From contig NZ_LMUF01000064.1 of assembly GCF_009766085.1 (NCBI RefSeq), forward strand, positions 94,108 to 158,107: a DNA stretch of 64,000 bases. Reading direction: 5' to 3'. Every line of letters begins with the position of its first letter. The stretch's first letter is position 1. The translations under genes were made by a program, and so were the position numbers. Source of the DNA: Burkholderia sp. S171 (GTDB lineage: Bacteria > Pseudomonadota > Gammaproteobacteria > Burkholderiales > Burkholderiaceae). Under the pieces are notes generated by a model. The model ran no database searches and was not told the origin of the DNA. It saw nothing but the letters and a program-made list of their open reading frames with translations. Below, in pieces: positions 1-64,000 of this stretch.

Positions 1-595
1 TATCGAATAGTGCAGAACTTGTCTGCGCTGACGTGAGCGCTCCGGTGCTTGCAACGAAGATGTGTTTCGCCTGCGACGCGCCACGCTGCAGGCCATACTG
101 TGTGTTACCTGGCCATCGAGGCCGACCTCGCACACGTAAGCCAAGTGTTCACCTATCCCATTGACCTCAGAGCGGCGCTTCCATGCGCGCGCGCTCAACG
201 GACTACGGCCGCCTAGCGCGGCGTTAAGCACCGCCATCTCAATCATCCCTATTTTCACCAGCGCTTTGACAGGGAACGATAAGTCAAATCGATACTCGAT
301 CGCCCGTCGTTCACTCGTGAACAAACGTATTCGCCCGGGAGATTGGTCGAGCCTCGAACCATGATTGCGTTCTGTTTGACTTTCTGATATCGGTCGACTT
401 TGTTTTTGCACTTTTACCGAATCCACAGTCGAACCGTAGGACCTGAACGATTCGAATTGCTAAATTATTAGCGAGCACTGACGCAGCCTGTGAAAACTTA
501 AACACGCACCGAAGTGTTGAGGCCACTGTGTCGGTAATCGTGCATTCGCTTCGCTAGCGATGAACTAAAAAACTTGCATGACGGAAATCGTATCG
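1..595. other. Left-edge stretch without a convincing gene
   Basis: I see no supportable gene here. Open frames are short (under about 75 codons), lack good ribosome binding sites and resemble no family I recognise. The right end must hold the promoter and leader of the outer-membrane barrel gene that starts at 596. A gene tail running in from the left cannot be excluded, because one frame stays open from base 3 to about 155. Confidence 0.5.
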
Positions 596-1759
596 ATGAA
601 ATTACGCAAGCGAGGCTTAAGCGCTGCCCTTGAATCACGGCAAAGGATATGGCCATTACTCGGATGCCTCGCGCTCACGGCTTCACTCACCGGTGTGGCG
701 TCGGCGGAAGGCAAATTCACCGACGCTGAAGATGGCATGTTCGACTTGAGCGATATGTTGCTGTCGCACCGTGGCGTCCTGCCTGTACCCACTATTGTCA
801 CGGAACCCGCTGTTGGGTACGGACTCGGCCTTGGCCTGCTGTACTTCACCATGCCCAAGCATGATCCGGATGCCCCTCAGAGCGAGGCCAAGAGCTCAGC
901 GCCTCCCAATATCACCGGCTTGGGGGGCTTTGCGACAGGCACGCATAGCTGGGGTGTCGGGCTGATGCACTTCCACACCTGGGACGACGACCGGATTCGC
1001 TATCTCGGCATTGTTGGAAAAATCAACCTGCATCTGAACTATTACGGTTCCGAAGGCGGATCGCACGCGTATCAGCTAAGCGGCGTTGCCGTCGTTCAGC
1101 AGGTCTTGTTCCGCTTGGGCAATAGTCCGTGGTACGTCGGTCCTCGCTACACGTTTCTGGATTCGAACACGCGCTTCGGCCCCATTCTTCCAAACGGATT
1201 GCTTGATTTCAAGAACGAGCAACGCGTTGCGAAGGGCGGTGTGGTCGTTGACTACGACACCCGCGACAACTTCTTTTTCCCGGGCAAAGGAACCTACGCG
1301 GAGTTTGAAGCGGAAATTGCCAGAGGTGGACTCGGCAGTTCTTCAAATTTCCAGATGGAAACTGCGAAGGGCTACCACTGGTTACCGCTCGGTCCGTCAT
1401 GGGTTCTCGGGATGCGCGCCGACACCGGATTTTCGCAAGGTAATATCCCGTTTTTTGCGCAGCCCTACGTCTCTCTACGCGGCGTGTCTGACGCGAAGTA
1501 TCAAGACCGCAATCAACTGACGAGCGAGGTCGAGCTCAGGTGGAATGTGGCGCCGCGCTGGTATGTGCTCGGTTTTGGGGGCGCCGGCAAGGCGTACGGC
1601 AACCTTCATTCAATCTCAGATGCGCCGACAGCCTATGGTTTCGGCACCGGTTTTCGCTACCTGATCGCCCGCAAGCTAGGTTTGACGATGGGTATCGATA
1701 TTGCACGTGGCCCCGGCCAAAACGCGTTCTACGTTCAAGTCGGCAGTGCCTGGCGCTAA
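596..1759 (+). CDS. D15/BamA-type outer-membrane barrel protein without POTRA domains
   Basis: A 387-residue exported protein predicted to form a 16-strand Omp85-like beta-barrel. The N-terminus has a basic stretch followed by a hydrophobic core ending near VASAEG, a plausible signal peptide. The rest alternates short beta-strand segments (GLGLGLLYFTM, GVVVDYDTRDNFFFPGKG, FGTGFRYLIARKLGLTMGIDIARGP). The DTRDN..FPGKG strand and the LGLTMGID..RGP ending are typical of the bacterial surface antigen (D15) domain. There is no room for POTRA repeats, so it is barrel-only and its role is unknown. I chose ATG 596 over ATG 578 because GGAAA lies upstream of it. The mipA-like gene follows on the same strand after 81 bases containing a 12-bp repeat. 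Confidence 0.8.
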   Translation: MKLRKRGLSAALESRQRIWPLLGCLALTASLTGVASAEGKFTDAEDGMFDLSDMLLSHRGVLPVPTIVTEPAVGYGLGLGLLYFTMPKHDPDAPQSEAKSSAPPNITGLGGFATGTHSWGVGLMHFHTWDDDRIRYLGIVGKINLHLNYYGSEGGSHAYQLSGVAVVQQVLFRLGNSPWYVGPRYTFLDSNTRFGPILPNGLLDFKNEQRVAKGGVVVDYDTRDNFFFPGKGTYAEFEAEIARGGLGSSSNFQMETAKGYHWLPLGPSWVLGMRADTGFSQGNIPFFAQPYVSLRGVSDAKYQDRNQLTSEVELRWNVAPRWYVLGFGGAGKAYGNLHSISDAPTAYGFGTGFRYLIARKLGLTMGIDIARGPGQNAFYVQVGSAWR

Positions 1760-1762
1760 GAC

Positions 1763-1810
1763 TTGAACCTGGACTTGCACCTGGATTAGAACCTGGATTA
1801 GAACCTGGAT
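1763..1810. repeat. Four tandem 12-bp units
   Basis: Four consecutive 12-bp units (1763-1774, 1775-1786, 1787-1798, 1799-1810) share the core ACCTGGA; the last two are identical (tagaacctggat). They begin just after the stop codon of the barrel gene and end about 30 bases before the next start codon. The in-frame TAG in units 3 and 4 argues against plus-strand coding. Confidence 0.85.
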
Positions 1811-1840
1811 TCAAGGCACCCCCGTTCCAATGGCCGGCCA

Positions 1841-2671
1841 ATGAAAAACCACTTGAACCGCTTATCCCAAGTACGCCTGCACGCTGTTGTGCTGGCAACG
1901 TGCTGTCTGATCAGTCAGCCAAGCCGGGCAGCGTCCTTCGACGTTCCCGGCACGCTTCCCAGCATGGTCGGCGGTGGCCTTGGGTCTACGACGGACTACG
2001 CCGGGGGTAAGGACCGCTTTGTCGGCGCAGTACCGGGAATACGTTACGTGACCGATGGCGGACGGCTGTTCGAGCTATACGGGCCTTACGCACAGTTTGA
2101 TCTTGGCGGCCTGACAGGACTGCAATACGGTCCGGCCGTCGAGCTTCGCCTGGGACGAAGTCATGTTGACGATCCGGTCGTTTCCCAGGTCCACGACGTG
2201 CACACGACCGCGGAAGCGGGGGGCTTTGTTGGCTACGAGTACGATAACCAGGGCGCTTTCCCGTATCGTCTGCGGGGCTCTGTGACGGTGGTGACCAACG
2301 CTGGCATTGTTTATACAGGAGCACGGGTGTCGGTGAACGGCAGCCTCTGGTTGCCCGTGCAACGCCGCATTTTTGTAGGTGCCGGGGTGGGTGCAAGCTG
2401 GGTAAGCCAAGGATTTAACCAGGTGTACTACGGTGTGACGGAGGAGGACTCCACACGCAGCGGCCTGCCTGCTTTCAGTCCTTCCGGCGGACTTGAACAG
2501 ATGACCGGCTGGCTTGCCGCGATCTACCAGATCGATAAACACTGGTTTGGCGGTGCGATGATTTACTACCAGCGGATATCAGGCTCAGCGGCGGACAGTC
2601 CGATCGTCACGCAACGCGGCAACCGGAATCAAATCACGTATGGCGTGGGAGTCGCCTACGCGTTCAAGTGA
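1841..2671 (+). CDS. MipA/OmpV family outer-membrane protein
   Basis: A 276-residue protein with a signal peptide (hydrophobic core VVLATCCLIS, cleavage near SRAAS). The mature part opens with GGGLGSTTDYAG, the usual first strand of MipA/OmpV proteins. It contains the family segment around FNQVYYGVTEED..SGLPAF..SGGL and ends in an aromatic/hydrophobic strand closing on AFK. MipA in E. coli scaffolds murein polymerase and hydrolase complexes; OmpV-type homologues are 12-strand barrels linked to osmotic adaptation and antibiotic uptake. Which applies here cannot be read from sequence. It probably forms a transcription unit with the upstream barrel gene. No strong ribosome binding site is visible before ATG 1841. 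Confidence 0.85.
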   Translation: MKNHLNRLSQVRLHAVVLATCCLISQPSRAASFDVPGTLPSMVGGGLGSTTDYAGGKDRFVGAVPGIRYVTDGGRLFELYGPYAQFDLGGLTGLQYGPAVELRLGRSHVDDPVVSQVHDVHTTAEAGGFVGYEYDNQGAFPYRLRGSVTVVTNAGIVYTGARVSVNGSLWLPVQRRIFVGAGVGASWVSQGFNQVYYGVTEEDSTRSGLPAFSPSGGLEQMTGWLAAIYQIDKHWFGGAMIYYQRISGSAADSPIVTQRGNRNQITYGVGVAYAFK

Positions 2672-2713
2672 TTTGCCGGACGACCATGCGTGCCTGGAGC
2701 ACCACGCTGGAGG

Positions 2714-3298
2714 TTAAAACCTTCCTTCAACAATTTCGCAGTTGGACGGCATGTCCACGCATCGAGCGCCGTCGTCCATGCTGATTTCGTTCAGGATGAC
2801 CCGCACAGCTTGAAGCGTCCAGCCGTGTGCGACGACCAGCACCGTCTGCGGACTACTCAGCTTCAGGTCCGCAATCAGTGTTTGAACACGCGCGAGCATT
2901 CCCGTGAAGGGTTCGCCGTCCGGCGCGGCGGTAATAGCCGGTGCGTGGGCGATGAATCGCTGGAAATCGTCGCCGAGCTTTCCTTCAAATTGGGCACCCA
3001 CGCGGTTTTCATTGGCTAGCCGATTGACGACTTGTGGAACGTTCAATACCTTGTTGGCCAACCATGCTGTTTGCCGCGCACGCAGAAATTCCGAGGTCAC
3101 AATAAGCTCGATCTTCTCGTCCTTCAGACGCTCGCCCAAGGCCTTGGCCTGTGCTTCGCCCTTCTCGGTCAGATAAAAACCGGTGCGGGGATTACTGTTG
3201 CAAACGCCGCGGACGTTGCACGGATATTCGCCGTGGCGCGCGAAGATGATGCGTTTGAGCGCGGTGCTCGGTTCGGACAACCAGTTCGTTTCGGACAT
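2714..3298 (-). CDS. Histidine phosphatase family protein (phosphoglycerate-mutase superfamily)
   Basis: A 194-residue cytosolic protein. The phosphohistidine motif RHGE sits at residues 21-24, the second arginine region is TSEFLRARQTA, and the C-terminal catalytic histidine is in VVAHGW. These are the three hallmarks of branch-1 histidine phosphatases. The start was placed at the ATG at 3298 (MSETNW) because the upstream in-frame extension is unlike the family. The substrate cannot be predicted; members act on sugar phosphates, nucleotides or phosphoproteins. It is separated from the MipA gene (convergent) by about 40 bases. Confidence 0.8.
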   Translation of the reverse strand: MSETNWLSEPSTALKRIIFARHGEYPCNVRGVCNSNPRTGFYLTEKGEAQAKALGERLKDEKIELIVTSEFLRARQTAWLANKVLNVPQVVNRLANENRVGAQFEGKLGDDFQRFIAHAPAITAAPDGEPFTGMLARVQTLIADLKLSSPQTVLVVAHGWTLQAVRVILNEISMDDGARCVDMPSNCEIVEGRF

Positions 3299-3421
3299 GT
3301 AGTAAAGAGGGACGAGGAGCTTGACCCAATTGTACCAACCCAAGCTCCTTCTCCAGTTTGGTCCCCTGTGCTGGCCAAGCAAAGCGGACTAGCCGGAGCT
3401 GCCCGCCAGCACTTGACGGTA

Positions 3422-5008
3422 TCAGCCACGTCCATGCCGCGCGGACACCTCTTGCAAGTCCAGGTCATGTTCGAGGACGTGCAACATCTCATCGTGAATG
3501 GCGCCCGAACGATGCATCCGGAGCAACTCCTTGCGCCCGGCGGCAATGGCTGCCAGAACAACATCGAAATGAGTGACCCGTTCCTCATGCGGAAAGTCCG
3601 CCCGGTCGCCATACGCTTTGGTGAGTGTCGCCCGGTAGGTGTATTGCTCGAGCAGCCGGGGATGAATCACCTTCCCCTCACTGTCGTGTACAAGCGGTTC
3701 GATAGCAGCGAGTTGAGCCGCCTCCAGTCTTGCCCAGGCTTGTGGTTCCGTCAGATGTTGGGCGCCTGCATCCGCACTGCGATCAGGATTGATCCATTCG
3801 ATAAGAAGGCCAATGGTGGCGCCTTGCAGCAACACGGTCACCAGGATGACGGCAAACGATGCAACAAGGATCAGATCCCGCCCGGGCAAGGTCTCTGGAA
3901 GCGATAGCGCGACTGCGAGGGTGACCACGCCGCGCATACCTGCCCAACTCATTATGGTTGCCGTTCGCCAATCAAGATCGGGGTCCTTATGACCTGTCAA
4001 ACGCTGCCATGACGTGTTGAAAAACTCGGTAGCGAAGACCCATACGAAGCGCGACAGGACCACCGCGCCAAGCACAGCCGCCACGGCGGGCGCCAGCGTA
4101 AAAAGGGCATCATCGGCGCCGCCAGACCGCGCGATGACACCTCGAAGAGACAGCCCGATCAGGATGAACACGAGCGCTTCGAGAAGGAAGACAATGACCT
4201 GCCAGAATGCCGTCCCGCGCATGCGAACGGTCGCGCTCAAGACCTCGTGTTGATACCAACCCAATGTCAGGCCAGCCGTTACGGTCGCTATTACGCCCGA
4301 GACGCCAAGCATTTCGCCCACAATGTAGCTGATCCATGCCGTCAATACGCTGGTGGTGATGATGAGATAGTCGTCGTCGAGGCAGCGGATGATTTGCACG
4401 ATCAAATAGCCCACGATGCCACCCACCACCACACCACCCAGGCCAAGGAAGGCGAAGCTCGCCGCAGCATGTCCCATGCTGAACGTTCCGGTCAGCGCTG
4501 CCGCCACGGCGAAGCGAACCAGGACGAGGCCGGCCGCATCGTTGAGCAAGCTTTCTCCTTCGAGGACGGACATCAGCTTGCGTGGCAGCGCGAGGCGTTC
4601 GAGCACGGCCTTGGCCGCGACGGCATCGGGCGGCGACACAATCGCGCCGAGCGCGAAGCAGACTGCCCAAGGCAAGCCAGGGACAACCAGATGGGCGACC
4701 ACGCCGACCGCAAGTGTGGTGAACGCAACGGCACCAATAGCGAGTAGCAGGATGGCGCCGAGATTGCGCTTGAGCTCTTCCCAGACTGAGAAGTAGGCTC
4801 CGTCCATGAGGAGCGGCGGCAGGAATACGACAATCACCAGGTCCGGGTCCAGGTGAACGGGTGGAAGCCCGGGCACGAATGCCATGGCAATGCCGCCAAT
4901 CAGCAGCGCGGCCGCGGGTGGCAATTTAAGACGCTTTGCTAGCAGCTGCAAGCCGATCATCACGATGAGCGAGAGCAGGACGAGCTTGAATGCGGAGACG
5001 GAGGACAT
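3422..5008 (-). CDS. Na+/H+ antiporter, CPA1 family
   Basis: A 528-residue integral membrane protein with about 12 hydrophobic segments in the first 410 residues, then a hydrophilic C-terminal domain of roughly 110 residues. The ion-binding segments of CPA1 exchangers are present: FLPPLLMDGA, GAIVSPPDAVAA, and EGESLLNDAAG, whose ND pair marks electroneutral Na+(K+)/H+ exchangers such as NhaP/YjcE. It should exchange cytoplasmic Na+ or K+ for protons at the inner membrane and contribute to pH and salt homeostasis. The cytosolic tail ends close to the neighbouring phosphatase gene, but no operon is obvious (about 120 bases apart). Confidence 0.9.
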   Translation of the reverse strand: MSSVSAFKLVLLSLIVMIGLQLLAKRLKLPPAAALLIGGIAMAFVPGLPPVHLDPDLVIVVFLPPLLMDGAYFSVWEELKRNLGAILLLAIGAVAFTTLAVGVVAHLVVPGLPWAVCFALGAIVSPPDAVAAKAVLERLALPRKLMSVLEGESLLNDAAGLVLVRFAVAAALTGTFSMGHAAASFAFLGLGGVVVGGIVGYLIVQIIRCLDDDYLIITTSVLTAWISYIVGEMLGVSGVIATVTAGLTLGWYQHEVLSATVRMRGTAFWQVIVFLLEALVFILIGLSLRGVIARSGGADDALFTLAPAVAAVLGAVVLSRFVWVFATEFFNTSWQRLTGHKDPDLDWRTATIMSWAGMRGVVTLAVALSLPETLPGRDLILVASFAVILVTVLLQGATIGLLIEWINPDRSADAGAQHLTEPQAWARLEAAQLAAIEPLVHDSEGKVIHPRLLEQYTYRATLTKAYGDRADFPHEERVTHFDVVLAAIAAGRKELLRMHRSGAIHDEMLHVLEHDLDLQEVSARHGRG

Positions 5009-5228
5009 GGATGTGCCTGCGGAGCGTCGGTTAAGCGAAGCTTACCCGACGGCGGCATTGCTTCGGAATTCATGGGGGCATCCGTTATAGCGCCAGGCGT
5101 TCGCTTAGGCGAGAGGTTGACTCATCTAGGGATGCGTCGGTCTCTTGTAAGCAAGCTAAAGGCGGACACTTGGCTGTAGCCAGACCCTGGTCGTACTATG
5201 ATGGCAATACGCAACTCAAGGTGATTCA

Positions 5229-6038
5229 ATGAACATTGAACGATATAGATGCTTTGGAGCAACAGCGTTGAACGGAAACGATGCTGTGGTTGTGTCGGGT
5301 CCTGAACTCTCAAGCTGGTTGCTTGAGGACCGGCAACAATTCACCATCGAGCAACATGCTCACGCGTGTGTTTTTGTAGATGCGGAGGGTTCGGCAAGCG
5401 GCCAGTTCACGCTGGATTTTTACTATCCGCATACGCGCAGCCCTTTGTGTCTGCACGCGTCGCTAGCGGCTGCCGACCATGTTTGGAAAACTGGACAGCA
5501 CGGTGGTGTTTTGTTGCTGACGTCGAGCATGAAAAAGCAACCGCTGGCGTTCGATAGAACAGGCGACGAAATTTTCGTGTCGGTCGATATACAGCAGGCG
5601 GATTTCCCCAATGTATCCATTTCTGACGTAGCAAAGTTATTGCGCTGCGATACGGGCGTGCTCGTGTCGTCACCCGAGGTGGCCTCCGTAGGTAGCCCCA
5701 AGCTTCTCGTTGAAGTCGCTAGCGAAGATGTGCTGTATTCCCTGGCCCCGGATCTGGATGGCATCACAGAATGGGGACAAAGGAATGGCGTCAATGGTTG
5801 CTTCGTCTACACGCTGATGGGCGCAAGTCCGAGCCAGTATGCCGGCCGCAACTTCAATCATCTCGACGCGACGCTGGAAGACGCGGCTACCGGTGTCGCC
5901 GCTGGGGCACTGAGCGTCAGGTTGAATGCGGATATAACGCTGTATCAAGGGCGGAATCTGGATAACCCTTGCGTTATTCGTGCCTCACGCGCCGCAGGAA
6001 AGATTCGGGTGGGCGGCCGCGTTGCTATGGGCGGGTAA
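5229..6038 (+). CDS. PhzF family isomerase-like protein with altered catalytic residue
   Basis: A 269-residue protein with the two-lobed PhzF/diaminopimelate-epimerase-like fold. The N-terminal NGNDAVVV replaces the usual GNPxAV. The first-lobe histidine is kept in CLHAS (H76), and the second-lobe acid in LEDAATG (E217-D218), followed by AAGALSV. In PhzF the catalytic acid/base glutamate (E45 in Pseudomonas) lies in the NLSE segment; the aligned segment here, EQHAHAC, has alanine (A46). If that alignment holds, the protein may not catalyse the classical isomerisation. SD AAGGTG precedes ATG 5229. There are no phenazine genes nearby, so it is not evidence of phenazine synthesis. Confidence 0.8.
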   Translation: MNIERYRCFGATALNGNDAVVVSGPELSSWLLEDRQQFTIEQHAHACVFVDAEGSASGQFTLDFYYPHTRSPLCLHASLAAADHVWKTGQHGGVLLLTSSMKKQPLAFDRTGDEIFVSVDIQQADFPNVSISDVAKLLRCDTGVLVSSPEVASVGSPKLLVEVASEDVLYSLAPDLDGITEWGQRNGVNGCFVYTLMGASPSQYAGRNFNHLDATLEDAATGVAAGALSVRLNADITLYQGRNLDNPCVIRASRAAGKIRVGGRVAMGG

Positions 6039-6094
6039 TCGCGTCTTAGCATGCGTGACGTCGCAAGCTTAGGCGGAGCAGTATCTGCTCAAAG

Positions 6095-6349
6095 ATGTTC
6101 CATCCAGTTTGCCTGTTTGTCGTCACCATCATTCAGCTTTCTCTCGCAGCCGCTGCGTTGCTTTCGATGCTGACGCCGTACCCCATCTTCATGCTCGTCA
6201 GTACCGGCAACCCCGTGGCGATCATTGCGGGTATCGCGATCTCGCTGATTGGTATTCGTGGCCTGGCGCGCCTTCAGAATGGACGTGATTCGAACGAGTT
6301 ACACCAGGCGGAATCGATCGGGGCGCTGGAGCGGCAAGGGGTGAATTGA
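6095..6349 (+). CDS. Small predicted membrane protein
   Basis: An 84-residue frame with two long hydrophobic segments (about residues 5-35 and 40-55, the second IIAGIAISLIGI), then a charged tail. It lies 56 bases after the PhzF-like gene on the same strand and could be cotranscribed. I do not recognise a family. The ribosome binding site is weak, so the call rests on the membrane-protein-like composition and the absence of a competing gene. Confidence 0.45.
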   Translation: MFHPVCLFVVTIIQLSLAAAALLSMLTPYPIFMLVSTGNPVAIIAGIAISLIGIRGLARLQNGRDSNELHQAESIGALERQGVN

Positions 6350-6422
6350 CGTTGGGGCGGCTCGTGTCAAGTCACCTTATGTTACGACTGGCATGAGCTT
6401 CCTTACCCGATGAAAGACTTAA

Positions 6423-6443
6423 GCCCGGTTCGGTTGACCGGGC
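6423..6443. terminator. Hairpin downstream of the small membrane ORF
   Basis: A perfect 7-bp stem (gcccggt / accgggc) with a 7-base loop lies 74 bases after the stop codon of the small membrane protein. It is followed by AATTGC rather than a T-run, so intrinsic termination is only possible. Confidence 0.35.
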
Positions 6444-6616
6444 AATTGCAACGGGAAGTTTCTGCCGACAACGGTTGCGCCCCGCACGGGCGCTTGCTCA
6501 TTGCGAGAATGTAACTGTGTAATGCCGTGAAAAATGGCTGTAGCGAGAATGTCGATTTGACTCTCTAGGATGCATGAACGCAAACCGTTGCGATTCATTC
6601 ATGCAAGGAGATTCCC

Positions 6617-6838
6617 ATGCTCAGCCCTCACGAGTTGTCGACGCTGCTCTTGATCCAACATTCGCCGTCGCAGGTCGAACCTCAATGTTCCGACGTGGCG
6701 AGTCTCGAGCACGAGCACCTCGTCAGCATCGACGCAAGCACGAACGGTCGAGCTATGCCGCGCCTGACTACACAGGGCTCCGATTTATTGCAGCAACTGC
6801 ATCGTTTCTGCGCCCGTGAGTTTGCTGAGAGCCACTGA
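6617..6838 (+). CDS. Small conserved-looking hypothetical protein
   Basis: A 73-residue soluble protein preceded by a strong Shine-Dalgarno sequence (AAGGAG, 6 bases before ATG). It has an amphipathic N-terminal helix (MLSPHELSTLLLIQ), an acidic middle, and a C-terminal RLTTQGSDLLQQL helix resembling the wing end of small winged-helix proteins. I do not recognise a named family, and DNA binding would be speculation. It is convergent with the TetR gene. Confidence 0.65.
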   Translation: MLSPHELSTLLLIQHSPSQVEPQCSDVASLEHEHLVSIDASTNGRAMPRLTTQGSDLLQQLHRFCAREFAESH

Positions 6839-6873
6839 ACCTGCACTGACATTCGCCGCGGTTCGCCCCGGGT

Positions 6874-7473
6874 TTATTGCAGGTGAGCAGTACCTTCCTG
6901 CGTCATGACGAGCGCATGCGCGGCCGTGAGAATCGACAGCGCCAGATCGTGATCGTCCACTGCGCGCGCCAGTGTGATCGCGCCCACAATCGCGGCAACC
7001 ACGCCTAGTCCCAGCGCTTCGCTCCCGCTTCCGTCTTCGCCTCCCGCTGCTTGAGTCAATCGATCTGCAAGCCGCCGCAAGTGCGTGGTGTAGAGCGCTT
7101 TCACATCCGCCGTTGCATGCACCGCATCGCCGGCAAGTGCACACAGTGCGCAGCCGTTGCCGGGATTGTCCGCGTGAGCGGGGTGCAGGTAGGCATCGAC
7201 GATCGCTTCGAACGGTGTCTTTGAATGTTCCGCCGCATTCGCCGCGCGCGATGTCACGCGTTCCCGGCCTTGGGTCATTGCCTGTTCCAGCGCAGCAATG
7301 ATCAATTCATCGCGTGACGAAAAATGTCCATAGAACGCGCCGTGCGTAAGCCCCGCGCTACGCATGCAATCGGCGACTCCCAGTGCTTTCAGACCGTTCT
7401 CGCGAATCTGCCGTGCAGCCGTATCCAGCACACGTTGCCTGCTTTCTGCCTTCTGTGCCTGTGAAAAGCCCAT
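6874..7473 (-). CDS. TetR/AcrR family transcriptional repressor
   Basis: A 199-residue regulator. Residues about 10-55 form the TetR helix-turn-helix (VLDTAARQIRENG, then AGLTHGAFYGHFSSRDEL, with the GAFYGHF turn typical of the family). The remaining 140 residues form the variable ligand-binding core, which carries several cysteines (GNGCALCALAG). The ATG at 7473 is preceded by a GAGG ribosome binding site. It is divergent from the SDR gene across a 143-base AT-rich gap with inverted repeats, the standard layout for a repressor that controls itself and its neighbour. The inducer is unknown. Confidence 0.88.
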   Translation of the reverse strand: MGFSQAQKAESRQRVLDTAARQIRENGLKALGVADCMRSAGLTHGAFYGHFSSRDELIIAALEQAMTQGRERVTSRAANAAEHSKTPFEAIVDAYLHPAHADNPGNGCALCALAGDAVHATADVKALYTTHLRRLADRLTQAAGGEDGSGSEALGLGVVAAIVGAITLARAVDDHDLALSILTAAHALVMTQEGTAHLQ

Positions 7474-7489
7474 CACAATCCTCGCTTGA

Positions 7490-7546
7490 CAATCTGCATG
7501 ACGAGGATAATACTGAATTTGTGGATTATATTCAACATTCAGATTG
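7490..7546. promoter_or_regulatory. Divergent TetR/SDR promoter region with inverted repeats
   Basis: The gap holds nested inverted repeats: caatctg (7490-7496) with cagattg (7540-7546), and ctgaat (7513-7518) with attcag (7537-7542), in the most AT-rich part of the region. This is a plausible operator for the adjacent TetR protein; binding is inferred. Confidence 0.4.
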
Positions 7547-7616
7547 GCGGCGTATCAATACAGCCGATGCATTCTTCAGCCGCGACCGGGCGGCGATCAA
7601 AATAGGAGAAGGACCC

Positions 7617-8393
7617 ATGCGATTCATTGGCAAGATTGCCCTGATTACGGGCGGAAACAGCGGTATTGGTTTTGCGGCCGCGAAGTTGTTGATCGCCGAA
7701 GGGGCGCGCGTCGCGATCACGGGGCGTGACCGCGCGAAGCTGGATAACGCGGTGTCTGAGCTGGGTGCAAATGCGCTCGGCATTCAGGCGGATCTGGACG
7801 ATCCAACTGCAATCGATTTGGTGATAAAACAAGTCAGTGGTGCTTATGGTTCACTTGATATCGTGTTTGCCAACGCGGGAATCTCAGGGCCAACGCCATT
7901 GGGCGGTACGACCGCTGCGGCGTTTGAAGCCATTCTGCGTACCAACCTGACAGGGGTCTTTCTGACGGTCCAGGCGGCGCTGCCGTTGATGTCCGCGGGA
8001 GGATCGATCGTGTTGAATGGTTCGGTCATGCGCGAGCTTGGCCGGGCAGGTACGGCGGCGTATTCGGCGTCCAAGGCCGGCATTACAGGGATGGCGAAAG
8101 TGTTTGCCGGAGAGCTCGTACAACGCGGCATCCGCGTGAACACGGTGATTCCTGGCGGCACCCGCACGCCGATCTGGACCCGCGGTGCACGGGCAGGCGC
8201 GACGATCGACGGCACGGAAGAAGCGTTGTCGCCGGCTATTCCAATGGGACGCTTCGCTGCCGCCGAAGAAGTCGCAGAGGCGGTTGCGTTCCTTGCGTCG
8301 GATGGTGCGTCCGGAATCACGGCGGCCGAGATAGTGGTCGACGGCGGCACGATCGGCGCGCCATGGAGCGCTCCAGTGCTTCGCGCTAGCTAG
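7617..8393 (+). CDS. SDR family oxidoreductase
   Basis: A 258-residue classical short-chain dehydrogenase. It shows the cofactor motif TGGNSGIG (residues 11-18), NAG in FANAGISG, the catalytic serine in VLNGSV, YSASK, and the PGGTRTPIW stretch after the active site. The C-terminal VDGG motif is intact. R in TGRDR after the second strand suggests NADPH preference. The start at 7617 follows AGGAG. Such TetR-linked SDRs are common in proteobacteria, often induced by aldehydes or quinones; the substrate here is unknown. Confidence 0.9.
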   Translation: MRFIGKIALITGGNSGIGFAAAKLLIAEGARVAITGRDRAKLDNAVSELGANALGIQADLDDPTAIDLVIKQVSGAYGSLDIVFANAGISGPTPLGGTTAAAFEAILRTNLTGVFLTVQAALPLMSAGGSIVLNGSVMRELGRAGTAAYSASKAGITGMAKVFAGELVQRGIRVNTVIPGGTRTPIWTRGARAGATIDGTEEALSPAIPMGRFAAAEEVAEAVAFLASDGASGITAAEIVVDGGTIGAPWSAPVLRAS

Positions 8394-8464
8394 GCTTGCC
8401 CCTACCGCCCGGCGCAACGCGCGGAGGGGCGTGGTCGCCCATCTGACGAACGCTGCGGGCAGGC

Positions 8465-9433
8465 TTAGCGTCCCCGCAGTGTTTCCGATGGCGATTCACC
8501 GAACATCGCCTTGTAGACCATCGCGAAACGCCCGAGATGCGCGAAGCCGCAATCGAGCGCAATCTCTGCGACCCTCACATCCAAAGGGGCTGCGCGCAAC
8601 GCATCGCGGGCGCGTTCCAGCCGCAATTGCCTCACATACTGCATGGGACTCACGCCGCGAAACTGTTGAAAGCCGTCGCGCAACGTGCGAGCCGAGACGC
8701 CGACGGCCTTGGCAATATCGAGTAATTCCAGCGGCTCCCGGCAATTTGCTTCGATGAACGCCTCCGCGCGCTTCACGAAGCCGGGCGAGACCAGCGAACG
8801 CTTCGAAGCGAAGCCCGACTCTATTGCATTGCCCACATGACCCGTGGCGAACAGATCGATCAGCAAACCTTCCAGATGCGTCGCCACACGCGGATTACTG
8901 CGTGCACTCGCGAGCAATTCGGACGAACTCGCGACCAGTTGCAATTGCTGCATCCAGCCGCGTAAATGCGAGCCGCCCACCGGCACCAGCGCGGCGAAGT
9001 CCTGCACGGCCAGTCCCGCGTGCGTGGTCAGCGCGACGGGATCGATCCGCAGCACAAACTGCTCGCAGCCAGGCGAGAGCAGTGCATCGAAAGCCTGCCC
9101 GGGCGCACATAAAACGCCCTGGTCACGGTTCACTTGCATGGAGCGTCCCATGGTGTGGACTTCCGCGTTGCCGGCAACGCAAAACATCAGCAGGTAATAA
9201 CCGTCTACCGACTGGACGTTCACGCGCATGGCATCGCCGAAAGCGATCGTGCCCAGACCCAGCCCCCCAAGCTTGACGAAATCCATGTGCGAGCGGCCGC
9301 GGCCCGTCCCCGAGGGCACGAGCGCGTGCGGCTGCATCACGCCCGAGATCAGTTCGCGGGTTTCATCGAGGTCAGTCGATTCGAATAATCGATAGCCCCG
9401 CAACGCGTCAGCACGAAAGGCGGCTTGCGACAT
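8465..9433 (-). CDS. andR: AraC/XylS family activator, probable anthranilate dioxygenase regulator AndR
   Basis: A 322-residue protein with an AraC-type N-terminal sensing domain (about residues 1-200) and two C-terminal helix-turn-helices (about 215-320; LLDIAKAVGVSARTLRDGFQ and the AEIALDCGFAHLGRFA segment of the second). XylS/AndR proteins activate aromatic-ring dioxygenase operons with the substrate as inducer. The gene is divergent from the and operon across 245 bases that contain a threefold 12-bp direct repeat. In B. cepacia DBO1, andR adjoins andAcAdAbAa and is an AraC/XylS member, which supports the symbol. Inducer identity is inferred. Confidence 0.82.
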   Translation of the reverse strand: MSQAAFRADALRGYRLFESTDLDETRELISGVMQPHALVPSGTGRGRSHMDFVKLGGLGLGTIAFGDAMRVNVQSVDGYYLLMFCVAGNAEVHTMGRSMQVNRDQGVLCAPGQAFDALLSPGCEQFVLRIDPVALTTHAGLAVQDFAALVPVGGSHLRGWMQQLQLVASSSELLASARSNPRVATHLEGLLIDLFATGHVGNAIESGFASKRSLVSPGFVKRAEAFIEANCREPLELLDIAKAVGVSARTLRDGFQQFRGVSPMQYVRQLRLERARDALRAAPLDVRVAEIALDCGFAHLGRFAMVYKAMFGESPSETLRGR

Positions 9434-9466
9434 GGATGGTTCCGGTCGGTGAAAAAATCACGACGA

Positions 9467-9502
9467 ATGCTCATGCAAATGCTCATGCAATTGCTCAGGC
9501 AG
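9467..9502. promoter_or_regulatory. Three 12-bp direct repeats in the andR-andAc gap
   Basis: Two identical units atgctcatgcaa (9467-9478 and 9479-9490) are followed by a degenerate third (ttgctcaggcag, 9491-9502). They lie just behind the andR start codon and about 180 bases upstream of andAc. AraC/XylS activators bind direct repeats, so this is a candidate operator, but the 12-bp period is shorter than the usual 21 bp and slippage-derived repetition is an alternative. Confidence 0.4.
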
Positions 9503-9678
9503 ATAGTAAGTCACTTCGCCGTTCTACCCGACGCTCGTGCCGCTCAACACCCGACGCCCGGCGAAAACTTGCCGAAAGTGGATAGCGGAGCTTGGCGCGC
9601 AGCCGTTATCGGATAGACCCGCTATTTTGGCGCACCAAAAATCGCAGCACACCACCCCCCACAAAAGGAGAAATCGCC

Positions 9679-10995
9679 TTGGAAACGAATGCGATAAGCG
9701 CCCCGGACGCGCCAAATGCACCGGACGCAAGGGCCGAATTCCCCCTTCGCCCGATGAACCCGCTCGACTCCGCCGCGGTCATTTTTCCCCATGATGACGG
9801 TTCGCGCGTGCCCTACAAGGTCTTTAGCTCACAGGCGGTGTACGAGCGCGAGCAGGAGCGGATCTATCGCGGACCGACCTGGAATTTCGTGGCGCTGGAA
9901 GCGGAAATCCCGAATCCAGGCGATTTCAAAAGCACCTTCGTCGGCGACACGCCGGTAGTTGTTACGCGCAACGACGATGGTTCGCTGGCGGCGTGGGTCA
10001 ACCGCTGCGCGCATCGCGGCGCGTCCGTGTGCAGGAAGTCCCGTGGCAACGCAAGCTCGCACACATGCGTGTACCACCAGTGGAGTTTCGACAAGAGCGG
10101 CAACCTGCTGGGCGTACCGTTTCGGCGCGGCCAAAAGGGCATGACCGGCATGCCCGCCGACTTCGATCCAAAGAATCACAGCTTGCGAAAGCTTCGGGTG
10201 GAGAGTTATCGCGGCTTGGTGTTCGCGACGTTCAGCGAAACAGTCGGTCCCTTGCCTGAGTATCTTGGCGCGGAAATGCGGCCCTGGATTGATCGGATTT
10301 TTCACAAGCCGATTGAATATCTTGGCTGCACGCGGCAGTTTTCAAAGTCGAACTGGAAGCTCTATTTCGAGAACGTGAAGGACCCGTATCACGCGAGCAT
10401 GCTGCACTTGTTCCATACGACGTTCAACATTTTCCGCGTCGGCATGAAGGCGCGTTCCATACCCGATGCAACCCATGGACTGCACAGCATCATCACGGTG
10501 ACGAAGACCGGCGAGGACACGTCGGCCGCCTACAAGCAGCAGAACATTCGCTCCTTCGACGAAGGCTTCGTGCTTGAAGACGATTCCATCCTCGGCCTGA
10601 TCTCCGAATACGAAGAAGACACGACCAATCATATTCAGCCGATCTTCCCGCAACTCGTGATCCAGCAGATTCACAACACGCTGGTCGCACGGCAGTTGCT
10701 GCCTAAAGGACCGAATAGCTTCGAGCTGATTTTCCACTTCTTCGGTTATACCGACGACACGCCTGAGATGCGCGAGCTGCGCATCAAGCAGGCCAACCTG
10801 GTGGGACCGGCCGGCTATATCTCGATGGAAGACACGGAAGCCACTGAACTGGTCCAGCGCGGCACGATCCGCGACGCCGGCGCGACGTCGGTGATCGAAA
10901 TGTCGCGCGGCAATCCGGACCAGCAGGACACGGTCATCACCGAAAGCCTGATCCGCAAGTTCTGGGTCGGCTACCAGAAGCTGATGGGATATTGA
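9679..10995 (+). CDS. andAc: Anthranilate 1,2-dioxygenase, large (alpha) subunit
   Basis: The catalytic subunit of a three-component Rieske dioxygenase that converts anthranilate to catechol with loss of CO2 and ammonia. The Rieske 2Fe-2S ligands are C110-x-H112 and C130-x2-H133. The mononuclear iron site has the D235-x2-H238-x4-H243 pattern in the family helix. I chose a TTG start at 9679 (438 residues) because AAAGGAG lies 8 bases upstream; an ATG at 9754 (MNPLDS) would give 413 residues and lacks such a site. It is first in the order Ac-Ad-Ab-Aa, as in B. cepacia DBO1. Substrate assignment rests on this gene order and general resemblance; salicylate-type substrates remain possible. Confidence 0.88.
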   Translation: METNAISAPDAPNAPDARAEFPLRPMNPLDSAAVIFPHDDGSRVPYKVFSSQAVYEREQERIYRGPTWNFVALEAEIPNPGDFKSTFVGDTPVVVTRNDDGSLAAWVNRCAHRGASVCRKSRGNASSHTCVYHQWSFDKSGNLLGVPFRRGQKGMTGMPADFDPKNHSLRKLRVESYRGLVFATFSETVGPLPEYLGAEMRPWIDRIFHKPIEYLGCTRQFSKSNWKLYFENVKDPYHASMLHLFHTTFNIFRVGMKARSIPDATHGLHSIITVTKTGEDTSAAYKQQNIRSFDEGFVLEDDSILGLISEYEEDTTNHIQPIFPQLVIQQIHNTLVARQLLPKGPNSFELIFHFFGYTDDTPEMRELRIKQANLVGPAGYISMEDTEATELVQRGTIRDAGATSVIEMSRGNPDQQDTVITESLIRKFWVGYQKLMGY

Positions 10996-11013
10996 ACGTC
11001 GAGGAAAAAGATC

Positions 11014-11487
11014 ATGGAAGCAATGAAGCTGTGGTTCGAACTGCACATGCTGCAGGATCAATACATCAACAACCTCGACAACGACCGTCTTGAAGCGTGG
11101 CCGACGCTCTTCACCGAGGACTGTCTTTACGAGATCGTACCGAAGGAAAACGCCGACCTGGGCCTTCCAATCGGCATCATCTACTGCAACAACCAGAAGA
11201 TGCTGCGCGACCGCGTGGTGTCGCTGCGCAATGCCAATATCTTCGAGGAACACAGCTACCGGCACATGACGTCGGGGCTCTGCGTGATGACGGAGAAGGA
11301 CGGCGTGATCGAGACGGAAAGCAACTACGTGGTAATCCAGACGCGCACGAATGGCGAGTCGAGTGTGTATCAGGCGGGCAAGTACTACGACAAGGTGGTG
11401 CGTACCGACGCCGGTTTGCGTTACCAGTCAAAGCGCGTGATCTACGACACCTCGCGTGTGCAGACCCTGCTCGCCACACCGATCTGA
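11014..11487 (+). CDS. andAd: Anthranilate 1,2-dioxygenase, small (beta) subunit
   Basis: A 157-residue protein of the NTF2-like ring-hydroxylating dioxygenase beta-subunit family. It opens with a long helix (LWFELHMLQDQYINNLDN), then DRLEAWPTLFTEDCLYEI, the hallmark of the family, and a four-strand sheet ending in the QSKRVIYDTSRVQTLL strand. Beta subunits stabilise the alpha3-beta3 hexamer. GAGGAAA precedes the ATG, and it begins 18 bases after andAc, so it is cotranscribed. Confidence 0.9.
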   Translation: MEAMKLWFELHMLQDQYINNLDNDRLEAWPTLFTEDCLYEIVPKENADLGLPIGIIYCNNQKMLRDRVVSLRNANIFEEHSYRHMTSGLCVMTEKDGVIETESNYVVIQTRTNGESSVYQAGKYYDKVVRTDAGLRYQSKRVIYDTSRVQTLLATPI

Positions 11488-11498
11488 AGGGGATAAGA

Positions 11499-11822
11499 AT
11501 GAACCAGTTGGCTCAAGCCTGGTTTCCAGTCGGCGCACTCGATGACTTCGAAGAAGGTGAACCGGTCGCGGTTGTTGCGGGTAACAAACCTATCGCTATT
11601 TTCCGTCTAGGCGAAGAAATTTTCGCGCTGCACGATCTTTGTACACATGGTCACGCACGTCTTTCAGAGGGGTTCGTGGAGAACGGTTGTGTCGAATGTC
11701 CCTTGCATCAAGGGCTCGTCGATATTCGCACGGGTGCGCCGCAGTGCGCGCCTATAGTGGAAGCGGTTCGCGCGTATCCGGTTCGCATCAACGAGGGCAG
11801 TGTCGAGATCCATGTCGAATGA
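11499..11822 (+). CDS. andAb: Anthranilate dioxygenase Rieske ferredoxin
   Basis: A 107-residue small Rieske 2Fe-2S ferredoxin with ligands C48-x-H50 and C67-x2-H70 (CTHGH and CPLHQG). It carries electrons from the reductase to the oxygenase. The start ATG at 11499 follows AAGGGG and lies 11 bases after andAd. Its 3' end overlaps the reductase start by 11 bases, which suggests translational coupling. Confidence 0.9.
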   Translation: MNQLAQAWFPVGALDDFEEGEPVAVVAGNKPIAIFRLGEEIFALHDLCTHGHARLSEGFVENGCVECPLHQGLVDIRTGAPQCAPIVEAVRAYPVRINEGSVEIHVE

Positions 11823-13032
11823 AGCGTATGTGATTGTCGGCGCGGGGCACGCTGCGCGACGTGCCGCCGAGACGCTTCGGCTAAAGGCGCCGGAGAGCCG
11901 CATCGTGATGATCGGCGAGGAAGCGGAACTGCCTTACGACCGGCCGGTGTTATCGAAGGATGCATTGCTTGGGATCGAAGGCGAGCAACGCGCCTTTATC
12001 CACGATGCTGACTGGTATGCGCAGCAGCGTATCGAGATGCGGTTGGGCGTGCGGGTGACCGCGATCGATCGTGAGCAGCGGTGCGTGCATCTTAGCGATG
12101 GCGAGCGGGTCGGCTATCAGCGTCTGCTGATCGCAACCGGATCACGCGTGCGGCGCTTTAGCGGACCGGTCGATGACGGCGTGAAGCTGCATTACGTTCG
12201 CACCATCGCCGATGCACGCGCGCTGCGCGAAGCGCTCGTACCGGGCGCTCAGGTGGCTGTGCTCGGCGGCGGTTTTATCGGGCTGGAAGTGGCGGCGTCG
12301 GCGGTATCGCGTGGCTGCGTGGTGACGGTGATCGAGCCCGCAAGCCGTCTATTGCAGCGCTCAATGCCAGCCGAAGTGGGCGCGTTCATGCTCGGATTGC
12401 ATCGGCGTCATGGCGTGGATATGCAACTCGGCACCACGCCGCTTGCTATCGAAAAGACGCCCACGGGCGCGATGGTTAAAACCGATCGCGGCGACGTGCC
12501 TGCGGACGTGGTGGTGATCGGCATAGGCGTCGTGCCTAACGTGGAGCTAGCGGTATCCGGGAGATTGCTGGTCGATAACGGCATTGTGGTGGATCAACAC
12601 TGCCGCACCGCCGACCCACTGATCTTCGCGGCAGGCGAAGTGACGAGCCACTTCAACGTTCTGCTGGGACGGCATGTGCGCGTGGAGTCGTGGCAAGTGG
12701 CGGAGAACCAGCCTGCTGTGGCTGCCGTGAACATGCTTGGCGGCGAAGAGCCATACGCTGAGATGCCGTGGCTTTGGTCTGATCAATATGACTGCAATCT
12801 GCAGACGCTGGGCATTTTTGCGGCGCATCAATCGGTCTTTAAACGAGGCGATCCGCAAGGCAATGCGTTCTGCATGCTGGCGCTTGGCGCGGACGACAGA
12901 CTCGAGGCCGTGGTGACGGTGAATTGCGGCCGGGAAGTGGCGGTATGCCGCCGGTTGATGGCGGCAGGAAAAGTGCTTGACGGCGCCCGTCTCGCCGATC
13001 TGGACACCCCGCTTAAAGCCTTGCTCAAATAG
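11812..13032 (+). CDS. andAa: Anthranilate dioxygenase ferredoxin reductase
   Basis: A 406-residue FAD/NADH-dependent ferredoxin reductase of the BphA4/rubredoxin-reductase type. The N-terminal FAD motif is VIVGAGHAARRAAE, followed by YDRPVLSK (flavin contact). The NAD motif GGGFIGLEVAAS is near residue 150, and the IFAAGEV FAD-ribityl motif is near 270. It passes electrons from NADH to the AndAb ferredoxin. The start was set at ATG 11812 (MSNEAY), inside the end of andAb. Confidence 0.9.
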   Translation: MSNEAYVIVGAGHAARRAAETLRLKAPESRIVMIGEEAELPYDRPVLSKDALLGIEGEQRAFIHDADWYAQQRIEMRLGVRVTAIDREQRCVHLSDGERVGYQRLLIATGSRVRRFSGPVDDGVKLHYVRTIADARALREALVPGAQVAVLGGGFIGLEVAASAVSRGCVVTVIEPASRLLQRSMPAEVGAFMLGLHRRHGVDMQLGTTPLAIEKTPTGAMVKTDRGDVPADVVVIGIGVVPNVELAVSGRLLVDNGIVVDQHCRTADPLIFAAGEVTSHFNVLLGRHVRVESWQVAENQPAVAAVNMLGGEEPYAEMPWLWSDQYDCNLQTLGIFAAHQSVFKRGDPQGNAFCMLALGADDRLEAVVTVNCGREVAVCRRLMAAGKVLDGARLADLDTPLKALLK

Positions 13033-13212
13033 AGGCACGTCGTGGCCCAAAGGCTGCGGCTAAGCCGAAACGAAAGCTTATTCGGAAAGCCCGGGGAGCG
13101 CGCGGGTATGATCTACGTCTGGAAGTTTCTGGGGCGGTGAAAGAAGAGTGGCGGGAATCTGTCCACCCTTCACCGCCGCGAACAAACTGGTCGTAGAGGA
13201 GAGACTCAACGC

Positions 13213-14463
13213 ATGAAGTTCGACACAGTCGTGCTGGGCGCGGGCATCGTGGGTGTATCGATCGCCATTCATTTGCAAAAGCGTGGCCGCTCGGTCGCGC
13301 TGGTGGACCGCAAGCATCCCGGACTCGAAACCTCGTTTGGCAACGCGGGGCTGCTGCAGCGCGAGGGTGTCTATCCCTACGCGCTTCCCCGCGACTTTGG
13401 CACGCTGTTGCACTACGCTCGCAATTCGTCTATCGATGTTCATTACCATCGCGAAGCATTGCCCGCGCTCGCGCCATTCCTCTGGGCGTATTGGCGCAAT
13501 TCCGAACCCGCGCGCCATGCCGCCATCGCGCGCCAGTACGCCACCCTGATCGAACATTGCGTGACCGAGCACGAGATCCTCGCGCGGGAAGCGAACGTTG
13601 AGTCATTGCTGCGGCCAACGGGCTGGATCAAGGTGTTCCACAGTGCCGCCTCTCAGGATGGCGAATTGCGCGACGCCGAGCGGTGGCATCGCGAGTTTGG
13701 CGTGCAATACAAGCTCCTCGATCCGGCGACGTTGCAACTAGCGGAACCGCATCTCGACCGCTCGCTAGTGGGCGGTTTGCACTACACCGATGCGGTGTCG
13801 GTCACGGACCCGGGCGCGTTGGTCGCGGGTTACGCGGCTTACTTCGAACGTCTGGGCGGCCGCTTCCTGACCGGCGATGCCACCTCGCTGGAAGCCGAAG
13901 GCGACGGTTGGCGCGTAACGACGCAAGACGGTCCGGTTAGTGCGTCGTCGGCGGTGATCGCGTTGGGTCCGTGGGCGAAAGACGTGACGTCGGCGCTGGG
14001 CTACAAGCTGCCGCTCGCGGTCAAGCGGGGTTATCACATGCATTACGCGCCGCAACCCGGGACGATGTTGAATCATCCTGTGCTGGACGTGGATAACGGC
14101 TTCCTGCTCGCACCAATGGCACGCGGCATTCGGCTGACAACGGGTGTCGAACTGGCGGATCGCGATGCGCCGAAGACGCCGGTGCAGTTGATGCGTGCCG
14201 AGCCCTTGGCGCGTACGCTGTTCCCGCTCGGCGAGCGGGTCGATGACGAACCGTGGATGGGCCGGCGTCCGTGTACACCCGACATGATGCCAATCATTGG
14301 TCCCGCGCCGCGTCACAAGACCATGTGGTTCGCGTTCGGACACGCGCATCATGGTTTGACACTCGGCGCGGTGACCGGGCGGCTGATTGCATCGATGATG
14401 ACGGGGGAGGAACCGTTTGTTGATGTCACACCGTTCAGGGCTGATCGCTTCGAATCGGTTTGA
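13213..14463 (+). CDS. FAD-dependent D-amino acid dehydrogenase-like oxidoreductase (DadA type)
   Basis: A 416-residue DAO-family flavoprotein. The Rossmann motif VVLGAGIVGVSIAIHL opens the protein and is followed by ETSFGNAGLL, the flavin-contact loop seen in DadA. The C-terminal segment GRRPCTPDMMPIIGPAP plus FGHAHHGLTLG is the usual DadA/glycine-oxidase ending. It probably deaminates a D-amino or imino acid and passes electrons to the respiratory chain. GGAGAG precedes the ATG. It begins 180 bases after the and operon on the same strand but has no obvious functional tie to it. Confidence 0.85.
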   Translation: MKFDTVVLGAGIVGVSIAIHLQKRGRSVALVDRKHPGLETSFGNAGLLQREGVYPYALPRDFGTLLHYARNSSIDVHYHREALPALAPFLWAYWRNSEPARHAAIARQYATLIEHCVTEHEILAREANVESLLRPTGWIKVFHSAASQDGELRDAERWHREFGVQYKLLDPATLQLAEPHLDRSLVGGLHYTDAVSVTDPGALVAGYAAYFERLGGRFLTGDATSLEAEGDGWRVTTQDGPVSASSAVIALGPWAKDVTSALGYKLPLAVKRGYHMHYAPQPGTMLNHPVLDVDNGFLLAPMARGIRLTTGVELADRDAPKTPVQLMRAEPLARTLFPLGERVDDEPWMGRRPCTPDMMPIIGPAPRHKTMWFAFGHAHHGLTLGAVTGRLIASMMTGEEPFVDVTPFRADRFESV

Positions 14464-14634
14464 AACCGGCCGCGTTTGGGCGCATCCACTCCCGCACGCG
14501 CTCGGTTACCTGACACAGCGCTTGCTCTGAAAATTTATCGATAGCCCCGTAGAATTGGGTCAGACGCCCAGGCATCTCCCGCTCGTTCCGGCCCAAAGCC
14601 GGACGCTCAATCCGACCTCATCTTGCCAACGCCA

Positions 14635-15240
14635 ATGAACGCTACCGCACCCGAAAACCACGCGAACCAACCTGAGATCTGGCTGATCCGCCATGGTGAA
14701 ACCGCATGGAGCCTGTCCGGCCAGCACACGGGCCGCACCGATATTCCGCTGACCGACCACGGGCGCGAACAGGCGCGTTCGCTACGGCCTGTGCTCGCGG
14801 CGCAGTCCTTCGACCTCGTGCTGTGCAGCCCGATGTCTCGTGCTCGGGACACCTGTGCCGAAGCGGGGTTGGGTGCTCAAGCAGAGGAAGAGCCGCGCCT
14901 GAGCGAATGGAACTACGGTATCTATGAAGGCCGCACGACGCACGATATCCGCGCTGAAGATCCTGACTGGGCCGTGTGGACTTCGCCCATGCCCGAGGGC
15001 GAAAACGTAGAAGACATCCAGGCGCGGGCTGAGTCGCTGATCGCGCGGCTGCTTGCCACTAAAGGGCGCATCGCTTTGTTTTCGCACGCGCATTTTCTGC
15101 GCGTTCTGGGTGCCTGCTGGATGGCTGATTCAGCGGCGCTGGGAGCACATTTACTGCTCGATACCGCTTCAGTCAGTGTGCTGGGTTTCGATCGCGAAAC
15201 CAGGGCGCTGAGGCAATGGAATGTGCGTCCTCAATCGTAG
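14635..15240 (+). CDS. Histidine phosphatase family protein (GpmB/CobC-like)
   Basis: A 201-residue phosphatase with LIRHGET (H20), SPMSRARDTC (second arginine), the acid in LSEWNYGIYEG, and the last histidine in FSHAHFLR. The tight LSEWNYG..EG motif places it in the phosphoglycerate mutase/alpha-ribazole phosphatase branch. The substrate is not evident. The start was set at ATG 14635; a TTG four codons earlier is possible. It converges on the SDR gene 15 bases away. Confidence 0.85.
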   Translation: MNATAPENHANQPEIWLIRHGETAWSLSGQHTGRTDIPLTDHGREQARSLRPVLAAQSFDLVLCSPMSRARDTCAEAGLGAQAEEEPRLSEWNYGIYEGRTTHDIRAEDPDWAVWTSPMPEGENVEDIQARAESLIARLLATKGRIALFSHAHFLRVLGACWMADSAALGAHLLLDTASVSVLGFDRETRALRQWNVRPQS

Positions 15241-15255
15241 GGCCGGGCTTGGAGA

Positions 15256-15939
15256 TCAAAACAAGTCCTCGTGCCGGCAATTCACGAGGATCTCCGCGAC
15301 GCTCGCGGTATTCGGCATCGCAATAGTGTTCGCGATCAGCAAGGCCAGATCCTCGGGCTGGGTCATGGCCTGAGGTTCAAGATCGGCTATGCCCGCCGCC
15401 ATGTCGGTATTGACGAAGCCCGGGCAGATAGCGGTCGCGCGAATGCCGTCATTCCAGCCGGCTCGCCGCACGGCATGATTCAACGCGATCACCGCATGCT
15501 TGGACATCTGGTAACCCGCGTTCAGGTTCTTCACGCGCTTGCCTGATAACGACGCAATCTGCACGACGCGTGCATCGCCGGGCTTGCGCAGATGCGGCAA
15601 CGCGGCCTGGATCAGGCGGAAGGGCGCCTTCACGTTGATATCGAGCGTTTCCTCCAGAAGCTCATCGGTGCCGTCCTCAAGCGTGATGTGCGTGCAGATT
15701 CCCGCGTTGTTGATCAGGACATCTATGCGGCCAAAATGCGCGACGGTCGCGTCGACCCAGCGACGCGCGCTCAGCGGATCGCGTGCTTCATACGCAAAGG
15801 TGAAAGCATCGAAGGGGATATGCGCCGACGAAGGGTCCCGCATGCCCAGCGACAGCCGATAACCGCGCCGGTGCAATTCTGTCGCTACCGCCAGGCCAAT
15901 GCCGCGATTCGCGCCGGAGATCATCGCTACCTTGTCCAT
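15256..15939 (-). CDS. SDR family oxidoreductase, last gene of the FAD/ABC operon
   Basis: A 227-residue short-chain dehydrogenase. It has the cofactor motif SGANRGIG, NNAG in INNAGI, the catalytic serine in IASLSG, YQMSK, and the PGFVNTDM stretch. It starts 15 bases after the stop of the upstream FAD oxidase and should be the last gene of the operon beginning at 20359. It may reduce or oxidise a product of the two flavoproteins; this is inference from position. Confidence 0.88.
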   Translation of the reverse strand: MDKVAMISGANRGIGLAVATELHRRGYRLSLGMRDPSSAHIPFDAFTFAYEARDPLSARRWVDATVAHFGRIDVLINNAGICTHITLEDGTDELLEETLDINVKAPFRLIQAALPHLRKPGDARVVQIASLSGKRVKNLNAGYQMSKHAVIALNHAVRRAGWNDGIRATAICPGFVNTDMAAGIADLEPQAMTQPEDLALLIANTIAMPNTASVAEILVNCRHEDLF

Positions 15940-15954
15940 GCTTGAGGTCCTTGC

Positions 15955-17295
15955 TTAAAAGCCTGCGTCGATAACGATCTTCGTGCCGTCACTGAAACGG
16001 CTTAGCCGGAACATGTGCGGATCGACGAGCGGTGTGTCGTTGGTGACCAGGTCCGCCATCAGTTTTCCCGCAGCCGGACCAATGCCAAATCCATGCCCTG
16101 AGAACCCCGTGCCAATGAAGAGCCCCGGCACGCTTTCAACGCCCGATATCACGGGAATGGCATCAGGCGTCACGTCCATGAGACCCGCCCAACGCTGCGC
16201 GATGCGCGCACCGCTCATATGCGGAAAGACCTTCACGAACTCACGCAGGCCGGCATCGGTATAGGCGGAAATAGGCTCGGGGTCGAGCGTGCGAATGTCT
16301 TCGAAGGCGGTCCGCTGATCAAGCGCCCAATGACGCGGCCGACGCAGTTCATCGAAGAAACGCGCACCCAAGCCAATCCGCATTGCGCCCATCTGACTCT
16401 TGAGCGCAGGGATATATTGAGGAAGCAGCCGGAAGCTGTCAGGCGTGATATCGGTGTACGTACGAAAGCCGAACGCAATCGTATAACCGCCGTCAGCGCG
16501 CTTGCGGAACGAAAATTCCTTGTTGCTGGCGCTCACGGCGGGACCACCTTCTATAGGCGATGTCCGCAGCACGGAAGCCTTCACCATCAACTGCGGCACG
16601 TTGATGTCCAGGTTCCCGCAGAAGAGCCGCGACCACGCGCCGCCCGCGACCACCACACTCTTGCAGCGGATTGTGCCTAGCTCGGTCACCACCGCGCTGA
16701 CGCGTCCCGCACTTGTTTCCACGCCGCGCACCGCGCACGGCGTGAGTATTTTCACGCCGCGTTTGCGCAGTGCATTTGCTATAGCCGGTGCGGCTTTCTG
16801 CGGTTCGGCGCGGCCATCGCCGGCTGTGTACAGTCCGCCCTTGAACGTCTTTGTTGCGCCCGGCAATAAACCGGCGACGGTCTTGGGATCGACTTCACGG
16901 GTATCGAATGCATCGCTCCCGGCTAGCGCACGGGCTTTTTCAAGCCATACGCGATGCCCTTCCATCTTCGCGTCGTCGTTAGCCATGTACAGGATGCCGC
17001 ATTGCTTGAAACCGGTATCGATGCCAAGTGTCTGGTCGAGCGTGCGCCACAGTTTCAGGCTTTCTATACTCAGTTCGAACTCGCGCATGTCGCGATGCGT
17101 GACACGTACCCAGCCCCAGTTACGGCTGGATTGTTCGCCTGCTATATAGCCCTTCTCGCATAGCGCTACGCGCAGCCCTTTGTCGCTCAGATACAGTGCC
17201 GTACTCACGCCAATAATCCCGCCACCGACCACCACGACATCCACTTCGTGCGGCAGGGTGGTGTCGTCGGTGACGGTCTCGACTGGTGGTCCCAT
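15955..17295 (-). CDS. FAD-dependent amine/amino acid oxidoreductase (DAO family)
   Basis: A 446-residue flavoprotein with the FAD motif VVVVGGGIIGVSTALYL (about residues 20-36), then GYIAGEQSSRNWGWVR, and the C-terminal GLFIGTGFSGHGFGIGPAAG that places the flavin's ribityl chain. This ending is typical of sarcosine/D-amino-acid/opine-type oxidases. Because it sits between a permease gene and an SDR gene in one operon, its substrate is probably the compound taken up by the linked transporter. Nothing in the sequence identifies that compound. Confidence 0.87.
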   Translation of the reverse strand: MGPPVETVTDDTTLPHEVDVVVVGGGIIGVSTALYLSDKGLRVALCEKGYIAGEQSSRNWGWVRVTHRDMREFELSIESLKLWRTLDQTLGIDTGFKQCGILYMANDDAKMEGHRVWLEKARALAGSDAFDTREVDPKTVAGLLPGATKTFKGGLYTAGDGRAEPQKAAPAIANALRKRGVKILTPCAVRGVETSAGRVSAVVTELGTIRCKSVVVAGGAWSRLFCGNLDINVPQLMVKASVLRTSPIEGGPAVSASNKEFSFRKRADGGYTIAFGFRTYTDITPDSFRLLPQYIPALKSQMGAMRIGLGARFFDELRRPRHWALDQRTAFEDIRTLDPEPISAYTDAGLREFVKVFPHMSGARIAQRWAGLMDVTPDAIPVISGVESVPGLFIGTGFSGHGFGIGPAAGKLMADLVTNDTPLVDPHMFRLSRFSDGTKIVIDAGF

Positions 17296-17315
17296 AAGCT
17301 TGTTATTCCCCGCCT

Positions 17316-18107
17316 TTAGTTGTGTTGTCCGGTCATGCCTGCACGTGCGGCTGCTGCTTGCCGCTTGAGTTGCTTGCGTGTGGTAGCCGTGCTTGCGCCG
17401 CCGTAACGCGGATTTGAATGCCGGTTGGTCCAGCGGTCGATGTGATTGATCGCGTGCGTGAGCGGCACGGTAATCAGCAAGTAGACGAGCCCGGCGGCGA
17501 CCAGCGGCGAAAGGTTTGCTACGTTCACCGATGTATTCTGCCCAATGGTGAACAGGTCACGTTGCGAAGTCAGCAAGCCGAGAAAATACACGAGGCTTGA
17601 ATCCTTCACGATCGAAATGAACTGGTTCGCCAGCGCGGGCAGAATGCGCCTGATGCCTTGCGGAACGATCACGTGACGCATGGCAGTCCAGTACGTCATG
17701 CCGAGCGCCTGACACGCGGAGAGCTGCCCCTTGCCGACGCTTTGGATGCCCGATCTAAAAATCTCCGCTATATACGCCGATGAAATCAACCCAAGCGCCA
17801 CGATGGCAAGCGGATACGGATTCGGACCGAACACCGCCAGCCCGACCGGCGCGAGTCCTTGCCCCACGAGCAGGATCACGAGCGCCGCCGGCAGACCACG
17901 AAAGACCTCCACGAACACGCGCGCCGGCACTTCGAGCCAGCGCATATGCGACACCGCCATCAACGCCAGCACCATACCGGCGATGATCCCGAGCAGGGTC
18001 GAAAACAACGACAGCACGAGCGTGTTGACCAGCCCGGTTTCGAGCAGCGAAGGCAGCGATCCCGTGAGCAACTGCCAGTCGAGGAAGTTCTGCAGGAATG
18101 CGTTCAT
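17316..18107 (-). CDS. Polar amino acid ABC transporter permease (HisM/GlnP type)
   Basis: A 263-residue inner-membrane permease with about five hydrophobic helices. The EAA loop that docks the ATPase is clear near residues 120-150 (EIFRSGIQSVGKGQLSACQALG). The C-terminus is basic. It starts 29 bases after the substrate-binding protein gene and belongs to the same operon. Neither a partner permease nor an ATPase is encoded in this window, so it must either act as a homodimer with a distant ATPase or depend on another operon. Confidence 0.9.
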   Translation of the reverse strand: MNAFLQNFLDWQLLTGSLPSLLETGLVNTLVLSLFSTLLGIIAGMVLALMAVSHMRWLEVPARVFVEVFRGLPAALVILLVGQGLAPVGLAVFGPNPYPLAIVALGLISSAYIAEIFRSGIQSVGKGQLSACQALGMTYWTAMRHVIVPQGIRRILPALANQFISIVKDSSLVYFLGLLTSQRDLFTIGQNTSVNVANLSPLVAAGLVYLLITVPLTHAINHIDRWTNRHSNPRYGGASTATTRKQLKRQAAAARAGMTGQHN

Positions 18108-18136
18108 GGCGCTCTCCGGATCATGTCGGCGAAAGA

Positions 18137-18955
18137 TCAGCTACCGGTTTTCATCTCATACGGCGGCAGGCTGGCAGGCTTAGGATAACCGGGATGGAAC
18201 TGCGTGTAGAGCTTCATCCAGGTGCCATCTGCCACAAGCTCGTTAAGCGTCTTGTTGACCGCGGCTTCGAGCTTGGCGTTGCCTTTGCGGATCGGAAAGC
18301 CGGCCGGCAGGTTGATTGCGGAAATATCCAGCCGGTCGGCAAGATTCAACTGCGGGTACTTGCTTTGCAGGCCGTCGACTAAAGATTTATCGATGAAAAG
18401 ACCGTCGATATATTTTGAGCGCAGGGAGAGAAAGCCTGCGTTCACGTTAGGGAACCGCACGATCAGCGCGCCTGGCAAATAGCTGGCCGAATACGTATCT
18501 TCAATCGTCCCTTGCACCACGCCAATCCGCTTGTCCTTGACCGACGCCTTGTCGCTCGTGATCACGCTATCGGGAAGGGTGGTCACGCTAAGCAGTCCAG
18601 TGAGATAACCCTCGGAGAAATCGACCATCTTGAGACGGTCGGTCGTGATCGAAATCGATCCAGCCGCAAGATCGATCTGCTGGTTGGACACACTCGGCAG
18701 CAAGCCACTGAAGTCTTGCGCGCGGAAGTCGACGCTCAATCCCAGCTTCGCGCCAACCGCGCGCAGCAACTCCACGTCGAAGCCGGTCATCTTGCCGTTA
18801 TCGATGTAGGAATAGGGCTTGTTGTTAGCGTCTACACCAGCCATCAGCTTGCCCGGCGCAAGCGTGCCGAGGTCGTCGGCATGGGCGCTGGTGGCGGCCA
18901 TCAACGAGAAGGAAGCGACGATGGAAACCAGGCTGAGAAAGTGTCGAAACCGCAT
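18137..18955 (-). CDS. Periplasmic amino acid-binding protein of the ABC transporter
   Basis: A 272-residue solute-binding protein (SBP family 3). A signal peptide of about 26 residues (cleavage near AHADD) precedes the fold. Ligand-contact hallmarks are YSYIDNGKMTGFDVELLRAVG, the aspartate in the ligand loop SITTDRLKMVDFSEGYL, and GVVQGT. It feeds the permease encoded directly downstream and is the only binding protein in the window. The ligand is a polar amino acid or related amine; the exact one cannot be read from sequence. Confidence 0.9.
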   Translation of the reverse strand: MRFRHFLSLVSIVASFSLMAATSAHADDLGTLAPGKLMAGVDANNKPYSYIDNGKMTGFDVELLRAVGAKLGLSVDFRAQDFSGLLPSVSNQQIDLAAGSISITTDRLKMVDFSEGYLTGLLSVTTLPDSVITSDKASVKDKRIGVVQGTIEDTYSASYLPGALIVRFPNVNAGFLSLRSKYIDGLFIDKSLVDGLQSKYPQLNLADRLDISAINLPAGFPIRKGNAKLEAAVNKTLNELVADGTWMKLYTQFHPGYPKPASLPPYEMKTGS

Positions 18956-19036
18956 GATGTTGCTCCAGGGTAACCAGCGATGAATTGAAAATACAACGGG
19001 TCAATGCAGAATCACTAACGGGCTTGAAAGCAGGCG

Positions 19037-20359
19037 TCAGGACAGCGCGCCGCGCACGCGTGCGTTCCAGTAATCGTCCAGCTGATACAGCGCGGTGCCT
19101 ATCGGCACGCTCAGGCTGCGTGCCATGCCGCCCGGACTCAGCGGGAACGGACCTTCGCCGAATGCGCCGGGCGCCGCGTCGAGGCCTGATAGTGTTCTTG
19201 CAATGCGCTGCCCGAGGTATGTCATCAACGCGACGCCGTTGCCGTTGCAGCCGAGCGCGTAAAACACCCCGTCGCGCTCGCCGATATGCGCGAGCTTGTC
19301 GCCGGTCATCGCAACGTATCCCTTCCATGCATGCGTGATGCGCACATCGCGCAAAGCGGGCCAGAGCTGCACCATCTTCTTGTGCAGGATTCGCGCCGCC
19401 TCGCGTTCGCCGACTTCGCGAAACGATGGCCGCGAGCCGAACAACATGCGCGTTCCGTCGGGGGAAGGCCGTGTATAAAAAAGGTTTCGCTTGGAGTCGC
19501 TGATCATGCGGCGCCCCGGATTCAATGCATCCATGAGTCCTGGCGGCAGCGGTTCCGTCGCAATCTGGTAACTCGCCACCGGCAGCACGCGACGTGAGAA
19601 AAAGGGCAGCAGCTGCCCGGTATAACCGTTGGTCGCGACCAGCACTTGCTTTGCATCAATCTTGCCGCGCGCCGTATGGACAGCGAAGCGCGCGCCGGTC
19701 CGTTCAATTCGTTCGACTGCCGCATGGGAATGCAGGCTTGCGCCGCATCGGCGCGCGAATTCGCGCAGGGCTCGGTGATATTTTGCCGTATGCAGGCCGC
19801 CGTATTCATCCACGAGAATGCCACCGTAGTAGTAGTCCGACCCCACCACGGCGCGTTGCTCGGCACGCGTCACCACATGCACGGTCACGCCGGTTTTCTC
19901 GCGCAGTAATTCACCCTGCTGGCGCAACCGCTCGAAATGCCCCGGCGTAAACGCACCAAAAAAGCGGCCAGTTATCTGCAGATCGGCGTCGAGCGATTCA
20001 CGGGCTATCAGGTGCTTGAGATAGTCGAAACTCGCCGTGGACTCCGTCATCAAGCGGCCCAGCCGTTCCGCCGATACCCCGCGAATGGCGTCGGTCAGCG
20101 CCAATTTCTGCCCGCTCGACACCATGCCGCCGCTGCGCGTGCTGCCGCCCGCGCCGATTTCGGCGGCGTCCAGCACGGCGACTGAAGCACCTTGCCGCGC
20201 CGCCTCCGCCGCCGCCGATAACCCGCAATAGCCGCTTCCCACGATCACCAGATCCACGCTCGACGGCAGCGCGACGCGCGATGTTTCTGGGGGCGCCGCG
20301 TCCCACCAATACGGTGCGATGCGAAATTCGTCGTGGAAAAGCAGTGCATCGGCTCTCAT
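19037..20359 (-). CDS. FAD-dependent oxidoreductase, gamma-glutamylputrescine oxidase-like (PuuB/OrdL)
   Basis: A 440-residue DAO-family protein with the leading WW motif (YWWDAAP, residues 17-23) and the FAD motif LVIVGSGYCGLSAAAE. GGSTRSGGM follows, as in PuuB/OrdL, where the flavin is held near SxRxxG. The C-terminal YALGCNGNGVALMTYLG matches the family. It heads the minus-strand operon, and its divergent LysR neighbour probably controls it. Polyamine or amino-acid oxidation is likely; the precise substrate is not. Confidence 0.85.
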   Translation of the reverse strand: MRADALLFHDEFRIAPYWWDAAPPETSRVALPSSVDLVIVGSGYCGLSAAAEAARQGASVAVLDAAEIGAGGSTRSGGMVSSGQKLALTDAIRGVSAERLGRLMTESTASFDYLKHLIARESLDADLQITGRFFGAFTPGHFERLRQQGELLREKTGVTVHVVTRAEQRAVVGSDYYYGGILVDEYGGLHTAKYHRALREFARRCGASLHSHAAVERIERTGARFAVHTARGKIDAKQVLVATNGYTGQLLPFFSRRVLPVASYQIATEPLPPGLMDALNPGRRMISDSKRNLFYTRPSPDGTRMLFGSRPSFREVGEREAARILHKKMVQLWPALRDVRITHAWKGYVAMTGDKLAHIGERDGVFYALGCNGNGVALMTYLGQRIARTLSGLDAAPGAFGEGPFPLSPGGMARSLSVPIGTALYQLDDYWNARVRGALS

Positions 20360-20374
20360 GGTTCGCTGGGAGTG

Positions 20375-20390
20375 ACTAGTTGCAACCAGT
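20375..20390. promoter_or_regulatory. Near-palindrome in the oxidase/LysR divergent promoter
   Basis: The 16-bp sequence actagttgcaaccagt is palindromic in 7 of its 8 arm pairs. It lies 16 bases upstream of the oxidase start codon and about 110 bases from the LysR start codon. This is the expected place and form for a LysR operator; binding is inferred. Confidence 0.45.
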
Positions 20391-20498
20391 CTAGAAGCGC
20401 TTCCGTCATCCGGTCAAATACGGCCAAAAACGTCTGCTATTCATTTTTGATATGACAAGCTTGCATGTGGACCGGGCAAATCAAGGGAGAGGGCGAAC

Positions 20499-21416
20499 AT
20501 GAACCAGAAGCAAATCGAAGCGTTCAGGCTGGTGATGCTGAGGGGATCGATGACCGCAGCGGCCGAAGAACTCGGCACCTCGCAGCCTAGTGTCAGCCGC
20601 CTGATTGCCGAGCTGGAGGTGTCGACCGGGCTGGCGCTTTTTACGCGCAACGGTGGCCGGATCCAGGCCACCGACGCGGGCACTGCTTTCTATCGCGAGG
20701 TCGACCGCAGTTTTGTCGGGCTTGAAAAGCTGGGGCACTCAGCGCGGGAGATCCGCCAGTTCGGCAGTGGCCGGCTGCGTTTGGTGGCGCCGCCGGTGCT
20801 GGCATTATCGTTCGTACCCCTTGTGATCGAGCGCTTCCTCGCAGCGTATCCGCGCATTGCGGTGTCGCTGGAAATGCGCAGTGAGGGCACGATCCAGCGC
20901 TGGGCGTCGTCGGCCTATTGCGATGTCGGTTTTGCCACCACGACGCCTGATGCGTTCGGTGTGACCAGCGCAGAGTTGTATCGGCTGGCCGGGGTCTGCG
21001 CGCTGCCCGCCAAACATCCGCTCACTGCGCGCAAGCGAATTCATGCCCGTGACTTGAGGGATCAGAACCTCATCCTGCCGTCCTATGCCGACGACGTTCG
21101 CTCGTCGCTCGACCACGCGTTGCGGCAAGCCGGCGTGAACCAGGTGCCGGTGATCGAGACGCCTTACGGCGCGACCATTTGCGCGATGGTCGCGCGTGGC
21201 CTGGGCGTGGGCGTGGTAAATCCGCTGGCCACGTCCGATACCAATCCGGCGCGCATTGTGTTCAGGCCGTTCTCGCCAGACGTGATGTTTCGCGGCTTCA
21301 CGGTCTGTCCTCAGTTGCAGCATTCGAACCCGCTGGTGAAAGCTTTTCTCGATCTCAGCAAGGAAACCATGGCGATCGAAGCGGCTCGTTTGCAAAGTTT
21401 CGCCGCAACGGTCTGA
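20499..21416 (+). CDS. LysR family transcriptional regulator
   Basis: A 305-residue regulator with an N-terminal winged helix (residues 1-60; QIEAFRLVMLRG, then ELGTSQPSVSRLIAELE) and a C-terminal effector domain of about 210 residues. GGGAGAGGG precedes the ATG. It is divergent from the oxidase/ABC operon across 139 bases and presumably regulates that operon in response to a metabolite. Its stop codon lies 1 base from the end of the convergent glutathione transferase gene. Confidence 0.9.
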   Translation: MNQKQIEAFRLVMLRGSMTAAAEELGTSQPSVSRLIAELEVSTGLALFTRNGGRIQATDAGTAFYREVDRSFVGLEKLGHSAREIRQFGSGRLRLVAPPVLALSFVPLVIERFLAAYPRIAVSLEMRSEGTIQRWASSAYCDVGFATTTPDAFGVTSAELYRLAGVCALPAKHPLTARKRIHARDLRDQNLILPSYADDVRSSLDHALRQAGVNQVPVIETPYGATICAMVARGLGVGVVNPLATSDTNPARIVFRPFSPDVMFRGFTVCPQLQHSNPLVKAFLDLSKETMAIEAARLQSFAATV

Positions 21417-21417
21417 C

Positions 21418-22080
21418 CTATCCCGGTGCCCCATGCTGCCGCTGGGGATCGGCCTTCATGAATGCCGGATGCGGGTCACACGCGGCCATGATCCGGTCGA
21501 TAGTCGGTATGTCAGGAATCGCGATCTTGAACACGCGCGCCACCGCGACAATGCTCGCGAGGCAGATATCCGCGATGGTGGGTTCATCGCCATGACAGAA
21601 CTTGCCCGTTTCCGGCGCGCCCGCGAGACGTTCTTCAACTGCGGCAAGGCCCGTGCCGAACCAGCGGATTTGCCAGGCGCGCCACGCTGCATCATCGAAT
21701 CCGCCCGTTGTCTGAAGATACTTTTTCACGCGTGGCACGACGAGCGGATGGGTATCGGCTGCGCACATGGACGCAATGGAGCGCACGCGTGCGCGACCGT
21801 ATAAATCGCTCGGCAATAAAGGCGGCGAAGGCTGCAGTTCGTCGAGGAATTCGAGGATGGCCAGCGATTGCGTCAGCGGTTCATGCCCTTCTACAACCAA
21901 TGCGGGGATGGAGCCCAGCGGACTGATTTTCAGGAATTCGGCGCTGCGTTGCTCGCCTGCGTCGAGGTCGATGTTTTGTTCGTGCGCGCTCAGGCCCTTC
22001 AAATTGAGGGCGACGCGTACGCGAAACGCGGCGGACGAGCGCCAGAATGCGAAGAGTTCGAATTGCGCTTGCTCTGACAT
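21418..22080 (-). CDS. maiA: Glutathione S-transferase, zeta-class / maleylacetoacetate isomerase-like
   Basis: A 220-residue GST with a thioredoxin-like domain (1-85) and a helical C-terminal domain. The zeta hallmark segment reads RSSAAFRVRVALNLKGL, close to bacterial maleylacetoacetate isomerases. The glutathione-binding SLAILEFLDE motif is intact. MaiA isomerises maleylacetoacetate to fumarylacetoacetate in tyrosine/homogentisate breakdown, but no other gene of that pathway is nearby, so a general GST role is an alternative. Confidence is high for family, moderate for the symbol. Confidence 0.75.
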   Translation of the reverse strand: MSEQAQFELFAFWRSSAAFRVRVALNLKGLSAHEQNIDLDAGEQRSAEFLKISPLGSIPALVVEGHEPLTQSLAILEFLDELQPSPPLLPSDLYGRARVRSIASMCAADTHPLVVPRVKKYLQTTGGFDDAAWRAWQIRWFGTGLAAVEERLAGAPETGKFCHGDEPTIADICLASIVAVARVFKIAIPDIPTIDRIMAACDPHPAFMKADPQRQHGAPG

Positions 22081-22225
22081 GAGGATCTTCCTTCGTGGTG
22101 GACGGTAGCAGCGACGTTGGCTAAGCCGACGGCTCTCAACTATGCATCAAAGTGCTCTAGCCTGGGTCCACAGCGTGAAGGTCAAAAATGTCAGGAAGGT
22201 CAGAGAGGTCGCTAGCTCCACAAAC

Positions 22226-22263
22226 GCCGATGCCCGGCGAACCTGAGTTCGCCGGGCATCGGC
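22226..22263 (-). terminator. Strong hairpin after the small exported protein gene
   Basis: A perfect 17-bp stem (gccgatgcccggcgaac and its complement) with a 4-base loop. On the minus strand it lies 31 bases after the stop of the gene ending at 22294 and is followed by GTTTGT. It is the strongest intrinsic-terminator-like structure I found. Confidence 0.75.
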
Positions 22264-22293
22264 TTCCTGCTAAGTCTTAAGCTTCAGCGTTTA

Positions 22294-22566
22294 TCAGTTA
22301 CGCGGCGCAAGCGAACCTGCGTCGTTGGCTTGAACGCGATCACCGGATTGCGTAGTGGTATTCCGCACACCGCCATAAGCGTTTGCGCCATTGCTCACCG
22401 CATTTTCCGCTGCGACGGTTTGCGCGCTTTGGCCGCGCTGCGAAGCGGGTGCGCCAACTTGCGGGTTGTACGACGGTGCCGGACCATAACCGCTGCTAGC
22501 GAATGCGGGTGCTGCAAGGGCGGCGGAAACGGCGACTAACAACGATGCAATAAGGGTCTTGTTCAT
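22294..22566 (-). CDS. Small exported protein
   Basis: A 90-residue protein with a clear signal peptide (MNKTLIASLLVAVSAALAAPAFA, cleaved after residue 23). The mature part is short and Gly/Asn/Ser/Gln-rich, with the segment GAPASQRGQSAQTVAAE that recurs in small Burkholderia periplasmic proteins of unknown function. It has no cysteines and no membrane segment after cleavage. It is monocistronic, with a strong terminator downstream. No function can be assigned. Confidence 0.8.
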   Translation of the reverse strand: MNKTLIASLLVAVSAALAAPAFASSGYGPAPSYNPQVGAPASQRGQSAQTVAAENAVSNGANAYGGVRNTTTQSGDRVQANDAGSLAPRN

Positions 22567-22868
22567 GATGTGCTCCGATGCGTATCTATGACTTCATTTC
22601 ATGGGCTACACAGCGGTCCGGCTGGTTGCTGCGCTGCGTCGATGGAATGGAGTATATGCGCGCACTATCGAAATATTGTACCGATAGAGGGGAATAGTGA
22701 TTCCGCGCAAAACGAACAATCGGACGCAGCCGGCTTAGCTGAATTCGCTAAGAAAATCGGGCGTGATAACACCAATGAAAGAAGCTGAATCCAAGCTTGA
22801 ACGCAAAGAGAAAACGCTAAGCGGCTTAGGTGGCTTAAATGACTTAGGCCGCTTGAGAGCTTAAGGGC
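22567..22868. other. Gap between the small exported protein and the MATE gene
   Basis: No convincing gene. The left part is the promoter region of the small exported protein. The right part has a run of short CTTA/TTAGG words (22815-22872) that includes the possible MATE terminator hairpin listed separately. Confidence 0.5.
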
Positions 22869-22872
22869 CTAA
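22844..22872 (-). terminator. Hairpin overlapping the MATE stop codon
   Basis: ttaggcc (22844-22850) pairs with ggcctaa (22866-22872), with further partial pairing inside. It overlaps the stop codon of the MATE gene and could end its transcript. There is no long T-run, so support is weak. Confidence 0.35.
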
Positions 22873-24338
22873 CCACCTTGCACAGGCAGTTCCTTTAACT
22901 CTACGTCCGGCGCCATGGTATTTCCGGCGGCTGCGGCAGGGACATTGACGGATGATTGCTCAAGCTGATTGCTGCCTTTGCGCGCCAGCGCGGCGCAATC
23001 GCCCATGGGCAAACGCCTGACCACGACGTACGCCGCCAGCATGGCCATCGTGCCGAAAATCGCATTGCCGGCGGCCTGTCCGATCATCACGCCCACGGGA
23101 CCATGGCGCATCCCGGCTGCGACGAACGGTACCGTGCCGATGGTCGCGCGCCCCCAGTTGAACAGCGTCGACAACAACGGCCGATCAAGATTATTGAAGG
23201 TCGCGTTCGCCACGAACTGGCAGCCAACGAACGCATAACTCGCCACCAGCCACGAACAGAACGCCGTGATAATGACGGCGGTGTCGCCGCGTGCCGAGAA
23301 CGCGCGGATCAGGCCGCCCTGAGCCAGCGCCAGCACGACCCACGCAACCGCAACCGTCAGCAGAACGAACACCAGGCTGTTGCGTACCGTTTCGCGAATC
23401 CGGTCCGCACGGCCCGCGCCGAGATTCTGGGCGATGATCGGACCGACCGCGCCGGTGAGCGCATAGATCACGGCGAAGGCCACGGGCGTGATGCGGTCGA
23501 TAGTGGCTTGTCCCGCCACCGCTGCAGCGCCGAAACGCGCCATTGCATGCGTCACGTAGGCGCTGGCAACGGGCGTAGCAAGGTTGGTCAGTACGGCGGG
23601 CAGGGCGACCTTCATGACCGGCTGGCTGTTGGACCACAAGCGTGCAAAGCGGACACGGGCAATGAGATCGTTGACGCGGGTTGCACCATACAGGCCGACA
23701 AGTGCAAGCGCGACTCGCGCGATATCGTTCGATATGGCCGCACCGGTCAGCCCGAGATGAAAACCAAAGATCAGGATTGGATCGAGGATCGCGGTCACGA
23801 CCGCAGCGGTCAGCGTGACGGTCATGGCACGGCGGGCATCGCCGACAGAACGCATCAGCGCGGCCGTACACATGCCGATAGCGAGGAACACGTACGTGGG
23901 CGCAGTGATCAGCAGGAAGCCGTGAGTCAGCACGCGCGTTTCGCCGGCCGCGCCGAGCGCGTTGAGGATCGGGTCAAGGAAGAGCAGCGTCGCCGCGCTC
24001 AAGATGAGCGTGATCACGATCATCAGCACCAGACTCGCCGATGCCACCTGCCGCGCTTTGGTCCGCTGGCCGGCACCGAGAAGTCGCGCGACGGTTGCGC
24101 TGACGCCTATCGTCATGCCAATGGAAATGGCGGTGTGAAAAAAGTTGATGGTCCCGGCGAATCCAACGGCCGCGGCCACTGACGTGTCCCCGAGCAGCGA
24201 TACATAGAAGAGATTGGCCAGATCGACCGCGAACACGGCCATCAATCCAATCGCTCCGGTTCCTGCCATGACCACGACATGGCGCAAGGTCGAGCCGTGT
24301 ACGAAGCGAGCGGAGTCAACCTGGCGTTTTGTGGTCAT
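22869..24338 (-). CDS. MATE family efflux transporter
   Basis: A 489-residue inner-membrane protein with 12 predicted helices in two pseudo-symmetric halves. Typical MATE elements are GAIGLMAVFAVDLANLFYVSLLGD at the start of the first half and GAVGPIIAQNLGAGRADRIRE at the middle turn of the second. MATE exporters expel cationic drugs or metabolites using Na+ or H+ gradients. The start was set at the ATG at 24338 (MTTKRQ); the upstream in-frame 26 residues are not membrane-protein-like. No regulator gene is adjacent. Confidence 0.9.
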   Translation of the reverse strand: MTTKRQVDSARFVHGSTLRHVVVMAGTGAIGLMAVFAVDLANLFYVSLLGDTSVAAAVGFAGTINFFHTAISIGMTIGVSATVARLLGAGQRTKARQVASASLVLMIVITLILSAATLLFLDPILNALGAAGETRVLTHGFLLITAPTYVFLAIGMCTAALMRSVGDARRAMTVTLTAAVVTAILDPILIFGFHLGLTGAAISNDIARVALALVGLYGATRVNDLIARVRFARLWSNSQPVMKVALPAVLTNLATPVASAYVTHAMARFGAAAVAGQATIDRITPVAFAVIYALTGAVGPIIAQNLGAGRADRIRETVRNSLVFVLLTVAVAWVVLALAQGGLIRAFSARGDTAVIITAFCSWLVASYAFVGCQFVANATFNNLDRPLLSTLFNWGRATIGTVPFVAAGMRHGPVGVMIGQAAGNAIFGTMAMLAAYVVVRRLPMGDCAALARKGSNQLEQSSVNVPAAAAGNTMAPDVELKELPVQGG

Positions 24339-24677
24339 GGCGGTGCATGGGTTAAGAGTGGGCGAATCATCGCATGAATGAACTGTGTTTCCCTGGCTGC
24401 AAGATGATCGACCCACGTCACTCGCGAGTAGAAAACGAAACGATTGCAGCGTTAAACGCCTTTCGCGGTAACAGTATCCCGCGCGCGTTGCGGCTGCTCC
24501 ATGTCAGGGCATTTTCAAGATGATCGATCACCTACAATGTCTTTGCGACTGTGCGCCGGACTCGAGACATAACAATCGTTAACTGTTTCGGGAACGTGTC
24601 TTGCACGGCGCCTCCACGAAGCGGCGAACGCGCTGCTTCACAACGTCGTTGACTACGTCGACCAAGGGATAAACATC
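24339..24677. other. Divergent gap between MATE and DUF3597 genes
   Basis: No gene is apparent. The region must contain the promoters of both divergent genes. A Shine-Dalgarno (AAGGGA) precedes the DUF3597 start. I see no operator-like repeat. Confidence 0.5.
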
Positions 24678-25079
24678 ATGAGCATTTTCGGCACGATCCT
24701 GAGCAAGATTTTCCCTTCAAGCCATCCCGCGAATACAGCGCCCGCCGATCCGGCCGCGCCCCCTGCGGCAGACCCGACCGCGGCGCCTGATGCCACTGCA
24801 GCACCGGCTGCAGCCGCAGAACCGGTGGATGTTGAAGCAGTCCTGACCGACATGCAGGCGAATACGTCGGAGCAATTGAACTGGCGGACGTCGATTGTCG
24901 ATCTGATGAAATTGCTCGGCCTTGACAGCAGTCTCAGTGCTCGCAAGGAACTGGCCGGCGAGCTGCACTATACGGGCGACACCAACGATTCCGCATCGAT
25001 GAACATCTGGCTGCACAAAGCCGTGATGGAACAGCTTGCGGCTAACGGCGGGAAGGTGCCGGACAGCTTGAAGGGCTAA
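24678..25079 (+). CDS. DUF3597 domain-containing protein
   Basis: A 133-residue cytosolic protein. The N-terminus (MSIFGTILSKIFP) is an amphipathic helix, followed by a Pro/Ala-rich linker (about residues 15-50). The conserved DUF3597 domain has the segments NWRTSIVDLMKLLGLDSSL and LHYTGDTNDSASMNIWLHK. Homologues are small stand-alone proteins of unknown function, widespread in proteobacteria. Hairpins follow the stop codon. Confidence 0.88.
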   Translation: MSIFGTILSKIFPSSHPANTAPADPAAPPAADPTAAPDATAAPAAAAEPVDVEAVLTDMQANTSEQLNWRTSIVDLMKLLGLDSSLSARKELAGELHYTGDTNDSASMNIWLHKAVMEQLAANGGKVPDSLKG

Positions 25080-25083
25080 ACTT

Positions 25084-25106
25084 GCCGTCGCCCTTGTGGC
25101 GACGGC
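25084..25106 (+). terminator. Hairpin after the DUF3597 gene
   Basis: A perfect 9-bp stem (gccgtcgcc / ggcgacggc) with a 5-base loop, 5 bases after the stop codon. A second long-range inverted repeat (25105-25114 with 25148-25157) and a third hairpin (25216-25244) follow before the convergent AttH-like gene. No T-run is present. Confidence 0.5.
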
Positions 25107-25243
25107 TGGCACGCTTAGGCGCTTGTCTGGATACGGCAAGACGTCAGGCGTGCCAGCATCAACTTGCAGATTGTTAAGTCTGCGCAGCGTCATGCGCTTG
25201 TCATATTGTCTTTAGACCACGCTGCGCGATGCAATAAGCGTGG

Positions 25244-26383
25244 TTATCTCTCCAGCTTCAGCGCCTTCCCATATCCCGTCAGTTCCAGATAACCGTGACC
25301 TAAGGCTTTACCGTCACGACTCAGCAATACCGCTCCTTCCCAATACACCGCGCCCGTCGACTGGCTGGAGTCGAGTTCCTGATCGTCCATCAATGGATCG
25401 AGCTGCCACGTGAGCGCACCAGTCCTGACCGTCTCCGATACCGGATAGGACGTGCCGGTCCGTGGCGAGCGCCATGTCCTACGCGGCGTGAAGTCGACTT
25501 GGTCCCCATCGAATGCAGTCACGTGCCCGTTCGCTTCGCGAAGCGCCGCGTGGGACCAGACGGTCCCGCCGTTTTGTCCGCGCACCTTGAATGCCATCAA
25601 TGCCGATCCGTCCGACAAATTGGCGCCTAGCCAGTCCCATCCTGTGGCATCGCTGCTAAGCACTGTGCTTGACCATTCGTGATCCAGCCACGCCGAGCCG
25701 GACACTGCTGTGCTCAGGCCGGCCTTGCCGGTCGCGTTCGCGTTTGAAGCACGTGTGACCTTGCCGCTCACGCGCAGTTGCGGTTCGCTGTAGTAGTAGC
25801 TCGCTTGCGCGGCCAGCGGACCTTTTCTCGAGTAGCCCTTGTCGCCCTGCAGCAGCGGTGCCTGAGTCGGCGTAAGCGTCAGGTCCAGCGTGAAATCGGC
25901 GGCATTCACGGTGACGGTGTAGTCACCATCGGCAGCACGCACTAGATGCCAGGCGTCGAGCTTGACGTCGGTGTAATCTGTTTTTGCATAGGCGAGACCA
26001 AAGCCCTGACGCGCAATCTTCTGATCGTGCACGAGTCGTCCCAGTGAGGGATCGCTAAGCGCCGCATGAGCGATGATCAACTGCGACGGCGCGAATGCAC
26101 CCGGGTCCGCGGGATCGTGTCCGGTCGCCGAGCGAAAGAACGTGATCTGGAAACCGAGCGGCTTGCCATCCGGTTGATTGAGCCAACCCGTTGCATACCA
26201 CCACTCGGTGCGAAAGGCCGGATGCGCGCCGGTGTCTTGCGGGAAAACAATCGGATGATCCGGTGTGACATTGGCGAACTCAGCGGCCATGGACGATGTG
26301 CTGGCCATGCAGCAAGCGCACGCCATCAAGGCATTCAAGGCCCATCGCCATGCCTGATTTAATGATCGGTTAGGACCACGCAT
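25244..26383 (-). CDS. AttH/CrtC-like lipocalin-fold exported protein
   Basis: A 379-residue protein with a signal peptide (about 34 residues, cleavage near MAAEF). It has the twin-lipocalin fold of AttH and carotenoid 1,2-hydratase (CrtC), shown by RTEWWYATGWL near the start and DHEWSS plus GWDWLGANLSDGSALMAF in the second half. There are no carotenoid genes here, so it is more likely the AttH-type partner of the adjacent ABC transporter. Its ATG overlaps the permease stop codon by one base (TAATG), so translation is coupled. Function is unproven. Confidence 0.85.
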   Translation of the reverse strand: MRGPNRSLNQAWRWALNALMACACCMASTSSMAAEFANVTPDHPIVFPQDTGAHPAFRTEWWYATGWLNQPDGKPLGFQITFFRSATGHDPADPGAFAPSQLIIAHAALSDPSLGRLVHDQKIARQGFGLAYAKTDYTDVKLDAWHLVRAADGDYTVTVNAADFTLDLTLTPTQAPLLQGDKGYSRKGPLAAQASYYYSEPQLRVSGKVTRASNANATGKAGLSTAVSGSAWLDHEWSSTVLSSDATGWDWLGANLSDGSALMAFKVRGQNGGTVWSHAALREANGHVTAFDGDQVDFTPRRTWRSPRTGTSYPVSETVRTGALTWQLDPLMDDQELDSSQSTGAVYWEGAVLLSRDGKALGHGYLELTGYGKALKLER

Positions 26384-28953
26384 TACCAGTCCTCCTTGAC
26401 CGCGCGCACGGCATCGAGCGATACCGCCTTGCGACCTGCGACCACGGCTGTTGCACAGGACGAGATCAGCATGACAAGGGCCACTGTGCTCACCATGTGC
26501 CATGGAATATGCATCGACATGCTCCAGTGGAACGACTGCGGATTCACGACAAACACCAGGATGAGGCTGATCGCCCAGCCCAGGACGAAGCCCACGGCAA
26601 TGCCGAGCGCCGTCAGCATGCCGGCTTCGGCCGCGAGGATCGCGAGCACCTGAGCACGCGTCACACCAACGTGCCGCAACATGCCGAACTCGCGCGCCCG
26701 AGCGAGTGTCTGCGCGGAGAACGTTGCCGCCACGCCGAACAGCCCGATCACAATGGCCACCGCTTCCAGCAGGTAGGTCACGGCGAAGCTCCGGTCGAAA
26801 ATAGTCAGCGTCCGAGCGCGGATGTCGCCGGGTTCGGCGAATGACATCGCGGCGGCGAAGGGCAGTCTGCGCAGGCTCGCAATGACACTTTCCACGCTTG
26901 CGCCGCGGTCCACGGTGATGGCGGCGTCGGTGGAGCCTGTGTCGCCCGTGAGGCGCCGGTAGTCGGCGAGCCGTAGCTGGATCGCTCCCGTTTGCCGCAC
27001 ATAATCGCGCCACACGCCGGCTACGACGAACGTCCCGCCCTGTGTGCCAATCGACAACTTGAGTCTTTGTCCCAACTTGTAGCGGTACAAGTCGACCATT
27101 GCCTCCGACACCCATATGGGCGTTTCGCCTTCCCGCAGGGCGGACGGTGGAAGCACGGGGCCGGTCATCTGCATGGCGGCGCCGGGATCGGCTGCATCGA
27201 TGTCACGCGCGAGCAGCGCCACCGCGGGACGTGCGGGGTCCAGCGTGAGATGCGACGTGCGGGTGAACGCGGCATGCCTGATGCCGGACGTCGCGGCGAT
27301 TGCCGTTTGTTCGCCGGGGCTCAGGCTCGCTGTGTCGCCATTGGTTGCTACGCGAACGTACAGGTCGGCGGACAGGAGATGGGTCAGCCATTCATCGACG
27401 GATACACGGAAACTCGCGACCATGATGGCCATCGCGACGATCAGCGCAAAGCTCGATAAAACCCCGCCCATGGCGATCGATGCCTGGCCGGGTGCGTTGG
27501 CGAGCCGGGCAAGCGCCAGCGTCGTGACGGCGCGTGCACGGCGTTTGGCGTGCCATCGGCTCAGCGCAGTGAACACGATCGCCGTGCAACGCGGCATCAA
27601 CGCGATTCCACCAATCAGCAGCAGCGCGACGGAAAGATAACCGAGGATGGGGACATCGAATAACGGTGGCAAGAGCGCCAGTATTGCCGCGACTGCGAGG
27701 CAGATCACAGCGGGCCACGGCGTCGCCAGCCGCGCCAGCGCGCCTTCTTCGCTCCCTGCTTTTAGCGCCGCCGCCGGCCTGGTGCGAGCCGCCTCAAGCG
27801 CCGGGACAAGACTGCCGAGCACGGACACGCCGATACCCAACGCAAGAAACAAGGCGCTCGCAATGGGCTCAAAACTGACATGCGGCTGCACGCCCGGAAA
27901 GTAACCGCCGCCCAGATCGCTGCCGAAGAAACGCAGGGCGATGCTCGACAATGCGTAGCCCAGTGCAAGGCCGAGCGCGGAGCCAAGTACACCGAGCAGC
28001 GCGCCTTCCATCAGGATCTGGCGTAGAAGCTGGCCGCGCGTATAGCCCAATACGCGAAGCATTGCGAACTGCGCCCGGCGACGAACGACCGCCAGCGCTT
28101 GCGTCGAAAACACGAGGAACGCGCCGGTGAAGAGCGCCACCAGCGCGAGCACGTTCATGTTGATCCGATACGCGCGCGAGAGGCGGTCGGTGCGGTTTTC
28201 ATCGTCGCGTGTTTCGGCTACGACCAGTTGATTGCCAAGCCGCGCTTGAAACTCGCGTTTGAAGCGTTCCCGATCGACGCCGCGTTGCAGTTGCAAATCA
28301 ATGCGCGAGAGTTTTCCTTCCAGTCCAAAACGCCATTGGGCGGCGGCAATATCCATTACCGCAACGCGTTGTCCCGGCCGCGTCCTGACCAAACCGCCGG
28401 CCATTCGGAAACGAATAATCGAGGTACCGCTAAGCAGCTCGACATGGTCACCGGGCGCCGCGTGAAGCCACTGTTGTGCAGCGGGTGATAGGAAAATGGC
28501 GTCGTCGGAAAGGGTATCGAGCGGACGCTGCGCAGACGGTACGCCGATCAGTTCCGGCGTGATGCGGCTCGCCCTGAAAACGTCGATGCCAAGCACTTTC
28601 AACGCAGCGGTCTGGCCGGGCACGGTCACGTCCAGATCGAGAACGGGGCTGGCTAAAGCGACGCCCGGTGTTGTTGCGAGACGCGGGTACCAGATTTCAT
28701 CGAAGGTGGGCTGCGCGCCGCGGACTTGCAGGTCGGCCTCGCCGGAAAGACTTTTGGCGGCTGCGGAAAACTCGTTGAATGCAGCACTGTTGATGAGCTG
28801 CACGGCATATCCGAGCGCCACGCCCAGCGCAATAGTTGCGATAGCCACGATCGCTCGCGCCGGATGACTGCGCCACTCGGCACCGAGCAACCAGCGCGCG
28901 AGTAGCCGGCCGCCTGCAATGCGCCGCGAGGGTGCCGGAACGCGTCCGCTCAC
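26383..28953 (-). CDS. FtsX-like ABC transporter permease (two-repeat form)
   Basis: An 856-residue membrane protein with two FtsX domains, each with a large periplasmic loop: helices near residues 30-55 and 270-400, then a second block near 410-520 and 740-840. MLRVLGYTRGQLLRQILMEGA and MLRHVGVTRAQVLAILAAEAG are the cytoplasmic coupling segments. This is a fused pair such as AttF-AttG or LolC/E-like proteins. The GTG start overlaps the ATPase stop (GTGA), so the two are translationally coupled. It probably drives movement of a lipid or lipoprotein with the ATPase and AttH-like protein. Confidence 0.88.
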   Translation of the reverse strand: MSGRVPAPSRRIAGGRLLARWLLGAEWRSHPARAIVAIATIALGVALGYAVQLINSAAFNEFSAAAKSLSGEADLQVRGAQPTFDEIWYPRLATTPGVALASPVLDLDVTVPGQTAALKVLGIDVFRASRITPELIGVPSAQRPLDTLSDDAIFLSPAAQQWLHAAPGDHVELLSGTSIIRFRMAGGLVRTRPGQRVAVMDIAAAQWRFGLEGKLSRIDLQLQRGVDRERFKREFQARLGNQLVVAETRDDENRTDRLSRAYRINMNVLALVALFTGAFLVFSTQALAVVRRRAQFAMLRVLGYTRGQLLRQILMEGALLGVLGSALGLALGYALSSIALRFFGSDLGGGYFPGVQPHVSFEPIASALFLALGIGVSVLGSLVPALEAARTRPAAALKAGSEEGALARLATPWPAVICLAVAAILALLPPLFDVPILGYLSVALLLIGGIALMPRCTAIVFTALSRWHAKRRARAVTTLALARLANAPGQASIAMGGVLSSFALIVAMAIMVASFRVSVDEWLTHLLSADLYVRVATNGDTASLSPGEQTAIAATSGIRHAAFTRTSHLTLDPARPAVALLARDIDAADPGAAMQMTGPVLPPSALREGETPIWVSEAMVDLYRYKLGQRLKLSIGTQGGTFVVAGVWRDYVRQTGAIQLRLADYRRLTGDTGSTDAAITVDRGASVESVIASLRRLPFAAAMSFAEPGDIRARTLTIFDRSFAVTYLLEAVAIVIGLFGVAATFSAQTLARAREFGMLRHVGVTRAQVLAILAAEAGMLTALGIAVGFVLGWAISLILVFVVNPQSFHWSMSMHIPWHMVSTVALVMLISSCATAVVAGRKAVSLDAVRAVKEDW

Positions 28954-29648
28954 TGATGCGCACCAGCAGGTTGCCCGGCATGCAACCCATGCTCGCTCAG
29001 AATGAGTATCCGATCCGCGCTGGCGGCCGCCGCCATGGAGTGCGTCACCATGATTGCCGCAGCGCCATTCGCCTTGATCTCCGCACGGAACAGTGAAAGC
29101 ACTTCATGCGCGGTTTCGGGGTCCAGGTTGCCCGTGGGTTCGTCAGCCAGGATCAGCGTGGGCCGATGCACCAGTGCGCGAGCGATGGCCACACGCTGCA
29201 GCTCTCCACCCGATAGCTGCCGTGGGAAGTCGTTGCCACGGCCACCCAGCCCAACGGCTTCCAGCAGGTCGAGCGCGCGGGCAGGCGAGGTGTTATTGAG
29301 CAACAGCGGAAGCGCGACATTTTGAACCAGCGTCAGATGCGGCAGGACATGAAAAGCCTGGAAGACGAAGCCGAGCTTTTGCCGCCGAAGGCGGGTTGCG
29401 GCGTTATCGTCGAGACTGGAAATGGACGTGCCGTCGATCAGCACTTCACCGCTGTCGGCTTGATCGAGGCCCGCGATCAGGTTCAACAGCGTCGACTTGC
29501 CGACGCCTGAATCGCCCATGATCGCGACGAACTCCCCCGGATCGAGTGTGAAGTCGAGGCTAGCCAGTAACACGCGGCCGGCGCCGTACGCCTTGCTCAA
29601 GCCGCGACATTCGAGTGCGGGAGATATGCCAGTGTCGCGAAGGGTCAT
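28950..29648 (-). CDS. ABC transporter ATPase, LolD/MacB-type
   Basis: A 232-residue ATPase with Walker [10 protein letters not shown], the Q-loop VFQAF, signature [15 protein letters not shown], Walker [13 protein letters not shown], and the switch histidine MVTHS. The GNLD after Walker B is a LolD/MacB mark. It begins a three-gene coupled operon with the FtsX permease and the AttH-like protein. I chose ATG 29648 (MTLRDT); the longer in-frame extension is unlike the family. Confidence 0.92.
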
Positions 29649-29768
29649 GAAGATCGGGCCGTCAGTGAGTGAAACCGCTTGCAGTCCTCCACTGTGACAG
29701 AGAAGTGTCGCGCGCGTGCAAAGGTACGGCCACGCACGGACCATTCCTTGTATGGACCCGAGCGCTTT

Positions 29769-30563
29769 CTAGCGTGCGAGCTTCTCGACATAAAACGCCG
29801 CGGTTTCGTAAGGAACCGTGACCTCGTCCTTGCCCGCGAGCAACGGTTCGCTGGCGATCAACGCCTTGACCTCGATATCGATCTTCTCACGCTCGTCGGG
29901 GGCCAGTGCCGCAATAAAGCTCATGGAGCGGACCCGATTCAGGATCACGTCTTCGGGCGAACCGGTGTGCCCGACATTGAATTGGTGCTCGTTGAGCGGG
30001 CCGAAACCGTCGAACGGAAACGCGGAGCGCCAGGCGCCCGTGTAATAACGCGGCGTATCGCCTTCCACCCGATTCACGATCGCGTCGAGCCGGGCGACCC
30101 ACGGGATGCTGGCGTCTCGCAAATTCCAGATCAGGCCGAGCTTGCCGCCCGGTTTCAAGACCCGAAGAATTTCCGCAAGCGCGGCGTGGGTCGAGAACCA
30201 GTGAAAGGATTGCGCGCAAACCACTGCGTCAACCGATGCGTCAGGAAGCGGGATTGAATCGGCCGTACCCGCGTGCGTCTCCACTTGCGGGAGCGCTGCG
30301 GACAGCTTGCCGAGCATCGCGGCGACGGGTTCGACCGCGATCACCTTGGCGCCCGTGCTGATCAAGCGCGGCGTAAATTTTCCCGTGCCTGCGCCGAGAT
30401 CCACGACGGTCGTCCCGGCGCGAAGGCCGAGCTGTTCACGCAACCAGTCCGCGATCTCCGGCGGATAGTCGGGCCGGCCGCGCACGTACGTGTCCGCCGT
30501 TGTCGTTGTTGCGTAGCCGTCTGCTGCGGCGTGGTGCACGCCTTGCAATGTCTTGCTCATCAT
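29769..30563 (-). CDS. Class I SAM-dependent methyltransferase
   Basis: A 264-residue methyltransferase. Motif I is VVDLGAGTGKFT, the acidic residue after strand 2 is in AVEP, motif II is AVVCAQSFHWF, and motif III is LKPGGKLGLIWN. This matches the trans-aconitate/UbiE-like class. The target cannot be predicted. It has no obvious operon partners; the upstream kinase gene on the same strand is about 200 bases away. Confidence 0.85.
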   Translation of the reverse strand: MMSKTLQGVHHAAADGYATTTTADTYVRGRPDYPPEIADWLREQLGLRAGTTVVDLGAGTGKFTPRLISTGAKVIAVEPVAAMLGKLSAALPQVETHAGTADSIPLPDASVDAVVCAQSFHWFSTHAALAEILRVLKPGGKLGLIWNLRDASIPWVARLDAIVNRVEGDTPRYYTGAWRSAFPFDGFGPLNEHQFNVGHTGSPEDVILNRVRSMSFIAALAPDEREKIDIEVKALIASEPLLAGKDEVTVPYETAAFYVEKLAR

Positions 30564-30768
30564 GTTTCCCTATTCAATGGATCCCTCTGCGCCGCTGTCA
30601 GGAAACTGGCAACAGGATAAGCAATTGCAGCATGATTTACCATGCATGCCGACGCCATTTTGCATACTTTAAAAGCGTGAGAATCATCGATCTGCACCAG
30701 GTTCTGACGATGGCTTCTGCGCTGATGTGGGCGAGGTCGCCGGGCATTGAAGGCTGAAAGCCGGCACC

Positions 30769-32163
30769 CTAGCCGTGGGGCTCGCGAGGCAGGGTCAGCA
30801 CCGCATCGAGTCCTCGCTCAGCGCGGTGGCTCAACACCAGCGTGCCCCCATGCGCCATCGCGATGCTCTTCGCAATGGTCAGTCCCAGCCCGGTTCCGTT
30901 GGTCTTGCCGGGCCGCGCGCGGAAATACGGTTCAAACACTCGCTCAAGCATGTCTTTTCCTGCAATGCCCGGGCCTTCGTCGCTGATGGTAATGCGCACC
31001 GCGTCGCGATCGTCATGTATTTGTACCGAAGCACTGCCGCCATGCAGGATCGCGTTGTCGAGCAAATTCTGCAGGCAGCGTTTCAGGTTGCGCGGATATC
31101 CGCTGACAGGCGCGGCGGCGTGGCCGTCGAGTTCAACGCGTGCGCCCGTTTCAGCGAGGTCATCGCAGAGTGCACGCAGCAGCGAGTCAATATCGATCTG
31201 ATGGCGCGGCTCCGTTATCTCGACGCCTTGTACGAAGTCGAGCGTGCTGTGCACCATCGCGTCCATTTCATCCAGGTCAGTGCACAAGCGTTCACGCGAC
31301 GTCGCATCGGGCAACATCTCCGCGCGCAGTCTAAGTCTCGTCAGCGGCGAGCGCAAATCATGGGATATCGAAGCCAGCAAGCGCGTTCGTTCCTCAATAC
31401 TCCGAATCAATTGTTGCTGCATGGAATTGAATGACTGCGCGGCCACTCTCACCTCACGCGGTCCGAATAATTGCAACGAAGGCCGATACACATTCTTGCC
31501 CAGCGCCTCAGCCGCGACCGCGAGTCGCCGCAGCGGCTGAACGGCAATGCGCACGGCCACCAGCGCGAACAGAAGTGCGGCGATGAAACGGATCGCATAG
31601 ATGCGCAGCAGATACTCGATCACCAGTTTTCGCGGCTCGGTCTGCCGGCCCGCCTGTCCTTCTTGCGCGGTGACATCGAGCCAAACGCCGCCGGGTGCCT
31701 GGATCTGCACATGAAAATCGCCCGATGGCATGCGCGAGTCGAAGAGGCTGAAGATACCGCGATGACGGCCGGTGTCGTCGGTCAGTTCGGCATCGATCAA
31801 ACGCAGCGGTACGTGCTCGTGCAGACGTTGTGCGATCACGCTTGCAAGCAAGTCCTCAGTCGCACGTTGCGCGACCGTGTGCGACTGCGCTGGGAGTGGC
31901 GCTTCGATCCAACGTAACTGATAGCTGCTGTCCTCAAGCTGGCGTGCAAGATTTTGCCGCGCTGCCTGGTCCGGCGCGGCCTGCAGCAGGCGCACGGTGT
32001 CTGCAAGACGGCTTGAGAACAGACGTGAAGGGATCTCCAGCGTGCGGTTGTCGTGGGTCTCAAACCAGATCGTGCTGGTCAATAGCTGGCCGCCGAACAT
32101 GCCGATCACAAGGATCAGCGCGAGGCGTCCGAATAGCGTGTCGGGCCAGAGGCGAAACTTCAT
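30769..32163 (-). CDS. EnvZ-like sensor histidine kinase without a linked response regulator
   Basis: A 464-residue kinase. A membrane helix (about 12-34) is followed by a periplasmic sensor of about 150 residues, a second helix (about 190-208), a HAMP domain starting VQPLRRLA, and the dimerisation helix with phosphoacceptor H268 in SISHDLRSPLTRL. The ATPase domain has QNLLDNA (N box), DEGPGIAG (G1) and GTGLGL (G2). No response regulator gene adjoins it. It is divergent from a porin gene, and EnvZ controls porins in E. coli, so porin control is possible but not shown. Confidence 0.9.
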   Translation of the reverse strand: MKFRLWPDTLFGRLALILVIGMFGGQLLTSTIWFETHDNRTLEIPSRLFSSRLADTVRLLQAAPDQAARQNLARQLEDSSYQLRWIEAPLPAQSHTVAQRATEDLLASVIAQRLHEHVPLRLIDAELTDDTGRHRGIFSLFDSRMPSGDFHVQIQAPGGVWLDVTAQEGQAGRQTEPRKLVIEYLLRIYAIRFIAALLFALVAVRIAVQPLRRLAVAAEALGKNVYRPSLQLFGPREVRVAAQSFNSMQQQLIRSIEERTRLLASISHDLRSPLTRLRLRAEMLPDATSRERLCTDLDEMDAMVHSTLDFVQGVEITEPRHQIDIDSLLRALCDDLAETGARVELDGHAAAPVSGYPRNLKRCLQNLLDNAILHGGSASVQIHDDRDAVRITISDEGPGIAGKDMLERVFEPYFRARPGKTNGTGLGLTIAKSIAMAHGGTLVLSHRAERGLDAVLTLPREPHG

Positions 32164-32424
32164 GCGCGGCCTTCACGGAACAGGCGGGCGCTCTGACGCT
32201 TTGGGTGGTCGTCGGCTACGAGTAGGTGGTCCATCTGCGCGGATGCATCAAGCGGGAATCGAGAGAGGGGAGTCAATGAAGCGCGGTCGTAAGGCGAATG
32301 AAAAGCCCGTGGTTGAGCCAACACATTTCAATACAAAACGGCGGCTATTCAACATATCGCCAATACATTTCGCCGATAAAGTGTCGTCGCGTAATGACAT
32401 TGATTCTCATTTAAAGACTATAAC

Positions 32425-33675
32425 ATGCCGATTCCAGGATCCTCGCTGCGCGCCCGTCGTTCCACCGTGTTCAAGCCCGCCGCATGGCGGCTTGCCGGAC
32501 TTCCTCGTGGCTCCAGCCCTACGAGGCGATGCCTCGAAAAAACGTTCGCCGCGACGCTGATCGCGAGCGCTTTCATCGCCAGCCCGGCCCACGCGCAGTC
32601 AAGCGTGACGCTGTACGGCGTCATCGATGCAAGCTTGCTCTATACGAACAATGCGCAAGGCCACGCCAACCTGCAGGCGAGCAGCGGCGCGGTGACGGGT
32701 AGCCATTGGGGACTGCTGGGGCGCGAAGACCTGGGTGCCGGCAACCAGGCGATCTTCCAGATAGAAGACGGCTTCAGCGTCATGAACGGCAGCTTGCGCC
32801 AGGGCGGCCGCGAGTTCGGCTACCAGTCATATGTGGGCTTGAGCAACAACCGGTTCGGCACGGTGACGCTCGGGCGGCAGTACGACTCGGTCGTCGATTA
32901 CCTCGCGCCGTTGAGTTTCACCGGCCGGCATCCGGGCGGCAATAACCTCTCCGCGCATCCGTACGACAACGACAACCTGAACAATTCGTTTCGTGTCGAT
33001 AACGCCGTGAAGTTCGCCAGCACGCCCTACGCCGGCCTGAAGTTCGGCACGCTTTACGGTTTCTCGAACGAAGCGGGCGGCTTCGACGACAACCGTCTAT
33101 ATAGCTTTGGCGCGTCCTACGATGCAGGCCCGCTGACGCTGGCTGCGGGTTATCTGCAGGCGAACAATCCGGGCGTGACCAACACCGACGGCGCGATCAC
33201 GCTGACGGACCGTACCTTCCTGACAGCATTGCAGCGGACCTACGGAGCAGGCGTTAATTATTCGATCGGAGCAGGGAAGCTGGGGTTCGTCTGGACACGC
33301 ACGCAGCTTGGCGGCCTTGCTGTGATCAACGGGGCGAACAGTCTGGGTCTCAAGCAAAACGGCCAGGGCGCGAGCTTCAACAACTTCGAAGTGAATGCGA
33401 GCTATCTGCTGAGACCGTCGGTGGCCGTGTATGGCGCTTACACGTACACGGATGGCGCGTTGTCGACGGCTAGCGGTGAGCATCACCCCAAGTGGCACGA
33501 GGTGTCGGTGCAGACGGACTACTTGCTGTCCAAGCGCACCGACGTGTACATACAAGCGAGCTACCAGCATATTGCAAGCGATGGCTCGGGACTGACCGCC
33601 GACATCAGCGGGCAGTCGCCGTCCAGCAAGAATGAGCAGGTCGCCGCCGCAGTGGGATTGCGGCACAGGTTCTGA
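32425..33675 (+). CDS. Gram-negative porin (OmpC/Burkholderia type), first copy
   Basis: A 416-residue trimeric-porin family protein. The signal core (TLIASAFIASPAHA) precedes the usual mature start QSSVTLYGVIDASL. The barrel strands follow the family pattern: FGTVTLGRQYDSVVDY, the constriction loop, SKRTDVYIQASYQH, and a terminal phenylalanine (GLRHRF). The N-terminus before the signal core is about 34 residues longer than usual, with no ribosome binding site. A one-base shift in an A6 run at 32537-32542 would join ATG 32529 (MPRKTFAAT...) to the frame. The paralogue at 40237 is similar along its whole length. Confidence 0.85.
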   Translation: MPIPGSSLRARRSTVFKPAAWRLAGLPRGSSPTRRCLEKTFAATLIASAFIASPAHAQSSVTLYGVIDASLLYTNNAQGHANLQASSGAVTGSHWGLLGREDLGAGNQAIFQIEDGFSVMNGSLRQGGREFGYQSYVGLSNNRFGTVTLGRQYDSVVDYLAPLSFTGRHPGGNNLSAHPYDNDNLNNSFRVDNAVKFASTPYAGLKFGTLYGFSNEAGGFDDNRLYSFGASYDAGPLTLAAGYLQANNPGVTNTDGAITLTDRTFLTALQRTYGAGVNYSIGAGKLGFVWTRTQLGGLAVINGANSLGLKQNGQGASFNNFEVNASYLLRPSVAVYGAYTYTDGALSTASGEHHPKWHEVSVQTDYLLSKRTDVYIQASYQHIASDGSGLTADISGQSPSSKNEQVAAAVGLRHRF

Positions 33676-33679
33676 TGAG

Positions 33680-33715
33680 ACGAATGACCACGCCACTATC
33701 AACGTGGTCATTCGT
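33680..33715. terminator. Bidirectional hairpin between porin and lptD
   Basis: A perfect 13-bp stem (acgaatgaccacg and its complement) with a 10-base loop lies between the convergent ends of the porin and lptD genes. It could terminate both transcripts. There is no strong T-run. Confidence 0.6.
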
Positions 33716-33721
33716 CACGCA

Positions 33722-36067
33722 TCATTCGTAGTTCGAGAATCGCGAGTCAGGCTCAGGCGGCGAAGGCAATGGCGTATAGCCTGGAATGCTCGCCTTAAAC
33801 TGCTCGGACAGCCCGTTGTCGATCTTCGTCAGGCCCTTGAGCTGAAGCTGCAACAGAACGCGAGTCGCGCTGCTGGCAGTGGTCGTGGTAGTGGCTACGT
33901 TCGTATATTTTTGCACCGCCAAGCTGAGCGACCAGCAATCCGCGTCGTACTGAACGCCGAGCAATCCCGCTACCAGGCGATGAGCGACCATGTCGAAATT
34001 GGCTTGGCCGACAGCGTAAAGCCTGCGGCTCAACGGCCATTGACCGGATGCCACAATCTGATTTTCCGCCTCGTTGTCCAGGTCCTCATCGGCGCGCGTA
34101 TACCGGTAAGCAATGCTGACTACCTCTCGATCTCCCGGTTTCCAGGTGAAGCCCGAAGTACCCTGGTCTAACTGATTGTGCTGCTCGTCGTACTGGATCG
34201 CCTGCTCGGTCGTAAAGCCCGGCCCAATCTTGAGCGACGCCCCGACAATGACGTCGCTGCCGCGAATGTCGGTCACGGAGGCGCCCGAATCCAGCGTCAC
34301 TTGCGGATTAGTGAAATAGTATTCCTGCGCAACCACGAAGCGAGCCCGTTGATCTCCCGTCGCCTGATTGATGAACCGGGTAGTCAGAGCAGCGGTGACA
34401 CGGTTCAGGTCGGCAACCCGGTCGCCGCCAACGAAGGTGTTGTCGGTGAAGATCTGGGCCAGTCCGAAGTCCTCTTCTCCTGTGTCGAAGACCGGTGCAA
34501 ACGTCTGGTTCCGGTAGGGCGTATAGACGTAGTAGAGCCGCGGTTCCAGCGTCTGGATATAGTCCGTTCCGAACAGGCGAATGCTGCGTTCGAATACGAG
34601 CCCTGAGTCCAGGCTAAGTGTGGGCACATTGAAAGAAAAACTCTTCGGTTGCCCCGTTGGCGCCGTGCTGCCGATTGAGGACAGGTCGTAGGCAACGTAG
34701 TGCCACTGCACCTTTGGCGTGATGAACCATCCCGGACCGGACAGCGGATAGCTGACGTACGGATTGAACGTGAAACGGCTGCCCTCGGTGGAGTCCGCCG
34801 TGGAAATAGTGAAGCGCGTGGCGTCAGCCTCGGCGCCGAAATCAAATCCGCCCATGTTGTACTGATTGTATTTAACGTCCAGTTCCGGCGCCCGATTGTA
34901 AGGCGGCGCGGTGCTGAAGGATTGCCAGCGCTGCTCCCGCGCCAGCACCGACCATGGACCGTTGTTGTAGGTCACGCCCGCCTCTTGCTGGAAGATGTCC
35001 TGCCCATTGACCAGCGATGCGGTATTCGAATTCAGGTCGGTCGTGACGTTGACGTCCGACACCTGCGAATAGTTAACATACGCAGCCAGCCCGCCGCCCA
35101 AGTTCTGGTTGTGCTGGATGTTGATCGAATAACGGTTGGTCTTGGTCAGGGCGTCGTCGGGCAAGTAGGAAATAGTCACCGAACCCGAATACGTAGGCGA
35201 CAGATAGCGGAAATTCGTTGTCAGCATTGCGCCGCGTTTGGACATGTAGCGCGGTGTCACGGTCAGGTCGTAGTTCGGCGCGATGTTGAAATAATACGGA
35301 ACGGTGAGATCGAATCCATTCGTCGAACTCAGCGAAAAGGTCGGCGGGAGAAAGCCGCTCTGGCGAGCGCTGGATAACGGAAACGACAACCACGGACTCG
35401 CAAAAATGGGTACGCCCTGGAAGAACAGCACGCCATTGTGAGCAATGCCTTCGTTCGACCCTTGGTCCATGTCGAAACTTGCCGCCTTGAGGTACCAGGC
35501 TGGATCCGTTTCGCACTGGCACGCGGTGTATGTGCCGTGATGCACGACTGAACGTTCATTATCGATCAACTCGATGCTGTCGGCGCTGCCCGATCCACCT
35601 GTCAGATTGAAGCGATAGGTCGGCGTGGTCATGGTGCCTTCGTTGGCCTCAACCTGAAGATGCGCTTCGGGGCCAACAAAGACGTCGTAGTCGTCGACTA
35701 TGCGCACATGCCCGTAGGCATCGACCACATTACGGTCGATGTCATAGTGAACGGCGTCGCCTCTGACAATGGTGGCGTCGCGTCGAAGCTCTCCATGACC
35801 TTTGAGCGACAGGTCACGATCCTCGTCGCCGTCCGCCGCATCGCCGATGCCGAATGCGGCCGGAGCGGTGTTGACCGGCAACGGATGCTCCGTCACCTCA
35901 GGTGCGAATCGAAGACCCCAGGGAGGCTCGATCGATTCTACCTGTGCCGCCGCGCCGCTTAGTTGCGCGCGTGCGGGCGACGGTGTGAGGGACATGACGA
36001 TCGCCGCTGCAACGGCGATATGACGCATGCGCGGCGTGAACCGGACGAATGTTTCTGCGGACTGCAC
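33722..36067 (-). CDS. lptD: LPS-assembly outer-membrane protein LptD (possible second copy)
   Basis: A 781-residue protein with a signal peptide ending near ARAQ, where mature Burkholderia LptD also starts (QLSGAAAQ). It has an N-terminal beta-jellyroll (LKGHGELRRDATIVRGDAVHYD) and a 26-strand barrel; family segments include GFLPPTFSLSSTNG and YYFNIAPNYDLT. Cysteines occur in ACQCET and DADCWSL, as I recall for Burkholderia LptD. It inserts LPS into the outer leaflet. The GTG at 36067 lies 3 bases after bamA and suits coupling; ATG 36028 (MRHIAV) is an alternative. The usual neighbours surA and pdxA are absent. Confidence 0.92.
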   Translation of the reverse strand: MQSAETFVRFTPRMRHIAVAAAIVMSLTPSPARAQLSGAAAQVESIEPPWGLRFAPEVTEHPLPVNTAPAAFGIGDAADGDEDRDLSLKGHGELRRDATIVRGDAVHYDIDRNVVDAYGHVRIVDDYDVFVGPEAHLQVEANEGTMTTPTYRFNLTGGSGSADSIELIDNERSVVHHGTYTACQCETDPAWYLKAASFDMDQGSNEGIAHNGVLFFQGVPIFASPWLSFPLSSARQSGFLPPTFSLSSTNGFDLTVPYYFNIAPNYDLTVTPRYMSKRGAMLTTNFRYLSPTYSGSVTISYLPDDALTKTNRYSINIQHNQNLGGGLAAYVNYSQVSDVNVTTDLNSNTASLVNGQDIFQQEAGVTYNNGPWSVLAREQRWQSFSTAPPYNRAPELDVKYNQYNMGGFDFGAEADATRFTISTADSTEGSRFTFNPYVSYPLSGPGWFITPKVQWHYVAYDLSSIGSTAPTGQPKSFSFNVPTLSLDSGLVFERSIRLFGTDYIQTLEPRLYYVYTPYRNQTFAPVFDTGEEDFGLAQIFTDNTFVGGDRVADLNRVTAALTTRFINQATGDQRARFVVAQEYYFTNPQVTLDSGASVTDIRGSDVIVGASLKIGPGFTTEQAIQYDEQHNQLDQGTSGFTWKPGDREVVSIAYRYTRADEDLDNEAENQIVASGQWPLSRRLYAVGQANFDMVAHRLVAGLLGVQYDADCWSLSLAVQKYTNVATTTTTASSATRVLLQLQLKGLTKIDNGLSEQFKASIPGYTPLPSPPEPDSRFSNYE

Positions 36068-36070
36068 GGA

Positions 36071-38422
36071 TTAGAACGACGTGCCGATCTGGAACTGGAA
36101 CTTCTGGTATTGGTCTCCTGCGTGCCGCACGATCGGCAAACCGAAGTCCAGCTTGAGGGGGCCGATTGGGGAAATCCACTCAAGTCCCGCACCATAGCTG
36201 TAACGCAGGCCGTTGGCGCCCACGCTGCTGCCTTCGTCGCCCCAGACATTGCCACCATCGACGAACGTAAACACACGCAGAGTCCGGTCGTACCCGGTAC
36301 CCGGCAGCGGGAAGGTCATTTCTATATTGCCGACAATCATCTTCGATCCGCCGATCGGGTCGCCGGTCGTGGCGTCGCGCGGTCCGAGTGAGCCGGACTC
36401 GTAGCCCCGCACCGAGCCAATACCGCCGCCGTAGTAGTTCTTGAAGATCGGATAAGCGTCGCCGCTTATTCCGTGGCCATAGCCTGCCTGGAAATTCATG
36501 CCGAAAATGAAACCTCGGGCGGGCGTGTAATAGTATTGAGCCTGAACATCTGATTTGTAGTACTGGGTATTTCCCGCTGGTGTGCCCAACTCGCCGTTGG
36601 CCTGGAGGAAATAGCCTTTGCTGGGTATCAGCGCACTGTCGCGTGCGTCGTGCGACCAGCCGACTGTTACCGGAACGTTGTTCACCACGCGACCGAACTC
36701 AGCAACATAGTCCAGGTAGCTTTGTGGCGTTGACGAGTCCGTGTTGAACCGGTCCTGCTCGAAGCCGGCACCAAAATAAACCACGTCGGATTCGGAGAAC
36801 GGTATGCCGAACTTCATATCCGCGCCAATCGATGTAATTCGAAAACTCGTGTCGCTGAAGTTGTAGAGCGGGTATGTGGTTCTGTAATACATGTCGGTAA
36901 TGCGCTTGATGCCATCGATCGTAAAGTAGGGATCGGTTTGCGTCACCGACAAGGTCCGGTACGTCTGCGCTGTATTGACGTTGACGGCCAGTGTGGTCCC
37001 CGAGCCGAACACGTTGTCCTGCGACACGCCGGCGGACAGCACGACCTTGTCGCTTGAGTCATAGCCTGCGCCCAGCGTGATCGCGCCCGTTGGTTTCTCT
37101 TCCACCTTCACATCTATGTCGACCTCATCGGCGGTGCCCGGCACCGGCACCGTGGTTACATCGGTGTTGGTAAAGTAGCCCAGCCGATCAATCCGTTCCT
37201 TCGAAAGCTTCAGGCGGCTGCTGTCGAACCATGAGCTTTCAATCTGGCGCATTTCACGACGTATCACCTCGTCGCGCGTCCGCGTGTTGCCTTCAATGTT
37301 CACCCGGCGTACATACACGCGTCGTCCCGGGTCAACCTGCAACGTCAACGCGACCGTATGATGAACCTGGTCAATTTCCGGCTGGGCATTGACCTGCGCG
37401 AACGCGTAGCCATACTCCCCCAGCTTGTCTACCAGTCCCTGGGTCGTGGCTTGCAGTTTTTCGGCCGAGAAACGCTCGCCCGCGCGAATCGATACAAGCT
37501 TTTGCAGTTCGGCGTTGCGATCGAGCAGGTTGCCGCCAAGCCGGATGCTCGAAATGGTGTACGGCTCGCCCTCGTGAATAGTGACGGTCAGGTACATATC
37601 CTTCTTGTCGGGCGAGATCGACACTTGCGTTGAGTCGATGTTGAACTCCAGATATCCGCGGTTCAGGTAATACGAGCGCACCTTTTCCAGATCCCCCGTG
37701 AGCTTGTCCTTCGCGTAGAGGTCGTTCTTTGTGTACCAGGAGAACCAGTTAGGGGTCGATAACTGCATTTCGTCGAGTAGCGTCGAGGAGCTCGCAATGT
37801 GATTACCCATGAAGTTGATCTGACGAATTTTCGCGCTCGGACCTTCCGCTACCGAGAACAGAATGGACACCCGGTTGCGGTCGATCGGCGTGACCGTCGT
37901 GGTCACCTCCGCAGCGTAATAACCTCGCGTCAGGTACTGGCGCTTCAGTTCCTGTTCGGCTTTGCTGACAAGCGCCTTGTCGTACGTGCTGCCTTGCGAC
38001 AGGCCGACTGAATGCAGCGCTTTGGTGAGGTTGTCCTTGTCGAACTCGTGGATACCGGCAAAGTCGATTGACGAGACGGCAGCGCGCTCCTGTACTTTCA
38101 CGACGACCACGTCACCTCGCGTCTCGACCTGAACATCGTCGAAGAAGCCGGTTGCGTAGAGAGCGCGAAGGGTCTCCGACGCTTTGTCGTCCGAGAAGAC
38201 GTCGCCTCGCTTGAGCGGGACGTAAGCGAAGACCGAGCTAGACTCAATGCGCTTCAGGCCCTCTATCTGAATGTCCTTGATGACAAAACTGCTGGTCGCC
38301 GCATAGACGCTCGGCGCAAGGAACACGTTCAATGCGAGGGCAACGGCTGAGTGAGCGGCGCGTAAGTTGCCTAGGTTGCGTAGCGTTTGGAACGTTCGGA
38401 AGGTTCGGAAATTGAATTTCAT
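36071..38422 (-). CDS. bamA: Outer-membrane protein assembly factor BamA (possible second copy)
   Basis: A 783-residue Omp85 protein. A signal peptide (cleavage near VYAAT) precedes five POTRA domains (about residues 45-445) and a 16-strand barrel. The L6 lid motif SVRGYESGSLGP is intact, and the protein ends in phenylalanine (IGTSF), as BamA should. BamA folds and inserts outer-membrane proteins. The usual neighbours (dxr, rseP, skp, lpxD, fabZ, lpxA) are absent; instead lptD follows directly. The start of the mature protein is normal, but the leader is unusually Phe/Thr/Leu/Arg-repetitive (FRTFRTFQTLRNLGNL). No clear ribosome binding site is visible. Confidence 0.93.
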   Translation of the reverse strand: MKFNFRTFRTFQTLRNLGNLRAAHSAVALALNVFLAPSVYAATSSFVIKDIQIEGLKRIESSSVFAYVPLKRGDVFSDDKASETLRALYATGFFDDVQVETRGDVVVVKVQERAAVSSIDFAGIHEFDKDNLTKALHSVGLSQGSTYDKALVSKAEQELKRQYLTRGYYAAEVTTTVTPIDRNRVSILFSVAEGPSAKIRQINFMGNHIASSSTLLDEMQLSTPNWFSWYTKNDLYAKDKLTGDLEKVRSYYLNRGYLEFNIDSTQVSISPDKKDMYLTVTIHEGEPYTISSIRLGGNLLDRNAELQKLVSIRAGERFSAEKLQATTQGLVDKLGEYGYAFAQVNAQPEIDQVHHTVALTLQVDPGRRVYVRRVNIEGNTRTRDEVIRREMRQIESSWFDSSRLKLSKERIDRLGYFTNTDVTTVPVPGTADEVDIDVKVEEKPTGAITLGAGYDSSDKVVLSAGVSQDNVFGSGTTLAVNVNTAQTYRTLSVTQTDPYFTIDGIKRITDMYYRTTYPLYNFSDTSFRITSIGADMKFGIPFSESDVVYFGAGFEQDRFNTDSSTPQSYLDYVAEFGRVVNNVPVTVGWSHDARDSALIPSKGYFLQANGELGTPAGNTQYYKSDVQAQYYYTPARGFIFGMNFQAGYGHGISGDAYPIFKNYYGGGIGSVRGYESGSLGPRDATTGDPIGGSKMIVGNIEMTFPLPGTGYDRTLRVFTFVDGGNVWGDEGSSVGANGLRYSYGAGLEWISPIGPLKLDFGLPIVRHAGDQYQKFQFQIGTSF

Positions 38423-38554
38423 TTAATGTACTTGACGAGCATATCGGCCCGGATGTGTTGCGTTGTTATCCGCGTCGTATCGGACGTGATCGGTGCCGTG
38501 CCTGGCCTGGACTTGCGTCTATCGGCTGCTAAGGAACTGCGTTGTACTGGCCAG

Positions 38555-39013
38555 TTACTGCAAGGGGCCGCTCGCGTGGGTTGGAATCTGAACCAGCCGT
38601 GCCGCTGCTATCAGCGCATCGACCATGGGAGGGATCTGCTCCCGGGGAAGACAAAAGGAAATGTCGGCCCCGCCTTGCAGCCGAAACGTAAGGACCAGGC
38701 TTTTGCCGTTATCGATCGCGCCGAGCTCCCATCCTTCGCAGCCCATCGCAAAGTTGATGTGCGGTGTTCGCTGAAGCATTCGCTCCGACTGCATGATCGC
38801 GGCGGGAAGGACGGCGAGCAGTTCGCGAAACACCGAGTAATGGAACGTCAGGGTCGACCGGTCGCAATGCACCACCATATGTTGGCCGTCGGGTTCCAGC
38901 TCGATGCGCTCGATGGAAGCAACCCGCACGGGTTCGGGCGGGTCGTTCCTTTCGACCCCTTCAGCCGGAACCGGGCTGCGCTGGGGGGCGATATTTTCTT
39001 TCACTAATGGCAT
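38555..39013 (-). CDS. Unrecognised 152-residue protein ahead of bamA-lptD
   Basis: A 152-residue soluble protein without signal peptide or membrane segment. Residues 1-32 are polar and proline-rich. The rest alternates strands and helices (IERIELEPDGQHMVVHC, LTFHYSVFRELLAVLP, KSLVLTFRLQGGADISFCLP, MVDALIAAARLVQI), suggesting a small alpha/beta domain. I do not recognise a family. It is 132 bases upstream of bamA on the same strand and so may be transcribed with bamA-lptD. A role in that system is only a positional guess. Confidence 0.7.
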   Translation of the reverse strand: MPLVKENIAPQRSPVPAEGVERNDPPEPVRVASIERIELEPDGQHMVVHCDRSTLTFHYSVFRELLAVLPAAIMQSERMLQRTPHINFAMGCEGWELGAIDNGKSLVLTFRLQGGADISFCLPREQIPPMVDALIAAARLVQIPTHASGPLQ

Positions 39014-40236
39014 ATTATGTAATCCTTATTTATTGTGTAAGGTATTGAAGGGGCAGGCAGCGGCCTTGTAGAAGACTGGCTACCTTGCGGTTCGGTTGCG
39101 GACGGATTCAAAAATGACCGGAATCTCCGTTGTTTCCTTCAGGCGGACGTTGGAGTTTCCTGGACGTCAGCAAGCGCTGCTTCGCCGCAAAGAGTCGGCG
39201 CTGGTGGCGCTATCGCGGAAGAAAGCCGCGCGTTGCCGGCCCGCTGACATGGCAACGAGTTTTTCCGAAAACAACGGCGTTGAACTGGCTCGCAGAACCG
39301 CTGCAAGAACTTGTGCGGAAAGAATGTGTTTCATCATGGTTTGCTGCCCTCGCGTGCAAGTCGCTAGACGAGTCACTAAAGTAGCTCGCTATATGACGCG
39401 GTGCGTTACGGCTTCGTTACCGCTTTTCTCACTTGAAATAGGGGGTGTATCGGCTGGTCAGCGAAGCAGCTTGGAAGTGCGGGGCAGGGGGATGGCTCGC
39501 TCAGGCTTGTGGTTAAAGCCTCTGGCCGGGTTTGCCGGATGCTGCATGTCTCTCTTTTTCACGAGAGAAAGGCGCTCAAGGCGGCACGCGTGACGGGTAC
39601 AGAGTGCGTTCTTAGAGACACAGTGAAATGCTAGGTGAGGAATGAGCGCGGCTTGGCTTAACTTAACTAGCGAAGCTAGGGACGAGCGGCTTCATGACGA
39701 TCCCATACGTATGTTTCATATTGGTTTAACTGTAGAACGATTATGCTGTTGCACGCTACGAACGTTAGCGCGCATCCACGCAGCGATGACGTTTCTTCCC
39801 TTGCATCAAGCGCGCCTTAGCCGCGTTTTATGCGTTACCCAATTGTTCCAGAATGTTCCCCTTCATGACCGCAGGGTACGCGTCGGATGATTGACTGCGT
39901 CCCGCGTCTTGCCGGTCGTTGCACGGAAACACCCGCGCAGGCCTTTCCAGAGAGCGCTTTGCCGGTCCACGGCATTTGCTTGAGCGCCCTGTTAAGCGCA
40001 AACCATTGCGTTACGGTTTTGGCCAACTGCAACGCTTGGTAACGATGCTTGTTGTCGGTTGCCAACAGCCCTCGCAAGACGCTGCTGTTTAATGGTGCCG
40101 GTCTGATCGACGCACGGCGACGTCGATCAGTACGCGCAGCAATGCACGTTTATCTGACGAGTTTCGCGGTGTTTACAACCCTTGACAGTGGGCCAGGCAG
40201 ACCGCGTTGCTCAATCGTATTTTCGGAGAAATTGAA
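39014..40236. other. 1.2-kb stretch without a convincing gene
   Basis: Neither strand carries a supportable gene: the longest open frames (165 codons plus, 69 codons minus at 39167-39376) lack ribosome binding sites or domain-like sequence. The left end must hold the promoter of the 152-residue protein operon, the right end that of the porin (SD CGGAGAA at 40223-40229). The remainder, about 800 bases, could hold an RNA, a long leader or decayed sequence. Confidence 0.5.
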
Positions 40237-41373
40237 ATGAAGAAATCCCTTCTTGCTCTCGGTGTCTTTGGCACCTTCGCCGGAGCGGCACACGCTCAGA
40301 ACAGCGTGACCCTCTATGGTCTGATCGACGCAGGCATCACTTACACAAACAACCAGGGCGGCAGCAAGAACGTCCAGGCAACCAGCGGTCAGGTCAACGG
40401 CAGCCGTTGGGGCCTGCGTGGCTCCGAAGACCTGGGCGGCGGTCTCAAGGCCATCTTCACGTTGGAAAACGGCTTTAATATCGATACCGGCAAGTTAGGC
40501 CAGAACGGCCTGGAGTTTGGTCGTCAGGCGTTCGTCGGTTTGTCGAGTGATCAGGCAGGCGCTATTACCCTCGGCCGGCAGTACGACTCAATGGTCGATT
40601 ACGTCGGCCCGCTCGCGCTCACGGGCACGCAGTTCGGCGGCACGCAAGCGGCCCACCCGTTCGACAACGACAACCTCGACAATTCGTTCCGCATCGACAA
40701 CTCGGTCAAGTACCAGAGCGTCAACTACGGCGGCTTCAAGTTCGGTGGCCTGTATGGTTTTTCGAACGACGCGGGTGGATTCTCGGACAACCGCGCATAC
40801 AGCATTGGTGCGTCATATAACTATGGTCCTTTGACCGCCGCAGCTAGCTACATGCAGCTCAACAGCGCGGGCTCCACGTTGAACTCCTCCGGCGCAGTGA
40901 ACACTGATGCTACGTTCGCAGCGGGCCGTCAACGCACCTACGGCGGGGGCGTCAACTACACGTTCGGCGCAGCGAATGTCGGCTTCGTGTTCTCGCAGAC
41001 TCAGTTGAGCGACTTGACGGGTATTGGCGCATCGGCCTCCGGCACGACAAACGGCATTGCCTTGGCAGGTGGCGGCGCGCGCTTCACCAATTATGAGGTG
41101 AACGGCCGCTACAACTTCACACCTGCGTGGACGCTGTCGGGAGCCTACACGTTCACCAATGCGAGCCTGGATGGGGTAAGCCCGAAATACAACCAGGTAA
41201 CCCTGCAGACGGCGTACGCGCTGTCCAAGCGTACTGACGTTTATCTGCAGGGCGTGTATCAGCACGTGAACGGTACGGGTGATTCGGGCCTGACCGCCAA
41301 CATCAACGGCTTGAGCGCCTCGTCGACCAATAGCCAGGTTGCTGCAACCATTGGCTTGCGTGCTCGCTTCTAA
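40237..41373 (+). CDS. Gram-negative porin (OmpC/Burkholderia type), second copy
   Basis: A 378-residue porin with a textbook signal peptide (MKKSLLALGVFGTFAGAAHA) and mature start QNSVTLYGLIDAGI. Strand motifs ITLGRQYDSMVDYVGP, NYGGFKFGGLYGFSN and the final LRARF match the family. The start is the ATG at 40237 after CGGAGAA. It shares the DNDNL(D/N)NSFR(I/V)DN segment and overall layout with the porin at 32425. It lies alone with a terminator downstream and presumably allows diffusion of small anionic solutes. Confidence 0.93.
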   Translation: MKKSLLALGVFGTFAGAAHAQNSVTLYGLIDAGITYTNNQGGSKNVQATSGQVNGSRWGLRGSEDLGGGLKAIFTLENGFNIDTGKLGQNGLEFGRQAFVGLSSDQAGAITLGRQYDSMVDYVGPLALTGTQFGGTQAAHPFDNDNLDNSFRIDNSVKYQSVNYGGFKFGGLYGFSNDAGGFSDNRAYSIGASYNYGPLTAAASYMQLNSAGSTLNSSGAVNTDATFAAGRQRTYGGGVNYTFGAANVGFVFSQTQLSDLTGIGASASGTTNGIALAGGGARFTNYEVNGRYNFTPAWTLSGAYTFTNASLDGVSPKYNQVTLQTAYALSKRTDVYLQGVYQHVNGTGDSGLTANINGLSASSTNSQVAATIGLRARF

Positions 41374-41460
41374 GTGAACCGCTAAGCGGATGAATGCGGC
41401 CTTGGGCATGATTGGCTCAAAGGCTGCACCTTAGCGGTGTGCTTGGCGGGAAGTTTTGAT

Positions 41461-41490
41461 AAGCCGGGGAAGTCCTGCCGGCTTTTCCCA
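41461..41490 (+). terminator. Rho-independent-like terminator after the porin
   Basis: A 7-bp stem (aagccgg / ccggctt) with a 10-base loop is followed by TTCCCATTTT. It lies 88 bases after the porin stop and before the convergent NIPSNAP gene. Confidence 0.55.
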
Positions 41491-41504
41491 TTTTCAGTCA
41501 GCGG

Positions 41505-41810
41505 TTAACTGAAGACGGGACGAAAGAAGCTGCGCTCGTAACTGACAATGCACTGCGTTTCTTCCGCATATTTGAATGCTGTCTGGCATTCCGGGTCAAG
41601 TTGCGATTGTTGACGGTAGCCTTCGTAGGTTGACAGGCTCGGAAACGAAAACAGCGCCAGCGCGACATTGTTCGCGCCCTCCGACGGCAGGAAGTAGCCA
41701 TGATGCTGGCCGCCGAATTTCTCGACCAATGGAATCCACATCTTTCCGTAGGCTTCAAATTCTTTAAGTTTGGACGGGTCGATAATGTAGCGAAGGTAGC
41801 AAGTGATCAT
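41505..41810 (-). CDS. NIPSNAP family protein
   Basis: A 101-residue dimeric alpha/beta-barrel protein. It shows the family pattern MITCYLRYIIDPSKLKEFE, then a GGQHHGYFLP loop and the ALFSFPSLSTYEGYR strand-helix. NIPSNAP domains are found in small monooxygenase-like or stress-linked proteins; activity is not established. The start is the ATG at 41810, 139 bases after the IclR gene. It may be part of the catabolic cluster. Confidence 0.85.
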   Translation of the reverse strand: MITCYLRYIIDPSKLKEFEAYGKMWIPLVEKFGGQHHGYFLPSEGANNVALALFSFPSLSTYEGYRQQSQLDPECQTAFKYAEETQCIVSYERSFFRPVFS

Positions 41811-41949
41811 GGTGTGTCCGTTTAGGGAGAGAGGCTCGCTCGGATAATATCGTGTCGGTTGGTGAATAATTTTTTGAGCGACTCGCACTAAGCGTCGGCA
41901 CCGGCTTCTTAGGTAAGCTATATCGTGAGCCCGAACATGAATCTTTTTC

Positions 41950-42777
41950 CTAGCGGGACCCCGGCCCGACCCCTTCGGCAATCGCGCGACAAGCGTCCTT
42001 CAATGGCGCGATATAGGTTTCCAGCGGTGTCGCGCTTTTCCTATATAGGGGAATGCTGATGCTGATGCATGCGAGAGGCTCGCCATGTGCTCCCAGGATC
42101 GCGCTGCCGTAGCAAAAGATCTGCTCCTCGTTTTCTTCGCGATCTTCCGCGTAACCGCGAGCCTGGGTCGCATTGAGCTCGGTATCGAGTGCTGCGCGTT
42201 CAATGATCGTATTCGGCGTAAAGCGCTGGAAGTTCAGGGTCGCAAGTAGCGCGTCGCGATCCGGGCGCTTGAGCGAAGACAAATAGGCTTTGCCGACGGA
42301 ACTCGAATACAGCGTGACACGGGTGCCTATTCGCGACGCCATGCGCACCGCATGCGGACTTTCTAGTTTCTCGATGTAGACCATCTCAGAGCCGCTCCGC
42401 ACCGCCAGGTGAACGGTTTCCTGGGTACGGTCACGCAAGGTCTGCAGCGCCTCGCTGGCGGCCACGCGCAGGTCGGAGCGCTCCCAGCTCCGGCTTGCCA
42501 GGGATAACAAACGAGGGCCTAGCGAATAGCTGCCACTTCGTGGCGTTTCGACCACCATGCCCTCCGCAATCAAGGCTCCGACAATGCGGTAAACCGTTGG
42601 TCGTGGAAAGTTCGATGCAGCGGTTAGTTGGGCGATGCCGGGTGGCGCTGGTGCGTCGGCGATGCACTGAAGCACCACCAGGAACTTGGAGAACGCGGCG
42701 GTGCCGGTTGGCTTGGCATCGTCTGGCAGGGGCTGCGAATTGGACTGGCCGATGGCGGGCTTAAGCGGTTTTGGCAT
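41950..42777 (-). CDS. IclR family transcriptional regulator
   Basis: A 275-residue regulator with an N-terminal winged helix (about residues 25-90; FSKFLVVLQCIADAP, then NFPRPTVYRIVGALIAEG) and a GAF-like effector domain (about 100-270) with the family's IGTRVTLYSSSVGKAYL. The start was set at ATG 42777 (MPKPLK). It follows the SDR gene by 81 bases in the same direction and probably controls the cupin/MFS/SDR genes. Confidence 0.9.
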   Translation of the reverse strand: MPKPLKPAIGQSNSQPLPDDAKPTGTAAFSKFLVVLQCIADAPAPPGIAQLTAASNFPRPTVYRIVGALIAEGMVVETPRSGSYSLGPRLLSLASRSWERSDLRVAASEALQTLRDRTQETVHLAVRSGSEMVYIEKLESPHAVRMASRIGTRVTLYSSSVGKAYLSSLKRPDRDALLATLNFQRFTPNTIIERAALDTELNATQARGYAEDREENEEQIFCYGSAILGAHGEPLACISISIPLYRKSATPLETYIAPLKDACRAIAEGVGPGSR

Positions 42778-42858
42778 GGCGTCCCCGGGGAACTTGGCCG
42801 TGTACCGGCGGCGTTGAAAAGCAGTGATTGAGGAGCCGGTGATTATAGTCAACGCCCG

Positions 42859-43587
42859 CTACACAACCAAATAGCCGCCATCGACGGGGACTACGGCACC
42901 GGTCATGAACGCCGCTGCGGGCGAGCAAAGAAACGCCACCACTTGCGCGACGTCGTGGGGCTGACCCCATCGTTTCATTGGTGTGCGATCAAGGATTGCT
43001 TGCGAACGATCGTCGCTATCCTGCAGCGCTTGCGTAAGCGGCGTAGCAATCCAGCCGGGCGCGACCGCGTTAACGCGAATGTTGTCCGCTGCATACGCAA
43101 TGGCTAGCGACTTGGTCAACTGCACCACGCCCCCCTTGCTTGCGCTATAAGCGGGTACGAGGCCGCCACCGAAAAAACTCAGCATTGACGCTGTGTTGAC
43201 TATCGATCCCTCGCTAGCCTTCAACCGCTCGCGTGCCGCGGCGCAGACACGCATTGTGCCGCTAAGATTGACGGCGATCACGCGCTCGAATACGTCGATA
43301 GCCAGTTCATCGCCACGCCGGATCATGCCTGCGCAATTGACAAGCATGTCGATAGAGTCGGTCCGCGCTATCAGCGCGGCTACGCTGGCGTCGTCGCTGA
43401 CGTCGAGTTCGATGACCTCTATGACGGAGCCTAGCGCCTCGCGTTGGGCATCGGTCGGCGCGAGGCCCGCAGCGAGGACCCGCGCGCCGAGCGCGGCGAA
43501 GCATTGAGCGATGCCGGCGCCAATGCCCTGAGTGCCGCCCGTTACAACGGCGGTCTTACCTTTGAAAAGATCGGTTTGGAAAGTCAT
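42859..43587 (-). CDS. SDR family oxidoreductase of the IclR cluster
   Basis: A 242-residue classical SDR. Motifs are TGGTQGIGAG, NCAGMIRRG (replacing NNAG), the catalytic serine in NTASMLS, YSASKGG, and PGWIATP. It ends with the VDGGYLVV C-terminus. It starts 6 bases after the MFS gene, so the two are cotranscribed. It probably oxidises an intermediate of the same catabolic route; the substrate is unknown. Confidence 0.9.
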   Translation of the reverse strand: MTFQTDLFKGKTAVVTGGTQGIGAGIAQCFAALGARVLAAGLAPTDAQREALGSVIEVIELDVSDDASVAALIARTDSIDMLVNCAGMIRRGDELAIDVFERVIAVNLSGTMRVCAAARERLKASEGSIVNTASMLSFFGGGLVPAYSASKGGVVQLTKSLAIAYAADNIRVNAVAPGWIATPLTQALQDSDDRSQAILDRTPMKRWGQPHDVAQVVAFLCSPAAAFMTGAVVPVDGGYLVV

Positions 43588-43593
43588 GGCCGG

Positions 43594-44904
43594 TCAGGGA
43601 AGGTCGGACAGCGGAACCTTTGAAACAACGGTCTCACTATCTTCTATTTTCGTCCGTACTACGAATATATAAACCAGCGCTGCGGCGAATGCGACGCCCG
43701 CGCTGATCAGGAACGCGTTGACGAAGGAGTGCGTTTTATCCACCACGATGCCCGTGATAAACGGGGCAAATGAACCGCCGAAATACCCGCCGAAGTTTTG
43801 AATGCTGCCCAGCGATGCCACCATGTGACGAGGCGCCGCGACGGTTGCCAGTGCCCAGCACGCGCCGCTCGCCATGTTGACGAAATACATGGCGGCGGAG
43901 AGATAGACCATCGCAAGCGTCAGGTTCGGGGTGAACGCCGCCGGTACCGTGAAGAGCGCAGCGCCCAGCAAGCCGACGCAGATCGGCCACTTACGGCTTC
44001 TGATAGGCGCCATGCCGCGCGCCATCAGGCCATCGGCTACGAATCCGCTGGACAGCATTCCAAGCGTGCCGAAGAGGTAGGGAATTGACACGAGCCAGCC
44101 CGTATGCGCGATTGTCAGGTGGCGTTCATGCTCAAGGTATGCGGGCAGCCAGGTGAGATAAAGCCACACCATGTAGATCACGCCCATGTTGCCGAAGATC
44201 ATGCCCCATGTGGTCGACTTGCTGAACAACCCACGCCATTCACGCATGGTCATGCGGCGTTCGGCACGCTGCTCCGGTTCTCCTTCGGTCAGGAACGCCA
44301 CTTCTTGAGAATCGAGAGAGAGGTTGCGGCGGTCACGGTAAACGAGGTACCAGCCAATCGACACGGCAATACCAAGCACGCCCATGACGATAAACATCGT
44401 GCGCCAGCCGAAGGCCAGCAGGAGCATGGTGAGGACGGGCGGTGCAAGAGCGGGTCCAATGGTCGAGGACGTGATGAAGATACCTGTCGGCCGGCCGCGC
44501 TCACGCACACCGAACCATTCGCTGACCACCTTTGCACCGGCGGGAAAATTCGGCGCCTCGCCAATTCCAAGCGCGACCCGCGCGACCAGGAACTGCGGCA
44601 GGCTCGTCACGAGACCACCGCACAATTGCGCGGCTGACCACACGAACATGCCGAGGCCGAGCATCACGCGTGCGCCGAAACGATCAAGCAGAATGCCGAT
44701 GGGTAGCTGCGAAAACGCATAGGCGAAAGAGAAAGCGGACAGCAGCAAGCCCATCTGCGACGCAGACAGCCCGAGTTCCTGGCTGACCGAATGATTCGCT
44801 ATGGAAAGCGTGCTCCGGTCGAGATAATTCACGATCCCAGCCAGTGTCAGGAACGTGATCGCGACCACCTGAATGCGCTTGAGGCGCGGTGATTTCTGCA
44901 ACAT
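43594..44904 (-). CDS. MFS transporter, anion:cation symporter (ACS) type
   Basis: A 436-residue 12-helix importer. TM1 carries NYLDRSTLSIANHSV, and the loop 2-3 has GILLDRFGAR. The NFPAGAKVVSEWF motif after TM4 is typical of the ACS family, which takes up hexuronates, phthalates and other organic anions. It lies between the cupin dioxygenase gene (84 bases upstream) and the SDR gene, so it probably imports the acid degraded by this cluster. Confidence 0.9.
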   Translation of the reverse strand: MLQKSPRLKRIQVVAITFLTLAGIVNYLDRSTLSIANHSVSQELGLSASQMGLLLSAFSFAYAFSQLPIGILLDRFGARVMLGLGMFVWSAAQLCGGLVTSLPQFLVARVALGIGEAPNFPAGAKVVSEWFGVRERGRPTGIFITSSTIGPALAPPVLTMLLLAFGWRTMFIVMGVLGIAVSIGWYLVYRDRRNLSLDSQEVAFLTEGEPEQRAERRMTMREWRGLFSKSTTWGMIFGNMGVIYMVWLYLTWLPAYLEHERHLTIAHTGWLVSIPYLFGTLGMLSSGFVADGLMARGMAPIRSRKWPICVGLLGAALFTVPAAFTPNLTLAMVYLSAAMYFVNMASGACWALATVAAPRHMVASLGSIQNFGGYFGGSFAPFITGIVVDKTHSFVNAFLISAGVAFAAALVYIFVVRTKIEDSETVVSKVPLSDLP

Positions 44905-44988
44905 GGTGTCTCCTCCGGTGCTCGTTGAGAGTCTGCGTGGAAGGTACTTCGGCAGTTAAGTTTTGCTCAGCCTTAACGGATGCATGGC

Positions 44989-45516
44989 CTAACGAATAAA
45001 CTGGTCGACGAAATCTTCTCCAAGTCCTACCGATGAAAAGTGCTTGCGGCACATGTCGACCTTGGTGAAAACGTCTTCGTAGCCGGTGTAATTGCCATAA
45101 GGATCGCAATAGAACATCACGCCGTTGACCTGGAAGTAGGTGATCATTTCCTCCACGTCCTCAGGCACATAGAGCGTGTGCGTTTCGCCCGGCGGCTCGA
45201 AAACATAGCTGCCCTCGGTGGCTTCCCAATCGTGTTCCAGATAACGCCAGCGGCCCTTGAGTACCATGCCATGCACCGCTTGCGGATGCCGGTGCCGGCT
45301 TAGCACGCCGGATTTGCGCACGCGCAGCAGATTCATCCAGTACCCGGTCGAGACATTCAGGCACAGCGGGCGGAACCAGACGTTTTCAGCTTGAGGGACC
45401 CAAAGGCGTTCGTCTTTAGGGATTGCCGATTCAACCACGATCTCCTTAGCCGCTTCTTTAGGAAATGGAAGCTGATACGGCGTCATTGCGTCCGCCGCAG
45501 GTTTCGGATCTGCCAT
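44989..45516 (-). CDS. Cupin dioxygenase, 2,4'-dihydroxyacetophenone dioxygenase family
   Basis: A 175-residue single-domain cupin. The first cupin motif holds the metal-binding H-x-H (SRHRHPQAVHG, around residues 74-82) and the second ends with PPGETHTL (third histidine). 2,4'-dihydroxyacetophenone dioxygenases are cupins of this length that cleave a C-C bond between two carbonyl carbons without an organic cofactor. It is the first gene of the cluster and has a direct repeat upstream. Substrate in this organism is inferred from family only. Confidence 0.8.
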   Translation of the reverse strand: MADPKPAADAMTPYQLPFPKEAAKEIVVESAIPKDERLWVPQAENVWFRPLCLNVSTGYWMNLLRVRKSGVLSRHRHPQAVHGMVLKGRWRYLEHDWEATEGSYVFEPPGETHTLYVPEDVEEMITYFQVNGVMFYCDPYGNYTGYEDVFTKVDMCRKHFSSVGLGEDFVDQFIR

Positions 45517-45904
45517 GAGCTAGCTCCTTGTCCATATTGTGGATATATTATTCATTTTGTGGACACACTATTCTTCATGGCGACCTTCTCTGTCAAGACG
45601 CGGTGATCGTGCAGTGCGTCATGAAATTCGTTAGTGCGGATCACTCTGCAAACACCCTTCGCTGTGAAGCTTTCGGTAATGCAAGGATCGATTCGCCGTG
45701 ATGCCGGCTAGTCGATCACGGCGCATGGACCGATGACATGGCGCTAAGTGTTACGCGATAATGCCAAGCGGGCTCACGCGTATCCGAGCGTGCATCTTGC
45801 GCAAGGCCATACGTAATTGCTGGATCTATCGGCGCTGCAAAAGCGTCAATCTCAACTCCCGCGCGTCGCTCAAGGCGACGTCGCCGCTCAACCTGGAATT
45901 CTCG
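45517..45904. other. Divergent gap between cupin and DHA2-type MFS genes
   Basis: No gene is supported. The left part contains the direct repeats listed separately. The right part is the leader of the exporter gene at 45905. Frames continuing that gene upstream to 45761 lack a membrane-protein character and a ribosome binding site. Confidence 0.5.
45537..45573. promoter_or_regulatory. Two 17-bp direct repeats upstream of the cupin gene
   Basis: ttgtggatatattattc (45537-45553) and ttgtggacacactattc (45557-45573) are identical at 14 of 17 positions, with a 20-bp start-to-start spacing (about two helix turns). They lie 21-57 bases upstream of the cupin start codon. They are the natural candidate operator for the cluster's IclR protein; binding is inferred. 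Confidence 0.55.
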
Positions 45905-47359
45905 ATGAGCAACAGTTCGTTGCCAACATCCTCTGCCGCTCGCTGGCTGCCTTACATAGTCGCGGGAACGTTCTTCATGGAGTATCTGGATACCACGGTT
46001 ATCGCAACTGCGTTGCCGCAGATGGCCCATTCGTTTGGTGTCGGCCCGAATGCACTAAGCATCGGGATGACCGCCTACATGCTGGCGCTAGCGATCTTTA
46101 TTCCGGTTAGCGGTTGGGTAGCGGACCGCGTAGGGTCACGGACCGTGTTCTTTAGTGCGATCGTTGTGTTCGTGATTGCGTCGGTGTTATGCGGCTTGTC
46201 GAACTCGGTTGCGGAATTCACGGCGGCGCGTTTGCTGCAGGGAGCCGGCGGCGCAATGATGGTGCCGGTAGGGCGACTCATCGTGGTCCGCAGCACGGAG
46301 AAAAGCCGCCTCATGCAGGCTATCTCCACCATCACCTGGCCTGCTATTGCCGCTCCGGTGATCGGGCCGCCCGTTGGCGGTTTCATCACCACGTACGCGA
46401 CATGGCGCTGGATTTTCCTGTTGAATGTACCGTTCGGAATCTGTGCGCTGGTAGCGGTCGCCATGCTTGTCCCGAACCTGCGCGGCGCCGAGCGCAAGCC
46501 TTTGGATGTGCTAGGTCTTGTGCTTAGCGGCGCAGCCCTGACCGCCATTCTCTACGGCGCCGAACTGGCCAGCCAGCCCGGCAGCAATCCATGGATTGCC
46601 GGGGGTGTAGTCCTGGCCGGCTTGGTGATTGGCCTTGCCGCGGTTCGCTATGCGGCGGGTCATCCGCATCCGCTGATCGATTTTACAACGCTGAAGATTC
46701 CCACCTATTCAGTAACGGTCCTGACCGGTTCGCTGACGCGCATCGGCATTGGCGCCGTGCCTTACTTAATGCCGTTGCTGTTTCAGATTGGCTTTGGTCT
46801 TTCTGCTTTCAAGTCGGGTCTGTTGCTGCTTGCCAGTGCGCTGGGCAATCTTGGAATGAAAGCGCTGACCACGCGAATTCTGCGGCGTTTCGGCTTCAGG
46901 TATGTCTCCATTGTCGCCGTGGCGACAGCGGGCGTATTTACGATCGTATGCGGCCTCCTTACGCCTTTGTCGCCGCTTGGATGGGTGTTGATCGTGGTAT
47001 TTGTCTATGGCGTGGCGCGCTCCATGCAGTTTTCGTTGCTGGCAACGCTTGCTTATGCCGACGTGGGTGCCCCGCAAATGAGCGCCGCGAGCACGCTATG
47101 GAGTGCGGCTGCGCAGATGACGATAGGGCTAGGCATTGCCTTTGGCGCCGTCGCCTTGAGAGCCGCCGCGCTGATTAACGGCGAGACGGCTAGTGTTGGA
47201 GGCATGCACTTTACGCTCGACGACTTCCGGCTTGCATTTCTGTTCGCCGGATTGCTGACGCTGCTTTCTGTATGGGGCTACTTCAAGGTCGCCCGTGACG
47301 CGGGGCAAAGCGTTGGCGGAGGATCAATGCGGCAGAATGTGTCGCAGAGGGGTGGTTAG
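45905..47359 (+). CDS. MFS transporter, DHA2 (EmrB/QacA) type
   Basis: A 484-residue 14-helix drug:H+ antiporter. TM1 carries MEYLDTTVIATALPQMA (the LDxTVVxxALP signature), loop 2-3 has GWVADRVGSR, and motif C appears as APVIGPPVGGFI in TM5. It probably exports a toxic compound. The start is the ATG at 45905 (MSNSSL). No partner membrane-fusion gene is adjacent, so it may act alone. Confidence 0.9.
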   Translation: MSNSSLPTSSAARWLPYIVAGTFFMEYLDTTVIATALPQMAHSFGVGPNALSIGMTAYMLALAIFIPVSGWVADRVGSRTVFFSAIVVFVIASVLCGLSNSVAEFTAARLLQGAGGAMMVPVGRLIVVRSTEKSRLMQAISTITWPAIAAPVIGPPVGGFITTYATWRWIFLLNVPFGICALVAVAMLVPNLRGAERKPLDVLGLVLSGAALTAILYGAELASQPGSNPWIAGGVVLAGLVIGLAAVRYAAGHPHPLIDFTTLKIPTYSVTVLTGSLTRIGIGAVPYLMPLLFQIGFGLSAFKSGLLLLASALGNLGMKALTTRILRRFGFRYVSIVAVATAGVFTIVCGLLTPLSPLGWVLIVVFVYGVARSMQFSLLATLAYADVGAPQMSAASTLWSAAAQMTIGLGIAFGAVALRAAALINGETASVGGMHFTLDDFRLAFLFAGLLTLLSVWGYFKVARDAGQSVGGGSMRQNVSQRGG

Positions 47360-47412
47360 AATGCGAACGGGCCGGCTGATGAAGCGCACGTTGCAGTAAC
47401 CCCTAGCGGAGA

Positions 47413-47865
47413 ATGATCGTCAGTATGACTAGTGACATAGCTGAACCCGCATGGTTGTCCCTTGCATTCGCTGAGCGCGGCGTGCGGCGCTTCGGTCCGG
47501 GAGAGAGTAATCCGCGTATTGTCGAATACAACGCGCATACCAATCTGGTGGGCTACGACGACAAAATCTCGTGGTGCTCGTCCTTCCTGAACTGGTGCTT
47601 GGCGAATACCGGCCAGCGTGGCACCGGGTCCGCGCTCGCGCGTTCGTGGCTTGAGTGGGGCAGGGCTCTCGATGAACCCGCCTATGGTTGCGTCGTCATC
47701 TTGTCGCGCGACGATCCCGCTAGCTGGAAAGGGCACGCCGGCTTTTATCTCCGCCGAGACGCCGACACCATTTATCTGTTCGGCGGTAATCAGCTTGGAG
47801 AAGTGCGCGAGCTTGCGTACCCGTTGGAGTCGGTGCTGGGTTACCGGTGGCCTGAGTCTGTTTAA
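47413..47865 (+). CDS. TIGR02594 family protein (NlpC/P60-like)
   Basis: A 150-residue protein similar to the small peptidoglycan-hydrolase-like proteins of TIGR02594. It has the putative catalytic cysteine in ISWCSSFLNWCL, the GTGSALARSWLEWG helix, the catalytic histidine in KGHAGFYL, and FGGNQ. Members occur as phage endolysins and as effector-like proteins. There is no signal peptide, so it would act in the cytosol unless released otherwise. GCGGAGA precedes ATG 47413; ATG 47425 is an alternative. No phage genes are nearby. Confidence 0.8.
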   Translation: MIVSMTSDIAEPAWLSLAFAERGVRRFGPGESNPRIVEYNAHTNLVGYDDKISWCSSFLNWCLANTGQRGTGSALARSWLEWGRALDEPAYGCVVILSRDDPASWKGHAGFYLRRDADTIYLFGGNQLGEVRELAYPLESVLGYRWPESV

Positions 47866-47886
47866 AATTTTCGGATCGATATCCGC

Positions 47887-48279
47887 TCACGCGGGATCGT
47901 GGCAGCACACGCAGATCTTGTTTCCATCCGGGTCACGAAAATACGCACCGTAGTAATGCGGGTGATAGTGCGGCCGCAAGCCCGGCGGCCCATCGCACAT
48001 GCCGCCGTTCGCCAGTGCGATAGCGTGGCAACGATCGACGGCGTCGCGGTCGTGCGCAAGAAGAGCAATCATCTGTCCGTTGCCGGGGCTGGCAGTGCTT
48101 CCATCGAACGGCGTCCCGATCAGGAATAACGGACGCGGTGCGTCGGCCGCGACCCAGCCGGCCCATGGTTTGTCATCGTCGCGAAATTTTAATGGCAGCC
48201 TGAGCGCTTCCATGATCGGCGAGTAGAAACGGAACGCGCGCTCAAAGTCGGTGACGCCTACATGGATGTGTGAAAACAT
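47887..48279 (-). CDS. VOC family protein (glyoxalase/dioxygenase fold)
   Basis: A 130-residue single-module VOC protein. It shows HIHVGVTDFERAFRFY, GPPGLRPHYHPHYYGAYF with several histidines, and a C-terminal DPDGNKICVCCH. The H/E metal ligands cannot be set with certainty from sequence. It may be an isomerase or dioxygenase of unknown substrate. The start is the ATG at 48279 (MFSHIH). It converges on the TIGR02594 gene. Confidence 0.85.
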   Translation of the reverse strand: MFSHIHVGVTDFERAFRFYSPIMEALRLPLKFRDDDKPWAGWVAADAPRPLFLIGTPFDGSTASPGNGQMIALLAHDRDAVDRCHAIALANGGMCDGPPGLRPHYHPHYYGAYFRDPDGNKICVCCHDPA

Positions 48280-48546
48280 CTGGCCGTTCCTTCTAACCGT
48301 GGGTGACAAGCGGATGAACGATCATGATCTCGCTGGTGTCGTCCTATAGCAAGCCATGCACGCACATATCGAGCGTGAGTTTGTCTTAGCTTGGTCGTCG
48401 CAAGCCGCCGCGCTTGTTCAAGCATTAACCGGTCCTGTTGCTCGCACAAGATGCTTCCACGGGACCAGCATGCTTTGCAAGCGAAACGGGTAGCGATCCA
48501 GACTACGGCGGTTGCGATAACCGCGCGCATAGAGTGTCCGTCGGCA

Positions 48547-48921
48547 CTAGAATGCCAGCGCGAATAGTCCGGGGACAAACAGGATAAGTTGTTCAAGCGT
48601 GTTCTGTAGATAGCGCAGGTTCATCGTCAAGCGACGCGTTTCATAACCCGACAATGGATCAATTGCCGGCGAGCGCAAGCGTTCATGTGCAACCGCTTCA
48701 ATGCCCGTGCGGAAGCAGAAGAGGATCGCGATGCAGCAGCATTTGAGCGCGAGCACGAACCGGGCGGGAAGATCGTCCATGCCGCCAAGCGGCGGCAGGA
48801 AGTAGTAAACGCCAAGCCACAAAACGATGGTGACGGGAAACGCGATTGCGATTTCCGCGACCAGGGTCGATTGATGCCGGCGCATGGTGCTGGCATCTGT
48901 AGGTTCAAGGGCTCTCTTCAT
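48547..48921 (-). pseudogene. MAPEG-like membrane protein, probably frameshifted
   Basis: A 124-residue membrane protein with a TM segment near residues 22-42, a second near 53-72, and the MAPEG motif LQNTLEQLILFVPGL near the end. MAPEG proteins normally have a fourth helix after this point. Here the frame stops at LFALAF*, whereas the +1-shifted frame continues with MRAVIATAVVWIATRFACK, which resembles the missing helix. I therefore suspect an inserted or deleted base near 48545 and call it a possible pseudogene. The start is ATG 48921. Confidence 0.5.
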
Positions 48922-49067
48922 GGGTGCCCCCTGTGGTCGGACCGCTGGAGTTAGCATAGGGACTTTTGATAGCGCGTGTACGCGGCGTAACCCGCTCTTG
49001 AGCGGTGCCGAGTCCCGCACGGCGCCCGCGATTCAACGCTAAGCCCTCATCCCGTTGGCGATTCCCG

Positions 49068-50237
49068 TCAGGGCTTGGACGCACAGGGGAATTCGTGGCT
49101 GTCGGAAAAGAGCACCGGCAAGCTGCAGCTATTCGCCAGAACGTGTTTCGAATCGTGGTCCGCACCCGGTACCAGTACAAGACGCTGATGCAAATTCGTT
49201 GGATGCCGCATGCGCATGTACTTCATATAGGAAACGCTGCGGCTAAGGCGGTCGGAGCCTTGCAGTTCGCCTGCGCAAGACCGGTCCAGTTCGCTGTGAT
49301 CCGGGTCGTTGTCGGCGGTCCCTGCAAGGTAGACAACATCGCGCGCTGCGTACGTTGCCTCGACGGCTTGCGCGGATTGACCGCTTACATACGGCGGTGC
49401 GTTATCCAGTCCATAACGCCACTGCGTGGCGCCGGGGCAGGCAGACGAATCGAGCGCTTTGAAGCCCCCTGCGGCGGAGGGCCGGAGGTTGTCGAAATAG
49501 AGAAAACTACTGGGTTCCACCACCACATACCGGGTGTGTATTCCCAACGCGGTCAACGCTTGCTCGCCATGTCCAACGGCTGTGTATCGTTGCACGAGTT
49601 GCGCGCCCGCCGAGTGGCCAACGAGTACAACGGTGCGTAAGTCCGGGTATCGCGTTCGGTCTGCAAAGTGGTCGAGTAGGTGATCAAGTACCTCGAATCC
49701 ACTGACGGAGATGGGCGATACTGCCGGCAACCCGCGCGACCAGTCATGCATCTTCCAGCGCAACACGGAAGCAGGCAGCCTTTGGGCCGCAATGTCTTGA
49801 GGGACCAAGAACTGGGGGCCGACGATCAAGGTTGTTCCCGTCACCGCCGCCATCTTCGCTGCGTCAACGGTTGAGGACCAATTCGATTTAGCGTTGCGGC
49901 TTTCCCCATGCACGACGATGACAACTCGCTCAATACCCGCAGCGTTGGCGTTTAGCGGAAGGGTTGAATACACGGGAATAGTGCCGTTGCCGGATGCCGC
50001 TGCAACGTCGAACTGCTGGGCCGGCGTAGCCCGGACCGGCTTGTCCGGGCCGGTCGCGCGGTCTGGAGCGTAGCCAGCAAGCACTGTTGAGCCGTGATGT
50101 TCGGCTGGGCGTTGCGTGTCAGGAATAAGCGCGGAGATTTTCGCGGGCGCGTCGATGGCTTGCGCACTGACGTGGTGGGAGATAGTCAGGCCGTATGCGA
50201 CGCTGCATAGCAAGGCAAATAGAAGCGCTAGTCTCAT
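49068..50237 (-). CDS. Secreted alpha/beta hydrolase
   Basis: A 389-residue protein with a signal peptide (LALLFALLCSVAYGLTI). The nucleophile elbow is GHSAG within VVLVGHSAGAQLV. Candidate catalytic acid and base are in GTADNDPDH and GADHDSKHV. The VVIVVHGESRNA strand with the oxyanion loop precedes it. It is likely a periplasmic esterase or related hydrolase; no closer family is recognised. It contains cysteines (SSACPG, RSCAGE, ANSCSLP) that could form disulfides. It is monocistronic. Confidence 0.75.
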   Translation of the reverse strand: MRLALLFALLCSVAYGLTISHHVSAQAIDAPAKISALIPDTQRPAEHHGSTVLAGYAPDRATGPDKPVRATPAQQFDVAAASGNGTIPVYSTLPLNANAAGIERVVIVVHGESRNAKSNWSSTVDAAKMAAVTGTTLIVGPQFLVPQDIAAQRLPASVLRWKMHDWSRGLPAVSPISVSGFEVLDHLLDHFADRTRYPDLRTVVLVGHSAGAQLVQRYTAVGHGEQALTALGIHTRYVVVEPSSFLYFDNLRPSAAGGFKALDSSACPGATQWRYGLDNAPPYVSGQSAQAVEATYAARDVVYLAGTADNDPDHSELDRSCAGELQGSDRLSRSVSYMKYMRMRHPTNLHQRLVLVPGADHDSKHVLANSCSLPVLFSDSHEFPCASKP

Positions 50238-50397
50238 GCGGTTTCCTGAGCGTGAAACAAAGCTTGCACATCATGGATTGAGCCGATGCATACTGAGTCT
50301 TGAGCATGCAGATCTAGAATGGGCAGTCATGCATGCAGTTGAAGGCGTTGAAAGGGAGTTGCGCTTCAATCCATTTGCCCGTTTTCAAGAGCATCGA

Positions 50398-51051
50398 TCA
50401 GTTATCCCTAACATATCGATTCGGAACGATACGATAAACGCATCGGTGTGCACCAGCGAGAAGATGCTGCTCGCGCGTGGCGGTGGCATCGTCTCCTGCC
50501 ACCTCTTGAAACAAGCGCAATTCGGAGCGGCAAAACCCCTGGCACGTGCGCGCGGCGGCGCAGATCGGGCAATGGTCTTCGATCAGCAACCAGTCGTGCC
50601 CGTCGCGTTCGACCCGCGCCATGTAACCCTCTTCGGTGCGTAGCGCAGCCAGTCGCTTCAGCCGCTCAGGCAACGTCCTGCCGGCGCGCGCGGCAGCGTA
50701 GAGCACGCGCGATTCCACCTCGCGTTGCGCGATCAGGCGGTCCATGCCGTCCTCACCAAATATCTGCCGGATCGACCCGATCAACTGCACGGTCAGTTGC
50801 GCGTGCGTGTCCGGGAACCGCCGATTGCCGGCTTCCGTCAGCGCCCAGTTTTGACGCGGCCTCCCCACGCCCGCTATGGCCTCCTGCTGGCCTTCAATCA
50901 AGGCCGCCGCTGCAAGCTTCTGCACTTGCTGGCGGGCGGCCTCAGGGGTCATGTCGAAAGCTTGCGCAAGGGTCGCGGTAGACGCGGGCCCCTTCGTCTT
51001 GATGAAAAACAAGATGCGATCCGCAGTCGACAGTACGCTTGAATTATCCAA
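50398..51051 (-). CDS. SufR-like winged-helix regulator with a cysteine cluster
   Basis: A 217-residue regulator. The N-terminal winged helix (residues 5-75) has TKGPASTATLAQAFDMTPEAARQQV and a GRPRQNWALTEAG wing. The C-terminal region has cysteines C161, C164, C170, C174 and C204 in HCPICAAARTCQGFC and AHRC; C161-x12-C174 matches the spacing of the first SufR pair. SufR senses [4Fe-4S] clusters. The TTG start at 51051 follows AAGGA. It is divergent from an MFS exporter gene across 97 bases with an inverted repeat. Fe-S binding is inferred, and no suf genes are nearby. Confidence 0.8.
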   Translation of the reverse strand: MDNSSVLSTADRILFFIKTKGPASTATLAQAFDMTPEAARQQVQKLAAAALIEGQQEAIAGVGRPRQNWALTEAGNRRFPDTHAQLTVQLIGSIRQIFGEDGMDRLIAQREVESRVLYAAARAGRTLPERLKRLAALRTEEGYMARVERDGHDWLLIEDHCPICAAARTCQGFCRSELRLFQEVAGDDATATREQHLLAGAHRCVYRIVPNRYVRDN

Positions 51052-51080
51052 GTTAGTCCTTGTGTAAATTGCTGCATCAA

Positions 51081-51112
51081 CCTAATATGCAAGCTAATGT
51101 TTTGATATTAGG
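51081..51112. promoter_or_regulatory. Inverted repeat between the SufR-like gene and the MFS gene
   Basis: cctaatat (51081-51088) and atattagg (51105-51112) form a perfect 8-bp inverted repeat with a 16-base spacer, in an AT-rich stretch 36-68 bases upstream of the MFS start codon. It is a candidate operator for the divergent regulator. Confidence 0.5.
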
Positions 51113-51148
51113 CCTAAGCGGCCTTACTGTCGAGGTCAAGGAAAGCCC

Positions 51149-52600
51149 ATGCCTGTAGCAGATACCACCCGCGCCGCCCGTACCGCCGATCAGCCGGGCA
51201 CCGCCGCCTGGAGCGACCTGCTGCAAGGCGCGAACGGTGTTCTTGCGTTGGCCTTGACCGGCGGCGTGGCGCTATACGCGGTCAATGTACATGTTGTCTC
51301 GACTGTGTTGCCGTCGGTGGTGAGGGATATCGGAGGACTCGACTTCTACGCCTGGAATACGACCTTGTTCGAGGTGGCTTCTATCGTGGGAGCCGCGTTG
51401 TCCGTGCGAGTGCTGGCGGCATTAGGTCCACGCGGCGCATATCTCGCGGCGCTAGCCGTATTTGCACTGGGTTCGGTCGTATGCGCCGCGGCTCCCTCCA
51501 TGCCCTGGATGCTGACTGGGCGCAGCGTGCAAGGTCTGGGCGGCGGTACGTTAGGCGCCTTGAGCTACGCGTTGATCCGGGTCGTGTTCGCGCCGCCGCT
51601 GTGGCCGCGTGCCGTCGCGCTGGTATCAGGAATGTGGGGCGTGGCGACGCTTTGCGGACCGGCGTTGGGGGGCTTGTTTGCCGAAGCAGGACATTGGCGA
51701 TGGGCCTTCTGGACGCTGTTGCCGCTCTGCGTTCTGCAAGCGCTGCTGGTAGCGACGCGCTTGAAACCGCATGCGAAAGCGCCGCCCGCGGATGGTGCGG
51801 CTCACGTGCCCGGCCCGCAGATTGCGTTACTCGCTAGCTCCGTCATGGCGGTCGCGGCAGGCAGTTTATCGACCTCGCTGGTCTGGCAAGCGGCCGGTCT
51901 CGCGGCAGGATTGATGCTGGGTGCAGCAGCCGTTGCGTGGGAACGGCGCACGACCGTGCGGTTGTTACCCAAGGGCGCGACCGCTCTCGGCACGGCATTG
52001 GGCGCTGTCTATGCGAGCGTTGCGTTGTTGCTGGTCGGTACGACCACGGAAATATTTGTGCCTTACTTCCTGCAAACGTTGCACGGTCATACGCCGCTTG
52101 CAGCGGGTTATCTGGCAGCCGCAATGGCCGGTGGATGGAGCCTGGGTGCACTGCTGTCTTCCGGTCATGAGGGCCGTGGAGCTGCTCGTCTGGTGCACGC
52201 CGGTCCCGCACTGTGCGTGCTAAGCCTGCTCGTCTTGTCCATATTGATGCCGCTTGGCGCCGGGTTGCCGGCGGGCTTGCGCACGCTGCTATGCGGTCTT
52301 GCGTTAGCCGGTGTCGGTGCGGGGGTGGGCATCTGCTGGCCGCATTTGCTGACGCGTGTTTTGACATTGGCGCCGCCGGGAGAGGGCGGGACCGCATCAG
52401 CGGCGATCACGACGGTGCAGCTCTATGGCATGGCGACAGGCGCGGCCGTCGCGGGACTCGTTGCGAATGCGGCAGGCTTGCTAAGTCCCGGTGGGGTGGC
52501 GGGCGCGCAATCGGCCTCTGCATGGTTGTTCGCAAGCTTCGCCGTAGCGCCTGCGTTAGTGGTGTTGTTGACTCGCCGAATTACAAAGGTGGCTTCTTAA
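51149..52600 (+). CDS. MFS transporter, DHA2-like, paired with the SufR-like regulator
   Basis: A 483-residue protein with about 14 hydrophobic segments. TM1 carries VHVVSTVLPSVVRDIGG, near the DHA2 signature but lacking the usual LD. GPALGGLFAEAG after TM5 is the family's motif C. It is likely an exporter. CAAGGAAAG precedes the ATG. It is divergent from the cysteine-rich regulator and probably its target. Confidence 0.88.
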   Translation: MPVADTTRAARTADQPGTAAWSDLLQGANGVLALALTGGVALYAVNVHVVSTVLPSVVRDIGGLDFYAWNTTLFEVASIVGAALSVRVLAALGPRGAYLAALAVFALGSVVCAAAPSMPWMLTGRSVQGLGGGTLGALSYALIRVVFAPPLWPRAVALVSGMWGVATLCGPALGGLFAEAGHWRWAFWTLLPLCVLQALLVATRLKPHAKAPPADGAAHVPGPQIALLASSVMAVAAGSLSTSLVWQAAGLAAGLMLGAAAVAWERRTTVRLLPKGATALGTALGAVYASVALLLVGTTTEIFVPYFLQTLHGHTPLAAGYLAAAMAGGWSLGALLSSGHEGRGAARLVHAGPALCVLSLLVLSILMPLGAGLPAGLRTLLCGLALAGVGAGVGICWPHLLTRVLTLAPPGEGGTASAAITTVQLYGMATGAAVAGLVANAAGLLSPGGVAGAQSASAWLFASFAVAPALVVLLTRRITKVAS

Positions 52601-53016
52601 CCAAGCTAACCGAAGGAAGGCCGAAAGCTAACGGTGCGCCCTAATCAATGAATGCGTGGGCAAACCTTTCAATTTGGCTTAACAACGGCATTTGCCACGA
52701 CCTCGACGCGCTAAATGCTCAGTGGGCTTTTGCATGTCGGCCTAACGCTGTATAAGCATTAGGCCGGTGATCGACCGATTGCACATGCTGCCCTTACAAA
52801 TATTAATAAAGCGGCTTTAGCAGTCCAATTTATTTGCGGTCGATAACCTTAGCGTCTTAAGTCCGCCATGCATTCTTTGTAAATGTCAGGTCTTCTTTGC
52901 AACGGAATGTATGTAATGTGAAGTGTGTCATCCACCGGTGGCAAACCTGCGTTAGACAGTGCGTGTCTTAGGTCGAAGCTAACCTGACAAACTGAAAACT
53001 AACCGGAGATTGCACC
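52601..53016. other. Gap before the FecR-domain gene
   Basis: No gene is supported. An 11-bp inverted repeat with one mismatch (52739-52765; ggcctaacgct / agcattaggcc around gtata) lies in the middle and could end the upstream MFS transcript. The right end is the leader of the FecR-domain gene, with GGAGA before its start codon. Confidence 0.45.
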
Positions 53017-55173
53017 ATGAAGGTAAGCTTGCGCCGCACCCATGCAGCAGTCCTTTCTGCGATTGCGTTGTTAGCAGTGGTCCCGCCAGCATGGGCTCAA
53101 TCAGTCCCGTCCCCGACAGCGACCGCAGCATCCGTCATCGATCCCCCGGGCCGTGTCGCTCGTCTTAACTACTTCGACGGCAGCGTGACCATGGAGCCGG
53201 CCGGTGCAACCGACTGGGCATATGCCGAACTGAATCGTCCGCTTACGACCGGCGATCAGTTGTGGGTAGACAGCGGTGCACGCGGCGAACTGCACGTCGG
53301 CTCTACCGCGCTGCGACTGAGTCAACAGACTGCTTTAAGCATTGTCGATATCGACGACAAGAACCTGCAGTTGAAAGTGACGCAGGGCACGCTCTCTACG
53401 CGGGTGAGGGCATTGCCTTCCGGTCAGACTGTCGAAATAGACACGCCGAATGTCGCGATGCAGGCGTCGAGCCCGGGTGAATTTCGGGTAGACGTGGCAC
53501 CTGACGGTAACTCGACGACTGTGACGCTGCGAAGCGGCACCGCCAATCTTTATGGTGACGGCGGTGTATTTCAAATGACCGCGGGCCAGCAAATCACGTT
53601 CACCGGCGTGAACCTTCAGCAACAGGCAAGTGGATCGGCGCCGGCTCTCGACGCCTTCGATCAATGGGTCGTCAGCCGCGATCGCTTGGAAGATGGTTCG
53701 GCCTCCGCACGATATGTATCGCGGGAGATTCCGGGTTATGAAGACCTCGATGCGAACGGCACGTGGCGCAGTGACCCGAACTACGGTGAAGTCTGGGTCC
53801 CGACCGTTGCTGTAACCGCGCAATGGGCGCCGTATCACCAAGGTCATTGGACGTGGATTGCGCCGTGGGGCTGGACCTGGATAGACGATGCCCCCTGGGG
53901 TTTCGCGCCTTTCCATTATGGTCGATGGGCGCATCTGGGCGATGCCTGGGCGTGGGTTCCGGGGCCTGTGGTCGTCGCTCAGCCGGTGTATGCGCCGGCG
54001 CTCGTGGCGTTTGTTGGCGGTGGCGGCGGTTCGCATTGGGGTGTCGACCTGGCGATCGGCGGTGCGGTGGGCGTGGGGGTTGCATGGTTTGCATTGGGCC
54101 CGCACGAACCGTGGCACCCGGGCTCGGGTTATAGCCCGAGCTATTACAACCGGGTCAACAACGTGAACATCACGAATGTGCACAACACGACCATCGTCAA
54201 CAACATCACGAACGTTCATAACACCTATATCAACCAGCGTGTGCCGGGTGCTATTACGGCCGTGCCGGCGAACACGTTCGTGCAGGGCCAGCAGGTGGCG
54301 CAGGCATCGCGCAGGCTGACGGCACAACAAATTGGCGGCGCGCAGATTGGGGCAGGCATGCCCGGTATCGCACCGGTACGCGGCAGCTTCACGGGCGGGA
54401 TGCGACCCGCTTCTGCGCGTGCGCCCGAGATGGCCATGCAACGTCAAGTGGTCGCTACCCGCGCACCGGTGGTTCCTGCGGCATACCGGGATACGCTCGC
54501 ACAACACTTCGCCAGCGGCGGAGCGCGCGTGGCCGGTGCGGGTGAGCCGATCGTGCGGACGACAGTGCCGGCAGCCTTCACGCGTCCGTTGAACCACGGT
54601 GCGGCTGTGGCGCCATCGCCGCAAGGCTATCGTTTGGTGAACCGGGCGCAAGCACGTCCGGTCGGAGTGCAAGGCGCGCCGGCCAGGAACGTTCAAGCGA
54701 ATGCGCCGCGTGAAGAAGCGCGACCGCCGCAGGGTGCGCGCCCCGCGGAACCCGCGCAGCAGCGTGCGCCTTTAGCCAATGCAAATGGTGCACCGCGGCC
54801 GCCCGCAGAAAACCACGAGCCTGCACCCCATGCCGAGCGTCCGGTTCAGAACGAGCCGCAAGCACCCCATGCCGAGCGGCCGGCTCAAAACGAGCCGCAA
54901 GCGCCCCGGCAAGAGCAAGCCATGCGCGCGCCGAACGCGCAGCAACAGCGTCCCGCGCCGGAAGCCGCGCCTCGTCCGGAGGAGCATGAAGTCCAGCACC
55001 CGCGTCCGGTCGAGCCGCCGGTCTCGCATGTGGAAAGGCCGCAGCCTGCCCGTCCGCCGGTTCAGCAAGAGGCCCATCGGGAGGAACCGCAGCATCCGCG
55101 TCCGGAACCCCGTCCTGAAGCGCATCCGCCAGCACCTAAGGGTGGTGAGCATCACGAGGAGCAACCGAAGTAA
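53017..55173 (+). CDS. Exported FecR-domain protein with Trp-rich and Pro-rich regions
   Basis: A 718-residue protein with a signal peptide (cleavage near AWAQS). A FecR-like domain lies at about residues 45-210 (GDQLWVDSGARGELHVG, LKVTQGTLSTRVRALP, VDIAP-like strands). A tryptophan-rich block follows (269-318; WAPYHQGHWTWIAPWGWTWI, of the DUF6600 type), then a small hydrophobic stretch and an Asn-rich run (about 378-407). The last 180 residues are Pro/Glu/His-rich with a 13-residue tandem repeat. FecR domains here act as structural modules rather than sigma-factor sensors, since no sigma gene is adjacent. The function is unknown; cell-envelope location is likely. Confidence 0.85.
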   Translation: MKVSLRRTHAAVLSAIALLAVVPPAWAQSVPSPTATAASVIDPPGRVARLNYFDGSVTMEPAGATDWAYAELNRPLTTGDQLWVDSGARGELHVGSTALRLSQQTALSIVDIDDKNLQLKVTQGTLSTRVRALPSGQTVEIDTPNVAMQASSPGEFRVDVAPDGNSTTVTLRSGTANLYGDGGVFQMTAGQQITFTGVNLQQQASGSAPALDAFDQWVVSRDRLEDGSASARYVSREIPGYEDLDANGTWRSDPNYGEVWVPTVAVTAQWAPYHQGHWTWIAPWGWTWIDDAPWGFAPFHYGRWAHLGDAWAWVPGPVVVAQPVYAPALVAFVGGGGGSHWGVDLAIGGAVGVGVAWFALGPHEPWHPGSGYSPSYYNRVNNVNITNVHNTTIVNNITNVHNTYINQRVPGAITAVPANTFVQGQQVAQASRRLTAQQIGGAQIGAGMPGIAPVRGSFTGGMRPASARAPEMAMQRQVVATRAPVVPAAYRDTLAQHFASGGARVAGAGEPIVRTTVPAAFTRPLNHGAAVAPSPQGYRLVNRAQARPVGVQGAPARNVQANAPREEARPPQGARPAEPAQQRAPLANANGAPRPPAENHEPAPHAERPVQNEPQAPHAERPAQNEPQAPRQEQAMRAPNAQQQRPAPEAAPRPEEHEVQHPRPVEPPVSHVERPQPARPPVQQEAHREEPQHPRPEPRPEAHPPAPKGGEHHEEQPK
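54823..54900 (+). repeat. 39-bp tandem repeat inside the FecR-domain gene
   Basis: Two adjacent 39-bp units (54823-54861 and 54862-54900), in frame, encode APHAERP(V/A)QNEPQ. Differences are few and mostly silent, which points to recent duplication. They lie in the proline-rich C-terminal region. Confidence 0.85.
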
Positions 55174-55573
55174 GCGTTTGATTTGCTGAGAGCCTGGCAG
55201 CCGGTTTTGTTCGCTTTAGCGAGCGTGATCGGCTGCCGGCGACAGCGCTTGTGTTGAGGCGAGGCGGGCATCCATGGGGGCTCGCGTTGTGCTCGCGGGC
55301 ATGCCTTTGGTTCGAATAGGCCGCCGCGTGCTAACCGCTAAGGGCGCTTAGTGACAGGCCCGGAGTCGTCAACGCTTGCAGGTAAAGATAACGCCAGACC
55401 TGAACGTTTAAGCCTGTTTCTCGATCTCCATCGCTAAGGTATTTTTGTCGCCTACCAAGCGCTGCGATAATCCCGGACCTTCCTTGGCAGGACACTCGTT
55501 CTTGCCGTGCGGGACCGGCACCCAACTCCCATTGCCACACGAATAATCAGTCTTAACAGCGGAAACCTGATCC
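55174..55573. other. Gap between FecR-domain and DUF4337 genes
   Basis: No gene is supported. A hairpin with an 8-bp stem lies near the left end (55196-55237, listed separately). The rest would hold the DUF4337 promoter. A minus-strand frame at 55331-55540 has no ribosome binding site or recognisable sequence. Confidence 0.45.
55196..55237 (+). terminator. Hairpin after the FecR-domain gene
   Basis: ggcagccg (55196-55203) pairs with cggctgcc (55230-55237), with a shorter inner hairpin between. It is 22 bases after the stop codon. There is no T-run after it, so termination is only probable. Confidence 0.45.
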
Positions 55574-56134
55574 ATGTCGAATGAAAGTGCCCCTCACGAG
55601 CATGCGGTTGAACATGCGGCGCATTCGGGCGATCCGTTATCCCGCTGGGTTGCTGTATTCACCGCCATTCTCGCGGCGCTCTCGGGGCTTTTGCACTACG
55701 AGGAAGGGGTCTTGCAAACGCAGTCCCTGCTGTTCAAGAACGACGCGGTGCTGCTGCAAAGCAAAACCAGCGATGAATGGAATCTGTATCAGGCGCAATC
55801 CAGCAAGGGGCATCTGATGGAGCTTGCCGCTGAATTGTCCGGTCCTGACAAGCAGGCGTATTACCGCGACCAGATCGCCAAATACGAGCTTCGAAAGAAA
55901 GAGATCCAGGCCAAGGCGCACGACATGGAAAAGCAGGTGGAAGAAGCCAACCTGCAATCCGAGCGCAAGGGCCATCCGCAACACATGTTCGGTCAGGCGC
56001 TTGCGTTAATCAACGTCGCTATTTCGCTAGCGGCAATTACATCGCTCACAGGCAGTCGCAAGCTGTTCGTGGTCGCGGGCCTGGCGGGGGTGGCAGGGAT
56101 CGTCGTGTCCGTTCTCGGGTTCCTGAATATCTGA
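55574..56134 (+). CDS. DUF4337 domain-containing membrane protein
   Basis: A 186-residue protein. The N-terminus is short and polar (His-rich), then a TM segment (about residues 25-42), a long helical coiled-coil region (about 60-135, Lys/Glu-rich) and two C-terminal TM helices (about 140-186). This three-helix layout with WNLYQAQSSKGHLMELA is the DUF4337 pattern. Function is unknown. The adjacent phosphatase gene is convergent with it. Confidence 0.85.
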   Translation: MSNESAPHEHAVEHAAHSGDPLSRWVAVFTAILAALSGLLHYEEGVLQTQSLLFKNDAVLLQSKTSDEWNLYQAQSSKGHLMELAAELSGPDKQAYYRDQIAKYELRKKEIQAKAHDMEKQVEEANLQSERKGHPQHMFGQALALINVAISLAAITSLTGSRKLFVVAGLAGVAGIVVSVLGFLNI

Positions 56135-56172
56135 GCCATTACGTTGGGTTCCTTGCTTTGCCCGGGCATTAG

Positions 56173-56805
56173 CTAGCCGCCTGGACACGTCACGGAGCGA
56201 TGATTCAGGCCCTCATGGTCAACGCTAAAGACCGCATTGACCTTGTCCGCGCTTTGCGTAATCCGCAGCACGTAGATGCTGTCGTAATCCGCACTTGCCC
56301 AATGAGGCACGCTCGCTGCGTCGCCGCCGGCGTCGCTGACAATCTTACGGGCAAGTGTCTCGATGATCTTATGTTCCCAAGCGACTACCACCAGTTTGTC
56401 TTTGTACTGGGGTGCCAGCAGGGTCGCACGCAGGTCGTCGGTCCTGGAAAATCCAATCGACGCATCTACCGGCAGACCAAAATAAATTGCAGTCGGTTCG
56501 ATGGTCGCTAGCGGGCGGACATAGTCGTACTTGATGCCGCTATCGTTCTTTTCCTTAGCCGGATCCGGCGCAAAAATGAAGTCTGGTTTACCGTATTTGC
56601 TTTCGATGACCCGTGGCAACGCGAGCGCACGATTCAGGCCCTGGCAACTTAGCTGACCGAGGCCGGCGACGGGTTTCTCCCCGTGCCGAACCATGACGAT
56701 TGTTTCAACCTGGTCGCTGGCGGCGCGGGCCGGTATCGACCCAAGCACCATGATGGCGAGCACCAGCGATAGGACGCCTGACGGCGGGCGGCTGCGATTT
56801 TTCAT
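56173..56805 (-). CDS. Exported histidine phosphatase-like protein
   Basis: A 210-residue protein with a signal peptide (cleavage near ARAAS). VRHGEKP carries the phosphohistidine at H41. The usual second-half catalytic histidine is in WEHKIIETLA. It resembles small exported PGAM-fold proteins found in soil proteobacteria, whose substrates are unknown. It may act on periplasmic phosphoesters. It is convergent with the DUF4337 gene and about 160 bases from the deacetylase gene. Confidence 0.78.
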   Translation of the reverse strand: MKNRSRPPSGVLSLVLAIMVLGSIPARAASDQVETIVMVRHGEKPVAGLGQLSCQGLNRALALPRVIESKYGKPDFIFAPDPAKEKNDSGIKYDYVRPLATIEPTAIYFGLPVDASIGFSRTDDLRATLLAPQYKDKLVVVAWEHKIIETLARKIVSDAGGDAASVPHWASADYDSIYVLRITQSADKVNAVFSVDHEGLNHRSVTCPGG

Positions 56806-56965
56806 GAGGAGTCGGCCACGTTGCGTGTGAGCCGCAATTCTAGCAATTCCCGGCCCGGCAGCGCTTAACCGATGCAGGGGAACGTGCTTTCATGGTGAAG
56901 CAGGCAACGAAATTGCGCGGTCATTCACTTGAAGCCAGCCGTCGCACGAAGCGACGGATCGTCCG

Positions 56966-57814
56966 TCACCGCTTCACTGCAAGATAAGCGCGGCTCAGGG
57001 TCGGCCGGCTATGTACCCACAGCCTGGATGCAAGCCACGACGGCGGCCGGTCCCGCACCTCCAGCCGATAAATCGATCGTTCGTCGGCTTCTTTAGACCC
57101 GCGAATATTGGGGCCCATCTCGCACGTGTAGAAATGTTTGAAACCGGTCTCGCGGGCGACTTGCCGGTAGTCGTCGTCGTAGAAGCCTTGAGGCCAGCAT
57201 AGATGGTCAGAGGCTTCGCCCATGCGCGTCTGAAGTTCTGCACGCGCAGCGACGAGGTCGCGCCGCAACGCAGCACATTTTTCTTCGCGGTTGCGCGCAA
57301 CCTTATCCCAACGCACGTGGCTGTGTGTGTGGCTATGAAATTCGAACGTCCCTGCACGACGCATTGCATCGATCTCGGACCATCGCAGGATCGCGCGATC
57401 AGTGTCGCCCTTCTCGATAGCCAGGTCGCCTTCGTGATGATTAAGCAACTCGGGCAATTCGCCACCCGAGTGCGCGTGAACGCGTGGCGCGCCGTCGCCT
57501 GGCCAACTGGTGACCAGAAAGCACAGGGCGGTAAAACCATACTGCTGCAGCACAGGATGGGCATGCACCCAGTTGTCGAGATAACCGTCGTCGAAGGTCA
57601 GTACGACTGACTTCGCCGGCAACGATGCCCCTGCCAGGTACGCGCTCAACTGCGCGGCTCTCACGGTCTGGTAACCCGCTTGCGCGAGGTAGGCCATCTG
57701 AGCCGCAAAACGATCGGGCGAGACTGTAATCATTCCCGGTGACGTGCTGATGTGGTGATACATCAGTACGGGCACCGCATGCGCTTGCGCTTGCGCTTTG
57801 CCTTTCCCTCTCAC
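56966..57814 (-). CDS. Polysaccharide deacetylase (NodB-type, carbohydrate esterase family 4)
   Basis: A 282-residue protein without a signal peptide. The metal-binding D-D of NodB is in VLTFDDGYLDN, and the H-x3-H in HSHTHSHVRW; further motifs are LCWPQGFYDDDY and the final PPSWLASRLW. It should remove N- or O-acetyl groups from a polysaccharide or a lipid-linked sugar. The GTG start overlaps the stop of the glycosyltransferase gene (GTGA), so the two are translationally coupled. This suggests a shared glycan product. Confidence 0.85.
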   Translation of the reverse strand: MRGKGKAQAQAHAVPVLMYHHISTSPGMITVSPDRFAAQMAYLAQAGYQTVRAAQLSAYLAGASLPAKSVVLTFDDGYLDNWVHAHPVLQQYGFTALCFLVTSWPGDGAPRVHAHSGGELPELLNHHEGDLAIEKGDTDRAILRWSEIDAMRRAGTFEFHSHTHSHVRWDKVARNREEKCAALRRDLVAARAELQTRMGEASDHLCWPQGFYDDDYRQVARETGFKHFYTCEMGPNIRGSKEADERSIYRLEVRDRPPSWLASRLWVHSRPTLSRAYLAVKR

Positions 57815-58905
57815 GCGTTAAGCCGCCGTTCGTTGATGCCGCGTTCGTAGAAGTCGATGGTTTCGTCAGCCATGCCGTCGACGGTAAAGCTGGCATCGGT
57901 CAGGAGGCGCCCTGCAACGCCGAGTTGCACGCGAAGCCTCGGGTTATCGATCAGGCGGGCAATGGCCGCTCGCAGCGCTTCAATGTCGTGTGGCGGCACA
58001 AGCAGGCCGTTCACGCCGTGCGTGATCAATTCCGGCACACCATCGACGTCCGTACCGATGACCGGCAATCCTGCTGCCATGGCTTCTATATAGGACTGCC
58101 CCAATGCTTCCTGATGGGTTGGCAGCACAAAGAAATCGCAGCCTCGCAGCACATTCGGAATGTCCGTGCGAAAGCCGAGTAGATGGACGCGGTCGCTAAT
58201 CCCCAGACCGTCGACGATATTCTTGATCTTGTCGAACCACGGTCCGTCACCGGCCATCACGATGTGCAGGTTCGGACGTTCCGCAAGCATGGGCCGCACC
58301 GCATCGATCAAATCCTCATGGCCCTTCTTATCGCGCACGATCGCGACCATGGCCGCAATGATGGCCTCTGGGCCTAAACCGAGTTCACCGCGTAACGTGG
58401 AATGAGAAAGGGCCGGTGGCTTGACGATGCCGTCGTAGATAGTTTCAACGCGACTCTTCGATACACCCGCGGAAATCAGGTATTCGCGCACATGGCGGCT
58501 CACTGCAATGACGCGATGCGGAATCCACGTGTAGGTGGCAAGCGAACTGATGGGCAAGGCGAGGTGGCGCGTACGGACCACGAGCGGCGTGCCGGCGAGC
58601 CTCCCCGCCGTGCCCGCAACAATACTGTCGTGGCCGCTATGCGTGTTGAGAACGTCGAAGTTGCTGCGCGTCAGCAATGCCTTGATCGTCAGCATGGACG
58701 AAACATCGGCACCGCCTTTCATCCTCGCGTGGTGAACGGTGAAACCTTCCTCTTTCGCGCGCACTCCGAGCCGGGCATCGACAGGGCAGACGACTTCTAC
58801 AGCGTGGCCCCGGGAGCGCAACACGATCATTTCCTTGAGCGTCCTGTGTTCCTGGCCGCCCCAGCCCCCTGACGACTCGCTATGAAGTACTCGCAATGCT
58901 TTCAT
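57811..58905 (-). CDS. Glycosyltransferase family 4 protein
   Basis: A 364-residue GT-B enzyme. The N-terminal Rossmann domain starts RVLHSESSGGWGGQEHR. The C-terminal nucleotide-sugar site has the E-x7-E motif (EALGQSYIE) followed by AMAAGLPVIGTDVDGVPE. It should use a nucleotide-activated sugar to elongate a cell-surface glycan. It is coupled to the deacetylase gene and has no other polysaccharide genes nearby in the window, so its role is limited to a two-gene unit. Confidence 0.9.
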   Translation of the reverse strand: MKALRVLHSESSGGWGGQEHRTLKEMIVLRSRGHAVEVVCPVDARLGVRAKEEGFTVHHARMKGGADVSSMLTIKALLTRSNFDVLNTHSGHDSIVAGTAGRLAGTPLVVRTRHLALPISSLATYTWIPHRVIAVSRHVREYLISAGVSKSRVETIYDGIVKPPALSHSTLRGELGLGPEAIIAAMVAIVRDKKGHEDLIDAVRPMLAERPNLHIVMAGDGPWFDKIKNIVDGLGISDRVHLLGFRTDIPNVLRGCDFFVLPTHQEALGQSYIEAMAAGLPVIGTDVDGVPELITHGVNGLLVPPHDIEALRAAIARLIDNPRLRVQLGVAGRLLTDASFTVDGMADETIDFYERGINERRLNA

Positions 58906-59433
58906 CTGTTCGCTGCTCCCGGCAGTACGTAAACGTTCTGTAGCGGCCGTAATATATCGTAATAATCCGAGAAAAAAGTGGCGGGATTCAAAAAAACTTG
59001 ATGTGGCTGAATTGGTTACAAAGCCTTACCCAGCTTAGCCGTCGACGATCTGATTACAAGCTGCAAGGCAAACGTTTGCGAGTTGCTGCGCAGTTTTTTT
59101 GAGGTCATCCATGATTGAACGAATACTTCAAATACAAGCGATGGCCGCGAGTAAATTCGTTCGGACTAAGAACGGAACAGCGTTACCGGGAAGGTTAAAT
59201 GAGGAATCGGCTGTAAGCCACGGTACTTACTGTTTGAGTGCGGGTCGTTGCGGTAGACCAGGAGGTTGGCAGATAAGACGATGCTGAACAGGCCGCAAGC
59301 CTGACGCGGGTGGGCATACGTGATTAATATGGCAGCCGCTTATAGAATATATTTTACATTCCAATCAACGCTTTGTACTCTGTGCGCTTTTCCGGGAAGT
59401 CACTTGGGCTGCTTAGCCTCATAGGAGCGTTGA
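58906..59433. other. 528-base gap; possible small RNA or small ORF
   Basis: The left end holds the glycosyltransferase promoter. A palindrome gcaaacgtttgc (59068-59079) followed by ctgcgcag and a T7 run (59094-59100) looks like an intrinsic terminator, yet no gene precedes it on the plus strand. A 58-codon frame starts at ATG 59111, 6 bases after GAGG, and ends at 59287, but its sequence is not recognisable. The right end is the leader of the secreted hydrolase. Confidence 0.4.
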
Positions 59434-60303
59434 ATGTTTCAACCTGGGCCGCGTCGCCTTCTATTACGCATGTCGCTTGCAGCCATTTGCTGTGTTTCCG
59501 GTTCCCACGCTTTTGCACGCGAATTAACGCTGCATCACGCCTCGACGCAGAGTGCTCAGGTCATGGAAATATCGTCGGCGGGTGAGGGCATAGTGGAAGA
59601 GCTGCCTTTGCAAGGCGGAGGTTTCCAGCGCGTTTTGTACACCAAGGCCAAGCGCGAAACAAAAGGCATTATCGTGATGTTCCCCGGCGGCACCGGCGAG
59701 ATCGACATTGAGAAGAGCGGAGAGGTCAAGAATGCGAAGAATTTCGTCGTGCGTTCTGACGAACTCTGGCGTGACAGGGGTTATGGCATCGTGCTGGTCG
59801 ACGCGCTGGATCACCAGTCCATGCGAGGGCAGCGCAGTAGCGCCGAGTATGCAGAGGTAACGAAAAAGATCATTGAGTTTGCAGGTATGCAGGCGAGTGT
59901 TCCTGTATGGGTGCTTGGTACAAGCCAAGGTTCCATTGCCGCGATGAACGCTGCATCGCATGCCGGAAGCATGCAGCTTGCCGGCCTGATCTTGACCGAG
60001 TCCGTGTCCATTCTCGGCGGCTCTCATGAAACCGTGTTCGATGCGCGTCCTGCCGATGTCCGCGTGCCTTCGCTTGTTGTCGCAAACGTAAATGACCAAT
60101 GCAAGGTCGCACCGCCGTCCATGGCACAGTCAATTGCGCAATCAATTCGCCACGCTCCAGTAACGGTCCTGACCGTTAGCGGCGGCACGCAACGTACCCA
60201 CGACGATTGCGGCTCGCTGACTCCGCATGGCTACTATGGAATAGAAGAAACGGTAGTGAACGGTATTGTGGACTGGATGCAGAAAACGCAAAACCGGCCT
60301 TGA
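59434..60303 (+). CDS. Secreted alpha/beta hydrolase-like protein
   Basis: A 289-residue exported protein (signal peptide about 30 residues, ending near AFARE). It has the nucleophile elbow GTSQGS (WVLGTSQGSIAAMNAA), an oxyanion strand IIVMFPGGTGE, a candidate acid in NDQC and histidines in RTHDDCG and PHGYYG. AGGAG precedes the ATG. It is a probable esterase or hydrolase of unknown substrate. It stands alone. Confidence 0.75.
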   Translation: MFQPGPRRLLLRMSLAAICCVSGSHAFARELTLHHASTQSAQVMEISSAGEGIVEELPLQGGGFQRVLYTKAKRETKGIIVMFPGGTGEIDIEKSGEVKNAKNFVVRSDELWRDRGYGIVLVDALDHQSMRGQRSSAEYAEVTKKIIEFAGMQASVPVWVLGTSQGSIAAMNAASHAGSMQLAGLILTESVSILGGSHETVFDARPADVRVPSLVVANVNDQCKVAPPSMAQSIAQSIRHAPVTVLTVSGGTQRTHDDCGSLTPHGYYGIEETVVNGIVDWMQKTQNRP

Positions 60304-60458
60304 TTTCAAGGGGTTTTCGCAACGAGCAGGGCAAACATACGATGGATCGCTCGGGAGTCGGCCCGACCTTGATCGGCGTCTCGCGATTACTCCAAGCCGG
60401 AATATATCGTCGGCGTTTGGCTTATGATTGAGGCCCTCAAAAAGCAAAGTTGCCGGCC

Positions 60459-61061
60459 ATGATCCCTGACGCTTCCCTTGATATCCCACCTACGCTGACC
60501 GGCCCCACAATCGAACTTCGTCCTATGCAGTCATCGCATCAGGAGGCGCTGGTGAACGCCGCGTCAGATGGTGAATTGTGGACCATGAAGGTGACGGTCG
60601 TTCCGGGTCCCGAGACGGCGGGGCAATACATTGCTACTGCGCTAGCAGGTCGGCAGGCCGGAACTGTGATGCCGTTTGTTATCGTCAAGCGAGAGACCGG
60701 GCAGGTGCTGGGCAGCACCCGGTTCTGGAAGATCGATCGCGTGAATAGAAAGCTCGAAATTGGCCATTCCTGGCTAAGTGCCTCGGTGCAGCGCTCGGGC
60801 GTCAATACTGAAGCGAAGTACCTTCTCCTGGCCTACGCGTTCGAAGTCATGAATGCTGTGCGCGTCCAATTCACTACAGACGAGCTAAACGCCAAATCCC
60901 GAGCGGCGATCCTGCGCATTGGCGCGAAGGAGGAGGGCATTGTCCGGCACGAGCGCATCATGCCGGACGGCCGCAAGCGCAACTCGGTCCGGTTCAGCAT
61001 CATTGATTCCGAGTGGCAGGAGGTAAAGGCCTTACTGCAGCAGAAGATGCGCTTGAAATAA
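60459..61061 (+). CDS. GNAT family N-acetyltransferase (RimJ/RimL-type)
   Basis: A 200-residue acetyltransferase. Motif elements are VIVKRETGQVLGSTRFWKID, EIGHSWLSASVQRSGVNTEAKYLLLAYAFE, the RVQFTTDELNAKSRAAILRIGAKEEG segment containing the acetyl-CoA-binding region, and a C-terminal strand. It is related to RimJ/RimL and to bleomycin-resistance-like acetyltransferases; the acceptor is unknown. I chose ATG 60459; a TTG three codons upstream is possible. Confidence 0.87.
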   Translation: MIPDASLDIPPTLTGPTIELRPMQSSHQEALVNAASDGELWTMKVTVVPGPETAGQYIATALAGRQAGTVMPFVIVKRETGQVLGSTRFWKIDRVNRKLEIGHSWLSASVQRSGVNTEAKYLLLAYAFEVMNAVRVQFTTDELNAKSRAAILRIGAKEEGIVRHERIMPDGRKRNSVRFSIIDSEWQEVKALLQQKMRLK

Positions 61062-61093
61062 CCCGGGCCGGCTTTTTATGACTACGGTCCAAC

Positions 61094-62209
61094 TCATGTA
61101 AGCAGGCTTTCAGCCGGTACGTAGGTAAGCCCAAGGTCGCGTGCAACGGCTTTGTAAGTGACGTGTCCCTCGCACACGTTCAAGCCGGCGCGCAGATGCG
61201 GATCATCAGACAGCGCGCGCCTCCAGCCTTTGTCCGCGATTGCCAGCGCGTGCCCGATTGTCGCGTTCGTGAGCGCGAACGTCGAGGTTCGCGCCACCGC
61301 ACCGGGCATGTTGGCCACGCAGTAATGCACGATATTGTCCACGATGAAAGTCGGGTCTGTATGCGTGGTGGGGCGGGACGTCTCGAAGCAACCGCCCTGA
61401 TCGATGGCGACATCGACAACAACAGCGCCCGGCTTCATATGCGAAATCATGTTGCGAGTCACGAGCTTCGGCGCAGCAGCGCCCGGGATAAGCACGCCGC
61501 CGATCAGGAGATCGGCGGCGTGCGCTGAATCCTCGATCGTCTGCACATTCGAACATAGCGTGGTGACGCGGTTGCCGTAGATAACGTCCAGTGCGCGCAA
61601 ACGCTCGAGGTTCTTATCGATTATTGTCACACGCGCGCCCATGCCCACTGCAATCTGCAACGCGTTGGTCCCGACCACGCCTGCACCAATGATCACCACA
61701 TGTGCCGGCGCTACGCCGGGAACACCGCCAAGCAGCAACGCCATGCCTCCCTTCGATTTCTCCAAGTGCGCCGCGCCTGCCTGGATCGACATGCGGCCCG
61801 CGACTTCGCTCATGGGCGCGAGCAACGGCAAGCCGCCGCCGGGTCCGGTGATTGTTTCGTAAGCAATGCAGACGGCTTTGGAGTCGATCAGGGCGCGTGT
61901 CTGCTCCGGGTCAGGCGCGAGATGGAGGTACGTATAGAGAATTTGCCCCGCGCGCAGCATCGCGCATTCGGCGGGTTGCGGCTCCTTCACCTTGATGATC
62001 ATCTCTGCACGCGCGAAAACCTCCTGCGCCGTGTCGACCACAGTGGCGCCCGCAGCCTTGTAGGCTTCATCCGATAAACCGATCTCCGCGCCTGCCGCTG
62101 TCTGGACGACAACGTCGTGCCTGTGAGACACCAGCTCGCGAACGCCCGCAGGCGTCAGCCCGACCCGATATTCATGGTTCTTGATTTCTTTAGGCAGACC
62201 GATACGCAT
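61094..62209 (-). CDS. ald: Alanine dehydrogenase
   Basis: A 371-residue enzyme, the normal length for the family. It begins MRIGLPKEIKNHEYRVGLTPAG, has the substrate-side KVKEPQ, and the NAD+ motif GAGVVGTNALQIAVGMGA in the second half, ending with the segment DLGLTYVPAESLL. It catalyses reversible oxidation of L-alanine to pyruvate and ammonia with NAD+. The start is the ATG at 62209. It is cotranscribed at most with the symporter upstream; no Lrp-like regulator is adjacent. Confidence 0.92.
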   Translation of the reverse strand: MRIGLPKEIKNHEYRVGLTPAGVRELVSHRHDVVVQTAAGAEIGLSDEAYKAAGATVVDTAQEVFARAEMIIKVKEPQPAECAMLRAGQILYTYLHLAPDPEQTRALIDSKAVCIAYETITGPGGGLPLLAPMSEVAGRMSIQAGAAHLEKSKGGMALLLGGVPGVAPAHVVIIGAGVVGTNALQIAVGMGARVTIIDKNLERLRALDVIYGNRVTTLCSNVQTIEDSAHAADLLIGGVLIPGAAAPKLVTRNMISHMKPGAVVVDVAIDQGGCFETSRPTTHTDPTFIVDNIVHYCVANMPGAVARTSTFALTNATIGHALAIADKGWRRALSDDPHLRAGLNVCEGHVTYKAVARDLGLTYVPAESLLT

Positions 62210-62374
62210 GATGCACTCTCCTCCAGGGAAGACCGGTGCCGGCGTCCGCGGCCATGGACGCCCAGGCGAACCCTTGTACGCGGATACAAGAAGATCCGCA
62301 GCCGCCAAAGGTGATTTACTGCAAGCCAGGGCAGTCGCCGCCGCGCATTGACAGTGCCCTGTGCAAGATTGCTT

Positions 62375-63712
62375 TTACGTCTTACCGGGAATACCTCGTC
62401 CCCGCAACGAACAGCCGGTGGTCTCGGTCACGAAGATCAACGCGAGCGCACCGATCACGCATGAGCCCATCATGTAGTACGCCGGAATAAGGTGGTTACC
62501 TGTACGTCCAATGAGCCATTCGTTCACCATGGGTGCGGTGCCGCCGAAGAGTGAGGTCGACACGTTATAGGCGATCGCCATGCCTGCATAGCGGACCTGA
62601 GTGGGGAACATTGCCGGAAACATCGCCGAGATGCTGGCTAACTGAGGGACATACAGCAAGCCTAATACCGCGAAACCGATCAGCGCGCCAACCGTGCCGT
62701 GCGTCATGAGCAGGAACATGGGTACGGCGGCGACGAAGAGCCCGATCAAGGAAAACCACCACACGGTCTTGCGGCCGACCCGGTCGGAGAACGTGCCCGC
62801 GAAGGGCAGGAATACCATCATCGCCAGCATGCCGATCAGCGGCACCAGCAACGACATGTTGTCACTCATCCCCAACTGCTTTTGCATGAAGGTCGGCATA
62901 TAGGCTAGCAGCACGTAATTAACCACGTTGAGTGCCACGACCAGGCCGCCTAGCAATAGAAGGGGCTTCCAGAACTCGGTCAGCAGTTCTTTCAGCGATA
63001 CCCGCGCATGCAGCCGTTTTTCGGCAGATTGTTCCAACTCGAGAAAGACGGGTGTGTCCTCCATTCTGGCACGCAGATAGAATCCGATCAGGCCGAGCGG
63101 CGCGGCTATCAGGAACGGCAGGCGCCATCCCCAGGCATGCATGGCTTCGTTACCTAGCAAGACTGAACAACCGAGCATTAATAGCGCGCCAAGCGAGAAG
63201 CCGGCCAACGTAGCGAATTCGAGGAAGCTGCCGCAAAAGCCGCGCTTCTTGTCCGGCGCATATTCGGCCATGAAAGTGGCCGCTCCGCCGTACTCACCGC
63301 CCGTCGAGAAACCCTGTACCAGGCGCAATACGATTAACAACGCGGGCGCCCATAAGCCGATGCTGGCGTAGGTGGGCAGTAGCCCAACAAGAAGCGTGGC
63401 GATCGACATCATGATGATCGTCAGGGCAAGCACGTATTTTCGTCCGAGGCGGTCGCCCAGCGGTCCCCAGAAGAGGCCACCGAGTGGGCGCACGAGAAAC
63501 GATATGGCGAAGGTCGCCAGCGCGAACAAGGTGGCTTCGGCGGTGCTGCCGGGAAACAGGGCGGCCGAGATATAGGTCAGGCCGTAGGCGTAGATGCCGT
63601 AGTCGAACCATTCGGTGGCATTGCCTAGTGCAGATGCAGCAATTGCCCGCCGCAGAAGATTGGATGGGATGTGTCGAGCTGTATGTTTTGCCGTTGGCTG
63701 CGCGTGGCTCAT
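62375..63712 (-). CDS. MFS transporter, metabolite:H+ symporter (ProP-like)
   Basis: A 445-residue 12-helix MHS-family symporter. Family marks are ASALGNATEWFDYGIYAYG in TM1, GPLGDRLGRKYVLALTIIMMS after TM2, and LVQGFSTGGEYGGAA in TM4. The C-terminus SLRGRGIPG is like ProP of Burkholderia, but it lacks the long coiled-coil tail of E. coli ProP. It imports proline, betaine or a related solute. The ald gene follows on the same strand about 165 bases downstream. Confidence 0.88.
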   Translation of the reverse strand: MSHAQPTAKHTARHIPSNLLRRAIAASALGNATEWFDYGIYAYGLTYISAALFPGSTAEATLFALATFAISFLVRPLGGLFWGPLGDRLGRKYVLALTIIMMSIATLLVGLLPTYASIGLWAPALLIVLRLVQGFSTGGEYGGAATFMAEYAPDKKRGFCGSFLEFATLAGFSLGALLMLGCSVLLGNEAMHAWGWRLPFLIAAPLGLIGFYLRARMEDTPVFLELEQSAEKRLHARVSLKELLTEFWKPLLLLGGLVVALNVVNYVLLAYMPTFMQKQLGMSDNMSLLVPLIGMLAMMVFLPFAGTFSDRVGRKTVWWFSLIGLFVAAVPMFLLMTHGTVGALIGFAVLGLLYVPQLASISAMFPAMFPTQVRYAGMAIAYNVSTSLFGGTAPMVNEWLIGRTGNHLIPAYYMMGSCVIGALALIFVTETTGCSLRGRGIPGKT

Positions 63713-64000
63713 TGTCTTCCTCCGGAATCATGGGCAGCGGCAACACGGGCGCCACTGCTGATTCAAGATACCGCCAGTGTGATCGCAAACCGATGTCCTA
63801 GGACGATGAATGTGCCGGGGTTTTCCATGAGACGGGCGCGGGTGCTTGCAGATTAAGCCCGCATTCGAGGTGAGGCTTGCGAGGCTGCGTTTTTTTTGTG
63901 GATTTTGGGGCCACGAATTGTCCGGCTTACCGGCTAAACGCTTGTCAAGATAACGTATTGCGCTAGGACATTCATGGTTCATCAACGCTGACTTCCCGCT

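Follow-up and report, generated by a model that had tools for sequence, protein, structure and literature searches.

The window analyzed here is a 64,000-nt stretch of the Burkholderia sp. S171 genome (GCF_009766085.1, NZ_LMUF01000064.1:94,108-158,107, forward strand), and all coordinates below refer to it. A preliminary description of this DNA reported bamA and lptD in tandem on one strand, behind a gene for a 152-residue protein. The three open reading frames are indeed present, each on the minus strand. Upstream of them lie two further parts that the preliminary description had overlooked, a micro-ORF and a direct repeat. The features of the locus are as follows.

30769-32163, minus: histidine kinase, candidate sensor (EnvZ as nearest model, at 177 bits; cut-off 415)
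32425-33675, plus: porin gene convergent with lptD2, putative member of the module (Pfam Porin_4)
33722-36067, minus: lptD2, accessory LptD of 781 aa read from a GTG start (PF04453, tree, alignment)
36071-38422, minus: bamA2, accessory BamA of 783 aa (TIGR03303, POTRA/Omp85, tree, alignment)
38555-39013, minus: small gene, encoding a 152-aa protein of a family without a name, with no evident signal peptide or membrane helix
39167-39337, minus: micro-ORF of 56 aa (MMKHILSAQVLAAVLRASSTPLFSE...), 5' of the small gene and conserved in relatives
39405-39420, minus: direct repeat GTAAC-N6-GTAAC, resembling an OmpR-family operator (exact match; upstream enrichment)
40207-41373, plus: porin gene divergent from the module, a possible neighbor or client and putative member (porin cluster 3)

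The accessory genes and their canonical counterparts

Domain searches leave little ambiguity about the two larger products. BamA2 scores 858 bits with TIGR03303 (cut-off 297) and contains five POTRA stretches followed by an Omp85 domain (240 bits versus 24). LptD2 carries the LptD C-terminal domain PF04453 (315 bits versus 22.4), and its match to PF13100, the model of the N-terminal OstA-type jellyroll, falls below the 21.2-bit cut-off (13.6 bits, E 0.053). Of the motifs that had been described as intact, BamA2 contains VRGY and ends in Phe, and LptD2 has three cysteines, as do 30/30 aligned copies taken as canonical. Among 28 accessory LptD copies, 17 have three cysteines and 11 have four to six. 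The spacing of 3 bases between bamA2 and lptD2 is also correct, given the GTG start of lptD2 at 36067; an alternative ATG start lies 39 bases further in, where a signal-peptide-like stretch begins. The small protein had no match in Pfam, NCBIfam, PHROG or PADLOC, and a profile of its family had none among PDB sequences.

S171 is a soil bacterium whose 8.49-Mb genome is assembled in 78 contigs and is 100% complete. A search for further copies found a canonical bamA (G000:C67, L094) and a canonical lptD (G000:C44, L095) elsewhere in the genome, so the pair in the window does not represent the only copies. BamA2 is 78% identical to its canonical counterpart. LptD2 aligns over residues 12-781 with 58% identity; the N-terminus and some stretches of the barrel are the least similar. 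Here and in other genomes, "canonical" is assigned by score and tree position, with the flanking genes read in S171. According to the translations, frr, uppS, cdsA, dxr and rseP precede the canonical bamA, skp and lpxD follow it, and the canonical lptD adjoins surA. None of rseP, skp, lpxD and surA was seen when we read the module's translated neighbors by eye; they sit with the canonical copies, and the module does lie away from the usual neighbors, as had been proposed. The canonical proteins share with the accessory ones the full domain sets, VRGY, the terminal Phe and the three LptD cysteines, but their genes lack the small gene, the micro-ORF and the repeat.

Relatives identified by small-protein sequence belong to Caballeronia (C. 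sordidicola, C. udeis, C. mineralivorans and others), and the small gene has been kept at the locus in relatives. Judging from dN/dS values of 0.05-0.12 against four relatives, the small gene, bamA2 and lptD2 are all under purifying selection.

A small-gene family linked to accessory bamA and lptD

Across 398 Burkholderiaceae genomes, the small family has 54 genes, spread over 48 genomes and 5 of 25 genera. These consist of 13 Caballeronia genes and 41 neighborhoods from other genera, all 41 of which we inspected. Every member (54/54) immediately precedes a bamA, an lptD or both at a non-canonical location, in agreement with the earlier suggestion that the 152-residue protein is a dedicated partner of the set. 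Three layouts occur: the small gene followed by bamA, the small gene followed by lptD with a bamA facing away, and the small gene followed by both.

Within Caballeronia, the family is present in 12 of 58 genomes. Nine of the 58, S171 included, carry a close version of the trio (small protein 86-100%, then bamA2 and lptD2), one has a diverged trio (G048), and two (G011 and G057) have the small gene and bamA with no lptD2. In G055, a further small gene at a contig end, followed by the initial codons of a bamA, accompanies the trio. The 41 loci from other genera divide into 22 with the small gene before bamA and 19 with it before lptD. A bamA paralog lies nearby in the opposite orientation in 13 of these 19, including a 134-aa fragment in L154 and a gene truncated by the contig end in L152. 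Five genomes outside Caballeronia (G280, G289, G321, G345 and G392) contain two modules, each with its own small gene. Two lptD matches were found in 19/19 genomes with the small gene before lptD, and at least two bamA matches in 16/16 genomes covered by a whole-genome bamA search; for the remaining bamA-linked loci, second-copy status rests on tree position.

The converse also holds in Caballeronia, where an extra lptD occurs in 10 of 58 genomes and lies inside a module every time. In this genus, G042 has a canonical lptD that is only fragmentary in the assembly, and G030 (10% contamination) has a second canonical-like bamA. Outside Caballeronia, 33 genomes have two lptD matches, and the extra copy was inspected in 27 of them, all but G127, G200, G211, G263, G290 and G397 (the G127 copy L179 is canonical). 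The small gene lies beside the extra lptD in 19 of the 33. In the other 8 inspected genomes (8/8), a diverged look-alike of approximately 124 aa lies upstream, a member of another, similar-looking family that is possibly related to the small one.

A low-confidence model of the small protein predicts two beta-beta-beta-alpha units, a likeness to PUR-domain proteins such as Borrelia Pur-alpha (3nm7), and PUR-alpha chains occupied the first four rows of a Foldseek search with this model. The prediction hints weakly that the small protein could be akin to PUR-type nucleic-acid binders.

We placed the accessory proteins on quick, unrooted trees with SH-aLRT support, built from hand-chosen rows (64 of 117 BamA and 64 of 94 LptD sequences). 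Small-linked BamAs form two clades. Clade I holds the window trio, the divergent loci and the C. grimmiae-type loci, and clade II holds the loci with the small gene before bamA together with the diverged trios; because the root is not known, both may share one origin. The BamAs of L088, L130 and L131 group with canonical Caballeronia BamA at 100% SH-aLRT, either nested within it or as its sister, so bamA changed at these loci while the small gene stayed. Overall, the tree requires two or more transitions between the canonical and the small-linked state of BamA, so that bamA has been exchanged or recruited more than once behind a retained small gene. For LptD, one change from canonical suffices. 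In the small-protein tree, bamA-linked and lptD-linked members form separate classes, with the window clade between them; this tree and the LptD tree contain some long-branch rows, and the small-protein tree is flagged for long-branch joins.

Clade II BamAs also differ from the canonical copies near the start of the barrel, a region touched by lateral-gate inhibitors of E. coli BamA. All 28 clade II accessory BamAs that were printed read GYGSGEGPI[IV]SAG, versus GAGFSSTDKVVLSAG in 35/35 copies taken as canonical. The same stretch in the window BamA2, a clade I member, is GAGYDSSDKVVLSAG, which is canonical-like in sequence. A comparison of canonical with clade I BamA shows no differently fixed position (at 90% per group) except a gap column at the alignment end, and sequence specialization of the window BamA2 is therefore not evident.

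The micro-ORF, the direct repeat and neighboring regulators

Within Caballeronia, the micro-ORF occurs in exactly the nine genomes (of 58) that carry the close trio. Remote relatives of it lie just 5' of the small gene in L153-L165, which come from other genera. Its median dN/dS is 0.32 (32 codons; 17 sequences, 124 of 136 pairs), pooled over pairs at mixed distances.

Upstream of the micro-ORF, a block of approximately 110 bp is strongly conserved in the nine loci and contains the repeat, which is exact in five of them and has one mismatch in the other four. The S171 genome as a whole contains 3 exact sites, versus 20 for the reversed control pattern. We scanned the 450-nt upstream regions of 31 representative loci and compared them with 60 shuffles. 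Exact sites were present in 5/31 (shuffled mean 0.017), sites within one mismatch in 13/31 (mean 0.3, maximum 2) and sites within two mismatches in 23/31 (mean 4.7). A comparison within 25 loci gave a 122-fold upstream enrichment (13 sites in 11,250 bp upstream versus 4 in 421,007 bp in the rest of these loci). Counted from the small-gene start, a site with at most two mismatches lies at -71 to -76 in 24 of the 29 loci linked to bamA. L089, L133, L135 and L151 have no repeat at this position, and in L142 it is found at -30 from the start used. Divergent loci have an additional, weaker copy directed toward bamA2. In loci with the other, approximately 124-aa family, the repeat is absent, except that L176 has one site with two mismatches. 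From its sequence, GTAAC-N6-GTAAC looks like an OmpR-family operator. With intact canonical copies, a one-strand gene order kept in relatives, purifying selection and a conserved promoter-proximal repeat, the genes in the window fit the earlier proposal of a second set that is probably co-regulated.

Candidate regulators are encoded near some modules. Full BaeSR-like pairs of kinase and regulator lie within 2.5 kb of the module in 8 of 60 neighborhoods (L086, L087, L098, L099, L154, L168, L169 and L180; the BaeSR-like proteins of L087 and L098 are identical). In a model scan of L087, L154, L168 and L169, BaeS and BaeR were by far the best models for three kinases and three regulators, respectively. 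The kinases scored 471-484 bits with BaeS (next unrelated model 197-207) and the regulators 303-317 bits with BaeR (next 227-235), scores that do not reach the respective equivalog cut-offs (603 and 380); the remaining BaeSR-like genes were placed by tblastn. In addition, L153 has a BaeR with a BaeS cut by the locus end, and L166 has a BaeR fragment. An OmpR-like regulator adjoins the module in nine loci (L086, L087, L098, L099, L156-L158, L163 and L165), and the three that were scanned had OmpR as their best model (121-164 bits, cut-off 331). The window module has neither a BaeSR-like pair nor an OmpR-like regulator beside it, and its nearest kinase is EnvZ-like. Porin cluster 3 is represented in 22 of the 60 clustered neighborhoods, as called by a home-made gene caller.

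A possible reserve for outer-membrane assembly

BamA paralogs are already known from Klebsiella and Pseudomonas (PMC4104836, PMC6240691). In Klebsiella, BaeSR activates bamK, with BaeS mutations raising bamK 30- to 850-fold, and BamK replaces BamA and confers resistance to a BamA inhibitor (PMC13059784). Like the module, bamK provides a second BamA beside an intact canonical one, and BaeSR-like systems are found near several modules. However, the window lacks such a pair and belongs to another genus, BamA2 is closer to its canonical copy than BamK is (78% versus 63% identity), and neither an LptD paralog nor a small partner gene is mentioned in the sections consulted (PMC13059784). Pseudomonas bamA2 is likewise described as a recent duplicate at another locus, for which condition-specific control was suggested; the genes upstream of it are not conserved in that account (Heinz and Lithgow 2014, PMC4104836), in contrast to the module, where the small gene is the invariable upstream element. 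No relevant work on a second LptD, or on paralogs of bamA and lptD in Burkholderia or Caballeronia, was found in the literature searched, which covers few subscription journals. Nor did it yield a conserved spare pair for both proteins that comes with a small family and an operator, or any study of the small family or the micro-ORF.

We favor, with a probability of about 0.58, the interpretation that this locus provides spare machines for outer-membrane assembly, a reserve controlled by envelope stress. An OmpR-family response regulator, fed by an envelope-stress sensor, would bind GTAAC-N6-GTAAC and turn on the micro-ORF, the small gene, bamA2 and lptD2, presumably as one operon. BamA2 would join the ordinary BamB-E and fold outer-membrane proteins, LptD2 included, and LptD2 would join the ordinary LptE and export LPS. 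Surface building would continue during an overload of either canonical protein, or its blockage by an antibacterial peptide, a bacteriocin or a phage. The similar spare sets of relatives point to a cell-surface backup that can be switched on. Both BamA and LptD rank among the foremost targets for antibacterials; if the module is inducible, it offers an explanation, open to test, for the persistence of duplicated essential barrels, and inhibitors of BamA or LptD alone could be bypassed in part of the Burkholderiaceae.

The 152-aa protein would act in the cytoplasm and be dedicated to loci of this type. Its most likely role, tentative as it is, would be to regulate the operon at the level of nucleic acid; less likely, it could serve as an export chaperone for the BamA2 and LptD2 precursors. 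A more speculative extension pictures a reserve outer-membrane factory regulon in Burkholderiaceae, built more than once around a possibly PUR-like cytoplasmic family with bamA-side and lptD-side classes, preceded in part by a leader micro-ORF and switched by an OmpR-family regulator through the repeat. The small protein would then monitor or gate barrel synthesis, and both machines would be swapped under attack.

Other explanations must be weighed against a stress-controlled reserve. BamA2 and LptD2 might serve particular clients or forms of LPS, such as the flanking porins, and be always on in certain niches. Two porin genes do flank the window module, porins recur in the 22 neighborhoods noted above, and the divergence of LptD2 could reflect such a specialization. 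However, porins are numerous in Burkholderiaceae genomes of this kind, one also lies near the canonical lptD of S171 (L095), and among the 22 bamA-only loci outside Caballeronia the home-made caller placed the porin cluster in L151 alone. Together with the lack of differently fixed positions in clade I BamA, these observations make specialized clients the weaker explanation, and an improbable one. It is equally improbable, in our estimation, that the extra copies exist to replace a target, guarding against antibiotics directed at BamA or LptD, lectin-like bacteriocins, contact-dependent toxins or phages, with the small protein or micro-ORF involved. The distinct barrel start of clade II would fit such protection, but the window BamA2 retains the canonical-like sequence there, and no biosynthetic gene cluster was recognized among the partly annotated neighbors of the module; on NZ_CP022991, an annotated AbiE pair lies approximately 5.5 kb after the bamA. 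There are precedents: BamK protects Klebsiella from PTB1-1, BamA is a known target of natural and synthetic agents, and a phage binding LptDE is reported (PMC12685063). Target replacement is a close cousin of a stress-controlled reserve and may supply the selective reason for it.

It is also conceivable that spare essential genes spread with large replicons, plasmids or chromids, by chance or through a dosage benefit and have no dedicated function. The patchy distribution in Caballeronia would be expected in this case, and module copies do reside on the large replicons NZ_CP049157, NZ_CP022991, NZ_CP084288 and NZ_CP084276. Nevertheless, low dN/dS, a small-gene linkage that is constant over diverged lineages, the exchange of bamA behind a retained small gene and a repeat common to the loci already disfavor this explanation, which we consider very unlikely. 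Plasmid-borne examples of the module occur in records of Caballeronia and Paraburkholderia aromaticivorans.

Barrel start of the clade II accessory BamAs

The accessory BamAs of clade II, which come from loci pairing a small gene with bamA and from the diverged trios, share a distinctive sequence at the start of the barrel. In the alignment, GYGSGEGPI[IV]SAG occupies this position in all 28 of the 28 clade II proteins printed (loci L132-L151, L171-L175, L177, L178 and L097), whereas canonical BamA reads GAGFSSTDKVVLSAG. Eight of the 10 non-gap fixed differences between clade II and canonical BamA fall within this block, which we regard as a candidate lateral-gate change.

The Caballeronia udeis-like genome G055 carries pieces of apparently three bamA genes, on contigs C5, C44, C124, C22 and C60; two of the three are interrupted at contig ends.

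Small proteins and variant module layouts

A C-terminal glutamine is invariant across all proteins of the small family, being kept even in members outside the trio clade, which are only 32-45% identical to P0001. The C-terminal residue of the other, diverged small family is asparagine. At L151:4447-5393, a single accessory bamA is preceded by a tandem of both small families. Elsewhere, the diverged small gene is separated from the module gene that follows it by a further short ORF, most clearly upstream of bamA2 in L171-L175; L172, L176 and L177 also have ORFs of this sort.

Flanking genes and the direct repeat

Genes for an FtsX-type permease and an ABC ATPase (window 26383-29744; neighbour-gene clusters 21 and 12) adjoin the trio and are kept in the five trio loci compared. 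Some modules (L098:1-7942; L162, L168, L169 and L180) have glycosyltransferase genes close by, in the form of an annotated run in C. zhejiangensis and of the putative glycosyltransferases of neighbour-gene cluster 34.

The exact repeat GTAAC-N6-GTAAC occurs at only three sites genome-wide in a pattern search. One of these, in L232, falls between a clpX-like and a lon-like gene and precedes the lon-like one.
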